A DNA stretch of 64,000 nt from contig NZ_JACHCR010000006.1 in assembly GCF_014205845.1 (NCBI RefSeq), positions 124,001 to 188,000 on the forward strand. Reading direction: 5' to 3'. The translations under genes and the position numbers were made by a program. Positions 1 through 64,000 of the stretch are shown here, piece after piece (within the stretch, counting starts at the first letter, position 1; each line of letters begins with the position of its first letter). The DNA is from Mucilaginibacter cryoferens. GTDB lineage: Bacteria > Bacteroidota > Bacteroidia > Sphingobacteriales > Sphingobacteriaceae. Below the pieces are notes generated by a model. That model was not told where the DNA came from and searched no databases. It saw only the letters and a program-made list of their open reading frames with translations.

Positions 1-628
1 GGTTGGTAAAGATGGACCTACGCCAACCGGTGAGCCATTGCGCACGCAAAGCGGTTTTTATATTCGTAAATACATCGATCCTACAACAGGATCTGGTCGT
101 AGGGGGCGTGGTAGCGATGTTAACTTTATCCGTTACCGTTATGCCGAAGTATTGCTGAATGCTGCTGAAGCATCTGCCGAATTAGGTGATTACGCAACAG
201 CAACTACTTATATTAACCAGGTACGTTCAAGGGCAGGTCTTACTACCGCGATCGTGTTGACCGGAGCAAATTACTTTGATCGTATTGTACACGAGCGTCG
301 TGCCGAACTTTCATTTGAAGGGCACACCTTATTTGATATGAAACGTTGGAGAATTGCAACCAAAGTTTGGGATGGTAACACCCAATCATTAGCCGATTTA
401 ACAAGCAATCTTGGTTCTGCAACAAAAAGGAATACACAGCCGTGGGGCCTGTATCCTTACAAATATTACAATCCGGGTAATGCTAATAATGGTAAATGGG
501 TATTTAAAGAAGTGCTGCCAACAAACGTAACAGGGGTACTTACCTTTAGACTTGGAAATTATTATTCACAAATAAATGATGGAATAATAACAGCCAACCC
601 TAAAATTGTAAGGCAACCAAATCAATAA
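1..628 (+). CDS. SusD/RagB family lipoprotein, C-terminal part (5' truncated)
   Basis: This is the C-terminal part of a SusD-type nutrient-binding outer-membrane lipoprotein. The frame is open to the left edge of the window, so the gene begins outside it; the TTG at 38 is only an internal codon. The typical SusD C-terminal signature is visible: a helical RYRYAEVLLNAAEA segment followed by INQVRSRAGL and then ERRAELSFEGHTLFDMKRW. About 208 residues are present; complete family members usually have 500 to 650. The matching SusC should lie just upstream, outside the window. It is followed by a DUF3823 lipoprotein, a common partner in Bacteroidota polysaccharide loci. Confidence 0.93.
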   Translation, partial: VGKDGPTPTGEPLRTQSGFYIRKYIDPTTGSGRRGRGSDVNFIRYRYAEVLLNAAEASAELGDYATATTYINQVRSRAGLTTAIVLTGANYFDRIVHERRAELSFEGHTLFDMKRWRIATKVWDGNTQSLADLTSNLGSATKRNTQPWGLYPYKYYNPGNANNGKWVFKEVLPTNVTGVLTFRLGNYYSQINDGIITANPKIVRQPNQ

Positions 629-650
629 GTTTAATAAAAAATTGAATCAC

Positions 651-1355
651 ATGAAAATCAAATTTCATTACATCATCATATTGGCCGCCATGCTTGCAGG
701 TTCGTCTTGCAGCAAGTTGGATAATGTTAAACCGCCTTCAACTACATTAAAAGGTCAGTTAATGTATAAGGGAACTCCCATTGGTGTCGAATATAACCAG
801 GTGCCTTTCAGGCTGTATCAAACAGGTTATGGCGGTAACTCGCCTATAACTGGTACCTTCGATCAGGACGGAAACTACTCGGTATTAACCTTTAATGGTA
901 ATTATAAATTTACCATACCTGGTGGCCAGGGCCCTTTTCAGTGGAAAGAGCTTCCGTCTGGTGGCAGGGATACGGTGGCTATCGCGCTTAATGGCAATCA
1001 AACTGTAAATATCGAGGTAACTCCTTATTACATGATCGCAAATTCGGCAATAACAGCTTCTGGTAATAACATTGCCGCAACGTTTGGTATCCAAAAAATC
1101 ATTACCGACGCTACTGCCAAAAACATACAAACTGTAAGTTTATTTGTAAACAAAACTCAGTTTGTATCACCTGCAGATCATGCTGCCGAAGTTGATCTGG
1201 ATGGTTCGGCTATCACCGATATGTCTAACATTTCATTGAGTGTTGCAAAACCAACGTTTCCTATAACGCAAAACTATGTTTACGCCCGTGTGGGTATCCG
1301 AATATCCGGAGTTGAGGATATGATATTCTCGCCACTGGTTAAAGTGTCTTACTAA
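651..1355 (+). CDS. DUF3823 domain lipoprotein
   Basis: A 234-residue lipoprotein. The N-terminus MKIKFHYIIILAAMLAGSSC is a lipoprotein signal with a lipobox ending at Cys20. The rest resembles DUF3823: an N-terminal beta-sandwich (TLKGQLMYKGTPIG, GTFDQDGNYSV) and a second beta-rich half. Such proteins usually follow SusC/SusD pairs and are thought to be surface-exposed glycan-binding accessory proteins; the function is inferred from that setting. I chose the ATG at 651 over a TTG at 642 because it starts directly before the signal peptide. It lies 22 bases after the SusD stop and ends just before a strong terminator, so it closes the upstream operon. Confidence 0.85.
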   Translation: MKIKFHYIIILAAMLAGSSCSKLDNVKPPSTTLKGQLMYKGTPIGVEYNQVPFRLYQTGYGGNSPITGTFDQDGNYSVLTFNGNYKFTIPGGQGPFQWKELPSGGRDTVAIALNGNQTVNIEVTPYYMIANSAITASGNNIAATFGIQKIITDATAKNIQTVSLFVNKTQFVSPADHAAEVDLDGSAITDMSNISLSVAKPTFPITQNYVYARVGIRISGVEDMIFSPLVKVSY

Positions 1356-1369
1356 GTTAATAATTGGTT

Positions 1370-1402
1370 GGGGCCATGCTGTGGTGGTATGGCCCCTTTT
1401 TT
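1370..1402 (+). terminator. Rho-independent terminator after the SusD/DUF3823 operon
   Basis: A perfect 8-bp stem (GGGGCCAT at 1370-1377, ATGGCCCC at 1389-1396) with an 11-base loop is followed directly by a run of six T. It lies 15 bases after the DUF3823 stop codon and separates this operon from the following GH2 gene, which therefore probably has its own promoter. Confidence 0.85.
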
Positions 1403-1441
1403 ATCTCTGAGTAAATTTTATTGATCCTGCTATCAAAACAA

Positions 1442-3283
1442 ATGAAGAAATTAAATTTTTGCCTTTCTGTACTATTTTCGGCTTGTTTATCGGCCAACGC
1501 CCAGCAAAGCGGCTGGCATCTTATTAAAGATAAAATAACTACTCCCTGGGCCGATCAGGTTGATCCCAAAGCACCGCTGCCCGAGTATCCTCGCCCGCAA
1601 ATGGTAAGGGGCGATTGGCAAAATTTAAATGGACTTTGGAATTACGCTATCGTACCAAAATCAACTACCGGGCCATCGGCTTATGCCGGTAAAATACTGG
1701 TGCCTTTCGCTGTAGAATCTGCCTTATCCGGCGTAGGTAAAACGGTTGGTAAGGATAGCATGCTTTGGTATAAAACTACCATCGACCTCAATAAAACCTT
1801 AAAAGGTAAAGATGTACTGATACACTTTGGCGCTGTTGACTGGCGTACCGAAGTTTTTGTAAACGGCGTAAGCGCCGGTAAACACGAAGGCGGTTTTGAT
1901 CCGTTTACCCTCAATATTACCCCTTATTTAAAAGGCGGTGCAAAACAAGAAATAAAAGTGAGCGTATGGGACCCTACCGATGATGGGCCGCAGCCGCGAG
2001 GCAAACAAGTAAAATCGCCGGAAGGCATCTGGTATACCCCGGTAACCGGTATCTGGCAAACCGTTTGGCTGGAAGGTGTTGCTAAAACACATATTGAAGC
2101 CACCAGGCAAACTCCTAATATAGACGATAACACACTTACGGTTTCGGCCGAAGTTATAAATAGCCAACCCGGCGATAAATTGATGATAACCGCGTGGGAT
2201 GGTAAAACCCAGGTTGACCAAAAGACTATTGATGCCGGCGCGACCGCGGTTTTAAATATAAAAGACGAAAAACTTTGGTCTACAACAGATCCGTTTCTTT
2301 ATGATCTGGAAGTTACCGTCCTACGCAATGGTAAACCTGTTGATGCGATAAAAAGCTATTTCGCCATGCGCAAAATTTCTCTTGGCGCCGATGCAAATGG
2401 TATACAGCGCATGTTACTGAACAATAAATTTGTATTTGAATATGGCCCGCTCGATCAGGGTTGGTGGCCCGATGGCTTGTACACTCCACCAACTTACCAA
2501 GCTATGAGTTTTGATATTGATAAGCTGAAGGCGATGGGCTTTAACATGATTCGTAAACATATTAAGGTAGAACCTGCCCGTTACTACAACTATTGCGATA
2601 AAACAGGTATGCTGCTATGGCAGGATATGCCAAGCGGCGATTTGGGTAACCACTGGGAAAACCGCCCCGGCGTTTTAGATAAAGCTACAGACCAGCAGCG
2701 TACGCCAGAGTCTGAAGGCTACTACCGCAAGGAATGGAACGCCATTATCAACTCTTTGTATAATTACCCATGCATCGTAGTTTGGACACCGTTTAACGAA
2801 GCCTGGGGCCAGTTTAAAACGGTAGAGATTACGGAGTGGACGATGGAAAAAGATCCATCGCGTTTGGTAAATAGCGCCAGCGGTGGTAATTTTTACGATA
2901 CCGGTAATATTGTAGATCTGCATAACTACCCGCACCCCGCAATGCCACGCCCCGAGATATTTGGCAAAACCAAGGCTGTAGTATTGGGCGAATTTGGCGG
3001 CTTAGGCTGGCCGGTTGATGGCCATACCTGGCAAGCCAACAAAAATTGGGGCTATCAAAACTTTAAAAATGGCGACGATCTGTTAAAGCGTTACATCGCT
3101 TTTACCGATAGGTTGCAGGAGTTGATAAAGCTGGGCTTATCTGCGGCTGTATACACCCAAACTACCGATGTGGAAGGAGAAGTAAATGGTTTTATGACCT
3201 ATGATCGTAAAGTAATAAAAATGCCGGTAGAATTGTTACACAAAGAAAACGTAAAACTATACAACCCTGAGTTAGTAAAATAA
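1442..3283 (+). CDS. Glycoside hydrolase family 2 protein (beta-galactosidase-like), secreted
   Basis: A 613-residue secreted GH2 enzyme. It begins with a signal peptide (MKKLNFCLSVLFSACLSANAQ). It shows the jelly-roll sugar-binding domain (GDWQNLNGLWNYAI onward), an immunoglobulin-like middle domain, and a TIM barrel from about residue 310. The barrel contains MGFNMIRKH, the acid/base motif WTPFNEAW (Glu453) and the nucleophile motif VLGEFGG (Glu517). The family removes terminal beta-linked sugars from the non-reducing end, and the exact sugar cannot be read from sequence. The ATG at 1442 is preferred over the upstream TTG at 1421 because it starts the signal peptide. The next gene follows after 12 bases, which suggests an operon. 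Confidence 0.9.
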   Translation: MKKLNFCLSVLFSACLSANAQQSGWHLIKDKITTPWADQVDPKAPLPEYPRPQMVRGDWQNLNGLWNYAIVPKSTTGPSAYAGKILVPFAVESALSGVGKTVGKDSMLWYKTTIDLNKTLKGKDVLIHFGAVDWRTEVFVNGVSAGKHEGGFDPFTLNITPYLKGGAKQEIKVSVWDPTDDGPQPRGKQVKSPEGIWYTPVTGIWQTVWLEGVAKTHIEATRQTPNIDDNTLTVSAEVINSQPGDKLMITAWDGKTQVDQKTIDAGATAVLNIKDEKLWSTTDPFLYDLEVTVLRNGKPVDAIKSYFAMRKISLGADANGIQRMLLNNKFVFEYGPLDQGWWPDGLYTPPTYQAMSFDIDKLKAMGFNMIRKHIKVEPARYYNYCDKTGMLLWQDMPSGDLGNHWENRPGVLDKATDQQRTPESEGYYRKEWNAIINSLYNYPCIVVWTPFNEAWGQFKTVEITEWTMEKDPSRLVNSASGGNFYDTGNIVDLHNYPHPAMPRPEIFGKTKAVVLGEFGGLGWPVDGHTWQANKNWGYQNFKNGDDLLKRYIAFTDRLQELIKLGLSAAVYTQTTDVEGEVNGFMTYDRKVIKMPVELLHKENVKLYNPELVK

Positions 3284-3295
3284 ATACTTTTAAGC

Positions 3296-5359
3296 ATGAA
3301 TAATTGGAATAGGATAGGGAAGGGGGTTTGTTTTACAGCGGCGTTAATATGCTCGGGTATTTATACAGCATTGGCCCAAACAATAAAAGCTAATACAGTT
3401 ACCAAAGTTGATAACCAGCCGTTAAATGTAAATTATATAAATAACCGTGCCCCGCTGCAAAAAGAATATTTTGCAAAGCTACCCGTAGGTAGCATTGAGG
3501 CAGGCGGCTGGCTAAAAAAAGCGTTAGAGTTACAACGAGACGGCCTTACCGGCAACCTGGGCGAGATTAGTATCTGGCTCTCCAAAACTAATAATGCCTG
3601 GCTTAATAAAGAGGGCAAAGGCGAATATGGCTGGGAAGAATTACCTTACTGGCTAAAAGGCTATGCCAATATTGGCTATATGCTGGGCGATAAAAAGATA
3701 ATTGCCGAAGCTAAGTTTTGGATTGATGCTGTACTGAATAACCAACGCGACAACGGCGATTTTGGCCCTGCCCGCGCAAACAAAGGTAACCGCGATTTGT
3801 GGACAAACATGCCAATGCTTTGGTGCCTGCAATCGTACTATGAATACTCCAAAGATTCCAGGGTTATTCCCTTCATGACTAAATATTTTAAATACGAGCT
3901 ATCGGTACCCGATAATCAGTTTTTACAGGATTACTGGGAAAATAGCCGTGGTGGCGATAATATGCTGAGCGTTTACTGGCTATACAACCGCACGGGCGAT
4001 AAATTTTTGCTCGATCTGGCTGCAAAGCTGGATAGAAATACCGCCAACTGGCGCCAGGCCAATAACCTGCCCAACTGGCATAATGTAAACGTAGCAGAGT
4101 GCTTTAGAGAGCCGGCCACGTTTTACCTGCAAAGCCATGATCAAAAAGACCTGGATGCTACTTATAACGATTTTAAACTCATTCGTGACATATATGGCCA
4201 GGTACCAGGTGGTATGTTTGGTGCCGATGAAAATGCCCGCAAGGGATATGATGATCCGCGTCAGGCAGTAGAAACCTGTGGCATGGTAGAGCAAATGACA
4301 TCAGATCAGTCGCTGTTAGGCAATACCGGAGATCGCTTTTGGGCAGAGAACTGTGAGGATGTTGCATTCAATACTTTTTCGGCAGCCTTTATGCCCGACT
4401 ACAAATCTTTACGTTACTTAACCGCGCCAAACATGGTGGTGAGCGATGGTAAAAACCATAGCCCCGGCATAGCCAACGAAGGGCCCTTTTTAATGATGAA
4501 CCCTTTTAGCAGTCGCTGCTGCCAGCATAACCACGCGGCCGGCTGGGTATATTATGCCGAAAACAGCTGGATGGCTACACCAGATAATGGTATAGCTGCA
4601 CAATTATACACCCAGGGGCAGGTTAATGCCAAAGTGGGTAAAGGCGTGCCCGTTAGCATCACCGAAGCCACCAGGTATCCGTTTGAAGATGAGATAAACT
4701 TTACAGTTAATACAGCAAAAGCGGTAAATTTTCCGCTATACCTGCGTATTCCGGAGTGGTGTACGGCCGCATCTGTAAAAGTGAATGGTATTGCGGTTAC
4801 AGTAAATACCGCTACCGGCGATTATATTAAACTGGCAAAAAACTGGAAAAACGGCGATAAAATAACCCTGCATCTACCTATGCAATTAAAAGTGCGCCAG
4901 TGGGAGAAAAATAAGAACAGCGTGAGCGTAAATTACGGTCCGCTTACTTATTCCCTTAAAATTGATGAGCAATATACCAAAGAGGATAGCAAAGCTACAG
5001 CCATCGGCGATTCGCACTGGCAGGCAACTGCCGATCCTCAAAAATGGCCATCATATGAAATTCATCCGGCATCAGCCTGGAATTATGGTTTGGTGATAGA
5101 TGAGCAACACCCCGAGAGATCAATAGAAGTAATTCACCGGGCATGGCCAAAAGATAATAACCCGTTTACAAACACCAACGCGCCAATAGAGCTGAAAGCT
5201 AAAGGCAAGCTAATACCTGCCTGGAAAATTGATCAATATGGCCTTTGCGGCGTATTGCCCCAAAGCCCGGTTAAAACCAACCAGCCGGTTGCCAATTTAA
5301 CATTGGTGCCAATGGGGGGGGCAAGACTGAGGATCTCCTCATTCCCGGTAGCAGAGTAG
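3296..5359 (+). CDS. Beta-L-arabinofuranosidase-like GH127/GH146 (DUF1680) enzyme
   Basis: A 687-residue secreted protein with a signal peptide ending near ALAQ. The middle is an (alpha/alpha)6-barrel (EELPYWLKGYANIGYML, LWTNMPMLWCLQSYYEY) and the C-terminus is beta-sandwich-like. The catalytic zinc-thiolate set known from GH127 is visible: Glu326 and Cys328 in VETCGM, and Cys408-Cys409 in SRCCQHN. In characterised GH127 enzymes the first Cys of the CC pair is the nucleophile and the other three bind zinc. This supports a retaining furanosidase, most likely beta-L-arabinofuranosidase; GH146 or another DUF1680 subfamily is possible. It lies 12 bases after the GH2 gene. Confidence 0.87.
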   Translation: MNNWNRIGKGVCFTAALICSGIYTALAQTIKANTVTKVDNQPLNVNYINNRAPLQKEYFAKLPVGSIEAGGWLKKALELQRDGLTGNLGEISIWLSKTNNAWLNKEGKGEYGWEELPYWLKGYANIGYMLGDKKIIAEAKFWIDAVLNNQRDNGDFGPARANKGNRDLWTNMPMLWCLQSYYEYSKDSRVIPFMTKYFKYELSVPDNQFLQDYWENSRGGDNMLSVYWLYNRTGDKFLLDLAAKLDRNTANWRQANNLPNWHNVNVAECFREPATFYLQSHDQKDLDATYNDFKLIRDIYGQVPGGMFGADENARKGYDDPRQAVETCGMVEQMTSDQSLLGNTGDRFWAENCEDVAFNTFSAAFMPDYKSLRYLTAPNMVVSDGKNHSPGIANEGPFLMMNPFSSRCCQHNHAAGWVYYAENSWMATPDNGIAAQLYTQGQVNAKVGKGVPVSITEATRYPFEDEINFTVNTAKAVNFPLYLRIPEWCTAASVKVNGIAVTVNTATGDYIKLAKNWKNGDKITLHLPMQLKVRQWEKNKNSVSVNYGPLTYSLKIDEQYTKEDSKATAIGDSHWQATADPQKWPSYEIHPASAWNYGLVIDEQHPERSIEVIHRAWPKDNNPFTNTNAPIELKAKGKLIPAWKIDQYGLCGVLPQSPVKTNQPVANLTLVPMGGARLRISSFPVAE

Positions 5360-5485
5360 GCGGTTATTTAAGTACATGTAATTGGATAAGTAAGGGTGGG
5401 TGTTGCGCTTACTGTTGCGGTTAGTAATTTATTGCAGTTTTTAATGTGTTGATTATTAAATAAATAATGATTTTTACTGTTTCAC

Positions 5486-5499
5486 CTGTTGCGCAACAG
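5486..5499. promoter_or_regulatory. 14-bp perfect palindrome in the gap before the GH43-like gene
   Basis: CTGTTGCGCAACAG is a perfect palindrome 33 bases before the GH43-like start codon. The half-site TGTTGCG also occurs at 5401 and 5413 in the same 173-base gap. This looks like a regulator-binding region; the regulator is unknown. Confidence 0.4.
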
Positions 5500-5532
5500 C
5501 AGGCAATTAGAATATCCCTGAAATAAAAATTA

Positions 5533-6579
5533 ATGAGCTTAAAAAAGATGATAAAAGTTGTTTTTGGTTTGATGATGCTGAGCTTAGGCGCAGTGGCTCA
5601 GTCAAAAACAGATACTATAACTCAACAACCTCCATCGCCGCTTTATCGTGATCCTATTTATGATGGTGCGGCAGACCCGGTATTGATCTATAACAGGGCT
5701 CAAAAGGAGTGGAACATGCTGTACACACAACGTAGGGCAAATGTACAATCGCCGGGTGTTGCATTTTGCTATGGTACTGCTATTGGGGTTGCCGCATCAA
5801 AAGATAACGGCCATACCTGGGTTTATAAAGGCGCGCTCAATTTAGAGCATGAACAAGGGCAAAATACCTTTTGGGCGCCAGATGTAGTTTATCAAAATGG
5901 CATATACCACATGTTTGTAGTATACATAAAAGGAGTATACAGCCAATGGGGTGGCGACTCGCACCTGGTACACTACACCAGCAAAAATCTGTGGGACTGG
6001 AAGTACGAAGGTCTGCTAAACCTGCCCGATCATAATATCATCGATCCAACACTCATCAAACTACCCGATGGTAAATGGCATATGTGGTATAAAGACCAAA
6101 AGCTGGGCAGCATTACCATGACAGCCGCCAGCACAGATCTTATTAACTGGAAAGTTGCCGGTAAACCTGCAATCGATGGCAGGGCGCACGAGGGGCCAAA
6201 GATATTCTGGTTTAAAAATTATTACTGGATGATAACTGACGAGTGGCAGGGGCAGCGGGTTTACCGTTCAAAAGATGCCCAAACCTGGGAGCATCAGGGG
6301 CTGATACTTGATAAACCAGGGCATCGTAACGAGGATACTCCCACAGGTGCGCATACCGATGTGGTTGTGAGCGGAGTACATGCCTATATCATTTACTTTA
6401 CGCATCCCGGCCGCAAAACTCATAGCGATGACGGCGGATTGGATAAGGATGGCGCTTATTCTTATTCAACCAAGCGCACATCTATACACGCCGCCGAACT
6501 GGAATTTGATGGTAATACACTGCTGTGCGACCGCGATAAGCCTTTTAACTTTTGGCTGGCCGATGTGCGTGATAACTAA
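5533..6579 (+). CDS. GH43-like glycoside hydrolase, secreted
   Basis: A 348-residue protein with a signal peptide (MSLKKMIKVVFGLMMLSLGAVAQ) and a five-bladed propeller typical of clan GH-F. The three acidic residues expected of GH43 can be placed: Asp48 in GAADPV (base), Asp117 in FWAPDVV (pKa modulator) and Glu220 in AHEGPKIF (acid). GH43 enzymes are inverting arabinofuranosidases, xylosidases or galactosidases; specificity is open. Together with the GH127-like neighbour, arabinose-containing side chains are a reasonable but unproven guess. The 173-base gap upstream holds a palindrome and is long enough for a promoter. Confidence 0.82.
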   Translation: MSLKKMIKVVFGLMMLSLGAVAQSKTDTITQQPPSPLYRDPIYDGAADPVLIYNRAQKEWNMLYTQRRANVQSPGVAFCYGTAIGVAASKDNGHTWVYKGALNLEHEQGQNTFWAPDVVYQNGIYHMFVVYIKGVYSQWGGDSHLVHYTSKNLWDWKYEGLLNLPDHNIIDPTLIKLPDGKWHMWYKDQKLGSITMTAASTDLINWKVAGKPAIDGRAHEGPKIFWFKNYYWMITDEWQGQRVYRSKDAQTWEHQGLILDKPGHRNEDTPTGAHTDVVVSGVHAYIIYFTHPGRKTHSDDGGLDKDGAYSYSTKRTSIHAAELEFDGNTLLCDRDKPFNFWLADVRDN

Positions 6580-6615
6580 TTGCGGCAGATATTTTATAAA
6601 GTACTATAACAAAAG

Positions 6616-9081
6616 ATGAAGATAAAAAGTACCCTAATTATGCTGATGGTTTGCCTGCATTATGTGCCTTTAATGGCACAGAGTTTTAGGGCACCGGCTT
6701 ATCCGCTTATCAGCCACGATACCTATTTCAGTATCTGGTCAACATCGGATAAGCTTACCGATTCGCCAACTAAGCATTGGACAGGTACCGATCAGTCGTT
6801 AACAGGGCTGATAAAAGTGGATGGTGTTACCTACCGTTTTATGGGTGCCGAAGACAAAAATTATGTAGATGTTGTGCCCGCCAGTAATGCCGCCAATTAT
6901 AATTTTCAATATATAGAGAGCAAACCCGCCTATGGATGGGAGCGCCCGGATTTTAATGATAAAAGCTGGAAAGCAGGCGCCGCGCCTTTTGGCGATAATA
7001 AGTTAAGCGATAAAACCTATTGGAAAAGTGATGACATCTGGGCTCGGCGTACTTTTTATCTTAAGGATCTTAACTTTAAAAAACTTTACCTCAAAATAAA
7101 TCACGACGACAATATCCAGGTTTACCTTAACGGCGAAAAGATATATAACAAAAGCGGTTGGCTAACCAAGTTTGCCTGGTTTGAGATTGGTGCCGATGTG
7201 GTTAAAAAACTTAAGGCCGGTAAAAATGTATTGGCTATGCATTGTTCTAATACAGCCGGAGGTAGTCATTTGGATGTAGGCTTATCTACCGATCCACCGG
7301 AGGCTAAACGTAAAAATCCTATTTACGTAGCAGTGCAAAAGAGTGTGGATATGAATGCCACGCAAACCATTTACAATTTTGCAGCAGGCAAGGTTGATCT
7401 AACGCTCACTTTTACTTCGCCGTTGTTGCTAAAAGAGCTTAATCTGCTGTCGCGCCCGGTATCTTATATTGCTTACAAAGTAAAGTCAAGCGATGGTAAG
7501 GCACACCAGGTACAGGTTTATTTTGGTGCATCTACAGATATTGCTGTTAACGATGCATCGCAGGCTGTTACCACCAAAAAGTATACAACTAACACATTAT
7601 CCATATTAAAAGCAGGCACTGTAGAGCAGCCCGTACTTCAAAAAAAAGGAGATGATCTGCGCATAGACTGGGGGTATATGTACGTAGCCGTACCCAAAAA
7701 CTATGGTAGTAGCCAATACATTACATCGGCCGGAGACGCCATGGACAGCTTTTCTGAAAAGATCGCAATCTCCAACACTAAGGGCGACAGGCACCTGGTT
7801 TTGAATACAACTATTCCACTTGGTAGCGTAACCAGTGAGCCCAAAGAGCAGTTTATTATGCTTGGGTACGATGATGTGTACGCCATTCAATACTTTAACC
7901 ATAACCTGCGACCATGGTGGAAATTAGATGCCTCAAAAACAATCGAGGGTGAAATGGCAGCTGCTGCAAGGGATTATAAAAGCATTATCCAAAAATGTAT
8001 GGCCTTTAATAACAGCATGGAACGCGATGCCGTTAAAGCAGGTGGCGTAAACTATGCTAAGCTATGTGTTTTGGGTTACAGGCAAAGCATAGCGGCGCAC
8101 AAACTGGTTAAAAGTCCGCAAGGTGATATCTTGTTTCTATCAAAAGAAAATTTCAGCAATGGCTGCATCAATACGGTGGATGTAACCTACCCTTCGGCAC
8201 CCTTATATCTTACTTATAACCCTAAACTGATGGAGGGAATGCTTAACGGGATCTTCTATTTTAGCGAAAGCGGTAAATATAATAAGCCGTTTGCTGCCCA
8301 TGATTTGGGTACTTACCCTCTGGCTAATGGCGAGGTTTATGGCGAAGGCATGCCGGTTGAAGAATCGGGCAATATGCTGATACTTACCGCCGCTATATGT
8401 AAGGCGGAAGGTAGTGCGGCCTACGCCAAAAAACATTGGAAAACTTTAACCACCTGGGCCGAATACCTGAATAAATCGGGCTTCGATCCTGAAAATCAGC
8501 TTTGTACTGATGATTTTGCCGGTCACCTGGCACGTAATGCTAATTTATCTGTAAAGGCCATTATTGCCCTTGGTAGCTATGCTTTACTTGCCGAGCAATT
8601 GGGCGATAAAGCTACTGCTGCAAGATATCGTGCAAACGTAAAACAAATGGTACCCAAATGGATGAAGCTGGCGGATGCCGGCGATCATTACGCCCTCACT
8701 TTTGATAACAAAAACAGCTGGAGCGAAAAGTATAATATGGTTTGGGATAAGGTGCTTGGCCTTAACTTGTTCCCTAAAACAGTTTACCAAAAGGAGATTA
8801 AATATTACCTAGCCCACCAAAATACTTATGGACTGCCGTTGGATAGTCGTAAAACATATAGCAAATCCGACTGGGTACTATGGAGTGCCGGCCTTGCCGA
8901 TAACCAGGAAGATTTTAAAGCCCTTACCGACCCGATATTGAAATACGCCCAGGAAACTCCATCGCGCGTACCCATGAGTGATTTGCACGAAACTACAACC
9001 GGTAAAATGGTAGGCATGCAGGCCCGCAGTGTGGTTGGCGGTTATTTTATGAAGATACTGGAAACCAAATTTGCAAACTGA
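6616..9081 (+). CDS. DUF4965/DUF5127 glutaminase-like secreted protein
   Basis: An 821-residue secreted protein (signal peptide to LMAQ). It has the architecture of the glutaminase A-like family: the N-terminal region FRAPAYPLISHDTYFSIWS (DUF4964), a middle beta-sandwich segment with an inserted galactose-binding-like stretch (about residues 100-220), DUF5127, and C-terminal DUF4965/DUF1793 (alpha/alpha)-barrel sequence such as SNGCINTVDVTYPSAPLYL, LPVEESGNMLIL-like and VPMSDLHETTTGK motifs. Members often sit in polysaccharide loci and may act on glycans or glycopeptides rather than on free glutamine; the true reaction is unproven. It starts 36 bases after the GH43-like gene. Confidence 0.85.
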   Translation: MKIKSTLIMLMVCLHYVPLMAQSFRAPAYPLISHDTYFSIWSTSDKLTDSPTKHWTGTDQSLTGLIKVDGVTYRFMGAEDKNYVDVVPASNAANYNFQYIESKPAYGWERPDFNDKSWKAGAAPFGDNKLSDKTYWKSDDIWARRTFYLKDLNFKKLYLKINHDDNIQVYLNGEKIYNKSGWLTKFAWFEIGADVVKKLKAGKNVLAMHCSNTAGGSHLDVGLSTDPPEAKRKNPIYVAVQKSVDMNATQTIYNFAAGKVDLTLTFTSPLLLKELNLLSRPVSYIAYKVKSSDGKAHQVQVYFGASTDIAVNDASQAVTTKKYTTNTLSILKAGTVEQPVLQKKGDDLRIDWGYMYVAVPKNYGSSQYITSAGDAMDSFSEKIAISNTKGDRHLVLNTTIPLGSVTSEPKEQFIMLGYDDVYAIQYFNHNLRPWWKLDASKTIEGEMAAAARDYKSIIQKCMAFNNSMERDAVKAGGVNYAKLCVLGYRQSIAAHKLVKSPQGDILFLSKENFSNGCINTVDVTYPSAPLYLTYNPKLMEGMLNGIFYFSESGKYNKPFAAHDLGTYPLANGEVYGEGMPVEESGNMLILTAAICKAEGSAAYAKKHWKTLTTWAEYLNKSGFDPENQLCTDDFAGHLARNANLSVKAIIALGSYALLAEQLGDKATAARYRANVKQMVPKWMKLADAGDHYALTFDNKNSWSEKYNMVWDKVLGLNLFPKTVYQKEIKYYLAHQNTYGLPLDSRKTYSKSDWVLWSAGLADNQEDFKALTDPILKYAQETPSRVPMSDLHETTTGKMVGMQARSVVGGYFMKILETKFAN

Positions 9082-9087
9082 TATATC

Positions 9088-10245
9088 ATGGGAAAAGGAA
9101 AAGTTGCGATTATTGGTTTGCTGATACCCTTGTTTGCCTGTAGTCAGGATAAAATGCCGGATATGAAAAGCCCGGCAGGGTTTGATATTGTTTGGGAGCA
9201 ATCGTCGCTAAAGCAAGTATCGATAGGTGGTGGAAATTATGCGCGGATAATACAGTTGCATAATGGCAAACTAATGTGTGTATATGAAAGTGATGAAGGG
9301 ATTGAAAGCATCATAAGTACAGATTTGGGTAAAACCTGGCTTACGCCGGTAAAAATAGCATCGTCTGTTACGGGCGTTAATATGGCCGTTCCGGATATAT
9401 TAGAGTTACAAGATAATTCGTTACTGGCATCTTATAATCCCCGGCCATATAAGGTAAATGGAGTTGTAGACACCTCCAGGCATTTCGCTATCATCACCAA
9501 AAAAAGTTACGACGAGGGTAAAACCTGGACCGACGAACGGCTGATATACCAGGCAAGCTACCGTTTTGAAGATGGCTGCTGGGAGCCTTCGCAAGTGCAG
9601 CTGCCCTCTGGTGAGGTGCAGTTATATTTTTCTGATGAAGGGGTGTATACACAATCAAACGAGCAAAATATCTCCATGTTCCGGTCATTAGATGGTGGTT
9701 TAACCTGGTCTAAGAAACCCCAAATTGTATCCTTTACACCCGGTCACCGTGATGGGATGCCGGTACCAATTTTATTAGAAGGCAAAAACGAGGTGTTGTT
9801 TTCGATAGAAGATAATGTGGGTGGCCAGTTTAAGCCATCTATTATCCGCAATAGCTTTGCCCAAAACTGGCAGAAAACAGTTGGTTTAACCGATGCTGAG
9901 CGTAGCTATGCGCTTACTCCCAAATTGCCCAATGAAGTTTATGCGGGTGCGCCGTTTTTGCGCCAATTACATAGCGGTCAAACGCTGCTATCGTACCAAA
10001 GTACGCAGGATCGGGCTAATAACGGCGATCTGGCCTGCATGCGCGTAGCCTTGGGTGATAACAACGGGCGGAATTTTGTGAATGTAACTACACCCTTTAC
10101 AGTGCCTTTGGATAAGCACGGCTTATGGAACTCTTTGTGCGTGCTAAGTGACGATACCATAATTGCTGTGACATCAACCAACGCCTACGGTAAAAACGCC
10201 ATATGGATGATAAAAGGACACCTTGTAAAAAAAAGATTGAATTAA
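9088..10245 (+). CDS. Sialidase-fold (Asp-box propeller) lipoprotein
   Basis: A 385-residue lipoprotein with lipobox LFAC (Cys18). Three Asp-box motifs mark a six-bladed sialidase-type propeller: STDLGKTW (77-84), SYDEGKTW (140-147) and SLDGGLTW (200-207). An acidic motif GCWEPSQ lies near residue 165. The fold is shared by GH33 sialidases, GH93 exo-arabinanases and related enzymes; I cannot see a complete GH33 arginine triad, so the activity is left open, with GH93 a reasonable alternative given the GH127- and GH43-like neighbours. It starts 6 bases after the preceding gene, so the two are co-transcribed. Confidence 0.75.
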   Translation: MGKGKVAIIGLLIPLFACSQDKMPDMKSPAGFDIVWEQSSLKQVSIGGGNYARIIQLHNGKLMCVYESDEGIESIISTDLGKTWLTPVKIASSVTGVNMAVPDILELQDNSLLASYNPRPYKVNGVVDTSRHFAIITKKSYDEGKTWTDERLIYQASYRFEDGCWEPSQVQLPSGEVQLYFSDEGVYTQSNEQNISMFRSLDGGLTWSKKPQIVSFTPGHRDGMPVPILLEGKNEVLFSIEDNVGGQFKPSIIRNSFAQNWQKTVGLTDAERSYALTPKLPNEVYAGAPFLRQLHSGQTLLSYQSTQDRANNGDLACMRVALGDNNGRNFVNVTTPFTVPLDKHGLWNSLCVLSDDTIIAVTSTNAYGKNAIWMIKGHLVKKRLN

Positions 10246-10263
10246 ACTATTAAACACTTATAC

Positions 10264-11340
10264 ATGCAAACTAAATTTAAAGTATTGGCCCTGGCTTTGG
10301 TAATGCCACTAAGCATGAGGTTAGCCGCTCAGCAAAAAGCAACGGCGCAGGTTTGGAGTCAGCAAAAGGCGAAAGCCTGGTACGCCCAAAATCAATGGTT
10401 GGTAGGTAGCGATTTTATACCCAGCAGCGCCATTAACCAACTGGAAATGTGGCAGGCCGATAGCTTCGATCCTAAAACTATTGATAGGGAATTGGGGTAC
10501 GCCCAGGGTATTGGGATGAATGTGATGCGGGTATTTTTGCATCACCTGGCCTGGCAGCAAGACCCGGAGGGATTTAAGAAACGTATGGATCAATACCTGG
10601 CCATATCCAGTAAACACGGTATTAAAACCATGTTTGTGTTTTTTGACGATTGCTGGAACAAGGCACCTAAAGCGGGCAAACAGCCCGAACCAAAACCGGG
10701 TATCCACAACTCGGGTTGGATGCAAGACCCCGGGCAGCCGGCATCTGAAGAGATGGCCAATTCGCCGGTGTTAGAAAAGTATGTTAAAGATGTGTTAACC
10801 CGTTTTGCAGCCGATAAACGTATATTACTCTGGGATTTATATAACGAACCAGGCAACTCGGGCAAAGAAAATAAGAGCTTGCCATTGCTTAAAAACGTAT
10901 TTAAATGGAGCAGGCAGGTAAATCCAAGCCAGCCGATAAGTGCCGGTTTGTGGTCATGGAACCTGGAAGATCTGAATAAATTTCAGGCTGCCAATTCTGA
11001 TATTATAACCTACCATGATTATTCTCCGGTTGGCGAGCATCTAAAAACAGTGCAGTTGCTAAAAGTTATCGGCAGGCCGCTTATTTGTACCGAGTATATG
11101 GCCCGCCCGCGCAACAGTACGTTTGCTACGGTATTGCCTATGTTGAAAAAGGAAAATGTAGGTGCCATCAACTGGGGTTTTGTATCGGGCAAAACCAATA
11201 CTATTTACGCCTGGGATGCCCCAATGCCAGATGGCAGCGAACCTAAATTATGGTTTCATGATATTTTTCACCAGGATGGTACGCCATATAAAACTGAAGA
11301 AACCGACCTCATAAAAAGTTTGACCGGAAGAGGGAAGTAG
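10264..11340 (+). CDS. GH5-like TIM-barrel glycoside hydrolase, secreted
   Basis: A 358-residue secreted protein (signal peptide to RLAAQ) consisting of a single TIM barrel of clan GH-A. The acid/base motif WDLYNEPGN places Glu195, and the nucleophile motif ICTEYMAR places Glu277, the expected spacing for GH5-type retaining enzymes. Similar Bacteroidota proteins are commonly labelled 1,4-beta-xylanase, but the subfamily and substrate are not evident. It follows the Asp-box protein after 18 bases and continues the operon. Confidence 0.8.
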   Translation: MQTKFKVLALALVMPLSMRLAAQQKATAQVWSQQKAKAWYAQNQWLVGSDFIPSSAINQLEMWQADSFDPKTIDRELGYAQGIGMNVMRVFLHHLAWQQDPEGFKKRMDQYLAISSKHGIKTMFVFFDDCWNKAPKAGKQPEPKPGIHNSGWMQDPGQPASEEMANSPVLEKYVKDVLTRFAADKRILLWDLYNEPGNSGKENKSLPLLKNVFKWSRQVNPSQPISAGLWSWNLEDLNKFQAANSDIITYHDYSPVGEHLKTVQLLKVIGRPLICTEYMARPRNSTFATVLPMLKKENVGAINWGFVSGKTNTIYAWDAPMPDGSEPKLWFHDIFHQDGTPYKTEETDLIKSLTGRGK

Positions 11341-11382
11341 AATTTTTAACACGCTGCTTAAGTGGGAATAACTGGGAAAAAA

Positions 11383-13485
11383 ATGATAAAAAACCTCAAA
11401 TATTTGATAATAAAATGCAACTTATTGATAAGTTTTATAGGTGTATTTGAGAGTTTTGCCCAAAATGTTGTACCCCCTAAAAAATTTACCACAAAACCAG
11501 GGATAGATGCCGTTATTGCCGGCCCCCGATTCACCATAACCTGGCCTGCGGGGGGCGGTAATAAAGGACGCCTGGTATTGAATCTGAAAAACGACGAGCC
11601 ATTGTTCAGCAGCATCGGGCTCGGGAAAAACGGAGTATACCAAACCATCATCCAAAACGTCGATCCGCAGTTTATCCTCACCGAGGGTAAGCGCGACCTG
11701 ATCTCCCAAAACGGGTGGAATATATTTTTTGATAAGGTGCCGCTAAAGCCGTATCAATCCTATAAAGTAGCCTTTCATAAAAAGGATATCAATGTCAACA
11801 GTTCGGGGTCAAGAACGGTTATTACCCTGGGTGGGGTAGAGGCGCCCAATTTTAAGGGCAAGCTGCAAATAACCCTTTACAATGGGCAACCATTATTTAA
11901 TGTGGCCGCGGTGGTCTCTACCCAAAAAGATTCTACTGCTATACTGTACGATGCCGGTTTGGTAGGCAAGCAGCAACTGGTAAAAAGTGTAAGCTATAGC
12001 GATGTATATGAAAACCGGCAAACAGATAATATCGCCCAACCGGATACTGCTAAAAACATCGCTGTTAAATACCGCACCATCATTGGTACAAATGATAAGG
12101 GGAGCATTGCTGTTTTTCCGGCACCACACCAGTTTTTTTACCCGTTGGATGAGGCCTTTAACCTTAAGTTTGTTTGGTATGGTGCCAACTATCGTCAACT
12201 ACTTAACGGCTATGGCCTGGGTATAAGGCAGGAAATTAATGGCGATAAACGTTATGTGCCCTGGTATAATGCCCCGCCGGGAACAAAACAGCGGTTAAAT
12301 TTCTTCTGCCTGTTAAGTACAGGTAATGCATCTACTTTATTGGGCAATGTAAAGCAGTTTACACATAACGATAGCTATAAACCGCTGCCCGGCTACAAAA
12401 CCATGGCGAGCCATTTTCATAACGAGTTTATTATGAGTGTGGTGCTTAAAGGTAAGCCGGTACCCGATAGCCCCAGCTTTGTAAAAGTTTTTAAGCGGCT
12501 GGGCATAAATATTGTTCACCTGGCCGAGTTTCATTATACCGCGTACCCTAAAGGACCGGACGAGCAGCGCCTGCTGGAGTTGAAATCCTTATTTGAACAA
12601 TGTAGCCGTTTATCCTCACCTAACTTTTTGTTGTTGCCCGGCGAAGAGCCTAACGAGTTTTTTGGCGGCCATTGGTTAGGGTTTTTCCCCAAGCCGGTTT
12701 ATTGGATAATGGCACGTAAGCCCGGTGCACCTTTCGAAACTATGGATGCTGAACATGGCAAGATCTACCACATTGGCGACAAAGCCGATATGCTGGCCCT
12801 GCTGAATGCCGAGCATGGCTTGGCCTGGACGGCACATGCCCGTACCAAAGGATCAACCGGGTATCCGGATGCTTATAAAAATGAAAGCTTTTACCTGTCT
12901 GACAGGTTTTTAGGCGCCGCCTGGAAAGCCATGCCGGCCGACCTTTCGCAACCACGGTTAGGTAAGCGCGTGCTCGATCTGATGGATGATATGAACAACT
13001 GGGGGTTTCATAAAAAAGTACTCTCAGAGGCTGATCTGTTCAGCATCGAACCGGAAAACGAGATGTATGCGCACATGAATATCAACTATCTTAAACTGGA
13101 TAAGCAACCGGAGTTTAAAGATGGCTGGCAACCGGTATTGGATGTAATTGAACAAGGCAAATTTTTTTCTACCACCGGCGAGGTATTGATAGCGGATTTT
13201 AAGGTAAACGGTCATTCATCAGGCGAAACCATTGCTTTGCCTGCAAGTGGCAGGGCTAATATCAGCTTTAAAACTAACTGGACATTCCCGCTTAATTTTG
13301 CCGAGATCATCTCTGGCGATGGCAGGCAGGTTTATCGTAAGCGTATTAATCTGGATGCTACTATGGCATTCGGCACACAAACTTTTGCAGTTAATCTCAA
13401 CCTTAAAGGCCGCAAATGGGCCCGGTTAGAAATTTGGGACGCGGCTGCCAATGGCGCTTTTACGCAAACGGTCTGGTTTAAATAG
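11383..13485 (+). CDS. Large secreted protein with PHP-like metallohydrolase signature
   Basis: A 700-residue protein that I cannot assign to a named family. A signal peptide (MIKNLKYLIIKCNLLISF...) leads into about 300 residues of beta-rich sequence. The middle carries a histidine/acidic series resembling CehA/McbA-type PHP hydrolases: HFHNEF (His344, His346), HLAEFH (His379, His384), LLPGEEPNEFFGGHW (Glu421, His430) and WTAHAR (His485). The C-terminus (about 600-700) is a beta-sandwich. A metal-dependent hydrolase, such as a phosphoesterase or a glycan-modifying esterase, is a hypothesis only. The ATG at 11383 is preferred to a GTG at 11362. It is the last gene of the hydrolase run. Confidence 0.6.
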   Translation: MIKNLKYLIIKCNLLISFIGVFESFAQNVVPPKKFTTKPGIDAVIAGPRFTITWPAGGGNKGRLVLNLKNDEPLFSSIGLGKNGVYQTIIQNVDPQFILTEGKRDLISQNGWNIFFDKVPLKPYQSYKVAFHKKDINVNSSGSRTVITLGGVEAPNFKGKLQITLYNGQPLFNVAAVVSTQKDSTAILYDAGLVGKQQLVKSVSYSDVYENRQTDNIAQPDTAKNIAVKYRTIIGTNDKGSIAVFPAPHQFFYPLDEAFNLKFVWYGANYRQLLNGYGLGIRQEINGDKRYVPWYNAPPGTKQRLNFFCLLSTGNASTLLGNVKQFTHNDSYKPLPGYKTMASHFHNEFIMSVVLKGKPVPDSPSFVKVFKRLGINIVHLAEFHYTAYPKGPDEQRLLELKSLFEQCSRLSSPNFLLLPGEEPNEFFGGHWLGFFPKPVYWIMARKPGAPFETMDAEHGKIYHIGDKADMLALLNAEHGLAWTAHARTKGSTGYPDAYKNESFYLSDRFLGAAWKAMPADLSQPRLGKRVLDLMDDMNNWGFHKKVLSEADLFSIEPENEMYAHMNINYLKLDKQPEFKDGWQPVLDVIEQGKFFSTTGEVLIADFKVNGHSSGETIALPASGRANISFKTNWTFPLNFAEIISGDGRQVYRKRINLDATMAFGTQTFAVNLNLKGRKWARLEIWDAAANGAFTQTVWFK

Positions 13486-13535
13486 CGGCGATAATTACCC
13501 TAACTAAAAAAATATTTATCTTTTAAATGTTGATA

Positions 13536-13570
13536 CCTACAAGTTAAGCCAAATCAGCTTAACTTGTAGG
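13536..13570. promoter_or_regulatory. 14-bp perfect inverted repeat before nagA
   Basis: CCTACAAGTTAAGC (13536-13549) and its exact reverse complement (13557-13570) flank a 7-base loop. There is no T-tract on either side, so this is either an unusual terminator for the upstream gene or an operator / 5' leader hairpin for nagA, whose ATG is 12 bases away. Confidence 0.5.
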
Positions 13571-13582
13571 CCTATCAGCAAA

Positions 13583-14782
13583 ATGAGCAAACAAATAAAG
13601 ATCATCAATGGCCGCATTATAACTCCCGGGGGGATAATTACCGGCGGTTCGCTACTTATCAGCAATAAAAAAATAGCGGCAATAAGCGGGCGCGATATAG
13701 ATGCGGCCGAAGCTGTAATTATTGATGCAGGAGGCCAATATGTTTCACCGGGTTTTATAGATATTCATGTACACGGTGGTGGCGGCCACGATTTTATGGA
13801 TGGGAGTGAGGACGCGTTTTTAGAAATTGCCCGTACCCATGCCCGTTACGGTACCACGGCCATGGTACCCACCACCCTCACGGCCGAAAAAGCCGACCTG
13901 CTAAAAACGCTTGATCTTTACACCGTTGCCGATGCTAAAAATACCGGGGGTGCTCAATTTTTGGGTATGCACCTGGAAGGACCATACTTCGCCATGAATC
14001 AGCGGGGTGCGCAAGATCCGCGCTACATCCGTAACCCCGATGAGGACGAGTATAAGGAGATCATAGCCTATTCCAAAGTTATCAAGCGTTGGAGCGCCGC
14101 GCCGGAGTTACCCGGCGCCATTAAATTTGCCAGGTGTTTGCAGGCTAACGGTATTTTACCCGCCCTGGCCCATACCGATGCCATTTATGAAGAAGTTGTG
14201 GAGGCATTTGCAAACGGCTACACCCTGGCAACACATTTGTATTCGGGCATGTCGGGCGTGAGCAGGCGTAATGCATACCGTTACGCGGGTGTTATCGAAG
14301 CTGCGTTTTTGATAGATGGCATGGATGTGGAAGTAATTGCCGATGGCATTCACCTGCCAGCGCCGCTGTTAAAACTGGTTTATAAAATAAAAGGGCCCGA
14401 TAGGATAGCCTTAATTACCGATGCCATGCGGGCGGCGGGTATGCCCGAGGGCGAAAGCGTACTGGGCAATAAAGATACCGGCCTTAAAGTGATAGTAGAA
14501 GATGGGGTGGCCAAACTGCCAGACCGCTCTTCATTTGCCGGTAGCGTGGCCACCTGCGACAGGCTGGTGCGTACGATGATCAATATGGCTGACGTACCAC
14601 TTACCGAAGCTGTAAATATGATGACCAAAAACCCGGCAACCATTATGGGGGTAGCTGATTGTAAAGGAACGTTATCTGTTGGAAAAGATGCCGATGTGGT
14701 GATATTTGACAACCAGGTAAACATCCGGGCAACTATTGTAAATGGTACGTTGGTTTATGAAGCAAACAAAGTGTTAAGTTAA
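13583..14782 (+). CDS. nagA: N-acetylglucosamine-6-phosphate deacetylase
   Basis: A 399-residue cytoplasmic amidohydrolase that converts GlcNAc-6-phosphate to glucosamine-6-phosphate and acetate. The TIM-barrel motifs are complete: HVH at 62-64 (FIDIHVHGGGGHDFMDG), metal ligand Glu132 in HLEGPYF, His197 in LAHTDA, His218 in THLYSGM and catalytic Asp280 in LITDAMRAAG. Length is normal for the family. It is directly followed by a nagB-like gene two bases downstream, the expected next step in the pathway. No kinase producing GlcNAc-6-phosphate is seen in the window. Confidence 0.95.
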   Translation: MSKQIKIINGRIITPGGIITGGSLLISNKKIAAISGRDIDAAEAVIIDAGGQYVSPGFIDIHVHGGGGHDFMDGSEDAFLEIARTHARYGTTAMVPTTLTAEKADLLKTLDLYTVADAKNTGGAQFLGMHLEGPYFAMNQRGAQDPRYIRNPDEDEYKEIIAYSKVIKRWSAAPELPGAIKFARCLQANGILPALAHTDAIYEEVVEAFANGYTLATHLYSGMSGVSRRNAYRYAGVIEAAFLIDGMDVEVIADGIHLPAPLLKLVYKIKGPDRIALITDAMRAAGMPEGESVLGNKDTGLKVIVEDGVAKLPDRSSFAGSVATCDRLVRTMINMADVPLTEAVNMMTKNPATIMGVADCKGTLSVGKDADVVIFDNQVNIRATIVNGTLVYEANKVLS

Positions 14783-14784
14783 AA

Positions 14785-15540
14785 ATGAGAGAATTTATAG
14801 TAGATAAGCTAAAAGTTGAAGTTTTGGGTAGCCGGCATTTAATGGGGCTGGCGGCGGCTATGGCTGTTGCTCAAAAAATAAACCAATTGCTAAGTGCAAA
14901 GGCCTTTGTTAACATCATTTTTGCTGCGGCGCCATCGCAAATTGAATTTTTAGAGGCCTTGCTTAAACAAGATGTAGATTGGACCCGTGTAAATGCTTTT
15001 CACATGGATGAATACCTGGGGCTTGACGTAGATGCGCCGCAGGGGTTCGGTAATTTTTTGAGGGCGCATTTGTTTCACCATGCTACATTTAACAGCGTAA
15101 ATTACTTAAATGGCAACGCCGCCGATGCGGAGGACGAGTGCCTGCGTTATGCTGGTTTGCTAAACCAATACCCAACAGATATAGTTTGTATGGGCATTGG
15201 CGAAAACACCCACCTGGCATTTAATGATCCGCACGTAGCCAATTTTAGTGATGCTGTACTGGTTAAGATTGTAGACCTGGATAATGCCTGCCGTATACAG
15301 CAGGTAAATGATGGCTGCTTTGCCCGCATAGAAGATGTGCCTACGCATGCCCTCACTTTAACCATCCCCGCTTTGGTAAACGCGCCTTACGTGTTTGTGA
15401 TTGTTCCGGGCGAAAATAAGGCAGAGGCTGTTAAGTTTACCTTAAATGCCGGCATTAGCGAAAAGTACCCCTCAACTATATTAAGGAGACATCCTAATGC
15501 AGTATTGTTTGCTGATGATAAAAGTGGTGGTGAGGTTTAG
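14785..15540 (+). CDS. nagB: NagB-like glucosamine-6-phosphate deaminase/isomerase, variant active site
   Basis: A 251-residue NagB/6-phosphogluconolactonase-fold protein, likely cytoplasmic. Glucosamine-6-phosphate deaminase makes fructose-6-phosphate and ammonia, which fits the nagA neighbour. FHMDEYLGL (Asp75) matches the first catalytic Asp. The second catalytic segment is altered: GIGENTHLAFNDP has Asn141 and Asp148 where E. coli NagB has Asp141 and Glu148, while His143 is kept. The allosteric C-terminus of E. coli NagB is missing. A changed mechanism or another hexosamine-phosphate substrate is possible, so the symbol is provisional. It starts two bases after nagA, so the two are translationally linked. 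Confidence 0.82.
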   Translation: MREFIVDKLKVEVLGSRHLMGLAAAMAVAQKINQLLSAKAFVNIIFAAAPSQIEFLEALLKQDVDWTRVNAFHMDEYLGLDVDAPQGFGNFLRAHLFHHATFNSVNYLNGNAADAEDECLRYAGLLNQYPTDIVCMGIGENTHLAFNDPHVANFSDAVLVKIVDLDNACRIQQVNDGCFARIEDVPTHALTLTIPALVNAPYVFVIVPGENKAEAVKFTLNAGISEKYPSTILRRHPNAVLFADDKSGGEV

Positions 15541-15591
15541 GCATGAGGTACTAAATTCTGAGGGGAATGGCGCATATGCATGTCGGCGACG

Positions 15592-15733
15592 ACTCACCCC
15601 TGACGAGGCTTCGCCCGTCTTCCCCTCTCTCCAACTTCGTTGCATAGAGGGGCAAAAAAAAGAAAAAGGGGCTTACCCTCTATGCGACGAAGTTGGAGAG
15701 AGGGTCGCCGCGCGTAGCGCCGGCGGGGTGAGT
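15592..15733. repeat. Palindromic intergenic repeat, family A, copy 1 (142 bp)
   Basis: The element begins with ACTCACCCC and ends with its complement GGGGTGAGT, and carries a nested pair of long arms (CTCTCCAACTTCGT at about 15625-15640 and its complement at about 15687-15700). A second copy of the same length and layout lies at 34642-34783, and similarity continues about 45 bases past the right end. It fills most of the 295-base gap between nagB and the GH20 gene; no gene is seen there. Confidence 0.85.
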
Positions 15734-15835
15734 ATTCGCCAGTATACAGAGCTAACTATAAGTCCTCGTTAAACACGTCATACTTGAGAAACATAAGATA
15801 AAGATGATATTGCACTACTCCTAAAAACATTACCA

Positions 15836-17374
15836 ATGAAAAAGCTTCTATCCGTTTTACTATTGTTCACAGGCTTAAACACTGCCATCGCGCAGCAAAC
15901 AAACACACCGTTTGCCGTACGGGGCTTTCACCTCGATCTGCGTATACAGGTAATGACCATGCCGGCGCTCAAAGCATTCGCCCTTAAGCTAAAACAGAAC
16001 GGTATGAATACGCTGGTAATGGAGTGGGAGGGTACATATCCTTTTGAGAAACATCCATTAATTGCTAACCGTTATGCTTACAGCAAGCTGCAAATAAAAA
16101 GCTTTATTAAGTATTGCGATAGTTTAGGGATAGATGTAATACCACTACAGCAAAGCTTTGGGCATGTGGAGTACATTCTGCGGCACCAGCGATATAAAAA
16201 CCTGCGCGAAGATCAGAAAGATGTATCGCAGGTTTGTCCCTTAGAAACTGATGGGGATAGGGCCTTGTTTACCGATCTGTATACCGAACTGGCTGCTACC
16301 CATACCTCCAAATATATCCACATAGGCGGCGACGAAACTTATTTGTTGGGCCACGATGCCCGGTGCAAGGCAAAGGCCCAACAGGAAGGCAAATCTAAAT
16401 TGTATACCGATTATATTAAAATGCTGTGCGATATTGTGATTAAGCTGGGTAAGCGCCCGGTACTTTGGGCAGATATTGCTTTAAAATACCCCGAGGCTAT
16501 TAAATCGTTACCCAAAGAAACTGTTTTTGTTGATTGGAATTACGGCTGGGATCTGAGCTATTTTGGCAATCATCAAAAACTAATGGAAAGCGGCTTTGAG
16601 GTTTGGGGTTCGCCTGCGCTGCGCTCCAGTCCGGATAATTATAACCTTACCCAATGGGAAAAGCATTTTAAAAACATCCGCGATTTTATCCCGGCAGCTG
16701 CCAAATTAGGCTACAAAGGAATGATCATGACCTCGTGGTCAACCTCGGGGCAATATTCGTCCGTATATGAATCCGAAGCCGATGTTGCAGAGTTATATGC
16801 CATCAGGCACGTATACCCCTTATCGGGGTTCAATATTTTAACGGCGGCTTATTTCGAGGCTCTTAAAATAAACCAGCCTTTAAATATCACCGCGTTTGTT
16901 TACAAATACGGGCACGATAGATTTAGCCTTGATAAAACAGGGGCAACAACATTTTGGGAGGCGCTTAAAGCAGCCCCATACGATGTTCAGCAGGGAGAGG
17001 TAAAATCGCCGTTGCCCATGTCTGTTGCGCAGCTGTTAGATAGCTGCATTATTGCCCGTAGAAAATTGTACGCGCTAAAACCCGTAAAAAACTTGCCAGA
17101 GTTTGAGCATTTTAAGCTGATGGCCGATATCAGGGTGTATTACCTTACTTATCAGCAGATAGAAAAAGAAGTGAATGATTCCTCGTTTAACGCCGCGCAA
17201 AAGCCTGCCGTTATTGGTCGTTTAAAACAATTATTAACCGAATCAAAAAAACTCGATAATAGGTTTACTCAACTCAATAGTGATTTTTTAAATCCTTCGG
17301 CAATAGCAGCCGAAAACGAGTTAAGGAACATCAAAGTAACAGGTTTATTCAATCGGCTATCGGGTAATAAATAG
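15836..17374 (+). CDS. GH20 beta-N-acetylhexosaminidase-like enzyme, secreted
   Basis: A 512-residue secreted protein (signal peptide to AIAQ). After a short N-terminal stretch the GH20 TIM barrel starts near residue 30 (VRGFHLDLR). The hallmark Asp-Glu pair is present in YIHIGGDETYLLG (Asp166-Glu167): the Glu is the acid/base, and the Asp positions the substrate N-acetyl group. The C-terminal 130 residues are helical. It should release terminal beta-linked GlcNAc or GalNAc, fitting the nagA and nagB-like genes just upstream. The usual GH20 N-terminal domain (GH20b) is absent, so the protein is a compact variant. Confidence 0.87.
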   Translation: MKKLLSVLLLFTGLNTAIAQQTNTPFAVRGFHLDLRIQVMTMPALKAFALKLKQNGMNTLVMEWEGTYPFEKHPLIANRYAYSKLQIKSFIKYCDSLGIDVIPLQQSFGHVEYILRHQRYKNLREDQKDVSQVCPLETDGDRALFTDLYTELAATHTSKYIHIGGDETYLLGHDARCKAKAQQEGKSKLYTDYIKMLCDIVIKLGKRPVLWADIALKYPEAIKSLPKETVFVDWNYGWDLSYFGNHQKLMESGFEVWGSPALRSSPDNYNLTQWEKHFKNIRDFIPAAAKLGYKGMIMTSWSTSGQYSSVYESEADVAELYAIRHVYPLSGFNILTAAYFEALKINQPLNITAFVYKYGHDRFSLDKTGATTFWEALKAAPYDVQQGEVKSPLPMSVAQLLDSCIIARRKLYALKPVKNLPEFEHFKLMADIRVYYLTYQQIEKEVNDSSFNAAQKPAVIGRLKQLLTESKKLDNRFTQLNSDFLNPSAIAAENELRNIKVTGLFNRLSGNK

Positions 17375-17438
17375 TTAAGGCTAACCTCGCGGGAGTTTAC
17401 AGGCTCCACCTTTAAGAAAGCGGTGGGAATGTGCGATT

Positions 17439-17542
17439 CCCCTCTCGAGAGGGGCGGAGGGGTGTGTTTCTGCACGTGCAATAAAGCGCGGAAAAAGACA
17501 CCCCTGCTACCGCTCTCCCCATCCCGCCCCTCTCGAGAGGGG
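17439..17542. repeat. Inverted repeat element with two copies of a 16-bp palindrome
   Basis: The perfect palindrome CCCCTCTCGAGAGGGG occurs at 17439-17454 and 17527-17542. The flanking GGGGTGT and ACACCCC stretches are complementary, making a larger imperfect hairpin. It occupies the 341-base gap between the GH20 gene and the dioxygenase gene; no coding sequence is seen in the gap. Confidence 0.75.
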
Positions 17543-17715
17543 AAAAATAGCGGAGACGCCTAATTGTATCTCGGGCATTAGGTATTGCGAGCCTGCATAA
17601 CGGTCATTATTATCTCTTATCGGCACAAATCGTTAGTTAGTCGATACAATTGCGGCTTATTAAGTGAGGCGGTATACTTTTAAATAACAATCACAACAAA
17701 AGTATTAACCGAATC

Positions 17716-18453
17716 ATGGAAAGAAAAACATTTTTAACCAGCGGACTAGCTGCACTAGGCTTTGCAGCAATAGCCCCCTTTGCCAACTCCTGCAAAAAGG
17801 AAAGCACCACAACAACTACCAGCACAACTACAACCACAGGCAGCAGTTCATCAAGTGGTTCCTGTACGGCTACTTCGTCTGAAACAGCCGGGCCATATCC
17901 CACTATTACACCGTCGGGCTATGTGAGAAGCAATATTGTAGATGGCCAATCTGGCGTGCCTTTAACCATTAAGCTCACCTTTACCAATACCAATAACAGT
18001 TGCGCGGCATTAACAGGTGCATTGGTAGATATCTGGCATTGTACCGCGCTGGGCTATTATTCAGAATACACCGATACACCCGGAGGTGGCTACGCCACTG
18101 TTAATTATACCTCTTCACATTTTTTAAGGGGGAGGCAGGTTACAGATTCGGCCGGGCTGGTTACGTTTACCAGCATTTTTCCGGGCTGGTATTCTCCAAG
18201 GGCTCCGCATATTCATGTGCATGTGTACAATGCAGCCGGCACCTCTTTACTTATTACACAAGTTGCTTTCCCTACAGATGTTTGCAATACGGTTTATACT
18301 ACCGCAGCAGACTATAAGGCACGCGGTGTACAGGATACCGCTAATACGGCCGATATGGTATTCAGCGATTCGCTGGCCAATGAATTGTCTACCGTTACCG
18401 GGAGTGTTTCTGCCGGGTATGTGTTAACCATCGGCATTGGCGTTGCAGCATAA
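17716..18453 (+). CDS. Intradiol ring-cleavage dioxygenase-like exported protein
   Basis: A 245-residue exported protein. The N-terminus (MERKTFLTSGLAALGF...) ends in ANSC (Cys26), compatible with a lipoprotein signal, followed by a Ser/Thr-rich linker (about 30-50). The catalytic domain shows the non-haem Fe(III) ligands of intradiol dioxygenases: Tyr115 in DIWHCTALGYYSEY, Tyr159 in FPGWYSPRAPHIHVHV, and His165 and His167. The family cleaves catechol-type rings; exported members may act on plant-derived phenolics. It starts a three-gene unit with an unknown protein and a pirin-like protein. The unit is flanked on both sides by palindromic repeats. Confidence 0.85.
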   Translation: MERKTFLTSGLAALGFAAIAPFANSCKKESTTTTTSTTTTTGSSSSSGSCTATSSETAGPYPTITPSGYVRSNIVDGQSGVPLTIKLTFTNTNNSCAALTGALVDIWHCTALGYYSEYTDTPGGGYATVNYTSSHFLRGRQVTDSAGLVTFTSIFPGWYSPRAPHIHVHVYNAAGTSLLITQVAFPTDVCNTVYTTAADYKARGVQDTANTADMVFSDSLANELSTVTGSVSAGYVLTIGIGVAA

Positions 18454-18463
18454 TCATATAACT

Positions 18464-18982
18464 ATGTCTAAAGGAATTATTCGCTTGTTGTACCGTAAAG
18501 TGATAGACGCTACTAAAGAAAATGTATGGGAAAAGTATGTTTTTGACGCTACCTACCAGGAATACCAGATACAGGCTCAAAACTACAACCCGGATAAGAA
18601 GTATTTTACTTTTGCCGAGCTGAAACACAATGTACACAATGCAGATAAACTGCACTTTTTGGTAAGCGCGTCTGTGAATAATTACCTGAAACAATTGAAT
18701 GGAGTAGTTCCGGATATACTGAACAACCTGGGCAAGCTTTTTTTGCCGTTTAAAAACTACAGGTTCGAGATCATCGATTCAGATATCCGGGACAAATCCA
18801 AACATCGTATTGCAATAGAGTTTGTTAGTGAACCCATTACCTGGATTGAAACCATCGATAATTTGTTGCTTGCAGAAGTTGTGAGAGCCGGGTCGATTGG
18901 GGATGATGGCATTTTTACAGAAATGTTTGCCATGCAGCCTTATTTAAGTATTCACCGTTTAAAGCAGGAGCAAGGCACATGA
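18464..18982 (+). CDS. Hypothetical protein, 172 aa
   Basis: I do not recognise this protein. The frame runs without internal stops from an ATG at 18464, 10 bases after the dioxygenase stop; an earlier TTG at 18437 would overlap that gene and is less likely. There is no signal peptide, so it is probably cytoplasmic. The sequence is rich in charged and aromatic residues (YQEYQIQAQNYNPDKKYF, NYRFEIIDSDIRDK). The stop overlaps the start of the pirin-like gene by four bases (ATGA), which indicates translational coupling and a shared function. Confidence 0.7.
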   Translation: MSKGIIRLLYRKVIDATKENVWEKYVFDATYQEYQIQAQNYNPDKKYFTFAELKHNVHNADKLHFLVSASVNNYLKQLNGVVPDILNNLGKLFLPFKNYRFEIIDSDIRDKSKHRIAIEFVSEPITWIETIDNLLLAEVVRAGSIGDDGIFTEMFAMQPYLSIHRLKQEQGT

Positions 18983-19686
18983 TACAGCAATCTAAAGGGA
19001 AAATGTTTTTGGCAGATGAGCGCGGACTAAATCAGCTAGACTGGTACCGCAGCTACAATACGTTCAATTTTGGAAATTATCAGCACGTACACAAGCAGCC
19101 CGTTGGCGACTTATATGTTTTAAATGATGACACCCTGGCTGGTGGCAAAAGTATCAGCATGAGTGTAGACGAGCATTCATCAATAATACTTATCCCGGTA
19201 GTTGGGGCTATAGAATGCATGGACGATTTGGGCAACATAACCATGACCGAACCTGGCCATATACAGCTGTTAGATATGCCCGCGGGGTCCATGTTTCAGC
19301 TCAATAATACTTACGACGAAGAGCTGGTTAACTTTTTGCAGTTATGGATTAAAACCGATTCAACTGGTCATCAGGTATCTCACTTTGATCTGTTTAAGGA
19401 TAAAAATCAACTTATCAATTTCTTTGGGTTGCCGAATGCCACCGGTTACATAGGCATGTTTGATGGCCGCGCAGATGCCGTTCTCCAGGTTTCAGATAGT
19501 GAAAATCACCTGTTTGCTTTTGTAATAGATGGCGAATTTGAGGTGCAGAACAGGTTGCTACATGCCCGGGATGCACTGGTTTTGTGGGATATGCATGAAG
19601 TAGAAATGGAAGCCCTATGTAATAATGCGATAATTATGCTAATAGAGATAGGGGGCGATAAATTGGGCAACAGCTTATGGCCGTAG
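18979..19686 (+). CDS. Pirin-like bicupin protein with altered metal site
   Basis: A 235-residue protein resembling the pirin family. The N-terminal cupin shows the pirin order ERGLNQLDWYRSYNTFNFGNY ... VLNDDTLAGG, followed by a second half with a weaker cupin. In typical pirins and quercetinase-like proteins, a HPHRG-type motif provides iron ligands; here that place reads MSVDEHSS, so the site is incomplete. A non-catalytic or regulatory role is therefore possible. It overlaps the upstream unknown gene by four bases and ends a three-gene unit begun by the dioxygenase, which suggests a link to aromatic compound handling (inference). Confidence 0.75.
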   Translation: MIQQSKGKMFLADERGLNQLDWYRSYNTFNFGNYQHVHKQPVGDLYVLNDDTLAGGKSISMSVDEHSSIILIPVVGAIECMDDLGNITMTEPGHIQLLDMPAGSMFQLNNTYDEELVNFLQLWIKTDSTGHQVSHFDLFKDKNQLINFFGLPNATGYIGMFDGRADAVLQVSDSENHLFAFVIDGEFEVQNRLLHARDALVLWDMHEVEMEALCNNAIIMLIEIGGDKLGNSLWP

Positions 19687-19727
19687 CAGGTTTAAGAAGC
19701 TGTTTAAAAAGCAAAAAAGTTTCTGCC

Positions 19728-19933
19728 CCCTCAGGGTCTCTCGGAGAGGACCCTGAGGGTTCTACGGTCTGTCTCGCATAAAACGCCGCTTTGGGGTTAC
19801 GACTTACATTGTGCAACCGCTGGGTCCTCTTTGAGAGACCCCGCGGGGACAAAAGGGAGAGGAGAAATCTTTTGCACCCTACTGTACAACAAGTATTCTG
19901 TCCCCTCAGGGTCTCTCGGAGAGGACCCTGAGG
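19728..19933. repeat. Palindromic repeat cluster downstream of the pirin-like gene
   Basis: A near-identical palindrome (arms CCTCAGGGTC and GACCCTGAGG) occurs at 19729-19758 and 19904-19933. Between them, at about 19822-19850, is a degenerate copy in the opposite orientation (GGGTCCTCTTTGAGAGACCCC). The 551-base gap to the nahK-like gene otherwise holds only low-similarity repeat-like sequence and a terminator at its right end; no gene is seen. Confidence 0.75.
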
Positions 19934-20161
19934 TTCTAAACCGTTGTCAAATCGAACGAACCCGTGGGGGATTGCGTGCCGGAGGTGAGGAGAAACTATC
20001 TCTTGAGCGTAGCGAAAAATCTTCTAAAAGCGGACGCTCGACCATGCAAGGCGTCTAAGAGTTCTCACTCGTACCTCGTATCGAATGACAACTTCTTTAT
20101 TTAAAAAATTTTGCGCAGCTACTCTGCAAATCAAGGATTGCTTCGTTCGTGTTGTATATGA

Positions 20162-20203
20162 AAAATGCATACTTGTACTCAGTTACTTACAAGTATGCAT
20201 TTT
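20162..20203 (-). terminator. Terminator of the lacI/nahK unit
   Basis: A perfect 16-bp stem (AAAATGCATACTTGTA at 20162-20177 and its complement at 20188-20203) with a 10-base loop lies 34 bases downstream of the nahK-like stop codon. Read on the minus strand it is followed by a T run. It could also end transcription from the plus strand. Confidence 0.8.
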
Positions 20204-20237
20204 AAGGCGTTATTTCTACAGGGAAGTAACCGAACGG

Positions 20238-21323
20238 CTATTTTTGATTAGCATCTGCTAATAGCTCCTGATTTACGCCGGCTATCAGTAATTTAAATGC
20301 TGGCTCGGCGTTTACATATTGGGTAAGCAGCCTCAACTGGTTTTTTGCCCTGGTTAGGTTGTGGCCGGGATACTGCGCGCCGTAATAAACATCGTTATTT
20401 AAAAAATCGGTTAAAAAGCGCAGGCCCTGCATGTATATCATCAGCCTGCCCGAAAAAATGAAAAGTTGTTTTTCGGTCTCGGTAAGTATGCCGCCCATTT
20501 CAGACATATAGCCTTTGTATATCGCCCTAAAAAAGCTTTCACGTATATGAATCTTATCCAGGTCGGTTTCTTCTTCGTTGGCTGGTGATAGGTAGGTACG
20601 CATCATATCGCCCACATCACTTAAATAATAGCCCGGCATTACCGTATCCAAATCTACCAGGCAAAGCGCGGTTTGGTTATCATCAAACAACACATTGTTG
20701 ATCTTGGTATCGTGGTGTATTGTCCGCAGCGGGATCTCGTTATTGGCTACCACCTGGTTATAGGTTTGCAAAATCTGAAAATGATTATACACTTCTTTTA
20801 TTTCTGCAGAAGCCTGTTCCAGTTTACCTGGCTCGGCATTTTGTGAAGCAGCTTTAAACTGATCGAACCGTAATTTGAGGTTATGGAAATCTGATAAGGT
20901 ATATTTAAGCTTATCAATATCAAAATCATTCAATAAGTGGGTAAAGCGGCCAAATTGTATGGCGGCTTCGTAAGCTTCTTTTTCGTTCTGCAAAAAGTTT
21001 ACCGTATGCGAGCCACTGATAAACGGAAATAAACGGTAGTACTTGCCATCGGCAGATTGTACCATAAAGTCGCCCGAGGTTGTTTTTAAGGGGGCTACAA
21101 AAAGGTAATCGGGATTGTTTTGGCTCAGATATTCTTTTACCAAAGCCAGGTTATTAACTATATTATCGGGGTTTGTAAAAACGGTAGTATTAATTTGCTG
21201 AAGGATATAGGCCCTGCCATTACCATTAAGCTTATACGTATGGTTTATTAAACCGGAGCCAAAAGCCTGGATATCATTTTCAGATGCGTTTATTCCGAAG
21301 CTTTTTAGTATATCATTAAACAT
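20238..21323 (-). CDS. N-acetylhexosamine 1-kinase-like phosphotransferase (NahK-type)
   Basis: A 361-residue protein of the aminoglycoside phosphotransferase/homoserine kinase fold, resembling NahK, which phosphorylates GlcNAc and GalNAc at C1 with ATP. Visible motifs are the N-terminal nucleotide-binding part (GSGLINHTYKL, YILQQIN), the catalytic loop IHHDTKINNVLFD (Asp205) and the Mg-binding segment CLVDLDTVMPG (Asp224, Asp226). No signal peptide; cytoplasmic. It is transcribed with the LacI regulator, 81 bases downstream of it, and a CAAACGTTTG operator lies in that gap. The GH109 alpha-GalNAcase in the same regulon supports an N-acetylhexosamine substrate, but this is inference. Confidence 0.8.
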   Translation of the reverse strand: MFNDILKSFGINASENDIQAFGSGLINHTYKLNGNGRAYILQQINTTVFTNPDNIVNNLALVKEYLSQNNPDYLFVAPLKTTSGDFMVQSADGKYYRLFPFISGSHTVNFLQNEKEAYEAAIQFGRFTHLLNDFDIDKLKYTLSDFHNLKLRFDQFKAASQNAEPGKLEQASAEIKEVYNHFQILQTYNQVVANNEIPLRTIHHDTKINNVLFDDNQTALCLVDLDTVMPGYYLSDVGDMMRTYLSPANEEETDLDKIHIRESFFRAIYKGYMSEMGGILTETEKQLFIFSGRLMIYMQGLRFLTDFLNNDVYYGAQYPGHNLTRAKNQLRLLTQYVNAEPAFKLLIAGVNQELLADANQK

Positions 21324-21376
21324 ATTTTTTCTGTTGACTAACCAAACATACTTAATCGGCGAGTGAAACCGGTGCG

Positions 21377-21386
21377 CAAACGTTTG
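21377..21386. promoter_or_regulatory. LacI-type operator CAAACGTTTG, site 1 (before nahK-like gene)
   Basis: A perfect 10-bp palindrome with the C-G centre typical of LacI-family operators. It sits 54 bases upstream of the nahK-like start, between the lacI stop and nahK. On the minus strand the extended form CAAACGTTTGCG is shared with the other four sites. Confidence 0.75.
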
Positions 21387-21404
21387 AGTGTTTTTTTGTT
21401 GGGT

Positions 21405-22430
21405 TTATTTTTTATTCTCTACCAATTGCGACTCAATGATGATCTTATAATAAGCGCTTTGCTCATTGTTTCCTTTATGCTGGTGGTGCAACAGGTCCAT
21501 CAAAATATCGGTAGCTTTTTGCCCCTGCAGGTAGGGGAATTGTTCAACAGATGCCGCCGGGATGTTTTCCATATAATTTATCAAAGGTAAATTAGCATAG
21601 CTCACAAACTCCAGCTCTTTGTTTATTTTAATATTAAGTTTTTGCGCGTATTTAATAGCAAACAGTGCCACATAATCGTTAAAAGTAACAACGGCGGTAG
21701 GGCGCCTTTTATTGGCTAATAATTCATCCATCGCTTTTTTTGTACCTTCTTCGGTTAAATCGCATGATAGGATGAGCGAAGGATCGTACTTTAAGCGGTT
21801 CTTGATCATGGCCTTTATGTAGCCTTCCTTGCGTTCGCCGGTGGCCACCATGGTTTGTGGTCCGTTTATCATGCCAATGGCCCGGTGCCCTTTTTTTAAC
21901 AAATAGCTTACAGCTTCAATAGTACCAATTTCCATATTGCAGGCCACATAGTGAATATTGGGGATGGCCGGTATCCTGTCAAAAAAAACTACCGGTATAT
22001 TGTATTTTTTCAGATTTTCGAAATGAGCGAATGAAGATGTGTTTTTACCTACCGATACCAGTAAGCCATCTACCCGGTGGTTTTTCATTTTCTCTACCAG
22101 TTCTTTTTCTTTTTGCTCATCATCATGTGATTGGGCCAGCAGCACGGTATAATTCTTTTTATAAGCGGTATCTTCAATAGCGCTGATGGCCGAAGAGAAG
22201 AACGCTTCCGAAAGCTCGGGTAAAATTACACCTATGGTATGGGTTTTACCCTTTTGCAAAAATATGGCGGTTTGGTTTGGTTCGTAGCTAAGTTCATCGG
22301 CCAGTTTTCTAACTTTTGCACGGGTTGTAAGCCCGATGCTGGGATGATCATGCAAAGCCCTTGAAACTGTAGAAACCGAGATACCAAGCAGTTGCGCTAT
22401 CTCTTTAATTGTAGTTGGCTTTGATTGCAT
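21405..22430 (-). CDS. LacI family transcriptional regulator
   Basis: A 341-residue regulator. The N-terminal helix-turn-helix (TTIKEIAQLLGISVSTVSRAL, residues 6-26) is followed by the hinge region YEPNQTA and a periplasmic-binding-protein-like effector domain (IGVILPELSEAFFSSAISAIE, VDGLLVSVG, VVFFDRIP, AVVTFNDYVALFA). The probable binding sites are five CAAACGTTTG palindromes, one of them 79 bases upstream of its own start, suggesting autoregulation. Others precede the nahK-like gene, the DUF3472 gene and SusC. The effector is unknown; an amino sugar or its phosphate would fit. Confidence 0.93.
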   Translation of the reverse strand: MQSKPTTIKEIAQLLGISVSTVSRALHDHPSIGLTTRAKVRKLADELSYEPNQTAIFLQKGKTHTIGVILPELSEAFFSSAISAIEDTAYKKNYTVLLAQSHDDEQKEKELVEKMKNHRVDGLLVSVGKNTSSFAHFENLKKYNIPVVFFDRIPAIPNIHYVACNMEIGTIEAVSYLLKKGHRAIGMINGPQTMVATGERKEGYIKAMIKNRLKYDPSLILSCDLTEEGTKKAMDELLANKRRPTAVVTFNDYVALFAIKYAQKLNIKINKELEFVSYANLPLINYMENIPAASVEQFPYLQGQKATDILMDLLHHQHKGNNEQSAYYKIIIESQLVENKK

Positions 22431-22730
22431 TATGCTGGGCTATTGGTCTGTTTTATAATTTAAAGTTAGGAGATTATTACGAGATTACCGTGCTGCAAAG
22501 GCGCTTTGCAAACGTTTGCGTGTAGTTTTGGCCTGTAATGCATATAAATACAGGTACTTAATATCTAATTTCATCACAGCTACAGGATAAAGCTTTTAAT
22601 ATTGGCAAATAACCACGGGTTTAAAAGATTTTAATTTCCTCCTGGAGGAGGGGGCGATTGGAAAATAGCGTAGAAGGCATAGCACATATCAATTTATTAA
22701 TTTTTAATATTTATCAACCTAAAATAAAAT
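22431..22730. promoter_or_regulatory. Divergent promoter region between lacI and galM
   Basis: A 300-base gap between divergent genes. It contains operator site 2 near the lacI side and a small CCTCC-T-GGAGG palindrome at about 22638-22648. Promoters for both directions must lie here, but I could not fix -7/-33 elements with confidence. No gene is seen. Confidence 0.6.
22509..22518. promoter_or_regulatory. LacI-type operator CAAACGTTTG, site 2 (lacI/galM gap)
   Basis: Perfect palindrome, extended GCAAACGTTTGCG, 79 bases upstream of lacI and 213 bases upstream of galM. Placed to control lacI itself and possibly galM. Confidence 0.78.
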
Positions 22731-23804
22731 ATGAGTGTTAATACAATAACAGTAAAAAACTGGGGCATTGCCGAGAGTAAGGATATAGTACTTTACCAGT
22801 TGCAAAATAAAAACGGCATTAGCATTGCCATTACCAATTACGGCGCATCTATACAGGCTATTAATGTACCTGATAAGGATGGGAACGTGGCCGATATTAC
22901 CTTGGGTTATGATGATGTGGAAGGCTACGTGAACGATCCTTATTATACCGGAGCCATTGTAGGGCGCTTTGCCAATCGCATAGCAGGCGGCCTGGTAACA
23001 CTTGATGGCGAACAACATCAATTAACCGTAAAACCGGGGGGCTTTCATCACCATGGCGGTGCTGTTGGCTTCAACAAAAAAGTATGGCAGGCAAAGCATT
23101 TTGCGCAAAAAGATAAAACAGGGGTAACATTGGAGTATATAAGCCCCGACGGGGAAGAAGGTTTCCCCGGAGAACTTGCAACCACGGTTACTTACACCTT
23201 AAATAATAAAAATCAGCTGGTTGTTGATTTTAAAGCTAAAACCACTAAAACCACGCTGGTTAACCTTACCCAGCATGCTTATTTTAACCTGTCGGGAGTT
23301 GCCGGCTCATCAATTTTAGATCATGAGCTGATGATGCCTTTGCAAAGCTATTTGCCCGTAAACCAGATGCAGGTACCCAATGGTACGGTTACACCGGTAG
23401 ATGGCACGCCTTTCGACTTTAGAAAAGCTACAGCCATTGGCGAAAGAATAGGGCACGATAATGAGCAGCTTGTGTTAAGCGCCGGGTACGATCATTCATG
23501 GGTGATAAAAGAAACAGATTCTGCCCAGGTGCTGATGGCCGGCAGTGTTAAAGATCCCAAAAGCGGCAGGGTGCTTAACGTTTATACCACCGAACCTGCT
23601 GTACATTTATATACAGGTAATTTTATTGAAGATAATTCGCCGGGGAAAAATGGAGCAAGCTATATGCACCGGAGTGGCTTTTGCCTTGAAACACAGCACT
23701 ATCCGGATGCGCCCAACCGCGCACATTTTCCATCTACCGTGTTAAAACCGGGCGAAATTTTTACCAGCCAAACCATATTTGAATTTATAATAGCGGCCAG
23801 TTAA
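22731..23804 (+). CDS. galM: Aldose 1-epimerase (mutarotase)
   Basis: A 357-residue galactose mutarotase-like protein that interconverts alpha and beta anomers of aldoses. The beta-sandwich family motifs are present: ITNYGASIQAINVPDKDG, GRFANRI, FHHHGG (His106-108), catalytic His182 in LTQHAYFNLSG and the base Glu320 in GFCLETQHYPDAPN. There is no signal peptide, so it acts in the cytoplasm, supplying the correct anomer to a kinase such as the NahK-like protein. It is divergent from lacI and shares its control region. Confidence 0.93.
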   Translation: MSVNTITVKNWGIAESKDIVLYQLQNKNGISIAITNYGASIQAINVPDKDGNVADITLGYDDVEGYVNDPYYTGAIVGRFANRIAGGLVTLDGEQHQLTVKPGGFHHHGGAVGFNKKVWQAKHFAQKDKTGVTLEYISPDGEEGFPGELATTVTYTLNNKNQLVVDFKAKTTKTTLVNLTQHAYFNLSGVAGSSILDHELMMPLQSYLPVNQMQVPNGTVTPVDGTPFDFRKATAIGERIGHDNEQLVLSAGYDHSWVIKETDSAQVLMAGSVKDPKSGRVLNVYTTEPAVHLYTGNFIEDNSPGKNGASYMHRSGFCLETQHYPDAPNRAHFPSTVLKPGEIFTSQTIFEFIIAAS

Positions 23805-23825
23805 AGGATAATTATAGCCAGTTTT

Positions 23826-23835
23826 CAAACGTTTG
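23826..23835. promoter_or_regulatory. LacI-type operator CAAACGTTTG, site 3 (before DUF3472 gene)
   Basis: Perfect palindrome, extended CAAACGTTTGCGCTG, 81 bases upstream of the DUF5077/DUF3472 gene, in the 112-base gap after galM. Confidence 0.78.
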
Positions 23836-23916
23836 CGCTGAATTAAGGCGCTTTATTGTTCACTAAAACAGTGAATGCGAGTACTTTTATAAAACCAAAC
23901 ACTGTTATAATTAACC

Positions 23917-25227
23917 ATGAAAAAAACACGTTTTATTTATCTTTCAGTTCTGCTGCTTGGCATTACCTGTAATGTTACCCTTGCACAAGGTGTTGCTACC
24001 GGTGCGCCCAAATTGCGCCATATTATTCCGCTTGGGGGCAACGCATGGGTAAACCTGCCCGATACCATAACCGATAACGGTTTAATTAACTGGAGCAATC
24101 CAAAGGCGGTTACCAGTATTTATTTCCGGGTTTCGGTGATACAGGATCTGCAACTATCGTTAAGGTTGCGGGTGCCACAGGGGCAAAGTACTATTAAGGT
24201 AACAGCGGGTGATAACAGCATTACCAAAAAAATAAACAATACCGCGTTCGATACGGTGGCTATTGGTAAAATACATATTACCAAAGCCGGCTATGTTAAA
24301 GTAGATCTTACTGGTATCAGTAAAACAGGTGCCGCTTACGCCGATGTGAGCGACCTTATTATTCAATCTGAACAAGCAGATGCCGACCTGGCGTACGTTA
24401 AACAAGGCAGCTCGTTTCATTTTGGCAGAAGGGGGCCTTCCGTGCATCTTAATTTTACGATACCTGCGGATAAAAAAACAAACGTAAAATGGTTTTATAA
24501 CGAGATTATTGTTCCAAAAGGATTGGATGTTGTGGGTTCTTACTTTATGGCCGATGGCTTTGGCGAGGGCTACTTTGGCATGCAGGTAAATTCGCCAACA
24601 GAGCGCCGGGTACTGTTTTCTGTATGGAGCCCGTTTAATACCGAAGATCCTAAAAGTATCCCCGATAGTATGCGCATTAAAATGCTTAAAAAAGGCGAAG
24701 GCGTACACTCGGGCGAGTTTGGTAACGAAGGCTCGGGCGGGCAAAGCTATATGCACTTCCCTTGGGTAGCCGGCAAAGCTTATGCCTTTTTACTAAGCGC
24801 CGAACCCGATTCGGTTAAAAAAACAACTGTTTTTACAGCATATTTTAAAGATGTAGCTGCCGGTAAATGGCTTTTGGTGGCTAGCTTTAATCGCCCTCAA
24901 AAAGCTACCTATTTAACCCATTTATACTCATTTGTAGAGAATTTTGAACCCGATAATGGCGACAAAGTACGCAAAGCACTGTTTACCAACCAGTGGATTG
25001 CCGATAGCGGCAATAATTGGGAAGAGATAACCCAGGCCATTTATACCGGCGACGCAACTGCCAACGCAAACTTTAGAAAAGATTATGCCGGCGGAACAGA
25101 GGGGAACAAATTTTACCTGCAAAACGGTGGCTTTTTTAGCGACTATATGAAGTTGAAAGCGCCGCTAACCCGGCAGCCAGTTGGCGCAAAGCCGGTTATC
25201 GATATCAGCAAATTACCAGTTAAATAA
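23917..25227 (+). CDS. DUF5077/DUF3472 domain secreted protein
   Basis: A 436-residue secreted protein (signal peptide to VTLAQ). The N-terminal half, about 40-150, is a carbohydrate-binding-like beta-sandwich (DUF5077). The middle, about 165-350, carries the DUF3472 signature (SSFHFGRRGPSVHLNF, GSYFMADGFGEGYFGMQVN, GEFGNEGSGGQSY). The C-terminal part (FTNQWIADSGNNWEEITQA) completes the usual arrangement. These proteins occur near sulfatases and glycosidases and probably bind glycans; no catalytic residues are established. It lies 23 bases before the GH109 gene and behind a LacI-type operator. Confidence 0.83.
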   Translation: MKKTRFIYLSVLLLGITCNVTLAQGVATGAPKLRHIIPLGGNAWVNLPDTITDNGLINWSNPKAVTSIYFRVSVIQDLQLSLRLRVPQGQSTIKVTAGDNSITKKINNTAFDTVAIGKIHITKAGYVKVDLTGISKTGAAYADVSDLIIQSEQADADLAYVKQGSSFHFGRRGPSVHLNFTIPADKKTNVKWFYNEIIVPKGLDVVGSYFMADGFGEGYFGMQVNSPTERRVLFSVWSPFNTEDPKSIPDSMRIKMLKKGEGVHSGEFGNEGSGGQSYMHFPWVAGKAYAFLLSAEPDSVKKTTVFTAYFKDVAAGKWLLVASFNRPQKATYLTHLYSFVENFEPDNGDKVRKALFTNQWIADSGNNWEEITQAIYTGDATANANFRKDYAGGTEGNKFYLQNGGFFSDYMKLKAPLTRQPVGAKPVIDISKLPVK

Positions 25228-25250
25228 AAATATCAATTATACTTTATACA

Positions 25251-26606
25251 ATGGAAAGAAGAGAGTTTATTAAAAGCAGCGCCATTGCCGCAGCAGGTTT
25301 AACCATATTACCAACGGGTAGCCTGTTTGCATCAACAGCAGCAACTAAAGTACGGTTAGGCTATATAGGCGTGGGCGCCCGTGGCATGAGCCATATTTCT
25401 GAAGGTTTGCTGCGCGATGACGTAGAAATTGTAGCTATTTGCGATACGCAGGAACATTCGCTGAAAATTTGCCGCGAATACATTGCCAAAAAAGGCCATG
25501 CCCCGGTAAAAGAATACACCGGTGGACTGGATGCCTACAAGAAGCTTTTAGATCATAAAGATATCGACGCGGTTATTATAGCTACGCCATGGCAGTTTCA
25601 CCATTCGCAGGCTATTGATGCCATGAAAGCTGGTAAATACGTAGGTTGCGAGGTAATTGCAGGTCTTACGGTAGAGGATCATTGGGATATTGTACATACT
25701 TCCGAAAAAACAGGCATGCCTTACATGACCCTCGAAAACGTTTGTTATCGCCGCGATGTAATGGCCGCGCTTAACATGGCCAGGCAGGATCTTTTTGGCG
25801 AGATAGTTCATCTTGAGGGTGGATATCAGCATAATTTAAGAGGGGTATTGTTTAACGATGGTAAAGGTGGTTATGGTAATACAGGTGTAGAGTATGGCCC
25901 GAAAGCGTTAAGCGAGGCCCAATGGCGTACACAATTTAATATAGATGTGGATGGCGATATTTACCCAACCCATGGCGCAGGTCCATGTATGCATTATGCC
26001 AACATTAATGCAGGTAACCGCTTTACTAACCTGGTATCTTTTAGCTCAAAAGCGCGTGGTTTGGGTGCTTATATAGAGGAGTTATCGCCAGGGCATCCTA
26101 ATGCAAAAATTAACTACAAAAACGGCGATGTAACCACCACCATGATCAATTGCGCCAATGGCGAAACCGTAATGCTGAGCCACGATACCCATTTGCCACG
26201 CCCATATTCTTTAGGTTTTAGGGTGCAGGGTACCAAAGGATTATGGATGGATGTAAACCAAAGCGTATATATCGACCATAAATCAAAAGAAGATGATTCA
26301 TGGGAACCGGCCAAAGTTTGGTTTGAGAAATACGACCACCCGCTATGGAAAAAATACGATAAACTTGCCCAGGGCGCAGGCCACGGCGGTATGGACTGGT
26401 TTGTATTTAACGCCTTTATCGAATCGGTAAAAAACAAGCGTCAAACACCTATAGATGTTTACGATTCGGTAACCATGAGCGTTATTACCCCATTATCAAC
26501 CAAATCATTAAAACAAGGCAACGCCAGCGTAGAGTTTCCTGATTTTACCAAAGGAAAATGGAAAGACAGGAAAAGCACGTTTGCACTGGATGATAGCGGA
26601 TTTTAA
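25251..26606 (+). CDS. GH109-type alpha-N-acetylgalactosaminidase (Gfo/Idh/MocA fold)
   Basis: A 451-residue exported NAD-dependent enzyme. The N-terminus MERREFIKSSAIAAAGL resembles a Tat signal. The Rossmann fold shows GYIGVGARG (40-45), and the catalytic half carries LENVCYRRDV (161-170) and YPTHGAGPCMHY with His241, features of family GH109. GH109 enzymes release terminal alpha-GalNAc by an oxidation/elimination/addition/reduction cycle using tightly bound NAD. Membership is by motif recognition; other exported Gfo/Idh/MocA oxidoreductases are the alternative. It follows the DUF3472 gene in one operon, and a strong terminator comes 30 bases after its stop. Confidence 0.87.
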   Translation: MERREFIKSSAIAAAGLTILPTGSLFASTAATKVRLGYIGVGARGMSHISEGLLRDDVEIVAICDTQEHSLKICREYIAKKGHAPVKEYTGGLDAYKKLLDHKDIDAVIIATPWQFHHSQAIDAMKAGKYVGCEVIAGLTVEDHWDIVHTSEKTGMPYMTLENVCYRRDVMAALNMARQDLFGEIVHLEGGYQHNLRGVLFNDGKGGYGNTGVEYGPKALSEAQWRTQFNIDVDGDIYPTHGAGPCMHYANINAGNRFTNLVSFSSKARGLGAYIEELSPGHPNAKINYKNGDVTTTMINCANGETVMLSHDTHLPRPYSLGFRVQGTKGLWMDVNQSVYIDHKSKEDDSWEPAKVWFEKYDHPLWKKYDKLAQGAGHGGMDWFVFNAFIESVKNKRQTPIDVYDSVTMSVITPLSTKSLKQGNASVEFPDFTKGKWKDRKSTFALDDSGF

Positions 26607-26636
26607 GTAAGAAGCTAAACAATACTCCAAAAGTTA

Positions 26637-26676
26637 AATGTCATTGCTGCAGAAATGGGGCAATGACATTTTTTTT
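26637..26676 (+). terminator. Terminator after the GH109 gene
   Basis: An 11-bp perfect stem (AATGTCATTGC at 26637-26647 and GCAATGACATT at 26660-26670) followed by six more T. It separates the GH109 operon from the SusC/SusD pair, which has its own operator pair. Confidence 0.85.
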
Positions 26677-26861
26677 GAGTGCCGCCCGCTCTTCGCTTTG
26701 TATGCTCTCCTTCCAACTCCCTCAAAATCAAAAAATTCCGCGAATTACCCAAAACTGGGAATTTATGGTCAATTACCTCAAATAATCTCTCCTAAAACTT
26801 TGCCAAACTTAGGTGTAGTTGCGCTGCTGGTGTAATTAAATGTATGCAAATTGTTATTTAT

Positions 26862-26871
26862 CAAACGTTTG
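26862..26871. promoter_or_regulatory. LacI-type operator CAAACGTTTG, site 4 (before SusC)
   Basis: Perfect palindrome, extended CAAACGTTTGCG, 156 bases upstream of the SusC start and 32 bases (three helical turns) from site 5, a spacing that would allow cooperative binding on one DNA face. Confidence 0.8.
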
Positions 26872-26893
26872 CGTAATTAATGCCGGGGTTAAA

Positions 26894-26903
26894 CAAACGT
26901 TTG
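26894..26903. promoter_or_regulatory. LacI-type operator CAAACGTTTG, site 5 (before SusC)
   Basis: Perfect palindrome, extended CAAACGTTTGCGCTG, identical to site 3 over 15 bases. With site 4 it forms a tandem operator in the 421-base gap before SusC; apart from the terminator and a TTAA run that gap shows no gene. Confidence 0.8.
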
Positions 26904-26993
26904 CGCTGTGTTTGCGTGCGCATTTTTAAGCCTATATCTCTAATTTCCAATATTCAAAAAAAAGCAAACAAATAACCATTTCGTAACAATAAA

Positions 26994-27010
26994 TTAATTA
27001 ATTAATTAAT
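26994..27010. repeat. Short TTAA tandem repeat before SusC
   Basis: Four TTAA units plus one T, ending 17 bases before the SusC start codon, in the probable 5' untranslated region. An A/T-rich leader of this kind is common before Bacteroidota genes and may help translation start. Confidence 0.6.
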
Positions 27011-27027
27011 ACCAGCACCTAAAATGT

Positions 27028-30000
27028 ATGATTAAAATTTACACACACCTTGACCCGGGTTCCGCAGAAAACCCTTCTTTAAAAAAGGTACTTTGCAGTA
27101 CCCTTTTTAAAATCATTTGCTGTTGCCTGTTTTTGCTGCCAACCCTGGCCAGTGCACAAACAGTAGTAACCGGTACTGTAAAAGACAAAGATGGCCCCAT
27201 TATAGGCGCAACAGTTACCGAAAAAGGCATCAGAAACACCACCACAACAGATGTAACCGGGAAATTTAAGCTAACCCTTAAAGGGAAATCAAATGTTTTG
27301 GTAGTATCCTATATAGGATACAAAAGCCAGGAAGTTTCGACAGGTGCCGGCGAAGTAGCTGTAGTTTTACAGGAAGACCTCAATAAACTAAACGAGGTTG
27401 TAGTAGTAGGCTACGGCTCGGTAAAAAAAGGCGACCTAACCGGTTCTGTAAGCTCTATTAAAAGTGACGATCTTACTTTAGGTGGTACCACTACCAACAT
27501 AGGGCAAGCTATTCAGGGTAAAGCTGCCGGGGTGCAAGTACAGCAATCGAGCTTTGCACCAGGCTCGGGTATCAACATTACGGTACGTGGCGGCAACTCT
27601 ATCAATACTTCAACTGCACCACTGTACGTAATTGATGGTTTCATCAGCGATAATGGCAACCAGGTAAATCCTAATGATATTGAGGATATACAAGTATTAA
27701 AAGATGCATCGGCAACGGCTATTTATGGCGCACGTGGCGGCAACGGTGTAGTTTTAATCACTACCAAGAAAGGTAAAAACGGCAAAGTATCCCTTGATGC
27801 CGATATTTCTGGCGGTACACAGTATTTAACCTACAAACCTAGCTTGTTAACCGGGCAGCAGTACACCGATATTCAGAATGCTACCGCTTTAGAGGATGCA
27901 AGACCACAACCATACCCTACAAGTTTCCAGGTGGCCAATACCAACTGGTTAAAGCTGGCTACGCAAAATGCCACAGTTCAAAATCGTAGTGTGAGCATTA
28001 GCTCTGGTGATCAAAATTCAAAGATATATGCATCTGGTAACTACATTAAACAATTAGGTGTATTAGAGCATACCGGTTTTGAAAGATATACTGCCAGAAT
28101 AGGTACCGAAAAAAACATGAACGATAACCTGAAACTGAGCGGCAACTTTTATGGGGCAAGTTCAACATCAAGTCTGCAATCGTACACAGGTGATATTACC
28201 GCGCCATTGTTCAGCTTGTTAACCGCACCACCAAACGTTCCGGTTTATAATGCCGATGGTACTTATAACTATTACGTGGTACAAGGCACAAAAAGCAATG
28301 CATTAGCCGGTTTGTTGGAGCCTACCAATACCAGTTCAAATAAACTCATCAACGCTAATGTTGCTTTAGATTATAAAATAATTAAGGGTTTAACTTATCA
28401 CCTTGGCGCTGGTAGCGAGTATAGCCAGACAACTGCCGGTCAGTACCTGCCTACAACTACTATTGCCGGTGCAAAACAAGGAGGTGTAGCAAGCGAGCAA
28501 AATTCATCAACATTCAGATGGTTGGTTGAAAACTACTTCACTTATAAATACACCCTTAAAGATAACGACTTTACCTTTTTATTAGGTACATCAAACCAAA
28601 AGGATGTTCTCGACGCGCTGAATGCGGGCGCAAAGGGTTTTTCTACGGATGCCTTTTTATTTTACAACCTAAGTGCCGGTTCATTAAGTAATGGTTATGG
28701 CAGCAGTAAATCAGAAACTCTTTTAACCTCTTACTTCGCGAGGGTTAACTATTCTTATAAAGATAAGTTACTTGCTTCGTTTTCTTTAAGGGACGACAGA
28801 TCTTCAAACTTCGGCCCCAATAAACGTACAGGTTACTTCCCATCAGGCGCGGTAGCTTACCGGTTTACAGATGAGGATTTTATTAAAGACCTCAACACAT
28901 TCTCTAACCTAAAGCTTAGGGTTAGCTATGGTCTTACCGGTAACGACCGTATCCCCGCTAATTTATACCTAGCCACCTTTGGTCCATATAACACTGTGCT
29001 TAACACCAGCGGACAATTACAGCCAGGTATCGAACCCCGAATTTTGGCCAATCCAAACCTTAAATGGGAGAGTACAGCGCAGTTGGATGCCGGTTTGGAT
29101 ATGGGTTTTGCCAATGGCCGCATTAACGCTACTATCGATTATTACAGTAAAAAAACTACCGATTTGTTGGTCCAGATCCCAATCGGGCCGCAATGGGGGG
29201 CTACTAGTCAATATGTAAATGGCGGTGCTATTCAAAACAAAGGAGTCGAACTGTCTGTAAACACAGTCAACGTACACAGCCAGGCTTTCACCTGGAATAC
29301 TTCAGTTACTTTTGCTTTCAACAAACAAAAAACCTTGAATTTAGGTCCGGGTGTTAGCGTGATCAGTTCCAATACAGCTAACCCAAGCGGAACGGTATCT
29401 GGTCAGGAGTTTACACGTGTTGTACCAGGCATTGAGTTGGGCGAACTTTACGGTTATGTTTATGATGGCGTAATAAAAACCGGCGAAAAATACGCGCCGC
29501 AGCCAAATTCAAAACCAGGCGACCCGAAATATAAAGATGTAGATGGCGACGGCGTAATTACACCTGCCGACCGTACCTATTTAGGAAACTCAAACCCGCA
29601 CTATATGGCTGGTTTTGGTAACGATTTCCATTACAAAGGTTTTGATCTGGGTATATTTTTCCAGGGCGCATTTGATTATTACCTGTACGATATGAACAGA
29701 ATGGTACTGGAATCAACCACTGGTGCCGATGCCTTAAACAGGTTTGTGGCCGGAAAAAACGAAAATACGTCTATCCCGCGTGAAGGTTATTATCTGAGCA
29801 CATATGGTAGCTATGTAAACTCACGCTTTGTTGAAAATGCATCGTACGTGCGTTTAAAATCCCTTTCACTAGCCTATAACTTCCCATCATCAATGTTTCA
29901 GCACATGAGAATTATACAGGGTATCAGAATTTATGGAGAAGCACAAAACCTGCTTACTATAACTGGATATAAAGGTACCGACCCGGAAGTGAACGCCCAC

Positions 30001-30111
30001 CCGGTTGCGGGAGTTGGTGGTTCAACCAATAACCTTGGCGGGGGGTTGGATTTTAACTCCTTCCCGGCATTTAAAACGGTAACAGTAGGTATTAAAGTTT
30101 CTATCCATTAA
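27028..30111 (+). CDS. SusC/RagA family TonB-linked outer membrane protein (LacI-controlled)
   Basis: A 1027-residue TonB-dependent outer-membrane transporter that, with SusD, imports oligosaccharides. After the signal peptide (to ASAQ), a CarboxypepD_reg-like domain (about 45-125; VVTGTVKDKDGPIIGATV) precedes the TonB-box region NEVVVVGYGSVKKGDLTGSV, then the plug (VYVIDGF-type segment, NDIEDIQVLKDASATAIYGARGGNGVVLITTKKGK), then a 22-stranded barrel ending in an aromatic-poor IKVSIH. Two LacI-type operators upstream link it to the nahK/galM/GH109 regulon. SusD begins 45 bases downstream. Confidence 0.95.
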   Translation: MIKIYTHLDPGSAENPSLKKVLCSTLFKIICCCLFLLPTLASAQTVVTGTVKDKDGPIIGATVTEKGIRNTTTTDVTGKFKLTLKGKSNVLVVSYIGYKSQEVSTGAGEVAVVLQEDLNKLNEVVVVGYGSVKKGDLTGSVSSIKSDDLTLGGTTTNIGQAIQGKAAGVQVQQSSFAPGSGINITVRGGNSINTSTAPLYVIDGFISDNGNQVNPNDIEDIQVLKDASATAIYGARGGNGVVLITTKKGKNGKVSLDADISGGTQYLTYKPSLLTGQQYTDIQNATALEDARPQPYPTSFQVANTNWLKLATQNATVQNRSVSISSGDQNSKIYASGNYIKQLGVLEHTGFERYTARIGTEKNMNDNLKLSGNFYGASSTSSLQSYTGDITAPLFSLLTAPPNVPVYNADGTYNYYVVQGTKSNALAGLLEPTNTSSNKLINANVALDYKIIKGLTYHLGAGSEYSQTTAGQYLPTTTIAGAKQGGVASEQNSSTFRWLVENYFTYKYTLKDNDFTFLLGTSNQKDVLDALNAGAKGFSTDAFLFYNLSAGSLSNGYGSSKSETLLTSYFARVNYSYKDKLLASFSLRDDRSSNFGPNKRTGYFPSGAVAYRFTDEDFIKDLNTFSNLKLRVSYGLTGNDRIPANLYLATFGPYNTVLNTSGQLQPGIEPRILANPNLKWESTAQLDAGLDMGFANGRINATIDYYSKKTTDLLVQIPIGPQWGATSQYVNGGAIQNKGVELSVNTVNVHSQAFTWNTSVTFAFNKQKTLNLGPGVSVISSNTANPSGTVSGQEFTRVVPGIELGELYGYVYDGVIKTGEKYAPQPNSKPGDPKYKDVDGDGVITPADRTYLGNSNPHYMAGFGNDFHYKGFDLGIFFQGAFDYYLYDMNRMVLESTTGADALNRFVAGKNENTSIPREGYYLSTYGSYVNSRFVENASYVRLKSLSLAYNFPSSMFQHMRIIQGIRIYGEAQNLLTITGYKGTDPEVNAHPVAGVGGSTNNLGGGLDFNSFPAFKTVTVGIKVSIH

Positions 30112-30156
30112 TTGATAATATCCATTTTAAGGATCAACATAATAAAGATAACTCAA

Positions 30157-31677
30157 ATGAAAAAATATAGTATTATACCCCTCATAGCTGCAATTGCATT
30201 ACAGTTTTCCTGTAATAGAACCAGCCTCGAGCCCAAGATATATAGCAGCCTAACCAGCCAGAACGCTTTTTTAACTAAATCTGATGCTGTGGCAGCGGTT
30301 AACGCGGTTTATGCGCGTTTAAAAGGCCCTTCTGTTGGCGATAACTATGATTATTGGACAGTTAGGCACTTTGCTCTTACAGATCTTACTACGGATGTTG
30401 GCCATTGCAGCTATGCCGGCGACCCTGGACAGCTTTCATTGGTTCAATGGAGCTCTGCAAACGGTTTAATTGCCGAAGATTACAGGCAGATATATAAATT
30501 AATTGCTAATGCCAATAATGCCATCTACAATATTTCGGCCATGACAACTATTTCGGCCGATCTGAAAAATCAGTTTTTGGCCGAGATGAAGTTTTTACGG
30601 GCTGTAGCCTATATGGATCTTACCGATGCCTGGGGCCCGGTAATTTTAAATACCGAAAAAGATATAGCAAACCCCAATTATAAAGCGCAAACGGCACCAA
30701 GCCCGGTTGCTGATGTAGATGCACTTTTAATTTCTGATCTGCAAAACTCTATCAGCACATTACCTATTGATTATACTAAAAGTACCGTTTACTCAACTAA
30801 TGATGTTGGCCGCGCCACTAAAGGGGCAGCCATGACTTTGCTGGCTAAGCTTTATCTGCGCGAAAAACAATGGCAAAAATCGGCCGATATGAGCAAACAG
30901 GTTATCGATCTTAATGTTTACCAGCTATATCCTAGTTATGCAGGTTTGTTTAAAGAAACCAATACCTGGTGTTCCGAGAATATCTTTTCGGTATTAAGCG
31001 ATCCAAACGTAAACGGTACCGAGCTATTAAATCACTTTGGTCCGCTTAGTCACCCCGTATTAACAGACAGGTGGCAGTACTACGCCGTAACCTGGGATTT
31101 TTATAACAGCTATGGCAACGAAGATGACCGTAAAAAAATGTTTTTTACCGAGTATCAGGGAGTTGATGGTTTAACGCACAAAGAGGCGCCAAGCTTAGGT
31201 GCTACTGCCCCGGCCGGTGTTTTATACATGCCCGATGTTGCTACCATGAAATATGCCGATCCTAACGGCGCAAATACTTACTATGATGGCCATAGTGTTG
31301 ATATTTTACGCTACGCCGATGTATTGCTGAGCAGGGCCGAGGCACTAAATGAGCTTAACGGCCCCAATGCCGAAAGCGTAGCTTTGGTAAACCAGGTTAA
31401 AGCCCGGTCGCACGCAAATCAGCTGGTACAAACAAATCTTACACAGTCAACCTTCCGTGATGCCATTTTACAGGAGCGCGGATGGGAGTTATATTATGAA
31501 GGAAAAAGAAGAGCCGATTTAATGAGAGCCGGAAAATATGATATTATTGTTAACGCGTATCTTACCCGTACAGGCCAAACGCCAACGGTGCAGTTACCGC
31601 GCGATCAGTATTTTCCGTATCCGCTTGCCCAAACGCAAATTAACTCTAATTTAAGCAACGCAGGCAGGCAGCAATAA
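30157..31677 (+). CDS. SusD/RagB family nutrient-binding lipoprotein
   Basis: A 506-residue lipoprotein with signal MKKYSIIPLIAAIALQFSC (lipobox Cys19). Helical TPR-like SusD features are present: FLTKSDAVAAVNAVYARLKG, FLAEMKFLRAVAYMDLTDAWGPV, AAMTLLAKLYLREKQW, ILRYADVLLSRAEALNEL and ERGWELYYEGKRRADLMR. It caps the SusC barrel at the cell surface and binds the glycan. The ATG at 30157 is preferred over a TTG at 30112, since it starts the lipoprotein signal. A strong terminator follows 27 bases after the stop. Confidence 0.95.
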   Translation: MKKYSIIPLIAAIALQFSCNRTSLEPKIYSSLTSQNAFLTKSDAVAAVNAVYARLKGPSVGDNYDYWTVRHFALTDLTTDVGHCSYAGDPGQLSLVQWSSANGLIAEDYRQIYKLIANANNAIYNISAMTTISADLKNQFLAEMKFLRAVAYMDLTDAWGPVILNTEKDIANPNYKAQTAPSPVADVDALLISDLQNSISTLPIDYTKSTVYSTNDVGRATKGAAMTLLAKLYLREKQWQKSADMSKQVIDLNVYQLYPSYAGLFKETNTWCSENIFSVLSDPNVNGTELLNHFGPLSHPVLTDRWQYYAVTWDFYNSYGNEDDRKKMFFTEYQGVDGLTHKEAPSLGATAPAGVLYMPDVATMKYADPNGANTYYDGHSVDILRYADVLLSRAEALNELNGPNAESVALVNQVKARSHANQLVQTNLTQSTFRDAILQERGWELYYEGKRRADLMRAGKYDIIVNAYLTRTGQTPTVQLPRDQYFPYPLAQTQINSNLSNAGRQQ

Positions 31678-31704
31678 CATTTTGTTGATTGATTGGAGTG
31701 TTTT

Positions 31705-31735
31705 TAGCGATGGGTGTATACCCATCGCTATTTTA
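31705..31735 (+). terminator. Terminator after the first SusC/SusD pair
   Basis: A perfect 11-bp stem (TAGCGATGGGT / ACCCATCGCTA) with a four-base loop followed by TTTT, 27 bases after the SusD stop. Confidence 0.88.
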
Positions 31736-31888
31736 GGGGAATGAGGGAGCAATTGGATGTAACATACAACAGCGTTATTGCCTCTGTGAAATTTCGCGAA
31801 ATTCTGAAGCAGGGAATGACGTTAAAATGTTTGTCATCCTGAGAGTTAAAATCCGGGGACTGTGAAGGGGAAATGACATTATTTAGGT

Positions 31889-31980
31889 TTGTCATCCTGA
31901 GGTACGAAGGATCTATTCGCCTACTATACCGGGCGAAGAAGCATGGTAGATAATAGATTCTTCGTACCTCAGAATGACAA
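31889..31980. repeat. Palindromic repeat, family B, copy 1 (92 bp)
   Basis: Terminal inverted repeats of 21 bases (TTGTCATCCTGAGGTACGAAG and its complement with one mismatch) flank a conserved centre beginning GATCTATTCGCC. Non-coding, MITE- or REP-like. The 469-base gap between SusD and the arylsulfotransferase-like gene consists largely of this copy, a degenerate neighbour and a partial element at about 31829-31877. Confidence 0.85.
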
Positions 31981-31993
31981 GCGTTTTTTGACA

Positions 31994-32086
31994 TGTCATG
32001 GGTAGGTACGAAGCATCTATTCACAGAGTTTACAGGGCGAATAGGCATGGCGGATAATAGATTCTTCACTACGTTCAGAATGACAA
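31994..32086. repeat. Palindromic repeat, family B, degenerate copy 2
   Basis: The same layout as copy 1, with GTACGAAGCATCTATTC on the left and GATAATAGATTCTTC ... AGAATGACAA on the right, but several differences in the left arm. It lies directly after copy 1. Confidence 0.7.
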
Positions 32087-32146
32087 AAAAAGGTCGTTTT
32101 TTATGTTATTTAGTTTATAGTTGGTGATTTTAAATAGTTGATAAAG

Positions 32147-33556
32147 ATGAGATATTGCCTTAGTTATTTTGTAACGATGCTTATTGCAACGGTATTAACC
32201 GGCTGTGGCGGGCCGGTGTTGGTTAAGGAGATTCATTTGGGATTGTACAAAAACAACGATCTTAAAATTGGGATAGATGTTACCACCACCGGTAAAGCCG
32301 ATGTTTATGCAGAATATTGGGCTGATAGCAGCGCGGGTAAAAAATATACATCGGTGGTATCAAAAAATGCCGATACTCATTCATTTGTGTTATGTAACAT
32401 TACGCCCAATACAGCCTATTCTTATGATATTGTAGTTGCAGCCAATGGTAAAAAAACGGTAAGCAAGGTCTACACCTTTAAATCGCACGAGCTGCCAATG
32501 TTTTTGCAGGACCAGTTTAATGCCAAAACAGCGGATAAAACCATTTTGCCGGCCGAATTTAAAGACGGCTTAATGCTTATCAATAAAAGGTATGCCCCGG
32601 GCGTTGCCTACCTGGTTGATTATAAAGGGCACATCAGGTGGTATCATATGATAGACAGGCTGGGCTTTAAGGTGATTAATTTTACAAAAGATAATACCCT
32701 CCTCTCAATTTTGGGCCGTAATGACGAGCCTACCAGCTACGGCAGCGAAATATTGGAGATTAACCTGCTTGGCGATACCCTATTACATCTTACCAAAGGT
32801 CAGGGCGATTTTAAGCAAACCATTCATCACGAAATATTAAAGAACGATAAAGGCCAGTTGGTTACCATTGTTGTAGATCAAAAAATAATGGACCTAACTT
32901 CTATAGGTGGACTAAAAAAAGATACCGTAAATGGTGACGGCATTTTGGTAATGGACATCAAAGGCAGGCAGGTTTATAAATGGAGCGTGTTTGATGTGAT
33001 GGACCCATTGAAAGATAAAAAGCTGCTCAAAACAAAAAAAGACTGGATGCATGCCAACAGCCTTAATTATGATACTGATGGCAATTACCTGATGTCGTTT
33101 TACAACAACGGACAGATTTGGAAGATAGATGCCAAAACCGGGAAAGTGATCTATAAATTTGGCAAAGGCGGAGACATTGCCATGCCTGCCGAATGTAATT
33201 TTACGCAGGCCCACGCAGCCCACGTTAATGCCAAAGGCGAATTGATGTTTTTTGATAACGGGGTAGAGAAACACCAGTCGGGCGTGTTTGCGATGAAGAT
33301 TGACGAGCAACATAAGAGCTCGAAAATTGCAACCCATTTTCAGCTACCTAAACAGATTTTTAACGGGCGGATGGGCAGCGCGTACATGATTAACGATACA
33401 ACAACGCTGGTATGCTGTTCTAAAAGGCACATCGTTGTGCTGGTTAACAACAAAGGCGTTTTACAGTGGACGATGGAAACATCGGTACCAACCTACCGTG
33501 CCGGCTTTATCGGGTTTAAACAGCTTGATCCTTACTTAAAACCATCGATCAATTAA
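32147..33556 (+). CDS. Arylsulfotransferase (ASST)-like lipoprotein
   Basis: A 469-residue lipoprotein (lipobox VLTGC, Cys20). A fibronectin-like N-terminal region, about 30-125, is followed by a beta-propeller with ASST-type histidine motifs: TIHHEIL, DWMHANSLNYD (His302, Asn304) and TQAHAAHVNAKGELMFFDNG. In ASST enzymes a propeller histidine carries the sulfate from a phenolic donor to an acceptor. Whether this one is active is unproven. The ATG at 32147 is preferred to a TTG at 32138. The dihaem cytochrome gene starts one base after its stop, so the two are co-transcribed. Confidence 0.82.
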   Translation: MRYCLSYFVTMLIATVLTGCGGPVLVKEIHLGLYKNNDLKIGIDVTTTGKADVYAEYWADSSAGKKYTSVVSKNADTHSFVLCNITPNTAYSYDIVVAANGKKTVSKVYTFKSHELPMFLQDQFNAKTADKTILPAEFKDGLMLINKRYAPGVAYLVDYKGHIRWYHMIDRLGFKVINFTKDNTLLSILGRNDEPTSYGSEILEINLLGDTLLHLTKGQGDFKQTIHHEILKNDKGQLVTIVVDQKIMDLTSIGGLKKDTVNGDGILVMDIKGRQVYKWSVFDVMDPLKDKKLLKTKKDWMHANSLNYDTDGNYLMSFYNNGQIWKIDAKTGKVIYKFGKGGDIAMPAECNFTQAHAAHVNAKGELMFFDNGVEKHQSGVFAMKIDEQHKSSKIATHFQLPKQIFNGRMGSAYMINDTTTLVCCSKRHIVVLVNNKGVLQWTMETSVPTYRAGFIGFKQLDPYLKPSIN

Positions 33557-33557
33557 A

Positions 33558-34574
33558 ATGAAAAAGAGATCCCAATATATAGCCGTTCTGGTGGTGGTTT
33601 TTGTGCTGATAAACATGGTGCAACTACTATCATCGTGCAAGGGAAATGGCAGCAAAACTGGTACGCCCGATTCTTTGGGTGCCGATAGCCTGGTTACCGT
33701 AGATACCTTGAAAATTCCGGCTGGCAAATATGGCGAGGCGGTAAAATATGGCAGGCAACTGCTGCTGCATACCGCTTATTATATTGGTCCCGATGGTGTA
33801 AACGGCCACTATACCGGCAACAAAATGAATTGCACCAACTGCCACCGCGATGCGGGCACAAGGCCTTATGCTTTTAATTTGGTACGTGCATTTCGCGATT
33901 ATCCGCAATACCGCGCAAGGGAAGGCCGGATACTATCATTGGCCGAGCGGATTAATAATTGCGTAATGCGCCCCAACCTGGGCAGGCCCCTGCCTTTGGA
34001 TGGTAAAGAGATGATATCAATAATGGCCTATTTAAAGTTCCTGAGCGATTCATCCAACGTTGCCCCAAATACCAAAGGACTAAAAAATATGACTGTACAG
34101 CTGCCCGATGTGGCGGCATCATCGGCACGTGGCGAAAAACTGTATATGCAACATTGCGAGCGTTGCCATGCCCAAAACGGCGAAGGTAAAATGCTGGCCA
34201 GTAATGTAGCTTATGAGTATCCGCCGGTATGGGGTTTGCTGGCTTACCGCCCCGGCTCCAGCATGCACCGGGTTGTTAAACTGGCGCAATGGTTAAAGGG
34301 TAATATGCCATATGATAAAACCACGCCCGGACAGCCATTTTTAACTGATGCCGATGCCCTGGACATTGCAGCCTTTATTAACGACGATAAAATACACCAG
34401 CGCCCCATTGCAAAAACCAGCAAGGAAGTTGATTATCCGCATTTTGAAGAAAAAGCTATAGATTACGATAAAGGGCCGTTTAAAGATCCTTTTTCTGAAC
34501 AACAACATAAATTTGGCCCATACAAGCCAATTATTGATTACTGGGAAGGCAAGGGGATAACGCCGGCTATTTAG
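33558..34574 (+). CDS. Dihaem c-type cytochrome, TsdA-like
   Basis: A 338-residue exported cytochrome with a lipobox-like LSSC near residue 27. Two haem-binding motifs are present: CTNCH (Cys92, Cys95, His96) and CERCH (Cys200, Cys203, His204). Between them, RINNCVMRPNLGRPLP (Cys135) resembles the region of thiosulfate dehydrogenase TsdA, where a Cys/Met-containing loop ligates the active-site haem. This points to sulfur-compound oxidation or electron transfer, but a general electron carrier is also possible. It is coupled to the upstream ASST-like gene, which also handles sulfur groups. Confidence 0.83.
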   Translation: MKKRSQYIAVLVVVFVLINMVQLLSSCKGNGSKTGTPDSLGADSLVTVDTLKIPAGKYGEAVKYGRQLLLHTAYYIGPDGVNGHYTGNKMNCTNCHRDAGTRPYAFNLVRAFRDYPQYRAREGRILSLAERINNCVMRPNLGRPLPLDGKEMISIMAYLKFLSDSSNVAPNTKGLKNMTVQLPDVAASSARGEKLYMQHCERCHAQNGEGKMLASNVAYEYPPVWGLLAYRPGSSMHRVVKLAQWLKGNMPYDKTTPGQPFLTDADALDIAAFINDDKIHQRPIAKTSKEVDYPHFEEKAIDYDKGPFKDPFSEQQHKFGPYKPIIDYWEGKGITPAI

Positions 34575-34641
34575 ATAGGTTGCGAGTTGTAAAATATGTG
34601 GGCTTAGAAAGAGGGGATGACGTAAACTAACCAAGGTTAAG

Positions 34642-34783
34642 ACTCACCCTGTCGAGGCTACGCCCGACATCCCTCTCTTCAACTTCGTTGGAAAGAGGGG
34701 GTTGAAGATTTTAAATTGGCTTTTACCCTCTATGCGACGAAGTCGGAGAGAGGGTCGACCAGCGTAGCCTGGTCGGGGTGAGT
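34642..34783. repeat. Palindromic intergenic repeat, family A, copy 2 (142 bp)
   Basis: The same element as 15592-15733: ACTCACCCT start, GGGGTGAGT end, nested arms around TCTCTTCAACTTCGT and TGCGACGAAGTCGGAGAGAGGG. Both copies are 142 bases long. It is the first of several repeats filling the 660-base gap between the cytochrome gene and the next gene; no coding sequence is seen in the gap. Confidence 0.85.
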
Positions 34784-34883
34784 CTTCGCCGGGATACAGA
34801 GCCGGTTATAGGTCCGCGTTTGATACGTTATGCTGTGTGGCAGAAACCGGGGACTGTGAAGGGGGGAATCGCAATCCGGCGAA

Positions 34884-34916
34884 AGACTTACGAAGTTTTT
34901 AAAATTTCGTAAGTCT
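34884..34916. repeat. Small hairpin repeat, family C, copy 1
   Basis: AGACTTACGAAGTTTTT and its complement form a tight hairpin. A closely related hairpin occurs at 41497-41527. Confidence 0.7.
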
Positions 34917-34984
34917 GGGATCTACAACTTGTTATGCTGAGGAGTAAAATCCGTGACTCGGAAGGGGAGAGACATTATTTAAGT

Positions 34985-35076
34985 TTGTCATCCTGAGGTA
35001 CGAAGGATCTATTCGCCTACTATACAGGGCGAAGAAGCATGGTGGATAATAGATTCTTCGTGCCTCAGAATGACAA
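34985..35076. repeat. Palindromic repeat, family B, copy 3 (92 bp)
   Basis: TTGTCATCCTGAGGTACGAAG on the left, its near-exact complement on the right, and the GATCTATTCGCCTACTATAC centre, the same length as copy 1. A more decayed relative follows at about 35085-35165. Confidence 0.85.
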
Positions 35077-35234
35077 AAAACAGGTGGGTACGAATTATCT
35101 CTTAACAGAGCTTACCGGGGCGAAGAAACATAGGAGGCAGATGTTTAACTATGTTCAGAATAACAAAATTCAATTTTAAAATACGCAGGTAAACAATTAC
35201 CTCACAATACAGAAGTACTGATTAAATTTATACC

Positions 35235-38222
35235 ATGAAAAAACAATTTTTTGCCATTACCTTCCTGTTAGCCGGTTTTGCTGCTTCGGCACAAACAATA
35301 CCGTATACCAATTGCGAAGGCTGCTGGCTGCCCGATTCTTTAGGAAACCACCGTGTGGTGCTAACTTTTAATGGCACCGGCAAAGTGGCCAAAGCCATTA
35401 TTGACTGGCGAAGGAGGGATAACGAGCCCGAAAATAAACGGGTAATTATTGAGGATGCTAAAACGCATCAAAAAATAACCAATGTAAAAGTTGGTGCCAT
35501 AAACCGCGAACGCGGCGAGTTGTATTTTGAGCCAACATCTGGTAAGGGCACTTACTTTGTTTACTATATGCCTTATAAAAACGAAGACCGCTCTAACTAT
35601 CCAAAAGGCGTTTACCTGAAGCCCGAAAATAAGGCTACCTCAGCATGGTTAAGCGCTGTAAATACTGGTGCGCAAATCCCCGTTGCCGGTGTAAAAGAGT
35701 TTCAATCTATAGATGCGTTCAATAGTTTTTACCCAATGGAGGTAATTGCCACCAAGGCCGAAACCAATACATTGATAGGCAAAAACAAAGCAGAAGCTTT
35801 TTTAGTGTTCCCGGAGGATAGACTAAATTCTATCCGCATGACTAAGGATCTGCCACAGCGTTGGATACAGCTTGGTCCGCAAAATAAGTATACAGGTGTG
35901 GCTGCGCGCGGCGAAAACTTCGCTTTCCAGTTGGGCATTTATGCGCTGCAAAATATCCAGAATGTAAAAGTTGCCTTCAGCAGCCTTACTTCGCCGGCAG
36001 GCAAATCAATTCCGGCTTCGGCTTTGTTTTGTATTAATACGGGCGGTACCACTTATGATAACAAACCATTAACCAAAACCGTAAATGTGGCCCAGGGCGA
36101 TATTCAGGCATTATGGTGTGGTGTTGATGTACCTGCTACTGCTTTACCATCAACCTATACAGGTAAAGCTACCATCAGCATAGATGGAAAGGCTGCAAAA
36201 GTAATTACCATAGCCATTAAAGTTGATAGCAAAATATTGAAAGACGGCGGCGTAAGCGAGCCATATAAAATGACCCGCCTGGGTTGGTTAAACTCTACCA
36301 TGGCACAGCAAAATACAGTGATTGCGCCATATACGGCATTGGCAGTTGCCGGTAATACCGTTAGTTTGCTGGGTAGAAAAGTGGAAGTAAATAAAGATGG
36401 TTTCCCTAAACAGATCCAAACTTATTTTACGCCCGAAATGACAGAATATACTACAACGCCAAACAACCTGCTAACCGAGGGTATCCATTTCCATTTCATT
36501 AATGCCAATGGTGCTAAAATGAACCTGAAAAGTGAGGGGGTACAGTTCACTAAAAAAGAGGCAGGTACGGTACAATGGTCGGCAGTGAGTAGCAATGATA
36601 CTTTACAGATGACAGTGAGCGCATCATTGGAGTTTGACGGCTTTATAGCTTACACCGTAAAGGTAAAAGCCTTGCAGGATGTAAGTTTGAAGGACATTAC
36701 CATGCATATCCCCTTTAAAAAGGATTATGCCAAATATATGATTGGCCTTGGTCAAAAAGGCGGTAATCGCCCGGAGAATTTTGAATGGAAATGGGATGTT
36801 GCCCATAAAAACCAGGATGGCGCATGGGTAGGTAATGTGAACGGCGGTTTACAGTATTCGCTGCGCGACGAAAAATATGTTCGTCCGTTGAATACCAATT
36901 TTTACCTGCAAAAACCATTGATATTACCATCTTCATGGGGTAACGATAACAAAGGCGGTATCAAAATAGCCGACGATGGCAAAGCGGTATTAGCCAGCAA
37001 CTACAGCGGCGAGAGAAACCTGAAAAAAGGAGAGGAGCTATACTATAATTTTACGTTATTGATTACACCTTTCCACACCATCAATACCGATTTTCAGTGG
37101 GCTACCCGGTTTTATCATGCTTACAAACCTATCGATACCATTAAAGAGGCTGGTGCAACGCTCATAAACATTCACCATGCTACAGCTATCAACCCTAATA
37201 TCAATTACCCGTTCATCGCCTGGAAAAAGATGAAGGCCTATGACGATTCGGCTCACGCGGCAGGATTAAAGGTGAAAATCTACAATACCATTCGCGAACT
37301 ATCTAACCATGCTTACGAAACATTTGCGTTAAGGAGTTTAGGCCATGAGATCTATTCGCCGGGCAAGGGTGGAGGTTTCAGCTGGTTACAGGAGCACCTT
37401 GGCGACGATTACATTGCCGCCTGGTTTGTACCCGAAATAAAGGATGCCGCCATTATTAACAGCGGCATGAACCGCTGGCATAACTACTACGTGGAAGGTA
37501 TGAACTGGTTAACTCAAAACGTAGGCATTGATGGTATTTACCTGGACGACGTTGCCTTTGACCGTGTAACCATGAAACGTGTTAAACGTGTGCTGACCAA
37601 AGACGGGCACCCGGGTATTATAGATTTGCACTCGGCCAATCAATACAATAAAAGCGATGGCTTTAACAACAGCGCCAACCTGTATATGGAACATTTTCCA
37701 TACTTAAACCGCCTTTGGTTTGGCGAGTATTTTGATTACGAAAAAAATGACCCCGATTTCTTTTTAACAGAAGTAAGTGGTATTCCGTTTGGTTTAATGG
37801 GCGAAATGCTGCAAGGTGGCGGTAACAAATGGAGAGGCATGGTTTACGGCATGACTAACCGCATGCCCTGGAGCGACGGCGCCGACCCACGCCCGATATG
37901 GAAAGCATGGGATAATTTTGGTATGACGGGTACTAAAATGATTGGCTACTGGGTTAACGATGTACCGGTTAAAACCGATAAGGCCAAAGTATTGGCAACT
38001 GTTTATAAAAAAGCAGGCGCGGTTATGGTATCTATTGCCAGCTGGGAAAGTGCTGATACCGATTTTCAGTTAAAGATAGACTGGAAACAATTAGGCATCG
38101 ATCCATCTAAAGCAACCATCACGGCGCCCGAGATCAAAAGCTTTCAGCCAGCCAAAACATTTGGTTTAAATGACAGAATACCGGTTGAAAAAGGTAAAGG
38201 TTGGTTATTGATCATCAAATAA
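35235..38222 (+). CDS. GH123/DUF6067-like glycoside hydrolase domain protein, secreted
   Basis: A 995-residue secreted protein (signal peptide to ASAQ). Residues up to about 340 form beta-sandwich modules; a middle beta-sandwich covers about 350-600. A TIM-barrel-like region follows, with NIHHATAINPNINYPF, AGLKVKIYNTIRELS and GIDGIYLDDVAFDR (Asp771-Asp772). The overall layout resembles the DUF6067 / GH123 N-terminal family of Bacteroidota. GH123 enzymes are beta-N-acetylgalactosaminidases, which would suit the locus, but I could not verify the catalytic pair, so the activity is unassigned. The next gene starts 10 bases downstream in the same operon. Confidence 0.7.
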   Translation: MKKQFFAITFLLAGFAASAQTIPYTNCEGCWLPDSLGNHRVVLTFNGTGKVAKAIIDWRRRDNEPENKRVIIEDAKTHQKITNVKVGAINRERGELYFEPTSGKGTYFVYYMPYKNEDRSNYPKGVYLKPENKATSAWLSAVNTGAQIPVAGVKEFQSIDAFNSFYPMEVIATKAETNTLIGKNKAEAFLVFPEDRLNSIRMTKDLPQRWIQLGPQNKYTGVAARGENFAFQLGIYALQNIQNVKVAFSSLTSPAGKSIPASALFCINTGGTTYDNKPLTKTVNVAQGDIQALWCGVDVPATALPSTYTGKATISIDGKAAKVITIAIKVDSKILKDGGVSEPYKMTRLGWLNSTMAQQNTVIAPYTALAVAGNTVSLLGRKVEVNKDGFPKQIQTYFTPEMTEYTTTPNNLLTEGIHFHFINANGAKMNLKSEGVQFTKKEAGTVQWSAVSSNDTLQMTVSASLEFDGFIAYTVKVKALQDVSLKDITMHIPFKKDYAKYMIGLGQKGGNRPENFEWKWDVAHKNQDGAWVGNVNGGLQYSLRDEKYVRPLNTNFYLQKPLILPSSWGNDNKGGIKIADDGKAVLASNYSGERNLKKGEELYYNFTLLITPFHTINTDFQWATRFYHAYKPIDTIKEAGATLINIHHATAINPNINYPFIAWKKMKAYDDSAHAAGLKVKIYNTIRELSNHAYETFALRSLGHEIYSPGKGGGFSWLQEHLGDDYIAAWFVPEIKDAAIINSGMNRWHNYYVEGMNWLTQNVGIDGIYLDDVAFDRVTMKRVKRVLTKDGHPGIIDLHSANQYNKSDGFNNSANLYMEHFPYLNRLWFGEYFDYEKNDPDFFLTEVSGIPFGLMGEMLQGGGNKWRGMVYGMTNRMPWSDGADPRPIWKAWDNFGMTGTKMIGYWVNDVPVKTDKAKVLATVYKKAGAVMVSIASWESADTDFQLKIDWKQLGIDPSKATITAPEIKSFQPAKTFGLNDRIPVEKGKGWLLIIK

Positions 38223-38232
38223 ATAACTGCCC

Positions 38233-41200
38233 ATGAAAAAACAATGGTTAGTAGCGGCATGCTTTTGCATGTCGCTTACCCAAGCTTTTGCACAAGGGGA
38301 TGCAAGTGTTAAGGAGTATAATAAAGCGATTACTACTTACCCGTTCTCTGATCCTAACCCCATCCCTGCGTTTACCAATATTTATCCTTATTTCCGTTAC
38401 GATGGATTTACCGATAAGCCGGTGCAAAAGGAGTGGAAGGTTGTGGAGCTGGAAAACGCCTATATTAAACTAACCATTCTGCCGCAAATTGGCGGCAAAA
38501 TTTGGTCGGCCATCGAAAAATCAACGGGCAAAGCTATTGTTTATGAAAACCATGTGGTAAAATTCAGGGACATTGCCATGCGCGGCCCCTGGACAAGCGG
38601 CGGCATCGAGCCAAATTACGGCATCATAGGCCATACACCAAATTCGGTTACCCCGGTTGATTATCTGACCCGCAAAAATGCCGATGGCAGTGTAAGCTGT
38701 ATCATCAGTGTACTGGATCTGCTCACCAGCACCACCTGGACAATGGAGGTTAACCTGCCTAAGGATAAAGCTTACTTTACCACCAAATCGTTTTGGTATA
38801 ATTCAACCCCGATAGAAGAGCCTTATTATCATTGGATGAATACCGGGATAAAAACCAAGGGTAACCTGCAATATATTTTCCCGGGAACCAACTATTTAGG
38901 GCACCAGGGCGAGTATAACGACTGGCCAATTAACAAGCAAAACGGAAAGGATATTTCCTTTTATAAGAACAATAATTTCGGGGGCTATAAATCGTACCAT
39001 GTGTTTGGCAAGTACACCGATTTTTTTGGCGCTTACTGGCATGATGATGATTTTGGTATGGCCCGCTACGGCGGTCACGAGGATAAAGCCGGCAAAAAGA
39101 TCTGGATCTGGGGGCTATCAGACCAGGGCATGATATGGGAGAAACTACTTACCGATAATGACGGCCAATACTCCGAAATTCAATCGGGTAGGTTATTTAA
39201 CCAAACGGCTGTTAAAAGTACATTTACCCCCTTTAAACACAAGGGCTTTGCACCCGGTGCATCAGATACCTGGACAGAGTACTGGTACCCGGTTATGAAA
39301 ACCAAAGGCTTTGTGCAGGCCAATAACTACGGCGCCTTAAATGTTAAAGCCGGTAACGGCTGGCTGAAACTATACTTTAACCCGGTACAAAAAATAGATG
39401 ATGTACTGGAAGTAAAGCAGGGCGATAAGATAATTTACAGTAAAAAAATAACCTTAACCCCGCTGCAGATCTTTGCCGATTCGATAAAGGCGGATGCAAA
39501 AGATGTGGTAGTTACTTTGGGCGTTAATAAACTGATCTACAATTCTAAACCCGATGCTGATAACTTAAGCCGCCCGCTTGATCTGCCAAAAGATTTTGAC
39601 TGGAACAACGCTTACGGACTATACACGCAGGGCAAGGAGTTTATGGATCAGAAAATGTATCCCGAGGCTGCAGAGAAGCTACAGGCCGCGTTAAATAAAG
39701 ATCCTTATTTTATCCCTGCGCTAATAAAAACCGCCGAGCTAATGTACCACAATATGCGCTACGCGGAAGCCTTGCGCTTAACCAAAACAGCTTTAAGTAT
39801 CAATACCAATGATGGCGCGGCAAACTATTATTATGGCATCATTAACGCACAATTGGGCAATGTAGTTGATGCTAAAGATGGTTTTGATATTGCCGGTTTA
39901 TTGGTTGAGTATCGGAATGCTGCTTATTCGGCTTTAGGTAGTCTTTATCTTAAAGAAAAGAATTATCAAAAGGCATTGGAGTTTGCCTCAAAAGCATTGG
40001 ATTTTAACAGGTTTGATATTGGTGCATTGCAAACACAGGCTGTAGCTTACCGGTATTTAGGGGATGATAAAAATGCTGCTGCTGTTTTAGATACCATATT
40101 AATTTATGAGCCCCTGAGCCATTTTGCAAGGTTCGAAAAATATCTGTGGCAGCCATCTGAAGAGAACAAAACTATTTTTACTTCGATGATCCGCAATGAA
40201 CAGCCGATTGAAAGCTATTTGGAGCTGGCCGATAGCTATTATAAAAACGGCTGTTTAGAAGAGAGTGAGAAGGTTTTACAGCTTTCGCCGGTTAATATGC
40301 TGGTTTGTTATCGGCTTGCTTTTTTACAAAACAAATCAGGGAAGCCGTTTGAACAACTATTTGCAAAAGCCAACACGCTAAGCCCAGCTTTTGTATTCCC
40401 GTTTCGTAACAGCGATGAAGAAGTGCTGCAATGGGCCATGCAGCAAAATAATAGCTGGAAACCAAAATACTTCCTCGCCTTGTTGTACAAAGACAGGGGC
40501 AGGATAGAGGAAAGCAAAAAACTGTTTGCACAATGCGGTAACGAACCTGATTTTGCACCTTTTTATGCCGCACGTGCCGCCATGTTGATGGGAGAGACCG
40601 ATCTGGCTGATTTGCAGATGGCCGTTAAATTAGATAAAGGCTGGCGTTATAATAAATTGCTTGGTGAGTATGATGTGAACCATAACCAATATACAAACGC
40701 GCTGGCCACAGTTGAACCTTTTTATAAAGCACATCCGGATAATTATATCATCGGCATTCTGTATGCTAAAACGTTGCTGCTTAATAAACAATATAGTGCC
40801 TGTGGTAAGCTTTTATCCCGCATAGAGATCTTACCTTTCGAAGGCGCAACTATCGGCCGCGAACTATACCGCGAAACTGAGTTGATGCAGGCCACGGGCA
40901 AACTGAAGGCTAAGAATTATACAGATGCCTTAACTTACATCAATGCTGCCAAAAAATGGCCTGCAAACCTGGGTGTAGGTAAACCTTATACCGAAAATGT
41001 TGACGAACGGCTGGAAGATTGGATGAGCTATCAATGCTACCTTAAAATGGGCAAAGGCACTGAAGCTAACCAATACCTTCAAAAAATCATTGCCTTTAAC
41101 CCCATAATAGAAAATACAGTAAGCAACTTTTTGCCGGCCAATCACCTGGTAACCGCATGGGCTATCGGGAAATTTAATGGCCGCGAAAAAGCGTTGGCCT

Positions 41201-41340
41201 GGCTTAATAACGAGATCAAACAATACCCAGATGACCAGGTGCTGCAATGGTGTAAGCTGGTGTTTACAAGCGGCAAGTATCAGCAAACAGGTATCAGCGA
41301 CTCGGGCATAAGGATATTGGAGCAGTTGATGCAGGAGTAA
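38233..41340 (+). CDS. DUF5107 and TPR-repeat secreted protein
   Basis: A 1035-residue exported protein (signal peptide to AFAQ). The N-terminal 430 residues match DUF5107, a mutarotase-like beta-sandwich (WKVVELENAYIKLTILPQIGGKIWSAIEK, GGIEPNYGIIGHTP). The remainder is a long series of tetratricopeptide repeats (YPEAAEKLQAALNKDPYFIPAL, ALRLTKTALSINTNDGAANYYYGIINAQLG, and further repeats to the C-terminus). Such proteins occur near glycosidase genes; the N-terminal domain probably binds sugars, the TPRs partner proteins. It follows the GH123-like gene by 10 bases. Confidence 0.85.
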   Translation: MKKQWLVAACFCMSLTQAFAQGDASVKEYNKAITTYPFSDPNPIPAFTNIYPYFRYDGFTDKPVQKEWKVVELENAYIKLTILPQIGGKIWSAIEKSTGKAIVYENHVVKFRDIAMRGPWTSGGIEPNYGIIGHTPNSVTPVDYLTRKNADGSVSCIISVLDLLTSTTWTMEVNLPKDKAYFTTKSFWYNSTPIEEPYYHWMNTGIKTKGNLQYIFPGTNYLGHQGEYNDWPINKQNGKDISFYKNNNFGGYKSYHVFGKYTDFFGAYWHDDDFGMARYGGHEDKAGKKIWIWGLSDQGMIWEKLLTDNDGQYSEIQSGRLFNQTAVKSTFTPFKHKGFAPGASDTWTEYWYPVMKTKGFVQANNYGALNVKAGNGWLKLYFNPVQKIDDVLEVKQGDKIIYSKKITLTPLQIFADSIKADAKDVVVTLGVNKLIYNSKPDADNLSRPLDLPKDFDWNNAYGLYTQGKEFMDQKMYPEAAEKLQAALNKDPYFIPALIKTAELMYHNMRYAEALRLTKTALSINTNDGAANYYYGIINAQLGNVVDAKDGFDIAGLLVEYRNAAYSALGSLYLKEKNYQKALEFASKALDFNRFDIGALQTQAVAYRYLGDDKNAAAVLDTILIYEPLSHFARFEKYLWQPSEENKTIFTSMIRNEQPIESYLELADSYYKNGCLEESEKVLQLSPVNMLVCYRLAFLQNKSGKPFEQLFAKANTLSPAFVFPFRNSDEEVLQWAMQQNNSWKPKYFLALLYKDRGRIEESKKLFAQCGNEPDFAPFYAARAAMLMGETDLADLQMAVKLDKGWRYNKLLGEYDVNHNQYTNALATVEPFYKAHPDNYIIGILYAKTLLLNKQYSACGKLLSRIEILPFEGATIGRELYRETELMQATGKLKAKNYTDALTYINAAKKWPANLGVGKPYTENVDERLEDWMSYQCYLKMGKGTEANQYLQKIIAFNPIIENTVSNFLPANHLVTAWAIGKFNGREKALAWLNNEIKQYPDDQVLQWCKLVFTSGKYQQTGISDSGIRILEQLMQE

Positions 41341-41388
41341 AGGGGGGGGATTTAGCGAAACTCTGAAGGGGATGCCATTGTTTGAGTT

Positions 41389-41482
41389 TTGTCATCCTTG
41401 AGGTACGAAGGATCTATTCGCCTACTATACAGAGCGAATAAGCATGGCGGATAATAGATTCTTCGTACCTCAGAAATGACAA
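41389..41482. repeat. Palindromic repeat, family B, copy 4 (94 bp)
   Basis: TTGTCATCCTTGAGGTACGAAG and its complement flank the same GATCTATTCGCCTACTATAC centre as the other copies, with one-base insertions in each arm. It lies in the 254-base gap between convergent genes. Confidence 0.85.
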
Positions 41483-41496
41483 GGTGTAGATTTCCA

Positions 41497-41527
41497 GACT
41501 TGCGAAGTTTTTAAAACTTCGCAAGTC
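41497..41527. repeat. Hairpin repeat, family C, copy 2, between convergent genes
   Basis: A perfect 14-bp stem (GACTTGCGAAGTTT / AAACTTCGCAAGTC) with a three-base loop. It is related to the hairpin at 34884-34916. Its position between convergent genes would suit a terminator, though the T run is short. Confidence 0.65.
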
Positions 41528-41594
41528 TTTCGCCGCTATTTCGGCTTCGGAAATTGGCGAAATTTTACAGCTCTGGATGATAAAAAAGACTTAT

Positions 41595-43781
41595 CTATCT
41601 TCCACTTATCTTAAACACAGCACTCAGTTTTTCATCTGCCGAATTACTGCCCAGTATTAGCTTATAGTCACCGGGATAAAGTTTCCAGCCGTGTTTTTGC
41701 AGGTCCCATTTTTGTAGCTCCTTAACAGGTATTTTTATGGTTATCAGCTGCTGGTTTCCTTTGGTAACCGTTACTCTTTTAAAGCCTTTTAATTCTTTTA
41801 AAGGCATCCTGTCTAACGTGGGATATTTGATGTAGGCCTGTACAACTTCATCGGCATCCATATTGCCCGTGTTTTTTACTTTAACATTTATGCTGATGGT
41901 ATCTTTGGCTGTGTATTGTTTAGATAGGGCCGAAGCAGCTTCATAATTAAAGGTGGTATAGCTTAAGCCAAAGCCAAACGGATATTGTACTGCACCGCCA
42001 AAATAACGGTAGGTGCGGCCCTTCATACTATAGCTGGTATACTCCGGCAAATCGTTCACCGAATTATAAAACGTAAGCGGCAGGTGCCCCGATGGACTGA
42101 TTTTACCAAAAACAATATCGGCCAGTGCGTTACCGCCCTGCTCGCCGGGGTACCAGGCAAATATAATGGCATCAGCATAAGGTGCTATAGCGGCCACATC
42201 AACATCACTACCGGCGGTAATTACCGCGATGATAGGCTTTTTAACACCTTTGCGTAATGCTTTCATAAAGGCTATCTCACTTGCGGGCAGGCTCAGGTTC
42301 TTTTTATCACCGCCGGATTCGGCCAGGAATGCATCACCCGCTTCGCCTTCCAATACGGGCGACAAGCCCAATACCGCAATGGTTACATCGGCATTACCTG
42401 CCCCCCAGATGCCGCCGAAATGGGTGGTATCGCGATAGTCGCAACCCAGGTCATATTCTACACGGGTGCCGGCATCAACGGCCCCGGTTATTCCCTCTAC
42501 AAAGTTTACTACTTTGCTGCTTACTCCGTGGTAGCTGCCAATCATAGCATCCAAAGCGGCAGCGTTGGGACCTAACACCATAAAGCTGGAGTATTGCCCT
42601 TGTTTAAACGGTAATATATTATTGTCGTTTTTTAGCAGCACCATGCTCTGCTGCGACGCTTTACGGGCCAGCGCAATATGGCGGGCATTATGAATGCTAT
42701 CCGCTCCATAGTTTTTGAACGGAACTGCACCGCCCTCATCAAAAAAGCCAAGTTTAAATTGTGTTTTCAGCAGGTGACTAAGGGCAACGTCAACCTCTTT
42801 CTCGGTAAGTAGCTTTTGCTGTACAGCCTTAACAATGTCATTCTGGAAAATAGAAGAGCAATCCAGGTCGATACCGGCTTTAATTGCCGCGGCGGCGGTT
42901 TCAACGGCCGTTGGGATGGTTTTGTGGGCCAAAAAAACATCGTCTAAAGCACCGCAATCGGTAACTACGTGGCCTTTAAAGCCCCATTCGTTTCGTAGAA
43001 TGTCGGTAACTAAATTTTTATTTACAGAGTTTGGTACACCGTTAATGCTATTATAAGCCGTCATTACCGATTCGACACCCGAGTTTACCAGCGCGTGAAA
43101 TGCGTACAGGTAAGTTTCGCGCATATCTTTTTCATCAACAATAGCATCAAAAGAATCGCGCGTAGCCTCTGGGCCGCTGTGTGCCGCAAAGTGTTTGGCG
43201 GTTGCCGATGCCTTTAAATAATGGGCATCCTTACCCTGCATGCCGCTCACAAATGCCGAGCCGATATGCGCCGTTAGAAACGGGTCTTCACCATAGGTTT
43301 CTTGTCCTCGGCCCCATCTCGGGTCGCGGAAGATGTTGATGTTAGGTGTCCAGAAGGTGAGGCCCATGTATTGTAAATGGCGGCCCATGGCTGTAGATAC
43401 ATTGTATTTTGCCCGGGCCTCGGTTGATATCGCGTCGGCAACAGAATCAACCAGGTTCTCATTAAAGGTTGCAGCCATACCAATAGCCTGCGGAAATATA
43501 GTAGCCTCACCAGCGCGCGCTACGCCATGTAAGCCCTCGTTCCACCAATTATATGCAGGTATGCCCAAACGTGGAACCGCTTTACTTTGGTAGCCTAATA
43601 ATGATACTTTTTCTTCTAAAGTTAATTTAGATACCAGATCCTTTACCCTTATATCAATCGATTGCGAAACATCTTTATAAATAGGCCTGTTTTGTGCTAT
43701 TGCCGGCCAAATGGTTAATAAGCAAGCGTTACCCAGTACGCAGGTAAAGCATCTTTTTATAAGCTTTTGTGTAATCTTCAT
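41595..43781 (-). CDS. Glycoside hydrolase family 3 (beta-glucosidase/xylosidase-like), secreted
   Basis: A 728-residue secreted GH3 enzyme (signal peptide to PAIAQ). The N-terminal TIM barrel shows NWWNEGLHGVARAG, TPNINIFRDPRWGRGQETYGEDP, KHFAAHSG and the nucleophile Asp275 in VVTDCGALDD. The (alpha/beta)6 sandwich contains SMVLLKNDNNILPF, and a fibronectin III-like domain closes the protein (AYIKYPTLDRMPLKELKGFKRV). The WWNEGLHGVA form is common in xylosidase/arabinosidase-type GH3 enzymes, but the substrate is uncertain. It is transcribed alone, divergent from the second SusC. Confidence 0.92.
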   Translation of the reverse strand: MKITQKLIKRCFTCVLGNACLLTIWPAIAQNRPIYKDVSQSIDIRVKDLVSKLTLEEKVSLLGYQSKAVPRLGIPAYNWWNEGLHGVARAGEATIFPQAIGMAATFNENLVDSVADAISTEARAKYNVSTAMGRHLQYMGLTFWTPNINIFRDPRWGRGQETYGEDPFLTAHIGSAFVSGMQGKDAHYLKASATAKHFAAHSGPEATRDSFDAIVDEKDMRETYLYAFHALVNSGVESVMTAYNSINGVPNSVNKNLVTDILRNEWGFKGHVVTDCGALDDVFLAHKTIPTAVETAAAAIKAGIDLDCSSIFQNDIVKAVQQKLLTEKEVDVALSHLLKTQFKLGFFDEGGAVPFKNYGADSIHNARHIALARKASQQSMVLLKNDNNILPFKQGQYSSFMVLGPNAAALDAMIGSYHGVSSKVVNFVEGITGAVDAGTRVEYDLGCDYRDTTHFGGIWGAGNADVTIAVLGLSPVLEGEAGDAFLAESGGDKKNLSLPASEIAFMKALRKGVKKPIIAVITAGSDVDVAAIAPYADAIIFAWYPGEQGGNALADIVFGKISPSGHLPLTFYNSVNDLPEYTSYSMKGRTYRYFGGAVQYPFGFGLSYTTFNYEAASALSKQYTAKDTISINVKVKNTGNMDADEVVQAYIKYPTLDRMPLKELKGFKRVTVTKGNQQLITIKIPVKELQKWDLQKHGWKLYPGDYKLILGSNSADEKLSAVFKISGR

Positions 43782-44631
43782 TATCGCAGTATTGCTTGTT
43801 TTTATGTAGATAAATGTGATATCAGGGCGGAAAGATACCTGCTTTTTTTATTTTAACAATACATCCCCCTGGTTCAATCATGCTAAACCTAATTTATTAA
43901 TATCTGTACAGGTAACACTAAGTATGGTAAATAACTGATAATGATATTTGTGGTGATAACGGCCAAACTTACATCTGTGTTTATTTTCTATTTTTTTTTG
44001 TTATTTATTGTTTGTGTTGATAAAAGTGTGAATTTAGATTCTGTAATTGTGATTTTTTTATCATTTATAGTTTATTGTAGTTTTTTTTGGTGTTTTATGT
44101 TTTTAAATAAATCAATATCTAGTTTTAATTGTTTTTGTGTTGGTGTATTTTGATTTTTTTTAATCTTATCTGTTATAAAGTGCTAAATGTGCTGTTGTTT
44201 TTATTGTTTATTTTTATGTTAAGCAAAAAAATTATGTTTTTTTGATCAATTGACAGTGGGTGTCTTAATTTTGATTGATATATTGATAATTATTGCAGTA
44301 AATAATATCAATTATTGAATTAATTTCATTAAACTTCACTAACATTTAAAAAGTTTTTAAAAACAACGATTTTGGTAAAATTTAACTTTTAAAATTATCA
44401 TTTTTTCAATTTTAATTCCGATAATTGAAAAAACAATAAAATAATACCTGCACAACGTATTCGTTTACGTTTATCTTAAAAACATTTTCCAATTGGCTTC
44501 TCAAAAGAGGCGGCAGGTACGGCACTCATTAATTGAGAAGTCAATAATTAACAACTAACCTATTTACTACGAAACAGAAATTAACTCATTGCCCAGGTTT
44601 ATTAAATAATTCATTCCTTAAATTCATTAGT
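43782..44631. promoter_or_regulatory. AT-rich 850-bp divergent gap between GH3 and the second SusC
   Basis: This gap is markedly more AT-rich than its surroundings, with long T and A runs between about 43960 and 44440. A short hydrophobic reading frame at 43941-44153 looks like an AT-composition artefact. The right end carries a 13-bp inverted repeat in the probable SusC leader. Promoters for both genes must lie here, but none could be fixed. Confidence 0.6.
44492..44545 (+). promoter_or_regulatory. Inverted repeat in the presumed SusC leader
   Basis: ATTGGCTTCTCAA (44492-44504) pairs with TTGAGAAGTCAAT (44533-44545), 12 of 13 pairs plus one G-T wobble in RNA, with a 28-base loop. It ends 86 bases before the SusC start and could form a hairpin in the 5' leader. 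Confidence 0.5.
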
Positions 44632-47600
44632 ATGAAAAAAAAGTTATCTATTACATATTTGTTGATTTTTATAGGCATTAGTGCATTTGCAAGTAAAAAT
44701 TCAATCTCCAATAAAAAACACAATTCAAATTTTAGCGCCGCTCCTTTAAGTGTTAAAATAAAAGACGCAACCATAACAGGAACAGTAAAAGATAGCACGG
44801 GTGCTACACTGATAGGGGTAAGCATTGGTATTAAAGGTACCACCAAAGGAACACAATCAGACGTTAACGGTAAATTTACTATAGCGGCAAACCCGGGTGA
44901 TGTTTTGGTTTTTACCTATGTAGGGTATGTTACCAAACAAGTTACGGTAGTATCTGGCAGCCCAATAAATGTTGTACTTACATCTTCGGCCACTGGGTTA
45001 AACGAGGTAGTAGTAACAGCTTTGGGTATTAAAAGGTCCGAGAAATCGTTAACCTACGCAACCCAATCTGTAGGTGGCGCACAGCTTACTACTATAAAAA
45101 GCGATAACCTGATGAACTCGGTTAGTGGTAAAGTTGCGGGTGTAACCATTTCACCAAGTGCCTCTGGTGTTGGTGGTTCGGCAAAAGTGATACTCCGCGG
45201 TAACAGATCTGCAACCGGCGATAACCAGCCACTATATGTAATTGATGGTGTGCCAATGAGTAACAGTGCAAATGCCAACGGGCAACCTAACAGCACTTAT
45301 GGTGGTACACCCGAAGGCGGCGACGGTATCTCCAACTTAAATCCTGAGGATATTGAAAGCCTTACCGTATTAAAGGGTGCCTCTGCAGCAGCTTTATATG
45401 GTAGCCAGGCGGCCAATGGTGTTATTGTTATTACAACTAAAAAAGGTAAAGCAGGCAAAACAACCATTAATTTCTCGTCATCGGCATCAATGGATAAAAA
45501 TGCCTACGTGCCTAAGTTTCAAAATAACTATGGAGCAACAACCAGCGGATCAACAACCAGCTTTGGCCCTAAATTAACAACCCCTGCCGCAGATTACCTG
45601 CCCGATTTTTATCAGACCGGTAGTAATTATACCAATGCTATAAGCCTGAGCGGTGGTAACGAAATTGCACAAACTTACTTCTCTTATGCTAATACAATTG
45701 CAAGAGGGGTTGAGCCAGGAAACAAGTTAAACCGTAACAACGTTAACCTGCACGAGACCGCTAAGTTTTTAAATGATAAATTAACGGTTGATGGTAACGC
45801 CAACTACATTACACAATTAATTAACAATAGCCCAACTATTGGTTTTTATACCAATCCGTTAACCGGTTTGTATCTTTTCCCGAGGGGGCAGGATATCCTG
45901 CCATACAAAGCCAATTACGAAGGGCCGGATGGCAGCAATGGTGTACCTACTCAAAGTTGGCCGTTCCAGGAAGACTTGCAACAAAACCCATGGTGGATCA
46001 TCAACAGAAATATCAACAGTTCTAAACGTAATCGCATTATTATGAATGCGAGCGTTAAATACGATTTTACCAGCTGGTTATATATACAGGCCCGTGGTAC
46101 TGTTGATCGTACAACCGATACTTATGATCAACGTTATTATGCGGGTACGCTTGCTCCGTTGGCAACCAGCAACAATAACGGTAGCTACAGTGGATCTGAT
46201 CAGGTATATAATCACAAGTATGGTGATGTAATTGTAAACTTTACCCTGCCAAGCAAATCTGATTTTAAATTAGACGGTTTAATTGGTTCAAGTATCACCG
46301 ATAACTTTACAACTGGTATTAACTGGGGTAACGGAACAGGTGGTTACGGGCTTATTACTCCTAACCTGTTTACTATTCAAAATATCCAGGTTTCAAATAA
46401 AGCTCAGGGCGTAAATTCTGGCAGTAATGTAAATACGCTGGCAAATAATCACAACCAAATTCAGGCCATATTTGCCAACGCAAATTTATCGTATAAAAAC
46501 TGGGTTTATTTAACACTTACCGCACGTAACGACTGGTCATCCAACTTATCGTACACACCAACAGATCATTATTTTTATCCATCAGTTGGTTTATCATTTA
46601 TAGTAAGCCAAATGGTTAAACTACCTGAGGCAATTAGCTATGCCAAAGTAAGGGGATCTTACGCGCAGGTTGGTAATACTGTGCAAACGTATGCTTCTAA
46701 TCCTGTAAATAACGCTGCCGACGTTAATAATCCACCAAGTTCAAATGGTGTAACATTAGCCAACAGGCCTCCTTATCCAACCCTTAAGCCAGAAAAAACC
46801 AAGGCATTGGAGTTGGGTACCGATCTGAGGTTTATGAACGATAAATTAAGCTTTAGCTTTACCTATTATAAATCAAATACCTATAATCAATCAATTCCGG
46901 TTACTCCAGATCCAACTACCGGTTATGGTGCGGGTTATGTAAACGCAGGTAATATCCAAAATCAAGGCCTCGAGTTTACATTAGGTTATAACATGGTTTC
47001 TTCGCAGAACTTTAGCTGGAATACATCCATCAATGGCTCACGAAACGTGAATAAGATCATCGATCTGGATTCAAAAGATGGTGTTAACATCTATCAGCTT
47101 AGTAATACAAACAGCTATCGTTCTTACCTGGAAACAGGTGGTTCATACGGCGATATTTATGGACAAACACTGCAAAAAGATGCCCAGGGGCGTATCCTGA
47201 TCACCGCGCAAGGTTTGCCATTGTTAAGCTCTGATTTTAATAAAATTGCTAACCCTGCTCCAAAATTTCAATTAGGTTGGAACAACAGCTTCAACTACAA
47301 ACAATTTTCTGTTAATTTCCTGGTTGATGGAAAATTTGGCGGCCAGGTTGTATCTGTACAGCAATCTATTCTGGATGCTTACGGTGTATCAAAAGTTAGC
47401 GGCGATGCCAGAGATGCGGGTGGTGTAAAAATAAACGGTGTAGACCCAAGTGGTAACGCGGTAACAACTATCGATGCAGAAAAATGGTATACATCAATTG
47501 GCGGTCGTAATGCGGCATTAGGTCAGTATGTTTACAGTGCTACGGTAGTAAAATTGCGTGAGGCTGCTATAGGTTACACCTATGCGTTGCCTAAAACAGC

Positions 47601-47775
47601 TGCTATTAAAGCTGTTAAGCTTTCGGTAACAGGTAGAAACCTTATCTATTTCTCTAAAAAGGCTCCTTACGATCCGGAGGTTACCTCTTCAACAGCAAAC
47701 GGACTTGGCGGTGTTGACGTATTTAACCAACCTGCTGTGCGTACTTATGGCCTCAATTTAAATGTTACTTTTTAA
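44632..47775 (+). CDS. SusC/RagA family TonB-linked outer membrane protein (second pair)
   Basis: A 1047-residue TonB-dependent transporter. After the signal peptide (to AFASK) comes a CarboxypepD_reg-like domain (about 45-120; ITGTVKDSTGATLIGVSIGIKGT). The TonB-box region NEVVVTALGIKRSEKSLTY follows, then the plug (PLYVIDGVPM, NPEDIESLTVLKGASAAALYGSQAANGVIVITTKKGK). The barrel ends in YGLNLNVTF with the terminal Phe expected for outer-membrane insertion. It is unlike the first SusC in its TonB-box region and SusD partner type. No LacI-type operator is seen before it. Confidence 0.95.
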   Translation: MKKKLSITYLLIFIGISAFASKNSISNKKHNSNFSAAPLSVKIKDATITGTVKDSTGATLIGVSIGIKGTTKGTQSDVNGKFTIAANPGDVLVFTYVGYVTKQVTVVSGSPINVVLTSSATGLNEVVVTALGIKRSEKSLTYATQSVGGAQLTTIKSDNLMNSVSGKVAGVTISPSASGVGGSAKVILRGNRSATGDNQPLYVIDGVPMSNSANANGQPNSTYGGTPEGGDGISNLNPEDIESLTVLKGASAAALYGSQAANGVIVITTKKGKAGKTTINFSSSASMDKNAYVPKFQNNYGATTSGSTTSFGPKLTTPAADYLPDFYQTGSNYTNAISLSGGNEIAQTYFSYANTIARGVEPGNKLNRNNVNLHETAKFLNDKLTVDGNANYITQLINNSPTIGFYTNPLTGLYLFPRGQDILPYKANYEGPDGSNGVPTQSWPFQEDLQQNPWWIINRNINSSKRNRIIMNASVKYDFTSWLYIQARGTVDRTTDTYDQRYYAGTLAPLATSNNNGSYSGSDQVYNHKYGDVIVNFTLPSKSDFKLDGLIGSSITDNFTTGINWGNGTGGYGLITPNLFTIQNIQVSNKAQGVNSGSNVNTLANNHNQIQAIFANANLSYKNWVYLTLTARNDWSSNLSYTPTDHYFYPSVGLSFIVSQMVKLPEAISYAKVRGSYAQVGNTVQTYASNPVNNAADVNNPPSSNGVTLANRPPYPTLKPEKTKALELGTDLRFMNDKLSFSFTYYKSNTYNQSIPVTPDPTTGYGAGYVNAGNIQNQGLEFTLGYNMVSSQNFSWNTSINGSRNVNKIIDLDSKDGVNIYQLSNTNSYRSYLETGGSYGDIYGQTLQKDAQGRILITAQGLPLLSSDFNKIANPAPKFQLGWNNSFNYKQFSVNFLVDGKFGGQVVSVQQSILDAYGVSKVSGDARDAGGVKINGVDPSGNAVTTIDAEKWYTSIGGRNAALGQYVYSATVVKLREAAIGYTYALPKTAAIKAVKLSVTGRNLIYFSKKAPYDPEVTSSTANGLGGVDVFNQPAVRTYGLNLNVTF

Positions 47776-47798
47776 TTGTACACCCTTAATTAAAAGCA

Positions 47799-49418
47799 AT
47801 GAAAACAAATTATAAAACATATAAATACCTTAATGCCAACCGCCATTTATTTGTATTTGGCCTGTTAGTAATACTGGGCTTTAGCGGCTGTACAAAAAAC
47901 TTCGAAAAATACAATACCGATCAAACCGGTATTGCCGATAAGGATTTGAAGATACCTACCTTATTTATACCTATTGAGCAGCAAATTTTTCAAAACTACC
48001 AGGTTGCGCAAAATCTTAATGCCGATGCGTATGCAGGTTATTCGTGCCCGCCACAAACATTTGGACGCTCTTTGTATAATATGAACTACGTATTTGTTGA
48101 TGGATGGGATAATACCGCCTTTAATCAGATTTATACCAAAATACTGGGTCCTATTAAAAATAAATTAGCCCCTTTAGGTATTAAAACTTCACTGCCAGAC
48201 TTTTGGGCGATTGCTTTATTGTTGGAGGTTGAAGCAATGGATAGATTAACCGATAAATTTGGCCCGGCACCATATAGCAAGGTGGGTACATCTTTGGTAA
48301 CCACGCCCTATGATAGTCAACAAAGCATCTATCAGCAAATGTTTTTACAATTGGATACCGCTGCAACAAACCTGCAAACTTATATAGCAGCCAATCCTGG
48401 TAAAACGCCTTTTGTGAACTCGGATGTGATTTTTGGCGGCGACTATACCAAATGGTTGAAATTTGCCAACTCGTTAAGGCTACGCCTTGCTATGCACATT
48501 GTAAAGGTTGATCCTGCAACAGCAAAAACCGAAGCAGAAAAAGCTTTAAGTGCAACCGGCGGTTTACTATCGGCAGTTGCTGATGACGCGGCAATAGCAG
48601 GAAGCGGCCAAAACGATTATTATGTAATAACAGCCAGTTATACAGATAACTCGATGAATGCCTCTATACAATCGTACATGGTAGGTTATAACGATCCTCG
48701 TATAGCTAAGTACTTTAAACCTATTGATCCAACTTTGGCAGAACCTGGCGCTCAGTATAAAGGTCAATACATAGGTATACGTATTGGCTCTGATGTTGGC
48801 GCTAAACCGGCATACTCGGGCTACTCGGTATATAACTTTAACGATACGTTTACTTCAACCGCGCCACAGTTGATTATGACTGCTGCCGAAGTTTGGTTCT
48901 TAAAGGCAGAAGCTGCCCTTCGTGGCTGGACTGGCGCAGGTACCGCCCAAACCAACTACGAAACAGGTATTCAAACATCCTTAGCTCAATATGGTGTTAG
49001 TAGCGGCGCAACCGCTTATGTGGCCGACGGAACAAGTAAACCGATAGCTTATGTTGATCCTCAAAACGCTGTAAATAATTCTCCGGCGTTGTCAACCATA
49101 ACTATTAAATGGGATGAAACTGCCACAAACGAAGTAAAGCTGGAGCGTATTATCACCCAAAAATGGTTGGCCATGTTCCCTGAAGGTCAGGAAGCGTGGA
49201 CAGAGTTCCGTCGTACCGGATATCCAAAATTGTTCCCTGTAGTTAATAACAATAGCAATGGAACTATCGATACCAAAATACAGGTTCGCCGTTTGCCATA
49301 TCCTATAGATCAGTACAAAACAAACGCACCTGCTATAAAAGCAGGTCTTATACTTTTAGGTGGCCTTGATAACGGCGGCACCCGGTTATGGTGGGATGTT
49401 GATAAAGGAAACTTTTAA
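47799..49418 (+). CDS. SusD-like nutrient-binding lipoprotein (SusD-like_2 type)
   Basis: A 539-residue lipoprotein with lipobox GFSGC near residue 31. It matches the SusD/RagB variant often called SusD-like_2: FEKYNTDQTGI near the N-terminus, FWAIALLLEVEAMDRLTDKFGPAPYSKV, FGGDYTKWLKFANSLRLRLAMHI, MTAAEVWFLKAEAALRGW, and ERIITQKWLAMFPEGQEAWTEFRRTGYP near the end. It lies 23 bases after SusC and forms its surface lid. A terminator follows 50 bases after the stop. Confidence 0.95.
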   Translation: MKTNYKTYKYLNANRHLFVFGLLVILGFSGCTKNFEKYNTDQTGIADKDLKIPTLFIPIEQQIFQNYQVAQNLNADAYAGYSCPPQTFGRSLYNMNYVFVDGWDNTAFNQIYTKILGPIKNKLAPLGIKTSLPDFWAIALLLEVEAMDRLTDKFGPAPYSKVGTSLVTTPYDSQQSIYQQMFLQLDTAATNLQTYIAANPGKTPFVNSDVIFGGDYTKWLKFANSLRLRLAMHIVKVDPATAKTEAEKALSATGGLLSAVADDAAIAGSGQNDYYVITASYTDNSMNASIQSYMVGYNDPRIAKYFKPIDPTLAEPGAQYKGQYIGIRIGSDVGAKPAYSGYSVYNFNDTFTSTAPQLIMTAAEVWFLKAEAALRGWTGAGTAQTNYETGIQTSLAQYGVSSGATAYVADGTSKPIAYVDPQNAVNNSPALSTITIKWDETATNEVKLERIITQKWLAMFPEGQEAWTEFRRTGYPKLFPVVNNNSNGTIDTKIQVRRLPYPIDQYKTNAPAIKAGLILLGGLDNGGTRLWWDVDKGNF

Positions 49419-49467
49419 TGCCGTATAATTGCCTAAAATAACTTTGGTTATCTGGCAAAATAATTAA

Positions 49468-49508
49468 AATGTGTGTTTCGGTTTTAACCACCGAAACGCA
49501 CATTTTTT
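49468..49508 (+). terminator. Terminator after the second SusC/SusD pair
   Basis: A 14-bp stem (AATGTGTGTTTCGG at 49468-49481 and CCGAAACGCACATT at 49491-49504, one G-T wobble) followed by a T run. It precedes the fucosidase gene by 62 bases, so that gene may have its own promoter or be reached by read-through. Confidence 0.83.
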
Positions 49509-49570
49509 ATTAGTGCCATACGGGTGCTTAAATGATTGTAATTTAGTGCAACACTCACAAATATATATAA

Positions 49571-51010
49571 ATGAAAAAACTGCTTGTTTTTTTTATATTT
49601 CTTATACCGCTATGTAACCTTAGGGCGCAACAACATAATATGTCTAAAGATTATGTGGTGCCGGATGATACCCTGGTTCAAAAAAAACTGCACAAGTGGC
49701 AAGGGCTTAAGTTTGGGCTTTTTATGCACTGGGGTACATACAGCCAATGGGGGGTAGTAGAAAGTTGGAGCATTTGCCCCGAAGATGAAGGTTGGACACA
49801 ACGCCGCGGGCCGTATGGTGCCGATTATAACGGATATAAAAAGGCCTATGAAAATCTGCAAACTACATTTAACCCTACCAAATTTAATCCCGAAAAGTGG
49901 GTAGCTGCTGCAAAATACGCAGGGATGAAATACGTGGTGTTTACCACCAAGCACCATGATGGTTTTAGTATGTTTGATACCAAGCAAACAGATTATAAGG
50001 TAACAAGCCCCAAAACACCTTTTTCAACTAACCCGCGAAGCAATGTGGCTAAGGAAGTTTTTAATGCGTTTAGCAAAGAGAACTTTATGATAGGTGCCTA
50101 TTTTTCGAAGCCCGACTGGCATACCGAATACTATTGGTGGCCCTATTTTCCGCCAAAGGATAGGAACGTGAACTACGATCCTGCTAAATATCCCGAGCGC
50201 TGGCAAAAATTTAAAGATTTTACCTTTAACCAGATACAGGAATTGATGACCGGTTATGGCAAAGTTGATATTTTATGGCTGGACGGTGGCTGGGTGAGAC
50301 CCAAAAACACTATCGACGCTTCTGTTGACTGGCAGCGCACTATTCCTTATGATCAGGATATAGATATGGCAAAAATTGCAAAGGCTGCCCGTATCAAACA
50401 ACCTGGTCTGATAGTGGTAGACCGTACCGTGGCGGGGCAATATGAAAATTACACCACGCCCGAGCAACAGGTACCAGATGCCCCACTTGATCATCCTTGG
50501 GAAAGTTGCATTACTATGGGCAATTCATGGAGTTATGTGCCGGGCGATCATTACAAACCGGCCAGCGAAATTGTAACCCTGCTGGTAAAGATAGTTTCGC
50601 GCGGGGGTAACCTGCTGATGAACATCGGCCCCGGTCCGGATGGTGACTGGGACCCGGAAGCTTATAGCCGGCTTAAGCAAATTGGCGACTGGATTAAGAT
50701 CAACGGCGAAGGTATTTATGGTTCTGATGCAATAGCGCCATACTCCGAAGGAAATGTATACTATACCAGGGCGGGTAAAAATGTTTACGCTTTTGCGCTG
50801 GCCGAAAAAGGTAAGGATGATGTAGTATTACCGGCTCAAATTACTGTGCATTTAAAAGACCTGGGCAAGGTTAAAAAAATAAGCCTGCTGGGTATCAATC
50901 AAAAGCTGAAATACAGCGTAGGCGATGGTGTAATAATTATAAATATACCCGCATCTTTACAAACACAAAGTGGCCTTAAGCAGGCCGCAGTTTTTAAAAT
51001 TCAATATTGA
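49571..51010 (+). CDS. GH29 alpha-L-fucosidase, secreted
   Basis: A 479-residue secreted enzyme (signal peptide to NLRAQ). The TIM barrel shows GLFMHWGTYSQWGVVESWS, KYVVFTTKHHDGFSMFDTK and the nucleophile motif ILWLDGGW (Asp238). A C-terminal beta-sandwich follows (AEKGKDDVVLPAQITVHLKDL). GH29 enzymes release alpha-linked L-fucose with retention. It sits between the second SusC/SusD pair and a GH2 enzyme, suggesting a fucosylated glycan as target. Confidence 0.94.
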   Translation: MKKLLVFFIFLIPLCNLRAQQHNMSKDYVVPDDTLVQKKLHKWQGLKFGLFMHWGTYSQWGVVESWSICPEDEGWTQRRGPYGADYNGYKKAYENLQTTFNPTKFNPEKWVAAAKYAGMKYVVFTTKHHDGFSMFDTKQTDYKVTSPKTPFSTNPRSNVAKEVFNAFSKENFMIGAYFSKPDWHTEYYWWPYFPPKDRNVNYDPAKYPERWQKFKDFTFNQIQELMTGYGKVDILWLDGGWVRPKNTIDASVDWQRTIPYDQDIDMAKIAKAARIKQPGLIVVDRTVAGQYENYTTPEQQVPDAPLDHPWESCITMGNSWSYVPGDHYKPASEIVTLLVKIVSRGGNLLMNIGPGPDGDWDPEAYSRLKQIGDWIKINGEGIYGSDAIAPYSEGNVYYTRAGKNVYAFALAEKGKDDVVLPAQITVHLKDLGKVKKISLLGINQKLKYSVGDGVIIINIPASLQTQSGLKQAAVFKIQY

Positions 51011-51042
51011 TCATTTTTCGTACGTTACATTAAATCACTAAA

Positions 51043-53715
51043 ATGCCTCCTACATCAATTTACCGGTTTGCAAAGTTAAAACTACTTGTTGCGCTGGCCC
51101 TGCTACTGTCTTTTGTAAATACACATGCCCAAAGTAGTTATGAACTAAACTCGGGCTGGAAATGTGCACCAATAAATAGTGTAAAAGATAACGGAACAGT
51201 ACTGTCTACATCTGCTTTTAATACGGATAGCTGGATGCCGGCTACAGTACCGGGCACAGTTTTAACCACGTTGCTAAATAATCAAAAAGTACCCGATCCG
51301 TTTTGGGGGATGAATAACGAGCATATAGTTGATATTTACAAAGCTGGCTCTGCTTACTATACTTATTGGTTTACTAAGGATTTTAAGGAAGCACCGGCAG
51401 TAAACGGCAACCAGGTTTACCTTAATTTTAGAGGGGTAAACTATAGTTGCGATATTTATTTAAACGGGCATAAATTGAATAAAGAGATTCAGAAAGGGAT
51501 GTTCTTAAGATTCAATTACAACATAACAGGCTATCTGGCTAAAAATGGTAATAACCGCCTGGCAGTGTTGGTACACCCGCCAGATGTGGTAGGCAACCCC
51601 AATGGCGGCCAGGGCGGCGATGGTACAATTGCCCGTAATGTTGGTTTGCAATATACAGCCGGTTGGGATTGGATACAACCTATGCGCGATAGAAACACCG
51701 GTATCTGGGATAAAGTTACCATTCAAAAAACGGGTTCGGTGCGCATTGCAGACAAACATATAGTTACCCTGGTGCCAGGTGTAAGGCTGCCAGATGGTGC
51801 GCAGCAACCTGCTATTATTAAGGTAGCCGCAGAACTAAGCAATCCAACATCTGCAGTAGTTAGTGGGGCATTAAGTTTTGAACTGGATGGTAAAACTGTT
51901 TCAAAGGTAGTGAGCCTCAAACCCAACTCAACAACAGATATAAGCTTTGCCGATTACACCCTGCCAAACCCTAAGTTATGGTGGCCAAATGGTTATGGCG
52001 ATCAGCATTTATATAATTTAAAGCTAAAGTTTACTGCAACCGGTAAAACGCTGTCAGATCAGCAACAGCTTAAAATAGGGGTAAGGCAGTTAACAAGTGA
52101 GTTTAATGAGCATACCGGTAGCAGGCAGATAATGGTAAATGGTCAAAAGATATTTATTAAGGGGGGTAACTGGGTAATATCTGATGCCATGCTGCGCTTA
52201 TCTGATGCCCGTTACGATGCTGAAGTGCGTTACCATCGCGATATGAACCTTAACCTGATAAGGGTTTGGGGGGGCGCCATGATTGAGCGGCCCGAATTTT
52301 TTGAAGCCTGCGATAAATACGGCATGTTGGTTTTTCAGGATCTGTGGGGATCTGGGGATTGTAATGGGCGTTGGGAAGATCCACAAAAGCTGGACGACCA
52401 ATGGGCGCGCCGCAAATACCCAGATGATCATGGTTTGTTTCTACGGTCGGCAATTGATCAGATAAAAATGGTACGTAATTATGCTTCATTGGCCATTTGG
52501 TGCGGTGGTAACGAGATAACTCCTCCCGAAGATATTCTTACCGCCCTGCGCGATACCATTTTGCCAAAGCTGGATAATACACGCTGGTTTGTTGATTACT
52601 CAAACTCTGATAGCATGTCGCATAATACGTTGGGTGGCAATGGCGATGGCCCTTATGGGATTCAACCTTTATCTGTATTTTGGGAGCAGCGCACATTTCC
52701 GTTTAACTCGGAAGTAGGCTCGGTAGGTGTAGGCGATTATGAATCATTGAAACGATTTATGCCAACCGCCAACATGATACCTCCGATTTATGACGAGGAT
52801 AGCCACAAAACCAAGGCCGATAGCGTTTGGGAGTATCATAAGTATATAGGGTACGATACCAGCATCAATAAATATGGTAAAGCCAAAACAGCAGCCGATT
52901 TTGCAATGAAGGCTCAATTGGTAAACTACGATCAATATCGCGGTTTGGCCGAAGGTTTTACGTCGCACATGTGGGATTGGTATACCGGCTTCATCATCTG
53001 GAAAACCCAAAACCCATGGACAGCCATGCGTGGGCAGATGTATGATTATTATTTAGATCCTAATGCTTGTTTATATGGCCTGCATAACGGCAGCGCGCCA
53101 TTTCATATTATGTATAACCCGGTTAATGGTAATGTGATGATGGCCAACAACACCTTTAAGGCAAGGCGTAGCATGATGATGGTTGTGAAAACTTATGATA
53201 TGGATGGTAAAGAGAAAGTGCTTAACCAGGTTTTTACAGATATAAATGCCACTACCGTTAAAAAATACTTTTCTATAAAAGAGGCGATTGATAAGCTGGC
53301 TGCCAAGGAGGGCGTTTTTCTATCCCTGCAATTGTTAGATGAAAATAAGAAAGTGATTACCGATAATACCTATTGGATACCCGATAGTAAAGGCGCATTT
53401 TCTGGTTTGCAAAAAATGAAGAACGAAGAGTTAACGGCTACCGCCAAATACATAAAACCAGGCAAGGTAGAAGTTACCTTAAGTAATAAGGAACATAATG
53501 TACTTGCCTTTTTCAACCGGATATCGTTGATAAATGCTGATACTAAAACCCGCGTATTGCCGGCTTTTTACAGCGATAACTACATAACCGTTTTGCCGGG
53601 CGAAGAAAAGAAAGTGATTATTGATTATACTTCTGCCGGTAAAAATATGCTCATAGGTATTGATGGTTGGAACGCTCCGCAAAATACAACCCGCATGGTT
53701 ACTATAAGTAATTAA
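51043..53715 (+). CDS. GH2 enzyme (exo-beta-glucosaminidase/mannosidase-like), secreted
   Basis: An 890-residue secreted GH2 protein (signal peptide to THAQ). The sugar-binding domain (VPGTVLTTLLNNQKVPDPFWG, FRGVNYSCDIYLNGHKL) and the immunoglobulin-like domain precede the TIM barrel: MNLNLIRVWGGAMIERPEFFEACDKYGMLVFQD. Glu491 in WCGGNEITPP is the likely acid/base and Glu557 in FNSEVGS the likely nucleophile. The pattern resembles exo-beta-D-glucosaminidase or beta-mannosidase-like GH2 members rather than beta-galactosidase. It starts 32 bases after the fucosidase gene; the two form an operon ended by the terminator at 53756-53791. Confidence 0.9.
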   Translation: MPPTSIYRFAKLKLLVALALLLSFVNTHAQSSYELNSGWKCAPINSVKDNGTVLSTSAFNTDSWMPATVPGTVLTTLLNNQKVPDPFWGMNNEHIVDIYKAGSAYYTYWFTKDFKEAPAVNGNQVYLNFRGVNYSCDIYLNGHKLNKEIQKGMFLRFNYNITGYLAKNGNNRLAVLVHPPDVVGNPNGGQGGDGTIARNVGLQYTAGWDWIQPMRDRNTGIWDKVTIQKTGSVRIADKHIVTLVPGVRLPDGAQQPAIIKVAAELSNPTSAVVSGALSFELDGKTVSKVVSLKPNSTTDISFADYTLPNPKLWWPNGYGDQHLYNLKLKFTATGKTLSDQQQLKIGVRQLTSEFNEHTGSRQIMVNGQKIFIKGGNWVISDAMLRLSDARYDAEVRYHRDMNLNLIRVWGGAMIERPEFFEACDKYGMLVFQDLWGSGDCNGRWEDPQKLDDQWARRKYPDDHGLFLRSAIDQIKMVRNYASLAIWCGGNEITPPEDILTALRDTILPKLDNTRWFVDYSNSDSMSHNTLGGNGDGPYGIQPLSVFWEQRTFPFNSEVGSVGVGDYESLKRFMPTANMIPPIYDEDSHKTKADSVWEYHKYIGYDTSINKYGKAKTAADFAMKAQLVNYDQYRGLAEGFTSHMWDWYTGFIIWKTQNPWTAMRGQMYDYYLDPNACLYGLHNGSAPFHIMYNPVNGNVMMANNTFKARRSMMMVVKTYDMDGKEKVLNQVFTDINATTVKKYFSIKEAIDKLAAKEGVFLSLQLLDENKKVITDNTYWIPDSKGAFSGLQKMKNEELTATAKYIKPGKVEVTLSNKEHNVLAFFNRISLINADTKTRVLPAFYSDNYITVLPGEEKKVIIDYTSAGKNMLIGIDGWNAPQNTTRMVTISN

Positions 53716-53755
53716 ATCATGAGTGTTAGCAAGTTTTAAACTGATACTTCAAATA

Positions 53756-53791
53756 AAAAACCCGGCTTCTCACCAAAAGAAGGCCGGGTTT
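53756..53791. terminator. Bidirectional terminator between convergent genes
   Basis: A long hairpin (AAACCCGGCTTCT / AGAAGGCCGGGTTT) lies between the convergent GH2 and PepSY-like genes. The A-run on the left becomes a T-run when read on the minus strand, so it works best for the PepSY-like gene. Confidence 0.85.
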
Positions 53792-53819
53792 ACTATATAT
53801 ATTAATTGAGAGAAGATTT

Positions 53820-54722
53820 TTAGTGTACAGCGAAGGCTTTTACAAAAGTTCCGCTGGCATTAAATACAATTACGTATTTGGTACTGTTTGAGGTGATCTC
53901 TACATCGTACCCGGTTATAACACTGTTAACACTGTGCGAGAATGCTTTATCAAAAACATAACCCGGATAGCTGGTTGTTAAATAAGTGGTAATGGCTGCA
54001 GGCAGGTTGGCTGCCGTTACCGCGGTATGTTTACCCACGTGCCTATCAATCTCCGTGCGTTTTATGAGTGTACCAGAAGCTTTAATGGCGGTTGCAAATA
54101 AGCCATTGTTTTTACTGATCAGCACATAAGCGCTATCGGGGGTTATAGAAGCATGCAATAATGTATCTGTTGGATAGGTAGTTTTAAAGTAGCTGCTTAC
54201 TGCTGTTGGCAGGGCCGATATAGCAATGGTATCGCGGTGTTGTCCATCACGATTATCAAACGGACCACCGTGGTGCCATCCCGGGCCCACCAGGTCGCGA
54301 CCTTCTTTTTGTTCTAACGTACTTACAAATACGCCTGCCGCCGTAAATTTTAAGCCAATTAATGCGTTATTGTATTTAATTACAACAATGTAGTTGATTA
54401 CCGTTTTGGCGCTGTCAATAATTGAATAGGCCTTTTTTAAAGTATAACCGCTGTAGTTTGCCGTTAAATAGGTACCAACGGCTGTTGGTAAAGCGCTAAA
54501 AGCAACGCTATCTGTTTTGTCGTGATGGCCAAAGCAACCTACCATGTATACCGTATCTGTAGTGCCCGATGCTAAGCTGATTGCAATTGCGCCGGTTGAT
54601 GTAATGGTAGACGACGATGTGGTGGTAGAGGCTGATTTGGATGCACTTTCTTTTTTACATGATGTAAATCCAATCATGGCTGCCAGCACCAGCAGCCAGG
54701 GTTGAGTAAATTTCTTTTTCAT
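53820..54722 (-). CDS. Lipoprotein with three PepSY-like repeats
   Basis: A 300-residue lipoprotein (lipobox FTSC, Cys22) followed by a Ser/Thr-rich linker to about residue 45. Three repeats of roughly 70-80 residues begin with SVAFSALPTAVGTYLTANYSGYT, TIAISALPTAVSSYFKTTYP and AVTAANLPAAITTYLTTSYPGY. Each resembles the PepSY-like putative beta-lactamase-inhibitor-like domain of Bacteroidota (PF11396 type). A His-rich stretch (GWHHGG, near residue 150) separates the first two. PepSY domains often inhibit or anchor secreted proteins; here it is beside a pepsin-like lipoprotein on the same strand, 135 bases apart. Confidence 0.75.
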   Translation of the reverse strand: MKKKFTQPWLLVLAAMIGFTSCKKESASKSASTTTSSSTITSTGAIAISLASGTTDTVYMVGCFGHHDKTDSVAFSALPTAVGTYLTANYSGYTLKKAYSIIDSAKTVINYIVVIKYNNALIGLKFTAAGVFVSTLEQKEGRDLVGPGWHHGGPFDNRDGQHRDTIAISALPTAVSSYFKTTYPTDTLLHASITPDSAYVLISKNNGLFATAIKASGTLIKRTEIDRHVGKHTAVTAANLPAAITTYLTTSYPGYVFDKAFSHSVNSVITGYDVEITSNSTKYVIVFNASGTFVKAFAVH

Positions 54723-54857
54723 CTGAGTGATTTTAATTGATAATTATTGCCTGCCATTATGGTAAGGCTTTGTTATCTAAAATTAGGTCAGGTGGTGCGG
54801 GATATAAACGATGTGTCGATAAACGGCGGTTTTAAATCGACGGACGAAATCTTTCTT

Positions 54858-55946
54858 TTAGTTGTTTTTCAAGCCAATTTGGTGGTTACCGTAATCTGTT
54901 AAAAACTCATTGTAAATAAAAAAGTCTAAACTGAAAATTGTACGGTAATCCTGCGTATTGTTTGGGTTTTGTACTTCGGTAAGGTTGCCGGTATTTGTTG
55001 TAACATAGGTATAGGTAAAACCCTGGTTAGTTGTTAAAGTAACGGTAGTATTGGTTGGTAAGGCGCCAACTGATGCCAGCCTGTTCTCTATAGTAGTTAC
55101 CGATGGTGTGCCTGTATCAAAAAGTAACTCTGCCGAAATGGTTTGCCCGTTATAAGTTATAGTGCCAGGTATATTGGGCGAGTACCCGTAAATACCTTGT
55201 TGCGATAAAGTATGCATAATAAAGCCCGACGATTTAAGATCGGCACTTGTTAAACCAACAGTAAGCAGGCTGGCGGTATAGGTAGGACTAGTAAGAAAAT
55301 TTGCAATATTTAAGGTTGTAAGTTTAAACCCACTGGTTAGCCCTGTACCGTATGTGTAAAATCTTAAGGGACTTGAGATAGTTGTGATGGTACTGCTTAA
55401 GCCTGGTCCCACGCCAAAAACATCGGCCGAATGGGCGGCTAACTGGTTTTTCTTACTATCAACTATTTTATAGTATAAAAAAAAAGGAACACGTTTTAGA
55501 TCCATGCTGCCCAACGAGTTGCCTACCGTAACGTTGGCGTAGGCAAGGTTGCCATATTCTATTGTGGTGCCGGTTGCATCCCCATAGCTTATGGTAGATG
55601 TTTTTGAGGTTATAGTAATGCCATTCACCACGGTAGAGTCGCCGGTAACCTGTATGCCTGCAGATGTGATCATAGATGCCGGTATAATGCCGGTAGCATC
55701 CATTGTCATCCCGGGTGAGCCTGTATCAAAAATACTACCATAATTTACAGTTTGCGTACCTATTTTGGTGATGGCTATAAGTACTCTTTTATCTACACCG
55801 CTTGCATATTCATACAAGCCCAGGGATACAGGCGTTGCATTTACAACAGGCGTTACAGTTTTATCTTTTTTGCAGGATGTAAAAGGTATAATAAGCAACA
55901 GACAGCCAATAAGCCGCGGTTGAAAAAGTAAATGTTTAACTTTCAT
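54858..55946 (-). CDS. Pepsin-like (two DTG motifs) aspartic peptidase lipoprotein
   Basis: A 362-residue lipoprotein (lipobox FTSC, Cys25). Two aspartic-protease active-site motifs are visible: SIFDTGSPG (Asp74) and LLFDTGTPS (Asp277), about 200 residues apart, as in the two lobes of family A1 pepsins. Between them, STISYGDATGTTIEYGNLAYANVTVG (Tyr121) matches the pepsin flap region in order and spacing, and DVFGVGPGLS (175-184) resembles the GILGLG-type segment. I infer an A1-like peptidase or a relative attached to a membrane. Bacterial pepsins are uncommon. The alternative is a retropepsin-fold duplication with another role. Confidence 0.7.
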   Translation of the reverse strand: MKVKHLLFQPRLIGCLLLIIPFTSCKKDKTVTPVVNATPVSLGLYEYASGVDKRVLIAITKIGTQTVNYGSIFDTGSPGMTMDATGIIPASMITSAGIQVTGDSTVVNGITITSKTSTISYGDATGTTIEYGNLAYANVTVGNSLGSMDLKRVPFFLYYKIVDSKKNQLAAHSADVFGVGPGLSSTITTISSPLRFYTYGTGLTSGFKLTTLNIANFLTSPTYTASLLTVGLTSADLKSSGFIMHTLSQQGIYGYSPNIPGTITYNGQTISAELLFDTGTPSVTTIENRLASVGALPTNTTVTLTTNQGFTYTYVTTNTGNLTEVQNPNNTQDYRTIFSLDFFIYNEFLTDYGNHQIGLKNN

Positions 55947-56086
55947 ATATAAGCTATATACGGGTATTAAAGATATTGGGTTGGCTAATATTAAAATAGA
56001 TTAAGGCCATGTGTTTTACCCAATCAAAAGTATAATATAATTAAGCTAAAAGATATATGAATCGACAAACGGGGCAATTGAGTCGA

Positions 56087-56707
56087 TTAATTACACCTGT
56101 TTAAACCGTCGAGGCTTGAAGCATCGGAAGGTTTAATAATGAGGGCTCTTTCAAATAATGGTTTGGCATCTGCTTTTCTGCCTGCCATCAGATCGCTCCA
56201 GGCCAGCATGTGGTTACCATCATAATCAAAAGGATAAAGTGCTATTACTACCTTAAAACAGCGTATGGCCGCATCATATTGTTTACGGTTGTAATAAATT
56301 ACCCCGGCCCAGTAGTTAGCCTGTGTGTTTTGCGGATCGATCTTTAAAATAGCCAGGTATTGTTCAATTACTTTATCCCAGCTTTGTAAAAACGATAAAG
56401 GTTTTATATAACCAAATTTAGCTTCTATTGAACCCGGTTTAAGGCCAATGGCCTTCTGATAATACGATTGGGACGAGGTGTAATTTTTACTGAGATAATG
56501 TAGCCAGCCCAAACGGATATTAAGCTCGTAATTGTTATCGGAGTAGTAGGGCGCAATATCGCTGATGGCAGCAACATAATTTTTGTTCTGTTCGTTGGCG
56601 TAACTGTTACGAAAAGCTTTTTGCAGCACCGAGTTGGTTTGCGCCTGTAGCTTAAATACAAGTAAAATTAAAAATGCTGCTATAAACGTTCTCTTTAAAA
56701 TTTCCAT
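56087..56707 (-). CDS. Secreted TPR-repeat protein (operon gene 6)
   Basis: A 206-residue protein with a signal peptide (to LQAQ) and several tetratricopeptide repeats (NYELNIRLGWLHYLSKNYTSSQSYYQKAIGLKP, QANYWAGVIYYNRKQYDAAIRCFKVVIALYP, LMAGRKADAKPLFERALIIKP). It is a likely periplasmic scaffold. Its start overlaps the end of the TPR/barrel gene by 13 bases, placing it as the last gene of the six-gene unit. Confidence 0.82.
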   Translation of the reverse strand: MEILKRTFIAAFLILLVFKLQAQTNSVLQKAFRNSYANEQNKNYVAAISDIAPYYSDNNYELNIRLGWLHYLSKNYTSSQSYYQKAIGLKPGSIEAKFGYIKPLSFLQSWDKVIEQYLAILKIDPQNTQANYWAGVIYYNRKQYDAAIRCFKVVIALYPFDYDGNHMLAWSDLMAGRKADAKPLFERALIIKPSDASSLDGLNRCN

Positions 56708-57873
56708 ATTATCCCTAACGTAACAGAATTTTGATTATAATTTGAATTATGGTAAATGTCCGTTTTCTTTTCATAAGAATAGTTTACATTCAACAAGGCC
56801 TGGGGGCTTAGCTGGAAAAAAGCGGTTTCGCCACATTTAAATTTGGTTGGATCGATAGAGTTGTAAACGTAAAGCCCATCGGTATCCAAATAATCGTCAA
56901 GATTACCAAAAGTTGCCGAAGTTTCAAGCCAGGTTTTGTTTAATACTTTAAAACCGATGGTTTGGTTGTAAATAAAAGTATTTACACCGCTTAAATTTAA
57001 AACCGATGCCCGGCTTGTGGTATATAAATTAAGGTTACCCAATGGATAGAAATCTAATTTGGCGTTATATTGTTTTAAAGTTTTATCAATCATACGCCCA
57101 AAATCCATGTCGCCTTGTAAATCAACATAGCGGGTAGTATACTTTATTCCCAATAACCCCAGGTTACTAATGCTAATATTACTGCGGTAACTGGTATGCA
57201 GGTAGTGATAAGAACCAATGAGACTGACATCCTTATTTAGCGCGAATTTAATTTTGGCAAAATACTCAGACTGTCTATCGGTATGCCCAATTTGGTTTTT
57301 ATGATCTATATAGCCCCCTCTCAATATATTTTGCTTAAAAAATATAACAGATTGCTCCAATTGCAAACGCCATGACAGGCGATTGCTCAAGCCAAAACGT
57401 TCAAAAAAACCATTGTCGCGTTGGTCGTTATTGGGCAATTTTATCCCGGTTTCCAAGCCGGCATCTATAAAACCAAAGGGCGAAAGTTTTACTGATTTCA
57501 GCGTTTCTTTATCCAGGTAACCGGCGTGGTACGATGCAGCCAGATTGTTATTGAGATAGTTGTTGCAGTAATAAGCATATAGCCGTGCCGTGGAGTTAGT
57601 GGGCTCCTGGTCTAAAACCTGGCTAAACTGGTCATTGGCGGCTTTGTAATTGCCGGTTACCATATAGGCATAGCCAATTTTAAAGCGTAAAAAAGATGGG
57701 GCTATGCTATCGGCTATACATTTATTCCCAAAAATGATCAACTGCTTCCAGTCGCCGGCATTGTACAGTTGCTCGGCGGTGCTATCGGCCAGGGCAACTT
57801 TGCTTTCCTGCGCCCGGGCAGTAAGAGCAAGAAATATTAAAGCGAAAATTGCAATTAGTTTTCTGTACTCCAT
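56695..57873 (-). CDS. TPR and outer-membrane beta-barrel protein (operon gene 5)
   Basis: A 392-residue protein with a signal peptide (to ARAQ). Residues about 25-130 hold TPR-like helices (FLRFKIGYAYMVTGNYKAANDQFSQVLDQEP). From about 130 to the end, alternating beta-strands (FGFIDAGLETGIKL, SNRLSWRLQLEQSVIFF, YFAKIKFALNKDVSLIGSYHY) end in GIIWKF, with the C-terminal Phe of an outer-membrane barrel. The layout resembles YaiO-type proteins. It overlaps the preceding gene by 19 bases and the following one by 13. An export or anchoring role for the operon product is a guess. Confidence 0.75.
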   Translation of the reverse strand: MEYRKLIAIFALIFLALTARAQESKVALADSTAEQLYNAGDWKQLIIFGNKCIADSIAPSFLRFKIGYAYMVTGNYKAANDQFSQVLDQEPTNSTARLYAYYCNNYLNNNLAASYHAGYLDKETLKSVKLSPFGFIDAGLETGIKLPNNDQRDNGFFERFGLSNRLSWRLQLEQSVIFFKQNILRGGYIDHKNQIGHTDRQSEYFAKIKFALNKDVSLIGSYHYLHTSYRSNISISNLGLLGIKYTTRYVDLQGDMDFGRMIDKTLKQYNAKLDFYPLGNLNLYTTSRASVLNLSGVNTFIYNQTIGFKVLNKTWLETSATFGNLDDYLDTDGLYVYNSIDPTKFKCGETAFFQLSPQALLNVNYSYEKKTDIYHNSNYNQNSVTLGIIWKF

Positions 57874-60005
57874 TGTGCTTTAATGTGGCTGCCGTTAATA
57901 TTTATGCTGATGGTTTGTAAACTACCATGATCAATACAAATTGTAGAATCCATCAACTGCTTATTGTTTCTTTTATCGAATTGTTTTGAATTGATACTTA
58001 ATCCGTTTTTTTGAACCAAGTTACTACTTTGGTATCCAATGCTAATAAACTTGTAAAATGGTGCCACCAAATCCTGTAACAAAAGCAACACTTTGTTTTG
58101 GGATAAATGTACCGCAAATTCGTCGTTCACCTCAAGTTCTTCGGCATCGTTAAAAATAACTTTATAAGCCGCCAGGTAAAAATAGTAAAGCATTGATTTT
58201 TTGTCGCCATAAAAACTGGTAAAATAAAACATAACACCATTATTGATATAGTAAGCGGCGGCTCCCGTGGTTTTACTGTAAATACCACATTGACCTAAAG
58301 TATCTTTAAAAACTTCCCATTCTTCAGTGTTCCCGTTTTCTTGCGTTAAGCGGGCCGTATAACCCGGTTGCAGGTCGAACGCTTTTTTTATACCTGCGTT
58401 AACTTCCGGATTGCCTACCAGTTCACCTTCTGCAGGGATGGTGTAGCTTTGCAGGCTGTTTTTATTTCCCTTACGGCTAAAATACCAGGCAAACGGATAC
58501 CTCAACGTTTTAGATCCAATATAAGGCGTTGCCTGTAGCTGAAAATGCAAATGCGGCTCTGGCGAACGGCCGGAATTGCCGCACAATGCTAACAGGTCGC
58601 CCTGCTTTACAATATCTCCGGGTTTTACTTTAGCAGAGTTTTTTTTGAGGTGCGATACTTTGGAGTACAAACCAATGGCATGTTTGATCACCACGGTGTT
58701 GCCCCAGTTTTCTTTAAGGTTTTCTTTGCCAATGGGGTTATCTTCTAAATGGTTAACCACCAATTCTACAACACCATCGCCGCAGGCTAAAACAGGTTTA
58801 TTAAAACAGTAAAAATTTTCGGGTTGGGTGCCGGGATATTGATAGGTTTTTTGTTCATCATCATAGATCATAAAATCCAGCGCCTCACTCCAATCGCCTT
58901 TGTGTGTGATACTGCCATTATAGCCCTGGGTAACTGTCCAATAGCCCATAAAAGGGAGGTTGAGTTTTAGGTATTTGAGATCGTTGAGCCTGTTTTGCTG
59001 GTTCAAAAACTGGTAAAGGTTTCTTTCGGGCGAGTAATGTTGTACCTGGGTTAGCTGTAATTTGCCGGTAGACTTGCGTAACGTTAAAAAATATAACAGG
59101 CTTATATTCACCATACAAAACGGTAACGAAAAAATGGGCAATGCATGTACCGACATAAAACCTGTAAGCGCATTGATGAAAATAAACACCACCGGAATAC
59201 ACAATACTGCCAGTAAATAGGAGCGAAGTGAGGGGATGGTGAAAAAACTGCCCATAGCTACAGAAACCATCATAACATTTGCCCCTAAATGATAGTAGCT
59301 GATGCCTTCGGGATAAACATAAATTACCGAATTAAGTAAACAGGCCCCTATAAAACTAATAACAAGCAGGCTAAATGCTATGCGCGAATGGATAAATAAT
59401 CCCAGGCTCATGAGCATACCCACAATAATATTATGCTGAAACAAAACCGCGCTAAGCGCCCTGAAAAACAGGCTTACATATTTGGGGAGCGCTACCGCGA
59501 AATAGCCTTCTACCCCGGCCAGGTGCCCGGGACCATTATAAATTTCTTCTAACAGGTAGCTGCTTTTCTGTTGCAGGCCCATTGCAAAAATGCTGTTTGC
59601 AGCCAAAAGTACCATCCAAAATACAAGAATAAAAGGGAGGGACAACATGGGTAGTCCCCGCTTTCCCAGGCGTTGGGAAAGCAGGATGGATGCCACTATT
59701 ACCATACCACAAGTTACCACCAGCCATAGTACAAATAGGAGGTTTACGTGATAGAATGCCCCAAAAGCTATCCCCAATAATAAGCTGTTAAAGCTGTAAA
59801 TGCCTGTTTGCAGGTCGTCGCCATAAAATTTCAGCAGGCGGCAAATTACCTGCGAAAATAAAACGCAACCCAGGCCTGCAAAGCCTGATGCAGGGTTAAA
59901 AAAGGAAACCAGCATTAAAATAAGGCCCAATACCCGGTTCTGCGAAAAAAACAGAACGGAATAGGAATTAATGACCGATTTTATAAATGCTGAAATTTGC
60001 TTCAC
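57855..60005 (-). CDS. Urea transporter fused to M23 peptidase (operon gene 4)
   Basis: A 716-residue fusion. Residues 1-310 are a urea-transporter (UT) domain with about ten membrane segments; the NPASGFAGLGCVLF (about 37-50), IYSFNSLLLGIAFG (69-82) and FFRALSAVLFQHNIIVGMLMSLGLF (180-204) segments match UT repeats. Residues about 355-500 are a zinc metallopeptidase of family M23 (LytM): ITHKGDWSEALDF gives His368 and Asp377, and GRSPEPHLHFQL gives His485 and His487. A beta-rich tail follows. The start is GTG, directly after the TAG of the decarboxylase gene. M23 enzymes cut peptidoglycan cross-bridges; a link to urea is not known to me. Confidence 0.83.
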   Translation of the reverse strand: MKQISAFIKSVINSYSVLFFSQNRVLGLILMLVSFFNPASGFAGLGCVLFSQVICRLLKFYGDDLQTGIYSFNSLLLGIAFGAFYHVNLLFVLWLVVTCGMVIVASILLSQRLGKRGLPMLSLPFILVFWMVLLAANSIFAMGLQQKSSYLLEEIYNGPGHLAGVEGYFAVALPKYVSLFFRALSAVLFQHNIIVGMLMSLGLFIHSRIAFSLLVISFIGACLLNSVIYVYPEGISYYHLGANVMMVSVAMGSFFTIPSLRSYLLAVLCIPVVFIFINALTGFMSVHALPIFSLPFCMVNISLLYFLTLRKSTGKLQLTQVQHYSPERNLYQFLNQQNRLNDLKYLKLNLPFMGYWTVTQGYNGSITHKGDWSEALDFMIYDDEQKTYQYPGTQPENFYCFNKPVLACGDGVVELVVNHLEDNPIGKENLKENWGNTVVIKHAIGLYSKVSHLKKNSAKVKPGDIVKQGDLLALCGNSGRSPEPHLHFQLQATPYIGSKTLRYPFAWYFSRKGNKNSLQSYTIPAEGELVGNPEVNAGIKKAFDLQPGYTARLTQENGNTEEWEVFKDTLGQCGIYSKTTGAAAYYINNGVMFYFTSFYGDKKSMLYYFYLAAYKVIFNDAEELEVNDEFAVHLSQNKVLLLLQDLVAPFYKFISIGYQSSNLVQKNGLSINSKQFDKRNNKQLMDSTICIDHGSLQTISININGSHIKAQWSTEN

Positions 60006-61358
60006 CTATTTTGCTTTTAAATGAGTGGGAACAAACTCTGGCTCCTCGGTATATTGAAGTGTTTCGCTGGTACGGATTACGTGGGTACGCTGCTGCTCAT
60101 CAATTAGTACCACTGTAGGCCGCAGCGTTATAAACTGCATCCACTGCGTCATATTATAAGCGCCAACTTTATGCACCACTACCTGGTCGCCCGGACTAAG
60201 CGGCGGCAGGTTAATGCTTTCTCTTATCACATCTATATTCATACACAGCGGGCCGTATATCACCATATTTTCGCTATGGGGTACAAAATCCTGCGCGGGG
60301 CTTATCTGGTGCTCGTACCAAAAGGAGGTAAATAAAATGTTCACCCCAAAATCTACAATAGTAGCCCGTTTACCGCTGCTCAGGCGTTTGTTTGCAATTA
60401 CGGTACCTAACAGGTATCCGGCATCATCTATCAGTACGCGTCCGCTTTCCAGTATCAGTGAAGGGAGATCTGTGTTGGCAAAGCCATAGTTGAGCAGGGT
60501 AGAGGTAATTACCTCTGCAAAATCATCTATAGATGGCACGGTATCATTCCCCGGCAAATAAGCACCCTTTAGGGTATTGGTTGATGGAAAACCACCGCCC
60601 ATATCAATGTACTCTATTTTATGGTTACATTGAGTTTGGCAGCGTATGGCCAGATCGCATAATTTGGTAGCGGCAATGCCATAGGCGGCTGTAGTGAGCA
60701 TATAAGTGCCTATATGGCAATGCAACCCAGCTAATTGCAGCTTGCCAGAGTTTACTACCTTGGTTAAAGCAGTCCAGGCTTCGCCGTTCTCGTAATTAAA
60801 GCCAAAGCGGTCCCAAAGCGGATAAACACCGGTATCCATATTTACACGGATAGCTACGCGGGGTTTGTTAGCCAAATTATTGCTTAAGGTAAGCAGCTGG
60901 TTTAATTCTTCAAAATGATCTATATGAATGAGCGAATCGTTTTCGATAGCCATTTGCAACTCATCATTTGTTTTGCCCGGGCCGTTAAAAATGATCTTAT
61001 TGCCTGGTACACCGTTGCCTAAAGCCTTACGGTATTCGAAACCGGATACTACCTCGGCCCAACTGCCCTCCTGGTGAAATACCTGGCAAATGGCGTTCAA
61101 ATAATTGGTTTTATAACTCCATGCAAACTGTACTTTAGGGTAGCGGGTACTAAATGCCCGGTATGCAGAGCGGTAGTTTTTACGGATCTGCCTTTCTGAT
61201 AATACAAATACCGGCGAACCATAAGTTTCTATCAGACTTTTAACAGATATGCCATCAATGTTTTTAACAGGCTGTACACCGGTGCGGGTGCCAAACTTGT
61301 TCATCACCCCGGCGTGGAGTTTTTTTATATATGGTTTTTCGTATTGCAGCTTTTCCAT
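60006..61358 (-). CDS. Fold-type III PLP-dependent decarboxylase, LysA-like (operon gene 3)
   Basis: A 450-residue cytoplasmic enzyme of the diaminopimelate/ornithine decarboxylase family. The N-terminal alanine-racemase-type barrel shows FAWSYKTN with the PLP lysine Lys83, HCHIGTY (His213, His215), the phosphate-binding GGGFP (254-258) and ILESGRVL (Glu304). The C-terminal domain has GPLCMNIDVI with Cys372 and Asp376 and VGAYNMTQ (Tyr401). The residue set indicates decarboxylation, but CMNID replaces the CES(G/S)D usual in DAP decarboxylase, so the substrate is probably different. The next gene starts at the very next base; the ATP-grasp gene ends 11 bases upstream. Confidence 0.85.
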   Translation of the reverse strand: MEKLQYEKPYIKKLHAGVMNKFGTRTGVQPVKNIDGISVKSLIETYGSPVFVLSERQIRKNYRSAYRAFSTRYPKVQFAWSYKTNYLNAICQVFHQEGSWAEVVSGFEYRKALGNGVPGNKIIFNGPGKTNDELQMAIENDSLIHIDHFEELNQLLTLSNNLANKPRVAIRVNMDTGVYPLWDRFGFNYENGEAWTALTKVVNSGKLQLAGLHCHIGTYMLTTAAYGIAATKLCDLAIRCQTQCNHKIEYIDMGGGFPSTNTLKGAYLPGNDTVPSIDDFAEVITSTLLNYGFANTDLPSLILESGRVLIDDAGYLLGTVIANKRLSSGKRATIVDFGVNILFTSFWYEHQISPAQDFVPHSENMVIYGPLCMNIDVIRESINLPPLSPGDQVVVHKVGAYNMTQWMQFITLRPTVVLIDEQQRTHVIRTSETLQYTEEPEFVPTHLKAK

Positions 61359-61369
61359 TGTTATTCGGG

Positions 61370-62422
61370 TTATAATTCGCCAAATACCGAGATCTGCTGA
61401 AAATCGCTGATATCGGCAATATGGTCCCAGGAGTAACGCACAAATAATTTACCGGCCTGGTAATCATCATATGGTTCAACAGGGTTGCCTAAGGCCATTT
61501 TTACCAGTGCCTCAGGCTGGTTTTGCCCGGCGGCAACTGTTAAATATACCCATGCCGGAAACCTTGGGTTTACCTCCAAAATATATAAATGTCCTTCGGC
61601 ATCGTTCATAATCTCCATCTCGTAACCGCCTTTCCAGTTGGTTGCTTTTGCAAAATTATTGGCCAGTGTTATTAACTTATCATCTTTTATAGTTACGCCT
61701 GCCCAGGCTTTGCCCTTATCGGTTATATAAAGCTTACGCATGGCCACAATGCTTGTATTACCGCCCGTGCCATTGCCAAGGGCCGCTATATTTATTTCGG
61801 TACCTTTTATGTATTGCTGGGCAATTACCGGTACCCCCCAGGCGGCGTTTAACTGGTGGAAGGCTTTAATTGCCTGATCTATACTATAAACAACATAGGC
61901 CTCATAAAACTTACCTTTTATTACCATAGGGAAGTTAAATTCATCGGCGGCTTTTTTTAAATCATCGGCGTGGTACAATTTATGATCGGCAGGTACATAA
62001 AGACCATGCTGATCGCCAAAATCCTTCAAATTTACCTTATCCCGCAAGGCCAGTTGTTGGTGCGATGGTAAATAGCTGGCAATTCCCATTTGCTTTAACT
62101 GCGACGCTATTTTTATGAAATTAAACAGCTCCGAATCAAAATTAGGAATTATAAGATCCAGGTTTTCCTGTTGATGGATGTAGGCTAAGCGTTCAAGCAA
62201 TGCCGCCGTTCCTTCGGTTGGATAGGGGATCAGGTATGTTTTATTTACGTGGTGGCGCAGGTAAATGCCAGGTTCTAATGACTCGTATGATAAACCTATA
62301 ATTCTTAGCCCATCCCCAAAACTCTCTTTTAAAGAACGGATAACCGCCATGCCCGGTCCGGGGTTATCATTGGCATTAAGCCCGGTAACGGCAATACATA
62401 AATTTGCGTACTGGTTTGCCAT
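61370..62422 (-). CDS. ATP-grasp ligase (operon gene 2)
   Basis: A 350-residue cytoplasmic protein. The N-terminal Rossmann-like part (LCIAVTGLNANDNPGPGMAVIRSL) and central ATP-grasp domain (NFPMVIKGKFYEAYVV, VPVIAQQYIKGTEINIAALG) resemble carboxylate-amine ligases of the CarB/PylC-like group. The catalytic loop GGYEMEIMNDAEGHLYILEVNPRFP supplies the Mg-binding Glu and Asn residues. It should join a carboxylate to an amine or similar nucleophile with ATP use. It overlaps the PqqD-like gene by one base (TAATG), suggesting tight coupling. The substrates are unknown. Confidence 0.83.
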   Translation of the reverse strand: MANQYANLCIAVTGLNANDNPGPGMAVIRSLKESFGDGLRIIGLSYESLEPGIYLRHHVNKTYLIPYPTEGTAALLERLAYIHQQENLDLIIPNFDSELFNFIKIASQLKQMGIASYLPSHQQLALRDKVNLKDFGDQHGLYVPADHKLYHADDLKKAADEFNFPMVIKGKFYEAYVVYSIDQAIKAFHQLNAAWGVPVIAQQYIKGTEINIAALGNGTGGNTSIVAMRKLYITDKGKAWAGVTIKDDKLITLANNFAKATNWKGGYEMEIMNDAEGHLYILEVNPRFPAWVYLTVAAGQNQPEALVKMALGNPVEPYDDYQAGKLFVRYSWDHIADISDFQQISVFGEL

Positions 62423-62670
62423 TATCCTTCAGTTTCGAGCAAATTTGCCTCTTTAAGTTGTATCATCCAATCTTCCCAATCGCGCTCCAATTGGTTGGTG
62501 TTTACATCGTATAGTGCTAAAATATTCTTTTTTATCTCGGCTTCGGTTTTGCCGCTTTTCATAGCCAGTAACAATGTTGCGGCCATGGCATTCCCAGAGA
62601 AGGAATCGCCCGTAGCCGGGTTAAATATAAACCCATTCTCGCTGGTGGCTATGTTACTCTTTATCTTCAT
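62422..62670 (-). CDS. PqqD-like small protein (operon gene 1)
   Basis: An 82-residue protein resembling PqqD/RRE domains: an N-terminal beta-strand region (IATSENGFIFNPATGDSFSGN) and winged-helix-like helices (AAATLLLAMKSGKTEAEIKKNILALYDV, LERDWEDWMIQLKEANLLE). Such domains bind leader peptides of ribosomally made peptides. I saw no obvious precursor peptide in the 90 bases upstream or elsewhere in the operon, so the partner peptide, if any, is missing or outside. It is the first gene of the six-gene unit and overlaps the ATP-grasp gene by one base. Confidence 0.75.
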   Translation of the reverse strand: MKIKSNIATSENGFIFNPATGDSFSGNAMAATLLLAMKSGKTEAEIKKNILALYDVNTNQLERDWEDWMIQLKEANLLETEG

Positions 62671-62760
62671 TTGTAATTGCAGGTACTTAAATAATAAAGG
62701 TTAAACTTAACAGGTTTAAACGGGTTTTACAAAACTCATCTTGTTATAATAAAGCATTAA

Positions 62761-63138
62761 TTATGATGCCATTAAATACTCCATCCGCGATGCCAGCAAT
62801 TCCATATCCAGTGGTTTTACAAAAAGGGCATCGCATTTGTAAGATTCTTCCTGCGCTTTTTTACTTTTAAAAGCTGTAACCACAATAATGGGGACTCCTT
62901 TTAATTGCTCATCATCCTTAAAATCCTGGCATACCAACGCGCAATCAACATCAAGCAATAAATAATCTAAAATGATAAGATCGGGATTGATGATTTTTGC
63001 CTTATCGTATATAGCATTAGGGTCATAGGTGAGATGGACGTCAAAATTGCCATAGTACATAATATCATCAATTACAGATAACATTCTGCTGTTTTTATCC
63101 AATATCAGGATCTTTTTTTTGCTGCCGATCGGTTTCAT
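62761..63138 (-). CDS. Stand-alone response regulator receiver protein
   Basis: A 125-residue single receiver domain without an output domain. The acidic pocket Asp14 in LILDKN, phospho-acceptor Asp58 in LIILDYLLL, Thr88 in IVVTAF and Lys108 in FVKPLD are all present, so phosphorylation is expected. It resembles CheY-like proteins that act through protein contacts. It lies 90 bases upstream of the PqqD-like gene on the same strand and may regulate or belong to that unit; the link is positional only. Confidence 0.88.
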   Translation of the reverse strand: MKPIGSKKKILILDKNSRMLSVIDDIMYYGNFDVHLTYDPNAIYDKAKIINPDLIILDYLLLDVDCALVCQDFKDDEQLKGVPIIVVTAFKSKKAQEESYKCDALFVKPLDMELLASRMEYLMAS

Positions 63139-63282
63139 ATTGCTCTATTTAAGTCATGAAATCAAAACAGCTTTTTATTTACGATGCCTTGATTATGATA
63201 TAAAGTTGATATTAAACCTGTCAGCAAAAAAGTATGTGTCGTTGAATGCCTTTAATGTGCCGATGAACTAATATACGGCTGG

Positions 63283-63981
63283 TTATTTCGACCAGTCTTT
63301 TATAAAATCGGCATAGTTGGTACCTACCGGCAATTCGATGTTGCGTAGCTTAACCTTACGGTTGTAGATAGACCTGATCTGCGCTTTGGCCACTACAAAA
63401 CTGCGGTGGATGCGGATAAACTGTGTAGCCGGCAGTTTTTCTACTACGCTTTTTAAAGACATCAGTGTAAGTATCGGTTTTTCGGCACTCAATAAATGGA
63501 TCTTGATATAATCCTGCATGCTCTCAATATATTCAATATCGCGGATGCTTATCTTGATGACCCGATACTCCGAGTGTACATAAATATGTTCGTCTTCGCC
63601 GGTATGGTCGGTATTTTTAAACTGGTAATAATCTATAAGCTTATGTACAGCTATGCCAAAACGATTGCTGTTAATGGGTTTTAACAGGTAATCCAAAGCC
63701 TCCAGTTCAAAACCTTCATAAGCAAATTTTTTGTAGGCCGTGGTAAATATAACCATCGGTTTTTCCTGTAGTGAACGTACCAGATCTACACCCGTAATAT
63801 CGGGCATATTAATATCTACAAAAAGCACATCTACTTTATTGTTTTTCAAATATTCGGCACCAGAAATAGCGTCCTCAAAGGTGTTTACCATTTTTAAGGT
63901 TGGATAATCGGATACATATTTTTTGATGATCTCCAGCGCCAGCGGCTCGTCATCAATGGCTACACATTTTAACTGCGTCAT
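63283..63981 (-). CDS. LytTR-type response regulator
   Basis: A 232-residue response regulator. The receiver domain has Asp10-Asp11 in VAIDDEP, phospho-acceptor Asp56 in VLFVDINMPDITG, the Thr segment IFTTAYKKFA and Lys in LLKPIN. The C-terminal LytTR DNA-binding domain covers about residues 130-230 (IYVHSEYRVIKISIRDIEYIESMQDYIKIHLL, FIRIHRSFVVAKAQI). In Bacteroidota these pair with a membrane histidine kinase of the LytS/YehU type, which could lie to the right of the window. It is 144 bases from the stand-alone receiver. Confidence 0.93.
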   Translation of the reverse strand: MTQLKCVAIDDEPLALEIIKKYVSDYPTLKMVNTFEDAISGAEYLKNNKVDVLFVDINMPDITGVDLVRSLQEKPMVIFTTAYKKFAYEGFELEALDYLLKPINSNRFGIAVHKLIDYYQFKNTDHTGEDEHIYVHSEYRVIKISIRDIEYIESMQDYIKIHLLSAEKPILTLMSLKSVVEKLPATQFIRIHRSFVVAKAQIRSIYNRKVKLRNIELPVGTNYADFIKDWSK

Positions 63982-64000
63982 AATACTTGCAATTTTAAGT

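Follow-up and report, generated by a model that had tools for sequence, protein, structure and literature searches.

A conserved Bacteroidota operon suggests a lasso-type RRE facing a leader-like tail on a fold-III PLP decarboxylase

In this work, six genes (A to F) were located on the minus strand at positions 56087–62670 of the window, i.e., the whole stretch of 64,000 nucleotides that was analysed, which is part of a genome of 6.95 Mb. The open reading frames are tightly packed: A and B share one base (TAATG), B and C are separated by a gap of 11 bases, C and D directly adjoin (60006/60005) with GTG as the start of D, and the overlaps are 19 bases for D/E and 13 bases for E/F. These coordinates confirm the six same-strand genes and the junctions described in a sequence-only reading of this DNA. 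The genes, their parts, and two possible regulators are as follows.

62422..62670, minus strand: gene A, PqqD-family RRE, lasso B1-like, 82 aa (Pfam; PDB profile matches)
61370..62422, minus strand: gene B, ATP-grasp ligase, carbamoyl-phosphate-synthase/PylC-like, 350 aa (Pfam; family profile; invariant residues)
60006..61358, minus strand: gene C, fold-III PLP decarboxylase with leader-like N-terminal tail, 450 aa (Pfam, NCBIfam, PDB profile)
61260..61358, minus strand: N-terminal tail of C, residues 1–33, before the LysA-homologous part (similarity start; conservation in 49 of 49)
61326..61343, minus strand: YEKPYI, the YxxPxI motif of the C tail, residues 6–11 (alignment of 49)
61296..61298, minus strand: invariant Lys21 in the NKFG segment of the C tail (alignment of 49)
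57855..60005, minus strand: gene D, urea-transporter/M23 fusion, 716 aa (Pfam; predicted model)
58992..60005, minus strand: UT domain of D, residues 1–338
58446..58973, minus strand: M23/LytM domain of D, residues about 345–520
57864..58433, minus strand: C-terminal beta-rich domain of D, about residues 525–714 (strands in model, pLDDT mostly 80–90)
56695..57873, minus strand: gene E, exported protein with weak TPR, probable outer-membrane barrel, 392 aa (Pfam below cut-off; signal peptide by eye)
56087..56707, minus strand: gene F, exported TPR protein, 206 aa (Pfam; signal peptide by eye)
63283..63981, minus strand: LytTR response regulator upstream of A, possible regulator (Pfam)
62761..63138, minus strand: single receiver-domain protein upstream of A, possible regulator (Pfam)

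In the comparison with Pfam (scores in bits, cut-offs after the slash), matches above the cut-off were obtained for A (PF05402 PqqD, 33.4/23.4), B (ATPgrasp_Ter, 40.4/29.1; ATP-grasp_3, 26.7/23.2), C (Orn_Arg_deC_N, 107/23.4; Orn_DAP_Arg_deC, 50.1/23), D (UT, 149.9/25; Peptidase_M23, 58.3/28.7), and F (TPR_2, 63.8/27), and the family labels given earlier to these five products hold. The matches of E are all below the cut-off (TPR_2, 18/27; BBP2_2, 15.1/23.7), so the sequence gives little support to its TPR-barrel label. Both E and F look exported, judging from signal peptides recognised by eye.

The gene set was compared at 48 loci (9 reached via B, 6 via the scan of the family, and 33 via that of the phylum). 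They were selected by way of B or D, and several are close relatives, so the 48 cases are not independent. The order A-B-C-D on one strand was observed in 48 of 48 loci, with median spacings of –4 (A/B), 10 (B/C), and 4 (C/D) bases; F is present in 46 of them and E in 27. In the phylum sample of 395 genomes from 170 genera, B, C, and D were searched separately. The scans matched B in 34 genomes, C in 34, and D in 40; six of the D matches consisted of the M23 part alone and were dropped, which leaves 34 full-length. All three lists contain the identical 34 genomes. In the family, full-length D was found in 8 of 121 genomes, the remaining matches being the M23 part or the UT part alone, and the named close matches of B are from Mucilaginibacter. 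The conservation of A-B-C-D and the co-occurrence of B, C, and D are more than chance, and the genes of the operon are one system, real and widespread in Bacteroidota. This is what the sequence-only reading had claimed, and the synteny across many genera that it had named as support is seen with B and C each present in 27 of the 170 sampled genera. The operon is undescribed in the open-licence literature searched, in which a full-text search returned no description of this gene set, in line with the earlier statement that no described pathway was known.

By sequence, A is closest to lasso-type RREs. A profile built from eight A proteins had only two PDB matches below E 0.1, TbiB1 (5v1u/5v1v, 2.1e-8) and TfuB1 (6jx3, 1.8e-6), both of which are lasso RREs, and the next match was at 0.16. 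The best NCBIfam model for A was the lasso RRE model NF033530 (E 2.6e-5), with 24.3 bits and thus below its cut-off of 70. PF05402 was above the cut-off in all 34 operon genomes; A is the sole match in 16 of them, and the other 18 have more elsewhere. The HPr-rel-A PqqD protein (TIGR04353, which A matched with 21 bits, below the cut-off of 35) is, like A, a discrete PqqD-type protein without a radical SAM enzyme, although its partner genes differ from those of this operon. RREs are known to steer ribosomal peptides to modifying enzymes. According to PMC12710340, the lasso recognition motif is YxxP, bound in the alpha3/beta3 cleft of the RRE, and PMC10368454 gives a conserved YxxPxL at lasso leader positions –17 to –12.

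A YxxP-type sequence occurs in the same operon, at the N-terminus of C; this leader-like tail had escaped the sequence-only reading. The similarity of C to LysA and FslC starts at about residue 28–34, and the sequence ahead of it is MEKLQYEKPYIKKLHAGVMNKFGTRT. In the tail alignment (n = 49, the 48 loci and the window), the consensus is [YF]E[RK]PxI...G..xKFG with constant spacing in 49 of 49. Pro9 and Lys21 are invariant (49/49 each), the latter always 15 residues after the Tyr; position 6 is Tyr in 44 and Phe in 5, position 7 is Glu in 48, position 11 is Ile, Val, or Leu in all 49, and Gly17 and Gly23 are found in 46 and 48, respectively. The motif YxxPx[IVLM] was found in 120 of 120 homologues among the matches listed, for which the query profile included the tail. 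It was absent from the first 80 residues of two C paralogues encoded in the genome of the window (L112 and L114), the ORF starts of which are uncertain. In contrast to lasso systems, the motif is carried here by a 450-aa enzyme, and no lasso cyclase, leader peptidase, or precursor peptide was seen in the neighbourhoods of the 48 loci (neighbours clustered and partly annotated). The tail profile found no separate precursor peptide with a YxxPxL leader in the 34 operon genomes; it matched 35 places, all of them C (one genome twice), and the next best match had E 0.019. In the genome of the window, C alone was matched, bar one match at E 1.7. From the earlier idea of a carrier bound by the PqqD-like protein, the PqqD-type recognition protein is retained as central, but not the separate carrier, as leader-like sequence was found only on the C tail.

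For a structural view of A and C, the DNA of locus L003 was read through from A to C, because A and C share one frame there, with stops read as Ser, and was modelled by AlphaFold2 with 126 aligned rows; about 350 out-of-frame residues formed the linker and decoy. In this model, A has high confidence and the linker is under 50. Residues 441–450 (LEYEKPYIKK) have a mean pLDDT of 93 with a strand at 448–451, and the flanks 328–436 and 454–462, the latter with GVMNKFG, have pLDDT under 50. Structural alignments to known decarboxylases begin at model residue 457 at the earliest and the tail motif lies at 443–448, so the ordered segment is predicted outside the decarboxylase fold. As it is flanked by disorder, it should be docked on something, with A as the likely partner. 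Sequence and this one uncontrolled model suggest an RRE that faces a leader-like tail on an enzyme.

The sequence of B places it with the CPS/PylC-like enzymes and not with the microviridin type. The NPR motif residues E283, N285, and R287 are invariant in 33 aligned rows, and PylC-like_N was matched by 29 of 33 B-family members at E ≤0.1 (best 1.6e-5), the window protein itself being below the cut-off (16.3 bits, cut-off 27). The scores of C are below the cut-offs of the LysA model TIGR01048 (221.3 bits, cut-off 297.9), the FslC/FigC model NF041039 (218.3 and 500), and the exosortase-A decarboxylase model TIGR03099 (137.1 and 478.45). In the PDB profile comparison, the best match of C was FslC (4.6e-88), DAPDC was at 4.3e-67, and BtrK (2j66, 7ru7) was also among the matches. 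With FslC/FigC (7kh2) and SbnH, C shares the fold, the specificity-helix residues Thr and Tyr, and, with FigC, a Met (Met373) adjacent to the catalytic Cys. The acidic residue that DAPDC has at this last position is absent, and Thr344 replaces DAPDC Arg343, the Arg that binds the distal carboxylate. These two residues and the TIGR01048 score speak against a function of C as diaminopimelate decarboxylase; a separate true LysA (381.3 bits) is encoded elsewhere in the same genome. C differs from FslC/FigC in that the citrate-contacting H357, R387, and N389 are aligned with I375, Q405, and M407, in its extra RRE-binding-like tail, and in its partner, which is an ATP-grasp enzyme and not an NIS synthetase. 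Among PDB entries, C is nearest by sequence to N-citrylornithine decarboxylase, and it has neither the Arg that binds DAP nor the acidic residue; its substrate for decarboxylation is therefore probably an amide conjugate, perhaps a product of B. The ligase-plus-decarboxylase chemistry proposed earlier fits the FigC-like residues of C. In butirosin biosynthesis, BtrJ, BtrI, and BtrK combine an ATP-grasp ligase and a fold-III PLP decarboxylase on a carrier-bound amino acid, BtrJ and BtrK acting on a glutamyl carrier protein. The acyl carrier protein of that system is absent here, and the C tail may substitute for it.

The UT domain of D has a complete urea-channel fold in the predicted model. 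At the urea-contacting sites of dvUT, F27 is kept in 47 of 47 sequences and L129 in 46, and T130 is replaced by Ser in 42. In contrast to the urea transporters dvUT (3k3g) and UT-B, D has a fused M23 and a C-terminal domain, E187 is absent from all 47, and Q24 is kept in 25; vertebrate UTs likewise vary at E187, according to PMC5311045. The charges of the UT domain are as in canonical UTs, and together with the complete fold they place the M23 domain probably in the cytoplasm, although there are stand-alone relatives that look exported. The earlier idea that the fusion ties a product to the envelope is not supported by this predicted topology.

We hypothesize, tentatively, that the operon encodes a decarboxylation system that is guided by an RRE, acts on a conjugate formed beforehand, and has membrane and envelope proteins of its own; this is the best explanation we can offer. 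The RRE A would bind YxxPxI in the C tail in the way that lasso RREs engage precursor leaders, a step with good support, and the tail would be the leader equivalent in a scheme without a separate precursor peptide. In this way A would hold C beside the ATP-grasp enzyme B, the gene of which overlaps A. From its residues, B would join an amino acid to an acceptor by an amide bond, and C would decarboxylate this conjugate and not the free amino acid, like FigA/FigC and BtrJ/BtrK. The flexible conserved xKFG segment may either serve B for docking or itself be the acceptor. D, whose N-terminus and zinc-peptidase domain presumably face the same side of the membrane, would trim or release the product and pass it across the inner membrane, and F in the periplasm, together with E or, in other clades, with the product of a distinct barrel gene, would carry it outward.

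A rival arrangement, somewhat unlikely in our estimate, is that A is an assembly clamp which ties C to B or D for channelling, B and C use free small molecules (e.g., to make an amide like that of rhizoferrin or the butirosin side chain), and the tail is never modified, KFG being a second contact. It would agree with FslC as the solved protein to which C is closest in sequence, with the work of RREs as docking domains, and with a short tail motif outside the decarboxylase fold. However, the invariant Lys21 stands in a predicted-disordered stretch and exceeds the need of a simple linker, and no siderophore-type transporter or receptor was seen in the operon. A further reading, which we consider rather improbable, is that C loads itself: A would present the C tail to B, the amino acid would be bound to Lys21 by an isopeptide bond, the flexible arm would swing it into the PLP site of C for decarboxylation, and the M23 domain of D would release the product by cleavage where the channel opens to the cytoplasm. 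It would mean that a RiPP leader-core pair has been incorporated into an enzyme to serve as a carrier arm.

The M23 residues H368, D377, H452, H485, and H487, which we take to be catalytic, are invariant in 55 rows, and this would also suit peptidoglycan remodelling, with C as a variant DAP/lysine enzyme, B as a ligase for wall amino acids, and M23 cutting murein in the periplasm. The nearest stand-alone M23 relatives of D have signal-like N-termini, so exported relatives exist, and the exported look of E and F points the same way. We hold it to be improbable, however, as C is without the DAP-binding Arg and acidic residue, the UT fold and charges put M23 inside, and close M23 relatives with membrane anchors were found in haloarchaea, which are not known to have murein. 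The least probable reading, an ordinary RiPP pathway in which an unseen precursor is the target of A and B and the C tail is a decoy or a co-recruited leader copy, would draw on the lasso-like A and on the making of graspetides by ATP-grasp enzymes (PMC8939145), but the 34 operon genomes hold no tail-like sequence other than C below E 0.019, no lasso cyclase was seen among the listed neighbours of the 48 partly annotated loci, and B is not of the microviridin type.

In RRE-guided decarboxylation, as proposed here, the sequence that resembles a steered leader belongs to an enzyme of metabolism. A and the tail are inherited as one block together with the ligase, the fusion of channel and peptidase, and the envelope proteins, and 34 of the 395 phylum genomes sampled, roughly one in twelve, have this block. 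If the binding is true, RREs would have gained a new use, and a common pathway could be approached directly through it. It would also advise caution in RRE-based genome mining, in which flagged loci may have no precursor peptide.

The loci vary around the conserved core. In 14 loci without E, F is followed by a separate exported protein of 269–309 aa that by eye resembles a barrel, and one such protein gave no match in a Pfam search; in 3 others without E, a different family lies between D and F. A gene of 280–317 aa was found between D and F in L105, L106, and L108. In L109, a gene of 661 aa is inserted between A and B; L105 has an extra reading frame between C and D; in L107, two large genes separate D and E, and D itself is split over two frames. 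Ahead of A, a LytTR protein with a histidine kinase was found in 10 of 48 loci, and a single receiver-domain protein stands before A in 8 of 48.

A LytTR regulator and a LytS-like kinase lie immediately 5' of gene A, which encodes the PqqD-family protein, in 10 of the 48 operon loci analysed (L002–L009, L041 and L042; positions 62761–63981 in the window), and an extra receiver-domain protein is found beside this pair in 8 of the 48. It is possible that these proteins regulate the operon in Sphingobacteriaceae. In another clade (L088–L091, L093, L095 and L098–L101, 10 loci), the gene immediately upstream of A encodes a secreted protein that is FG-GAP-like and carries a type IX secretion tail; this protein could be a substrate or partner there. 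A GNAT acetyltransferase directly precedes A in four loci (L010, L044, L045 and L077); in L044 and L045, gene F, encoding the exported TPR protein, is followed by a leucine-carboxyl-methyltransferase-like protein. In Mucilaginibacter loci, the operon is followed by two lipoprotein-like genes (positions 53820–55946 in the window), which neighbour clustering placed in cluster n7 (6 loci) and cluster n5 (7 loci). The second of them carries a PepSY-like domain.

The M23 domain of D, the urea-transporter/M23 fusion, is resembled by M23 proteins with a membrane anchor from haloarchaea, Thermus and Thermomicrobium (L145, L146 and L147), with 33–41% identity. Archaea do not have murein, and the substrate of these proteins is puzzling. 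The genome containing the window (G000) also encodes a second urea-transporter-like protein without M23 (contig C2, 313700–314443; 303 aa, 27% identity).

In L107, D is made up of two frames and two large genes stand between D and E, the gene of the exported probable barrel protein; this copy looks interrupted. On contig C1 of genome G240, A-B-C is present twice, near both contig ends and with identical scores, which is possibly an assembly overlap.

Elsewhere in the window, glycan-use genes lie within 6616–51010:
GH20, GH109-type oxidoreductase, GH3 and alpha-L-fucosidase
two TonB receptors, and one protein each resembling an arylsulfotransferase and glutaminase A
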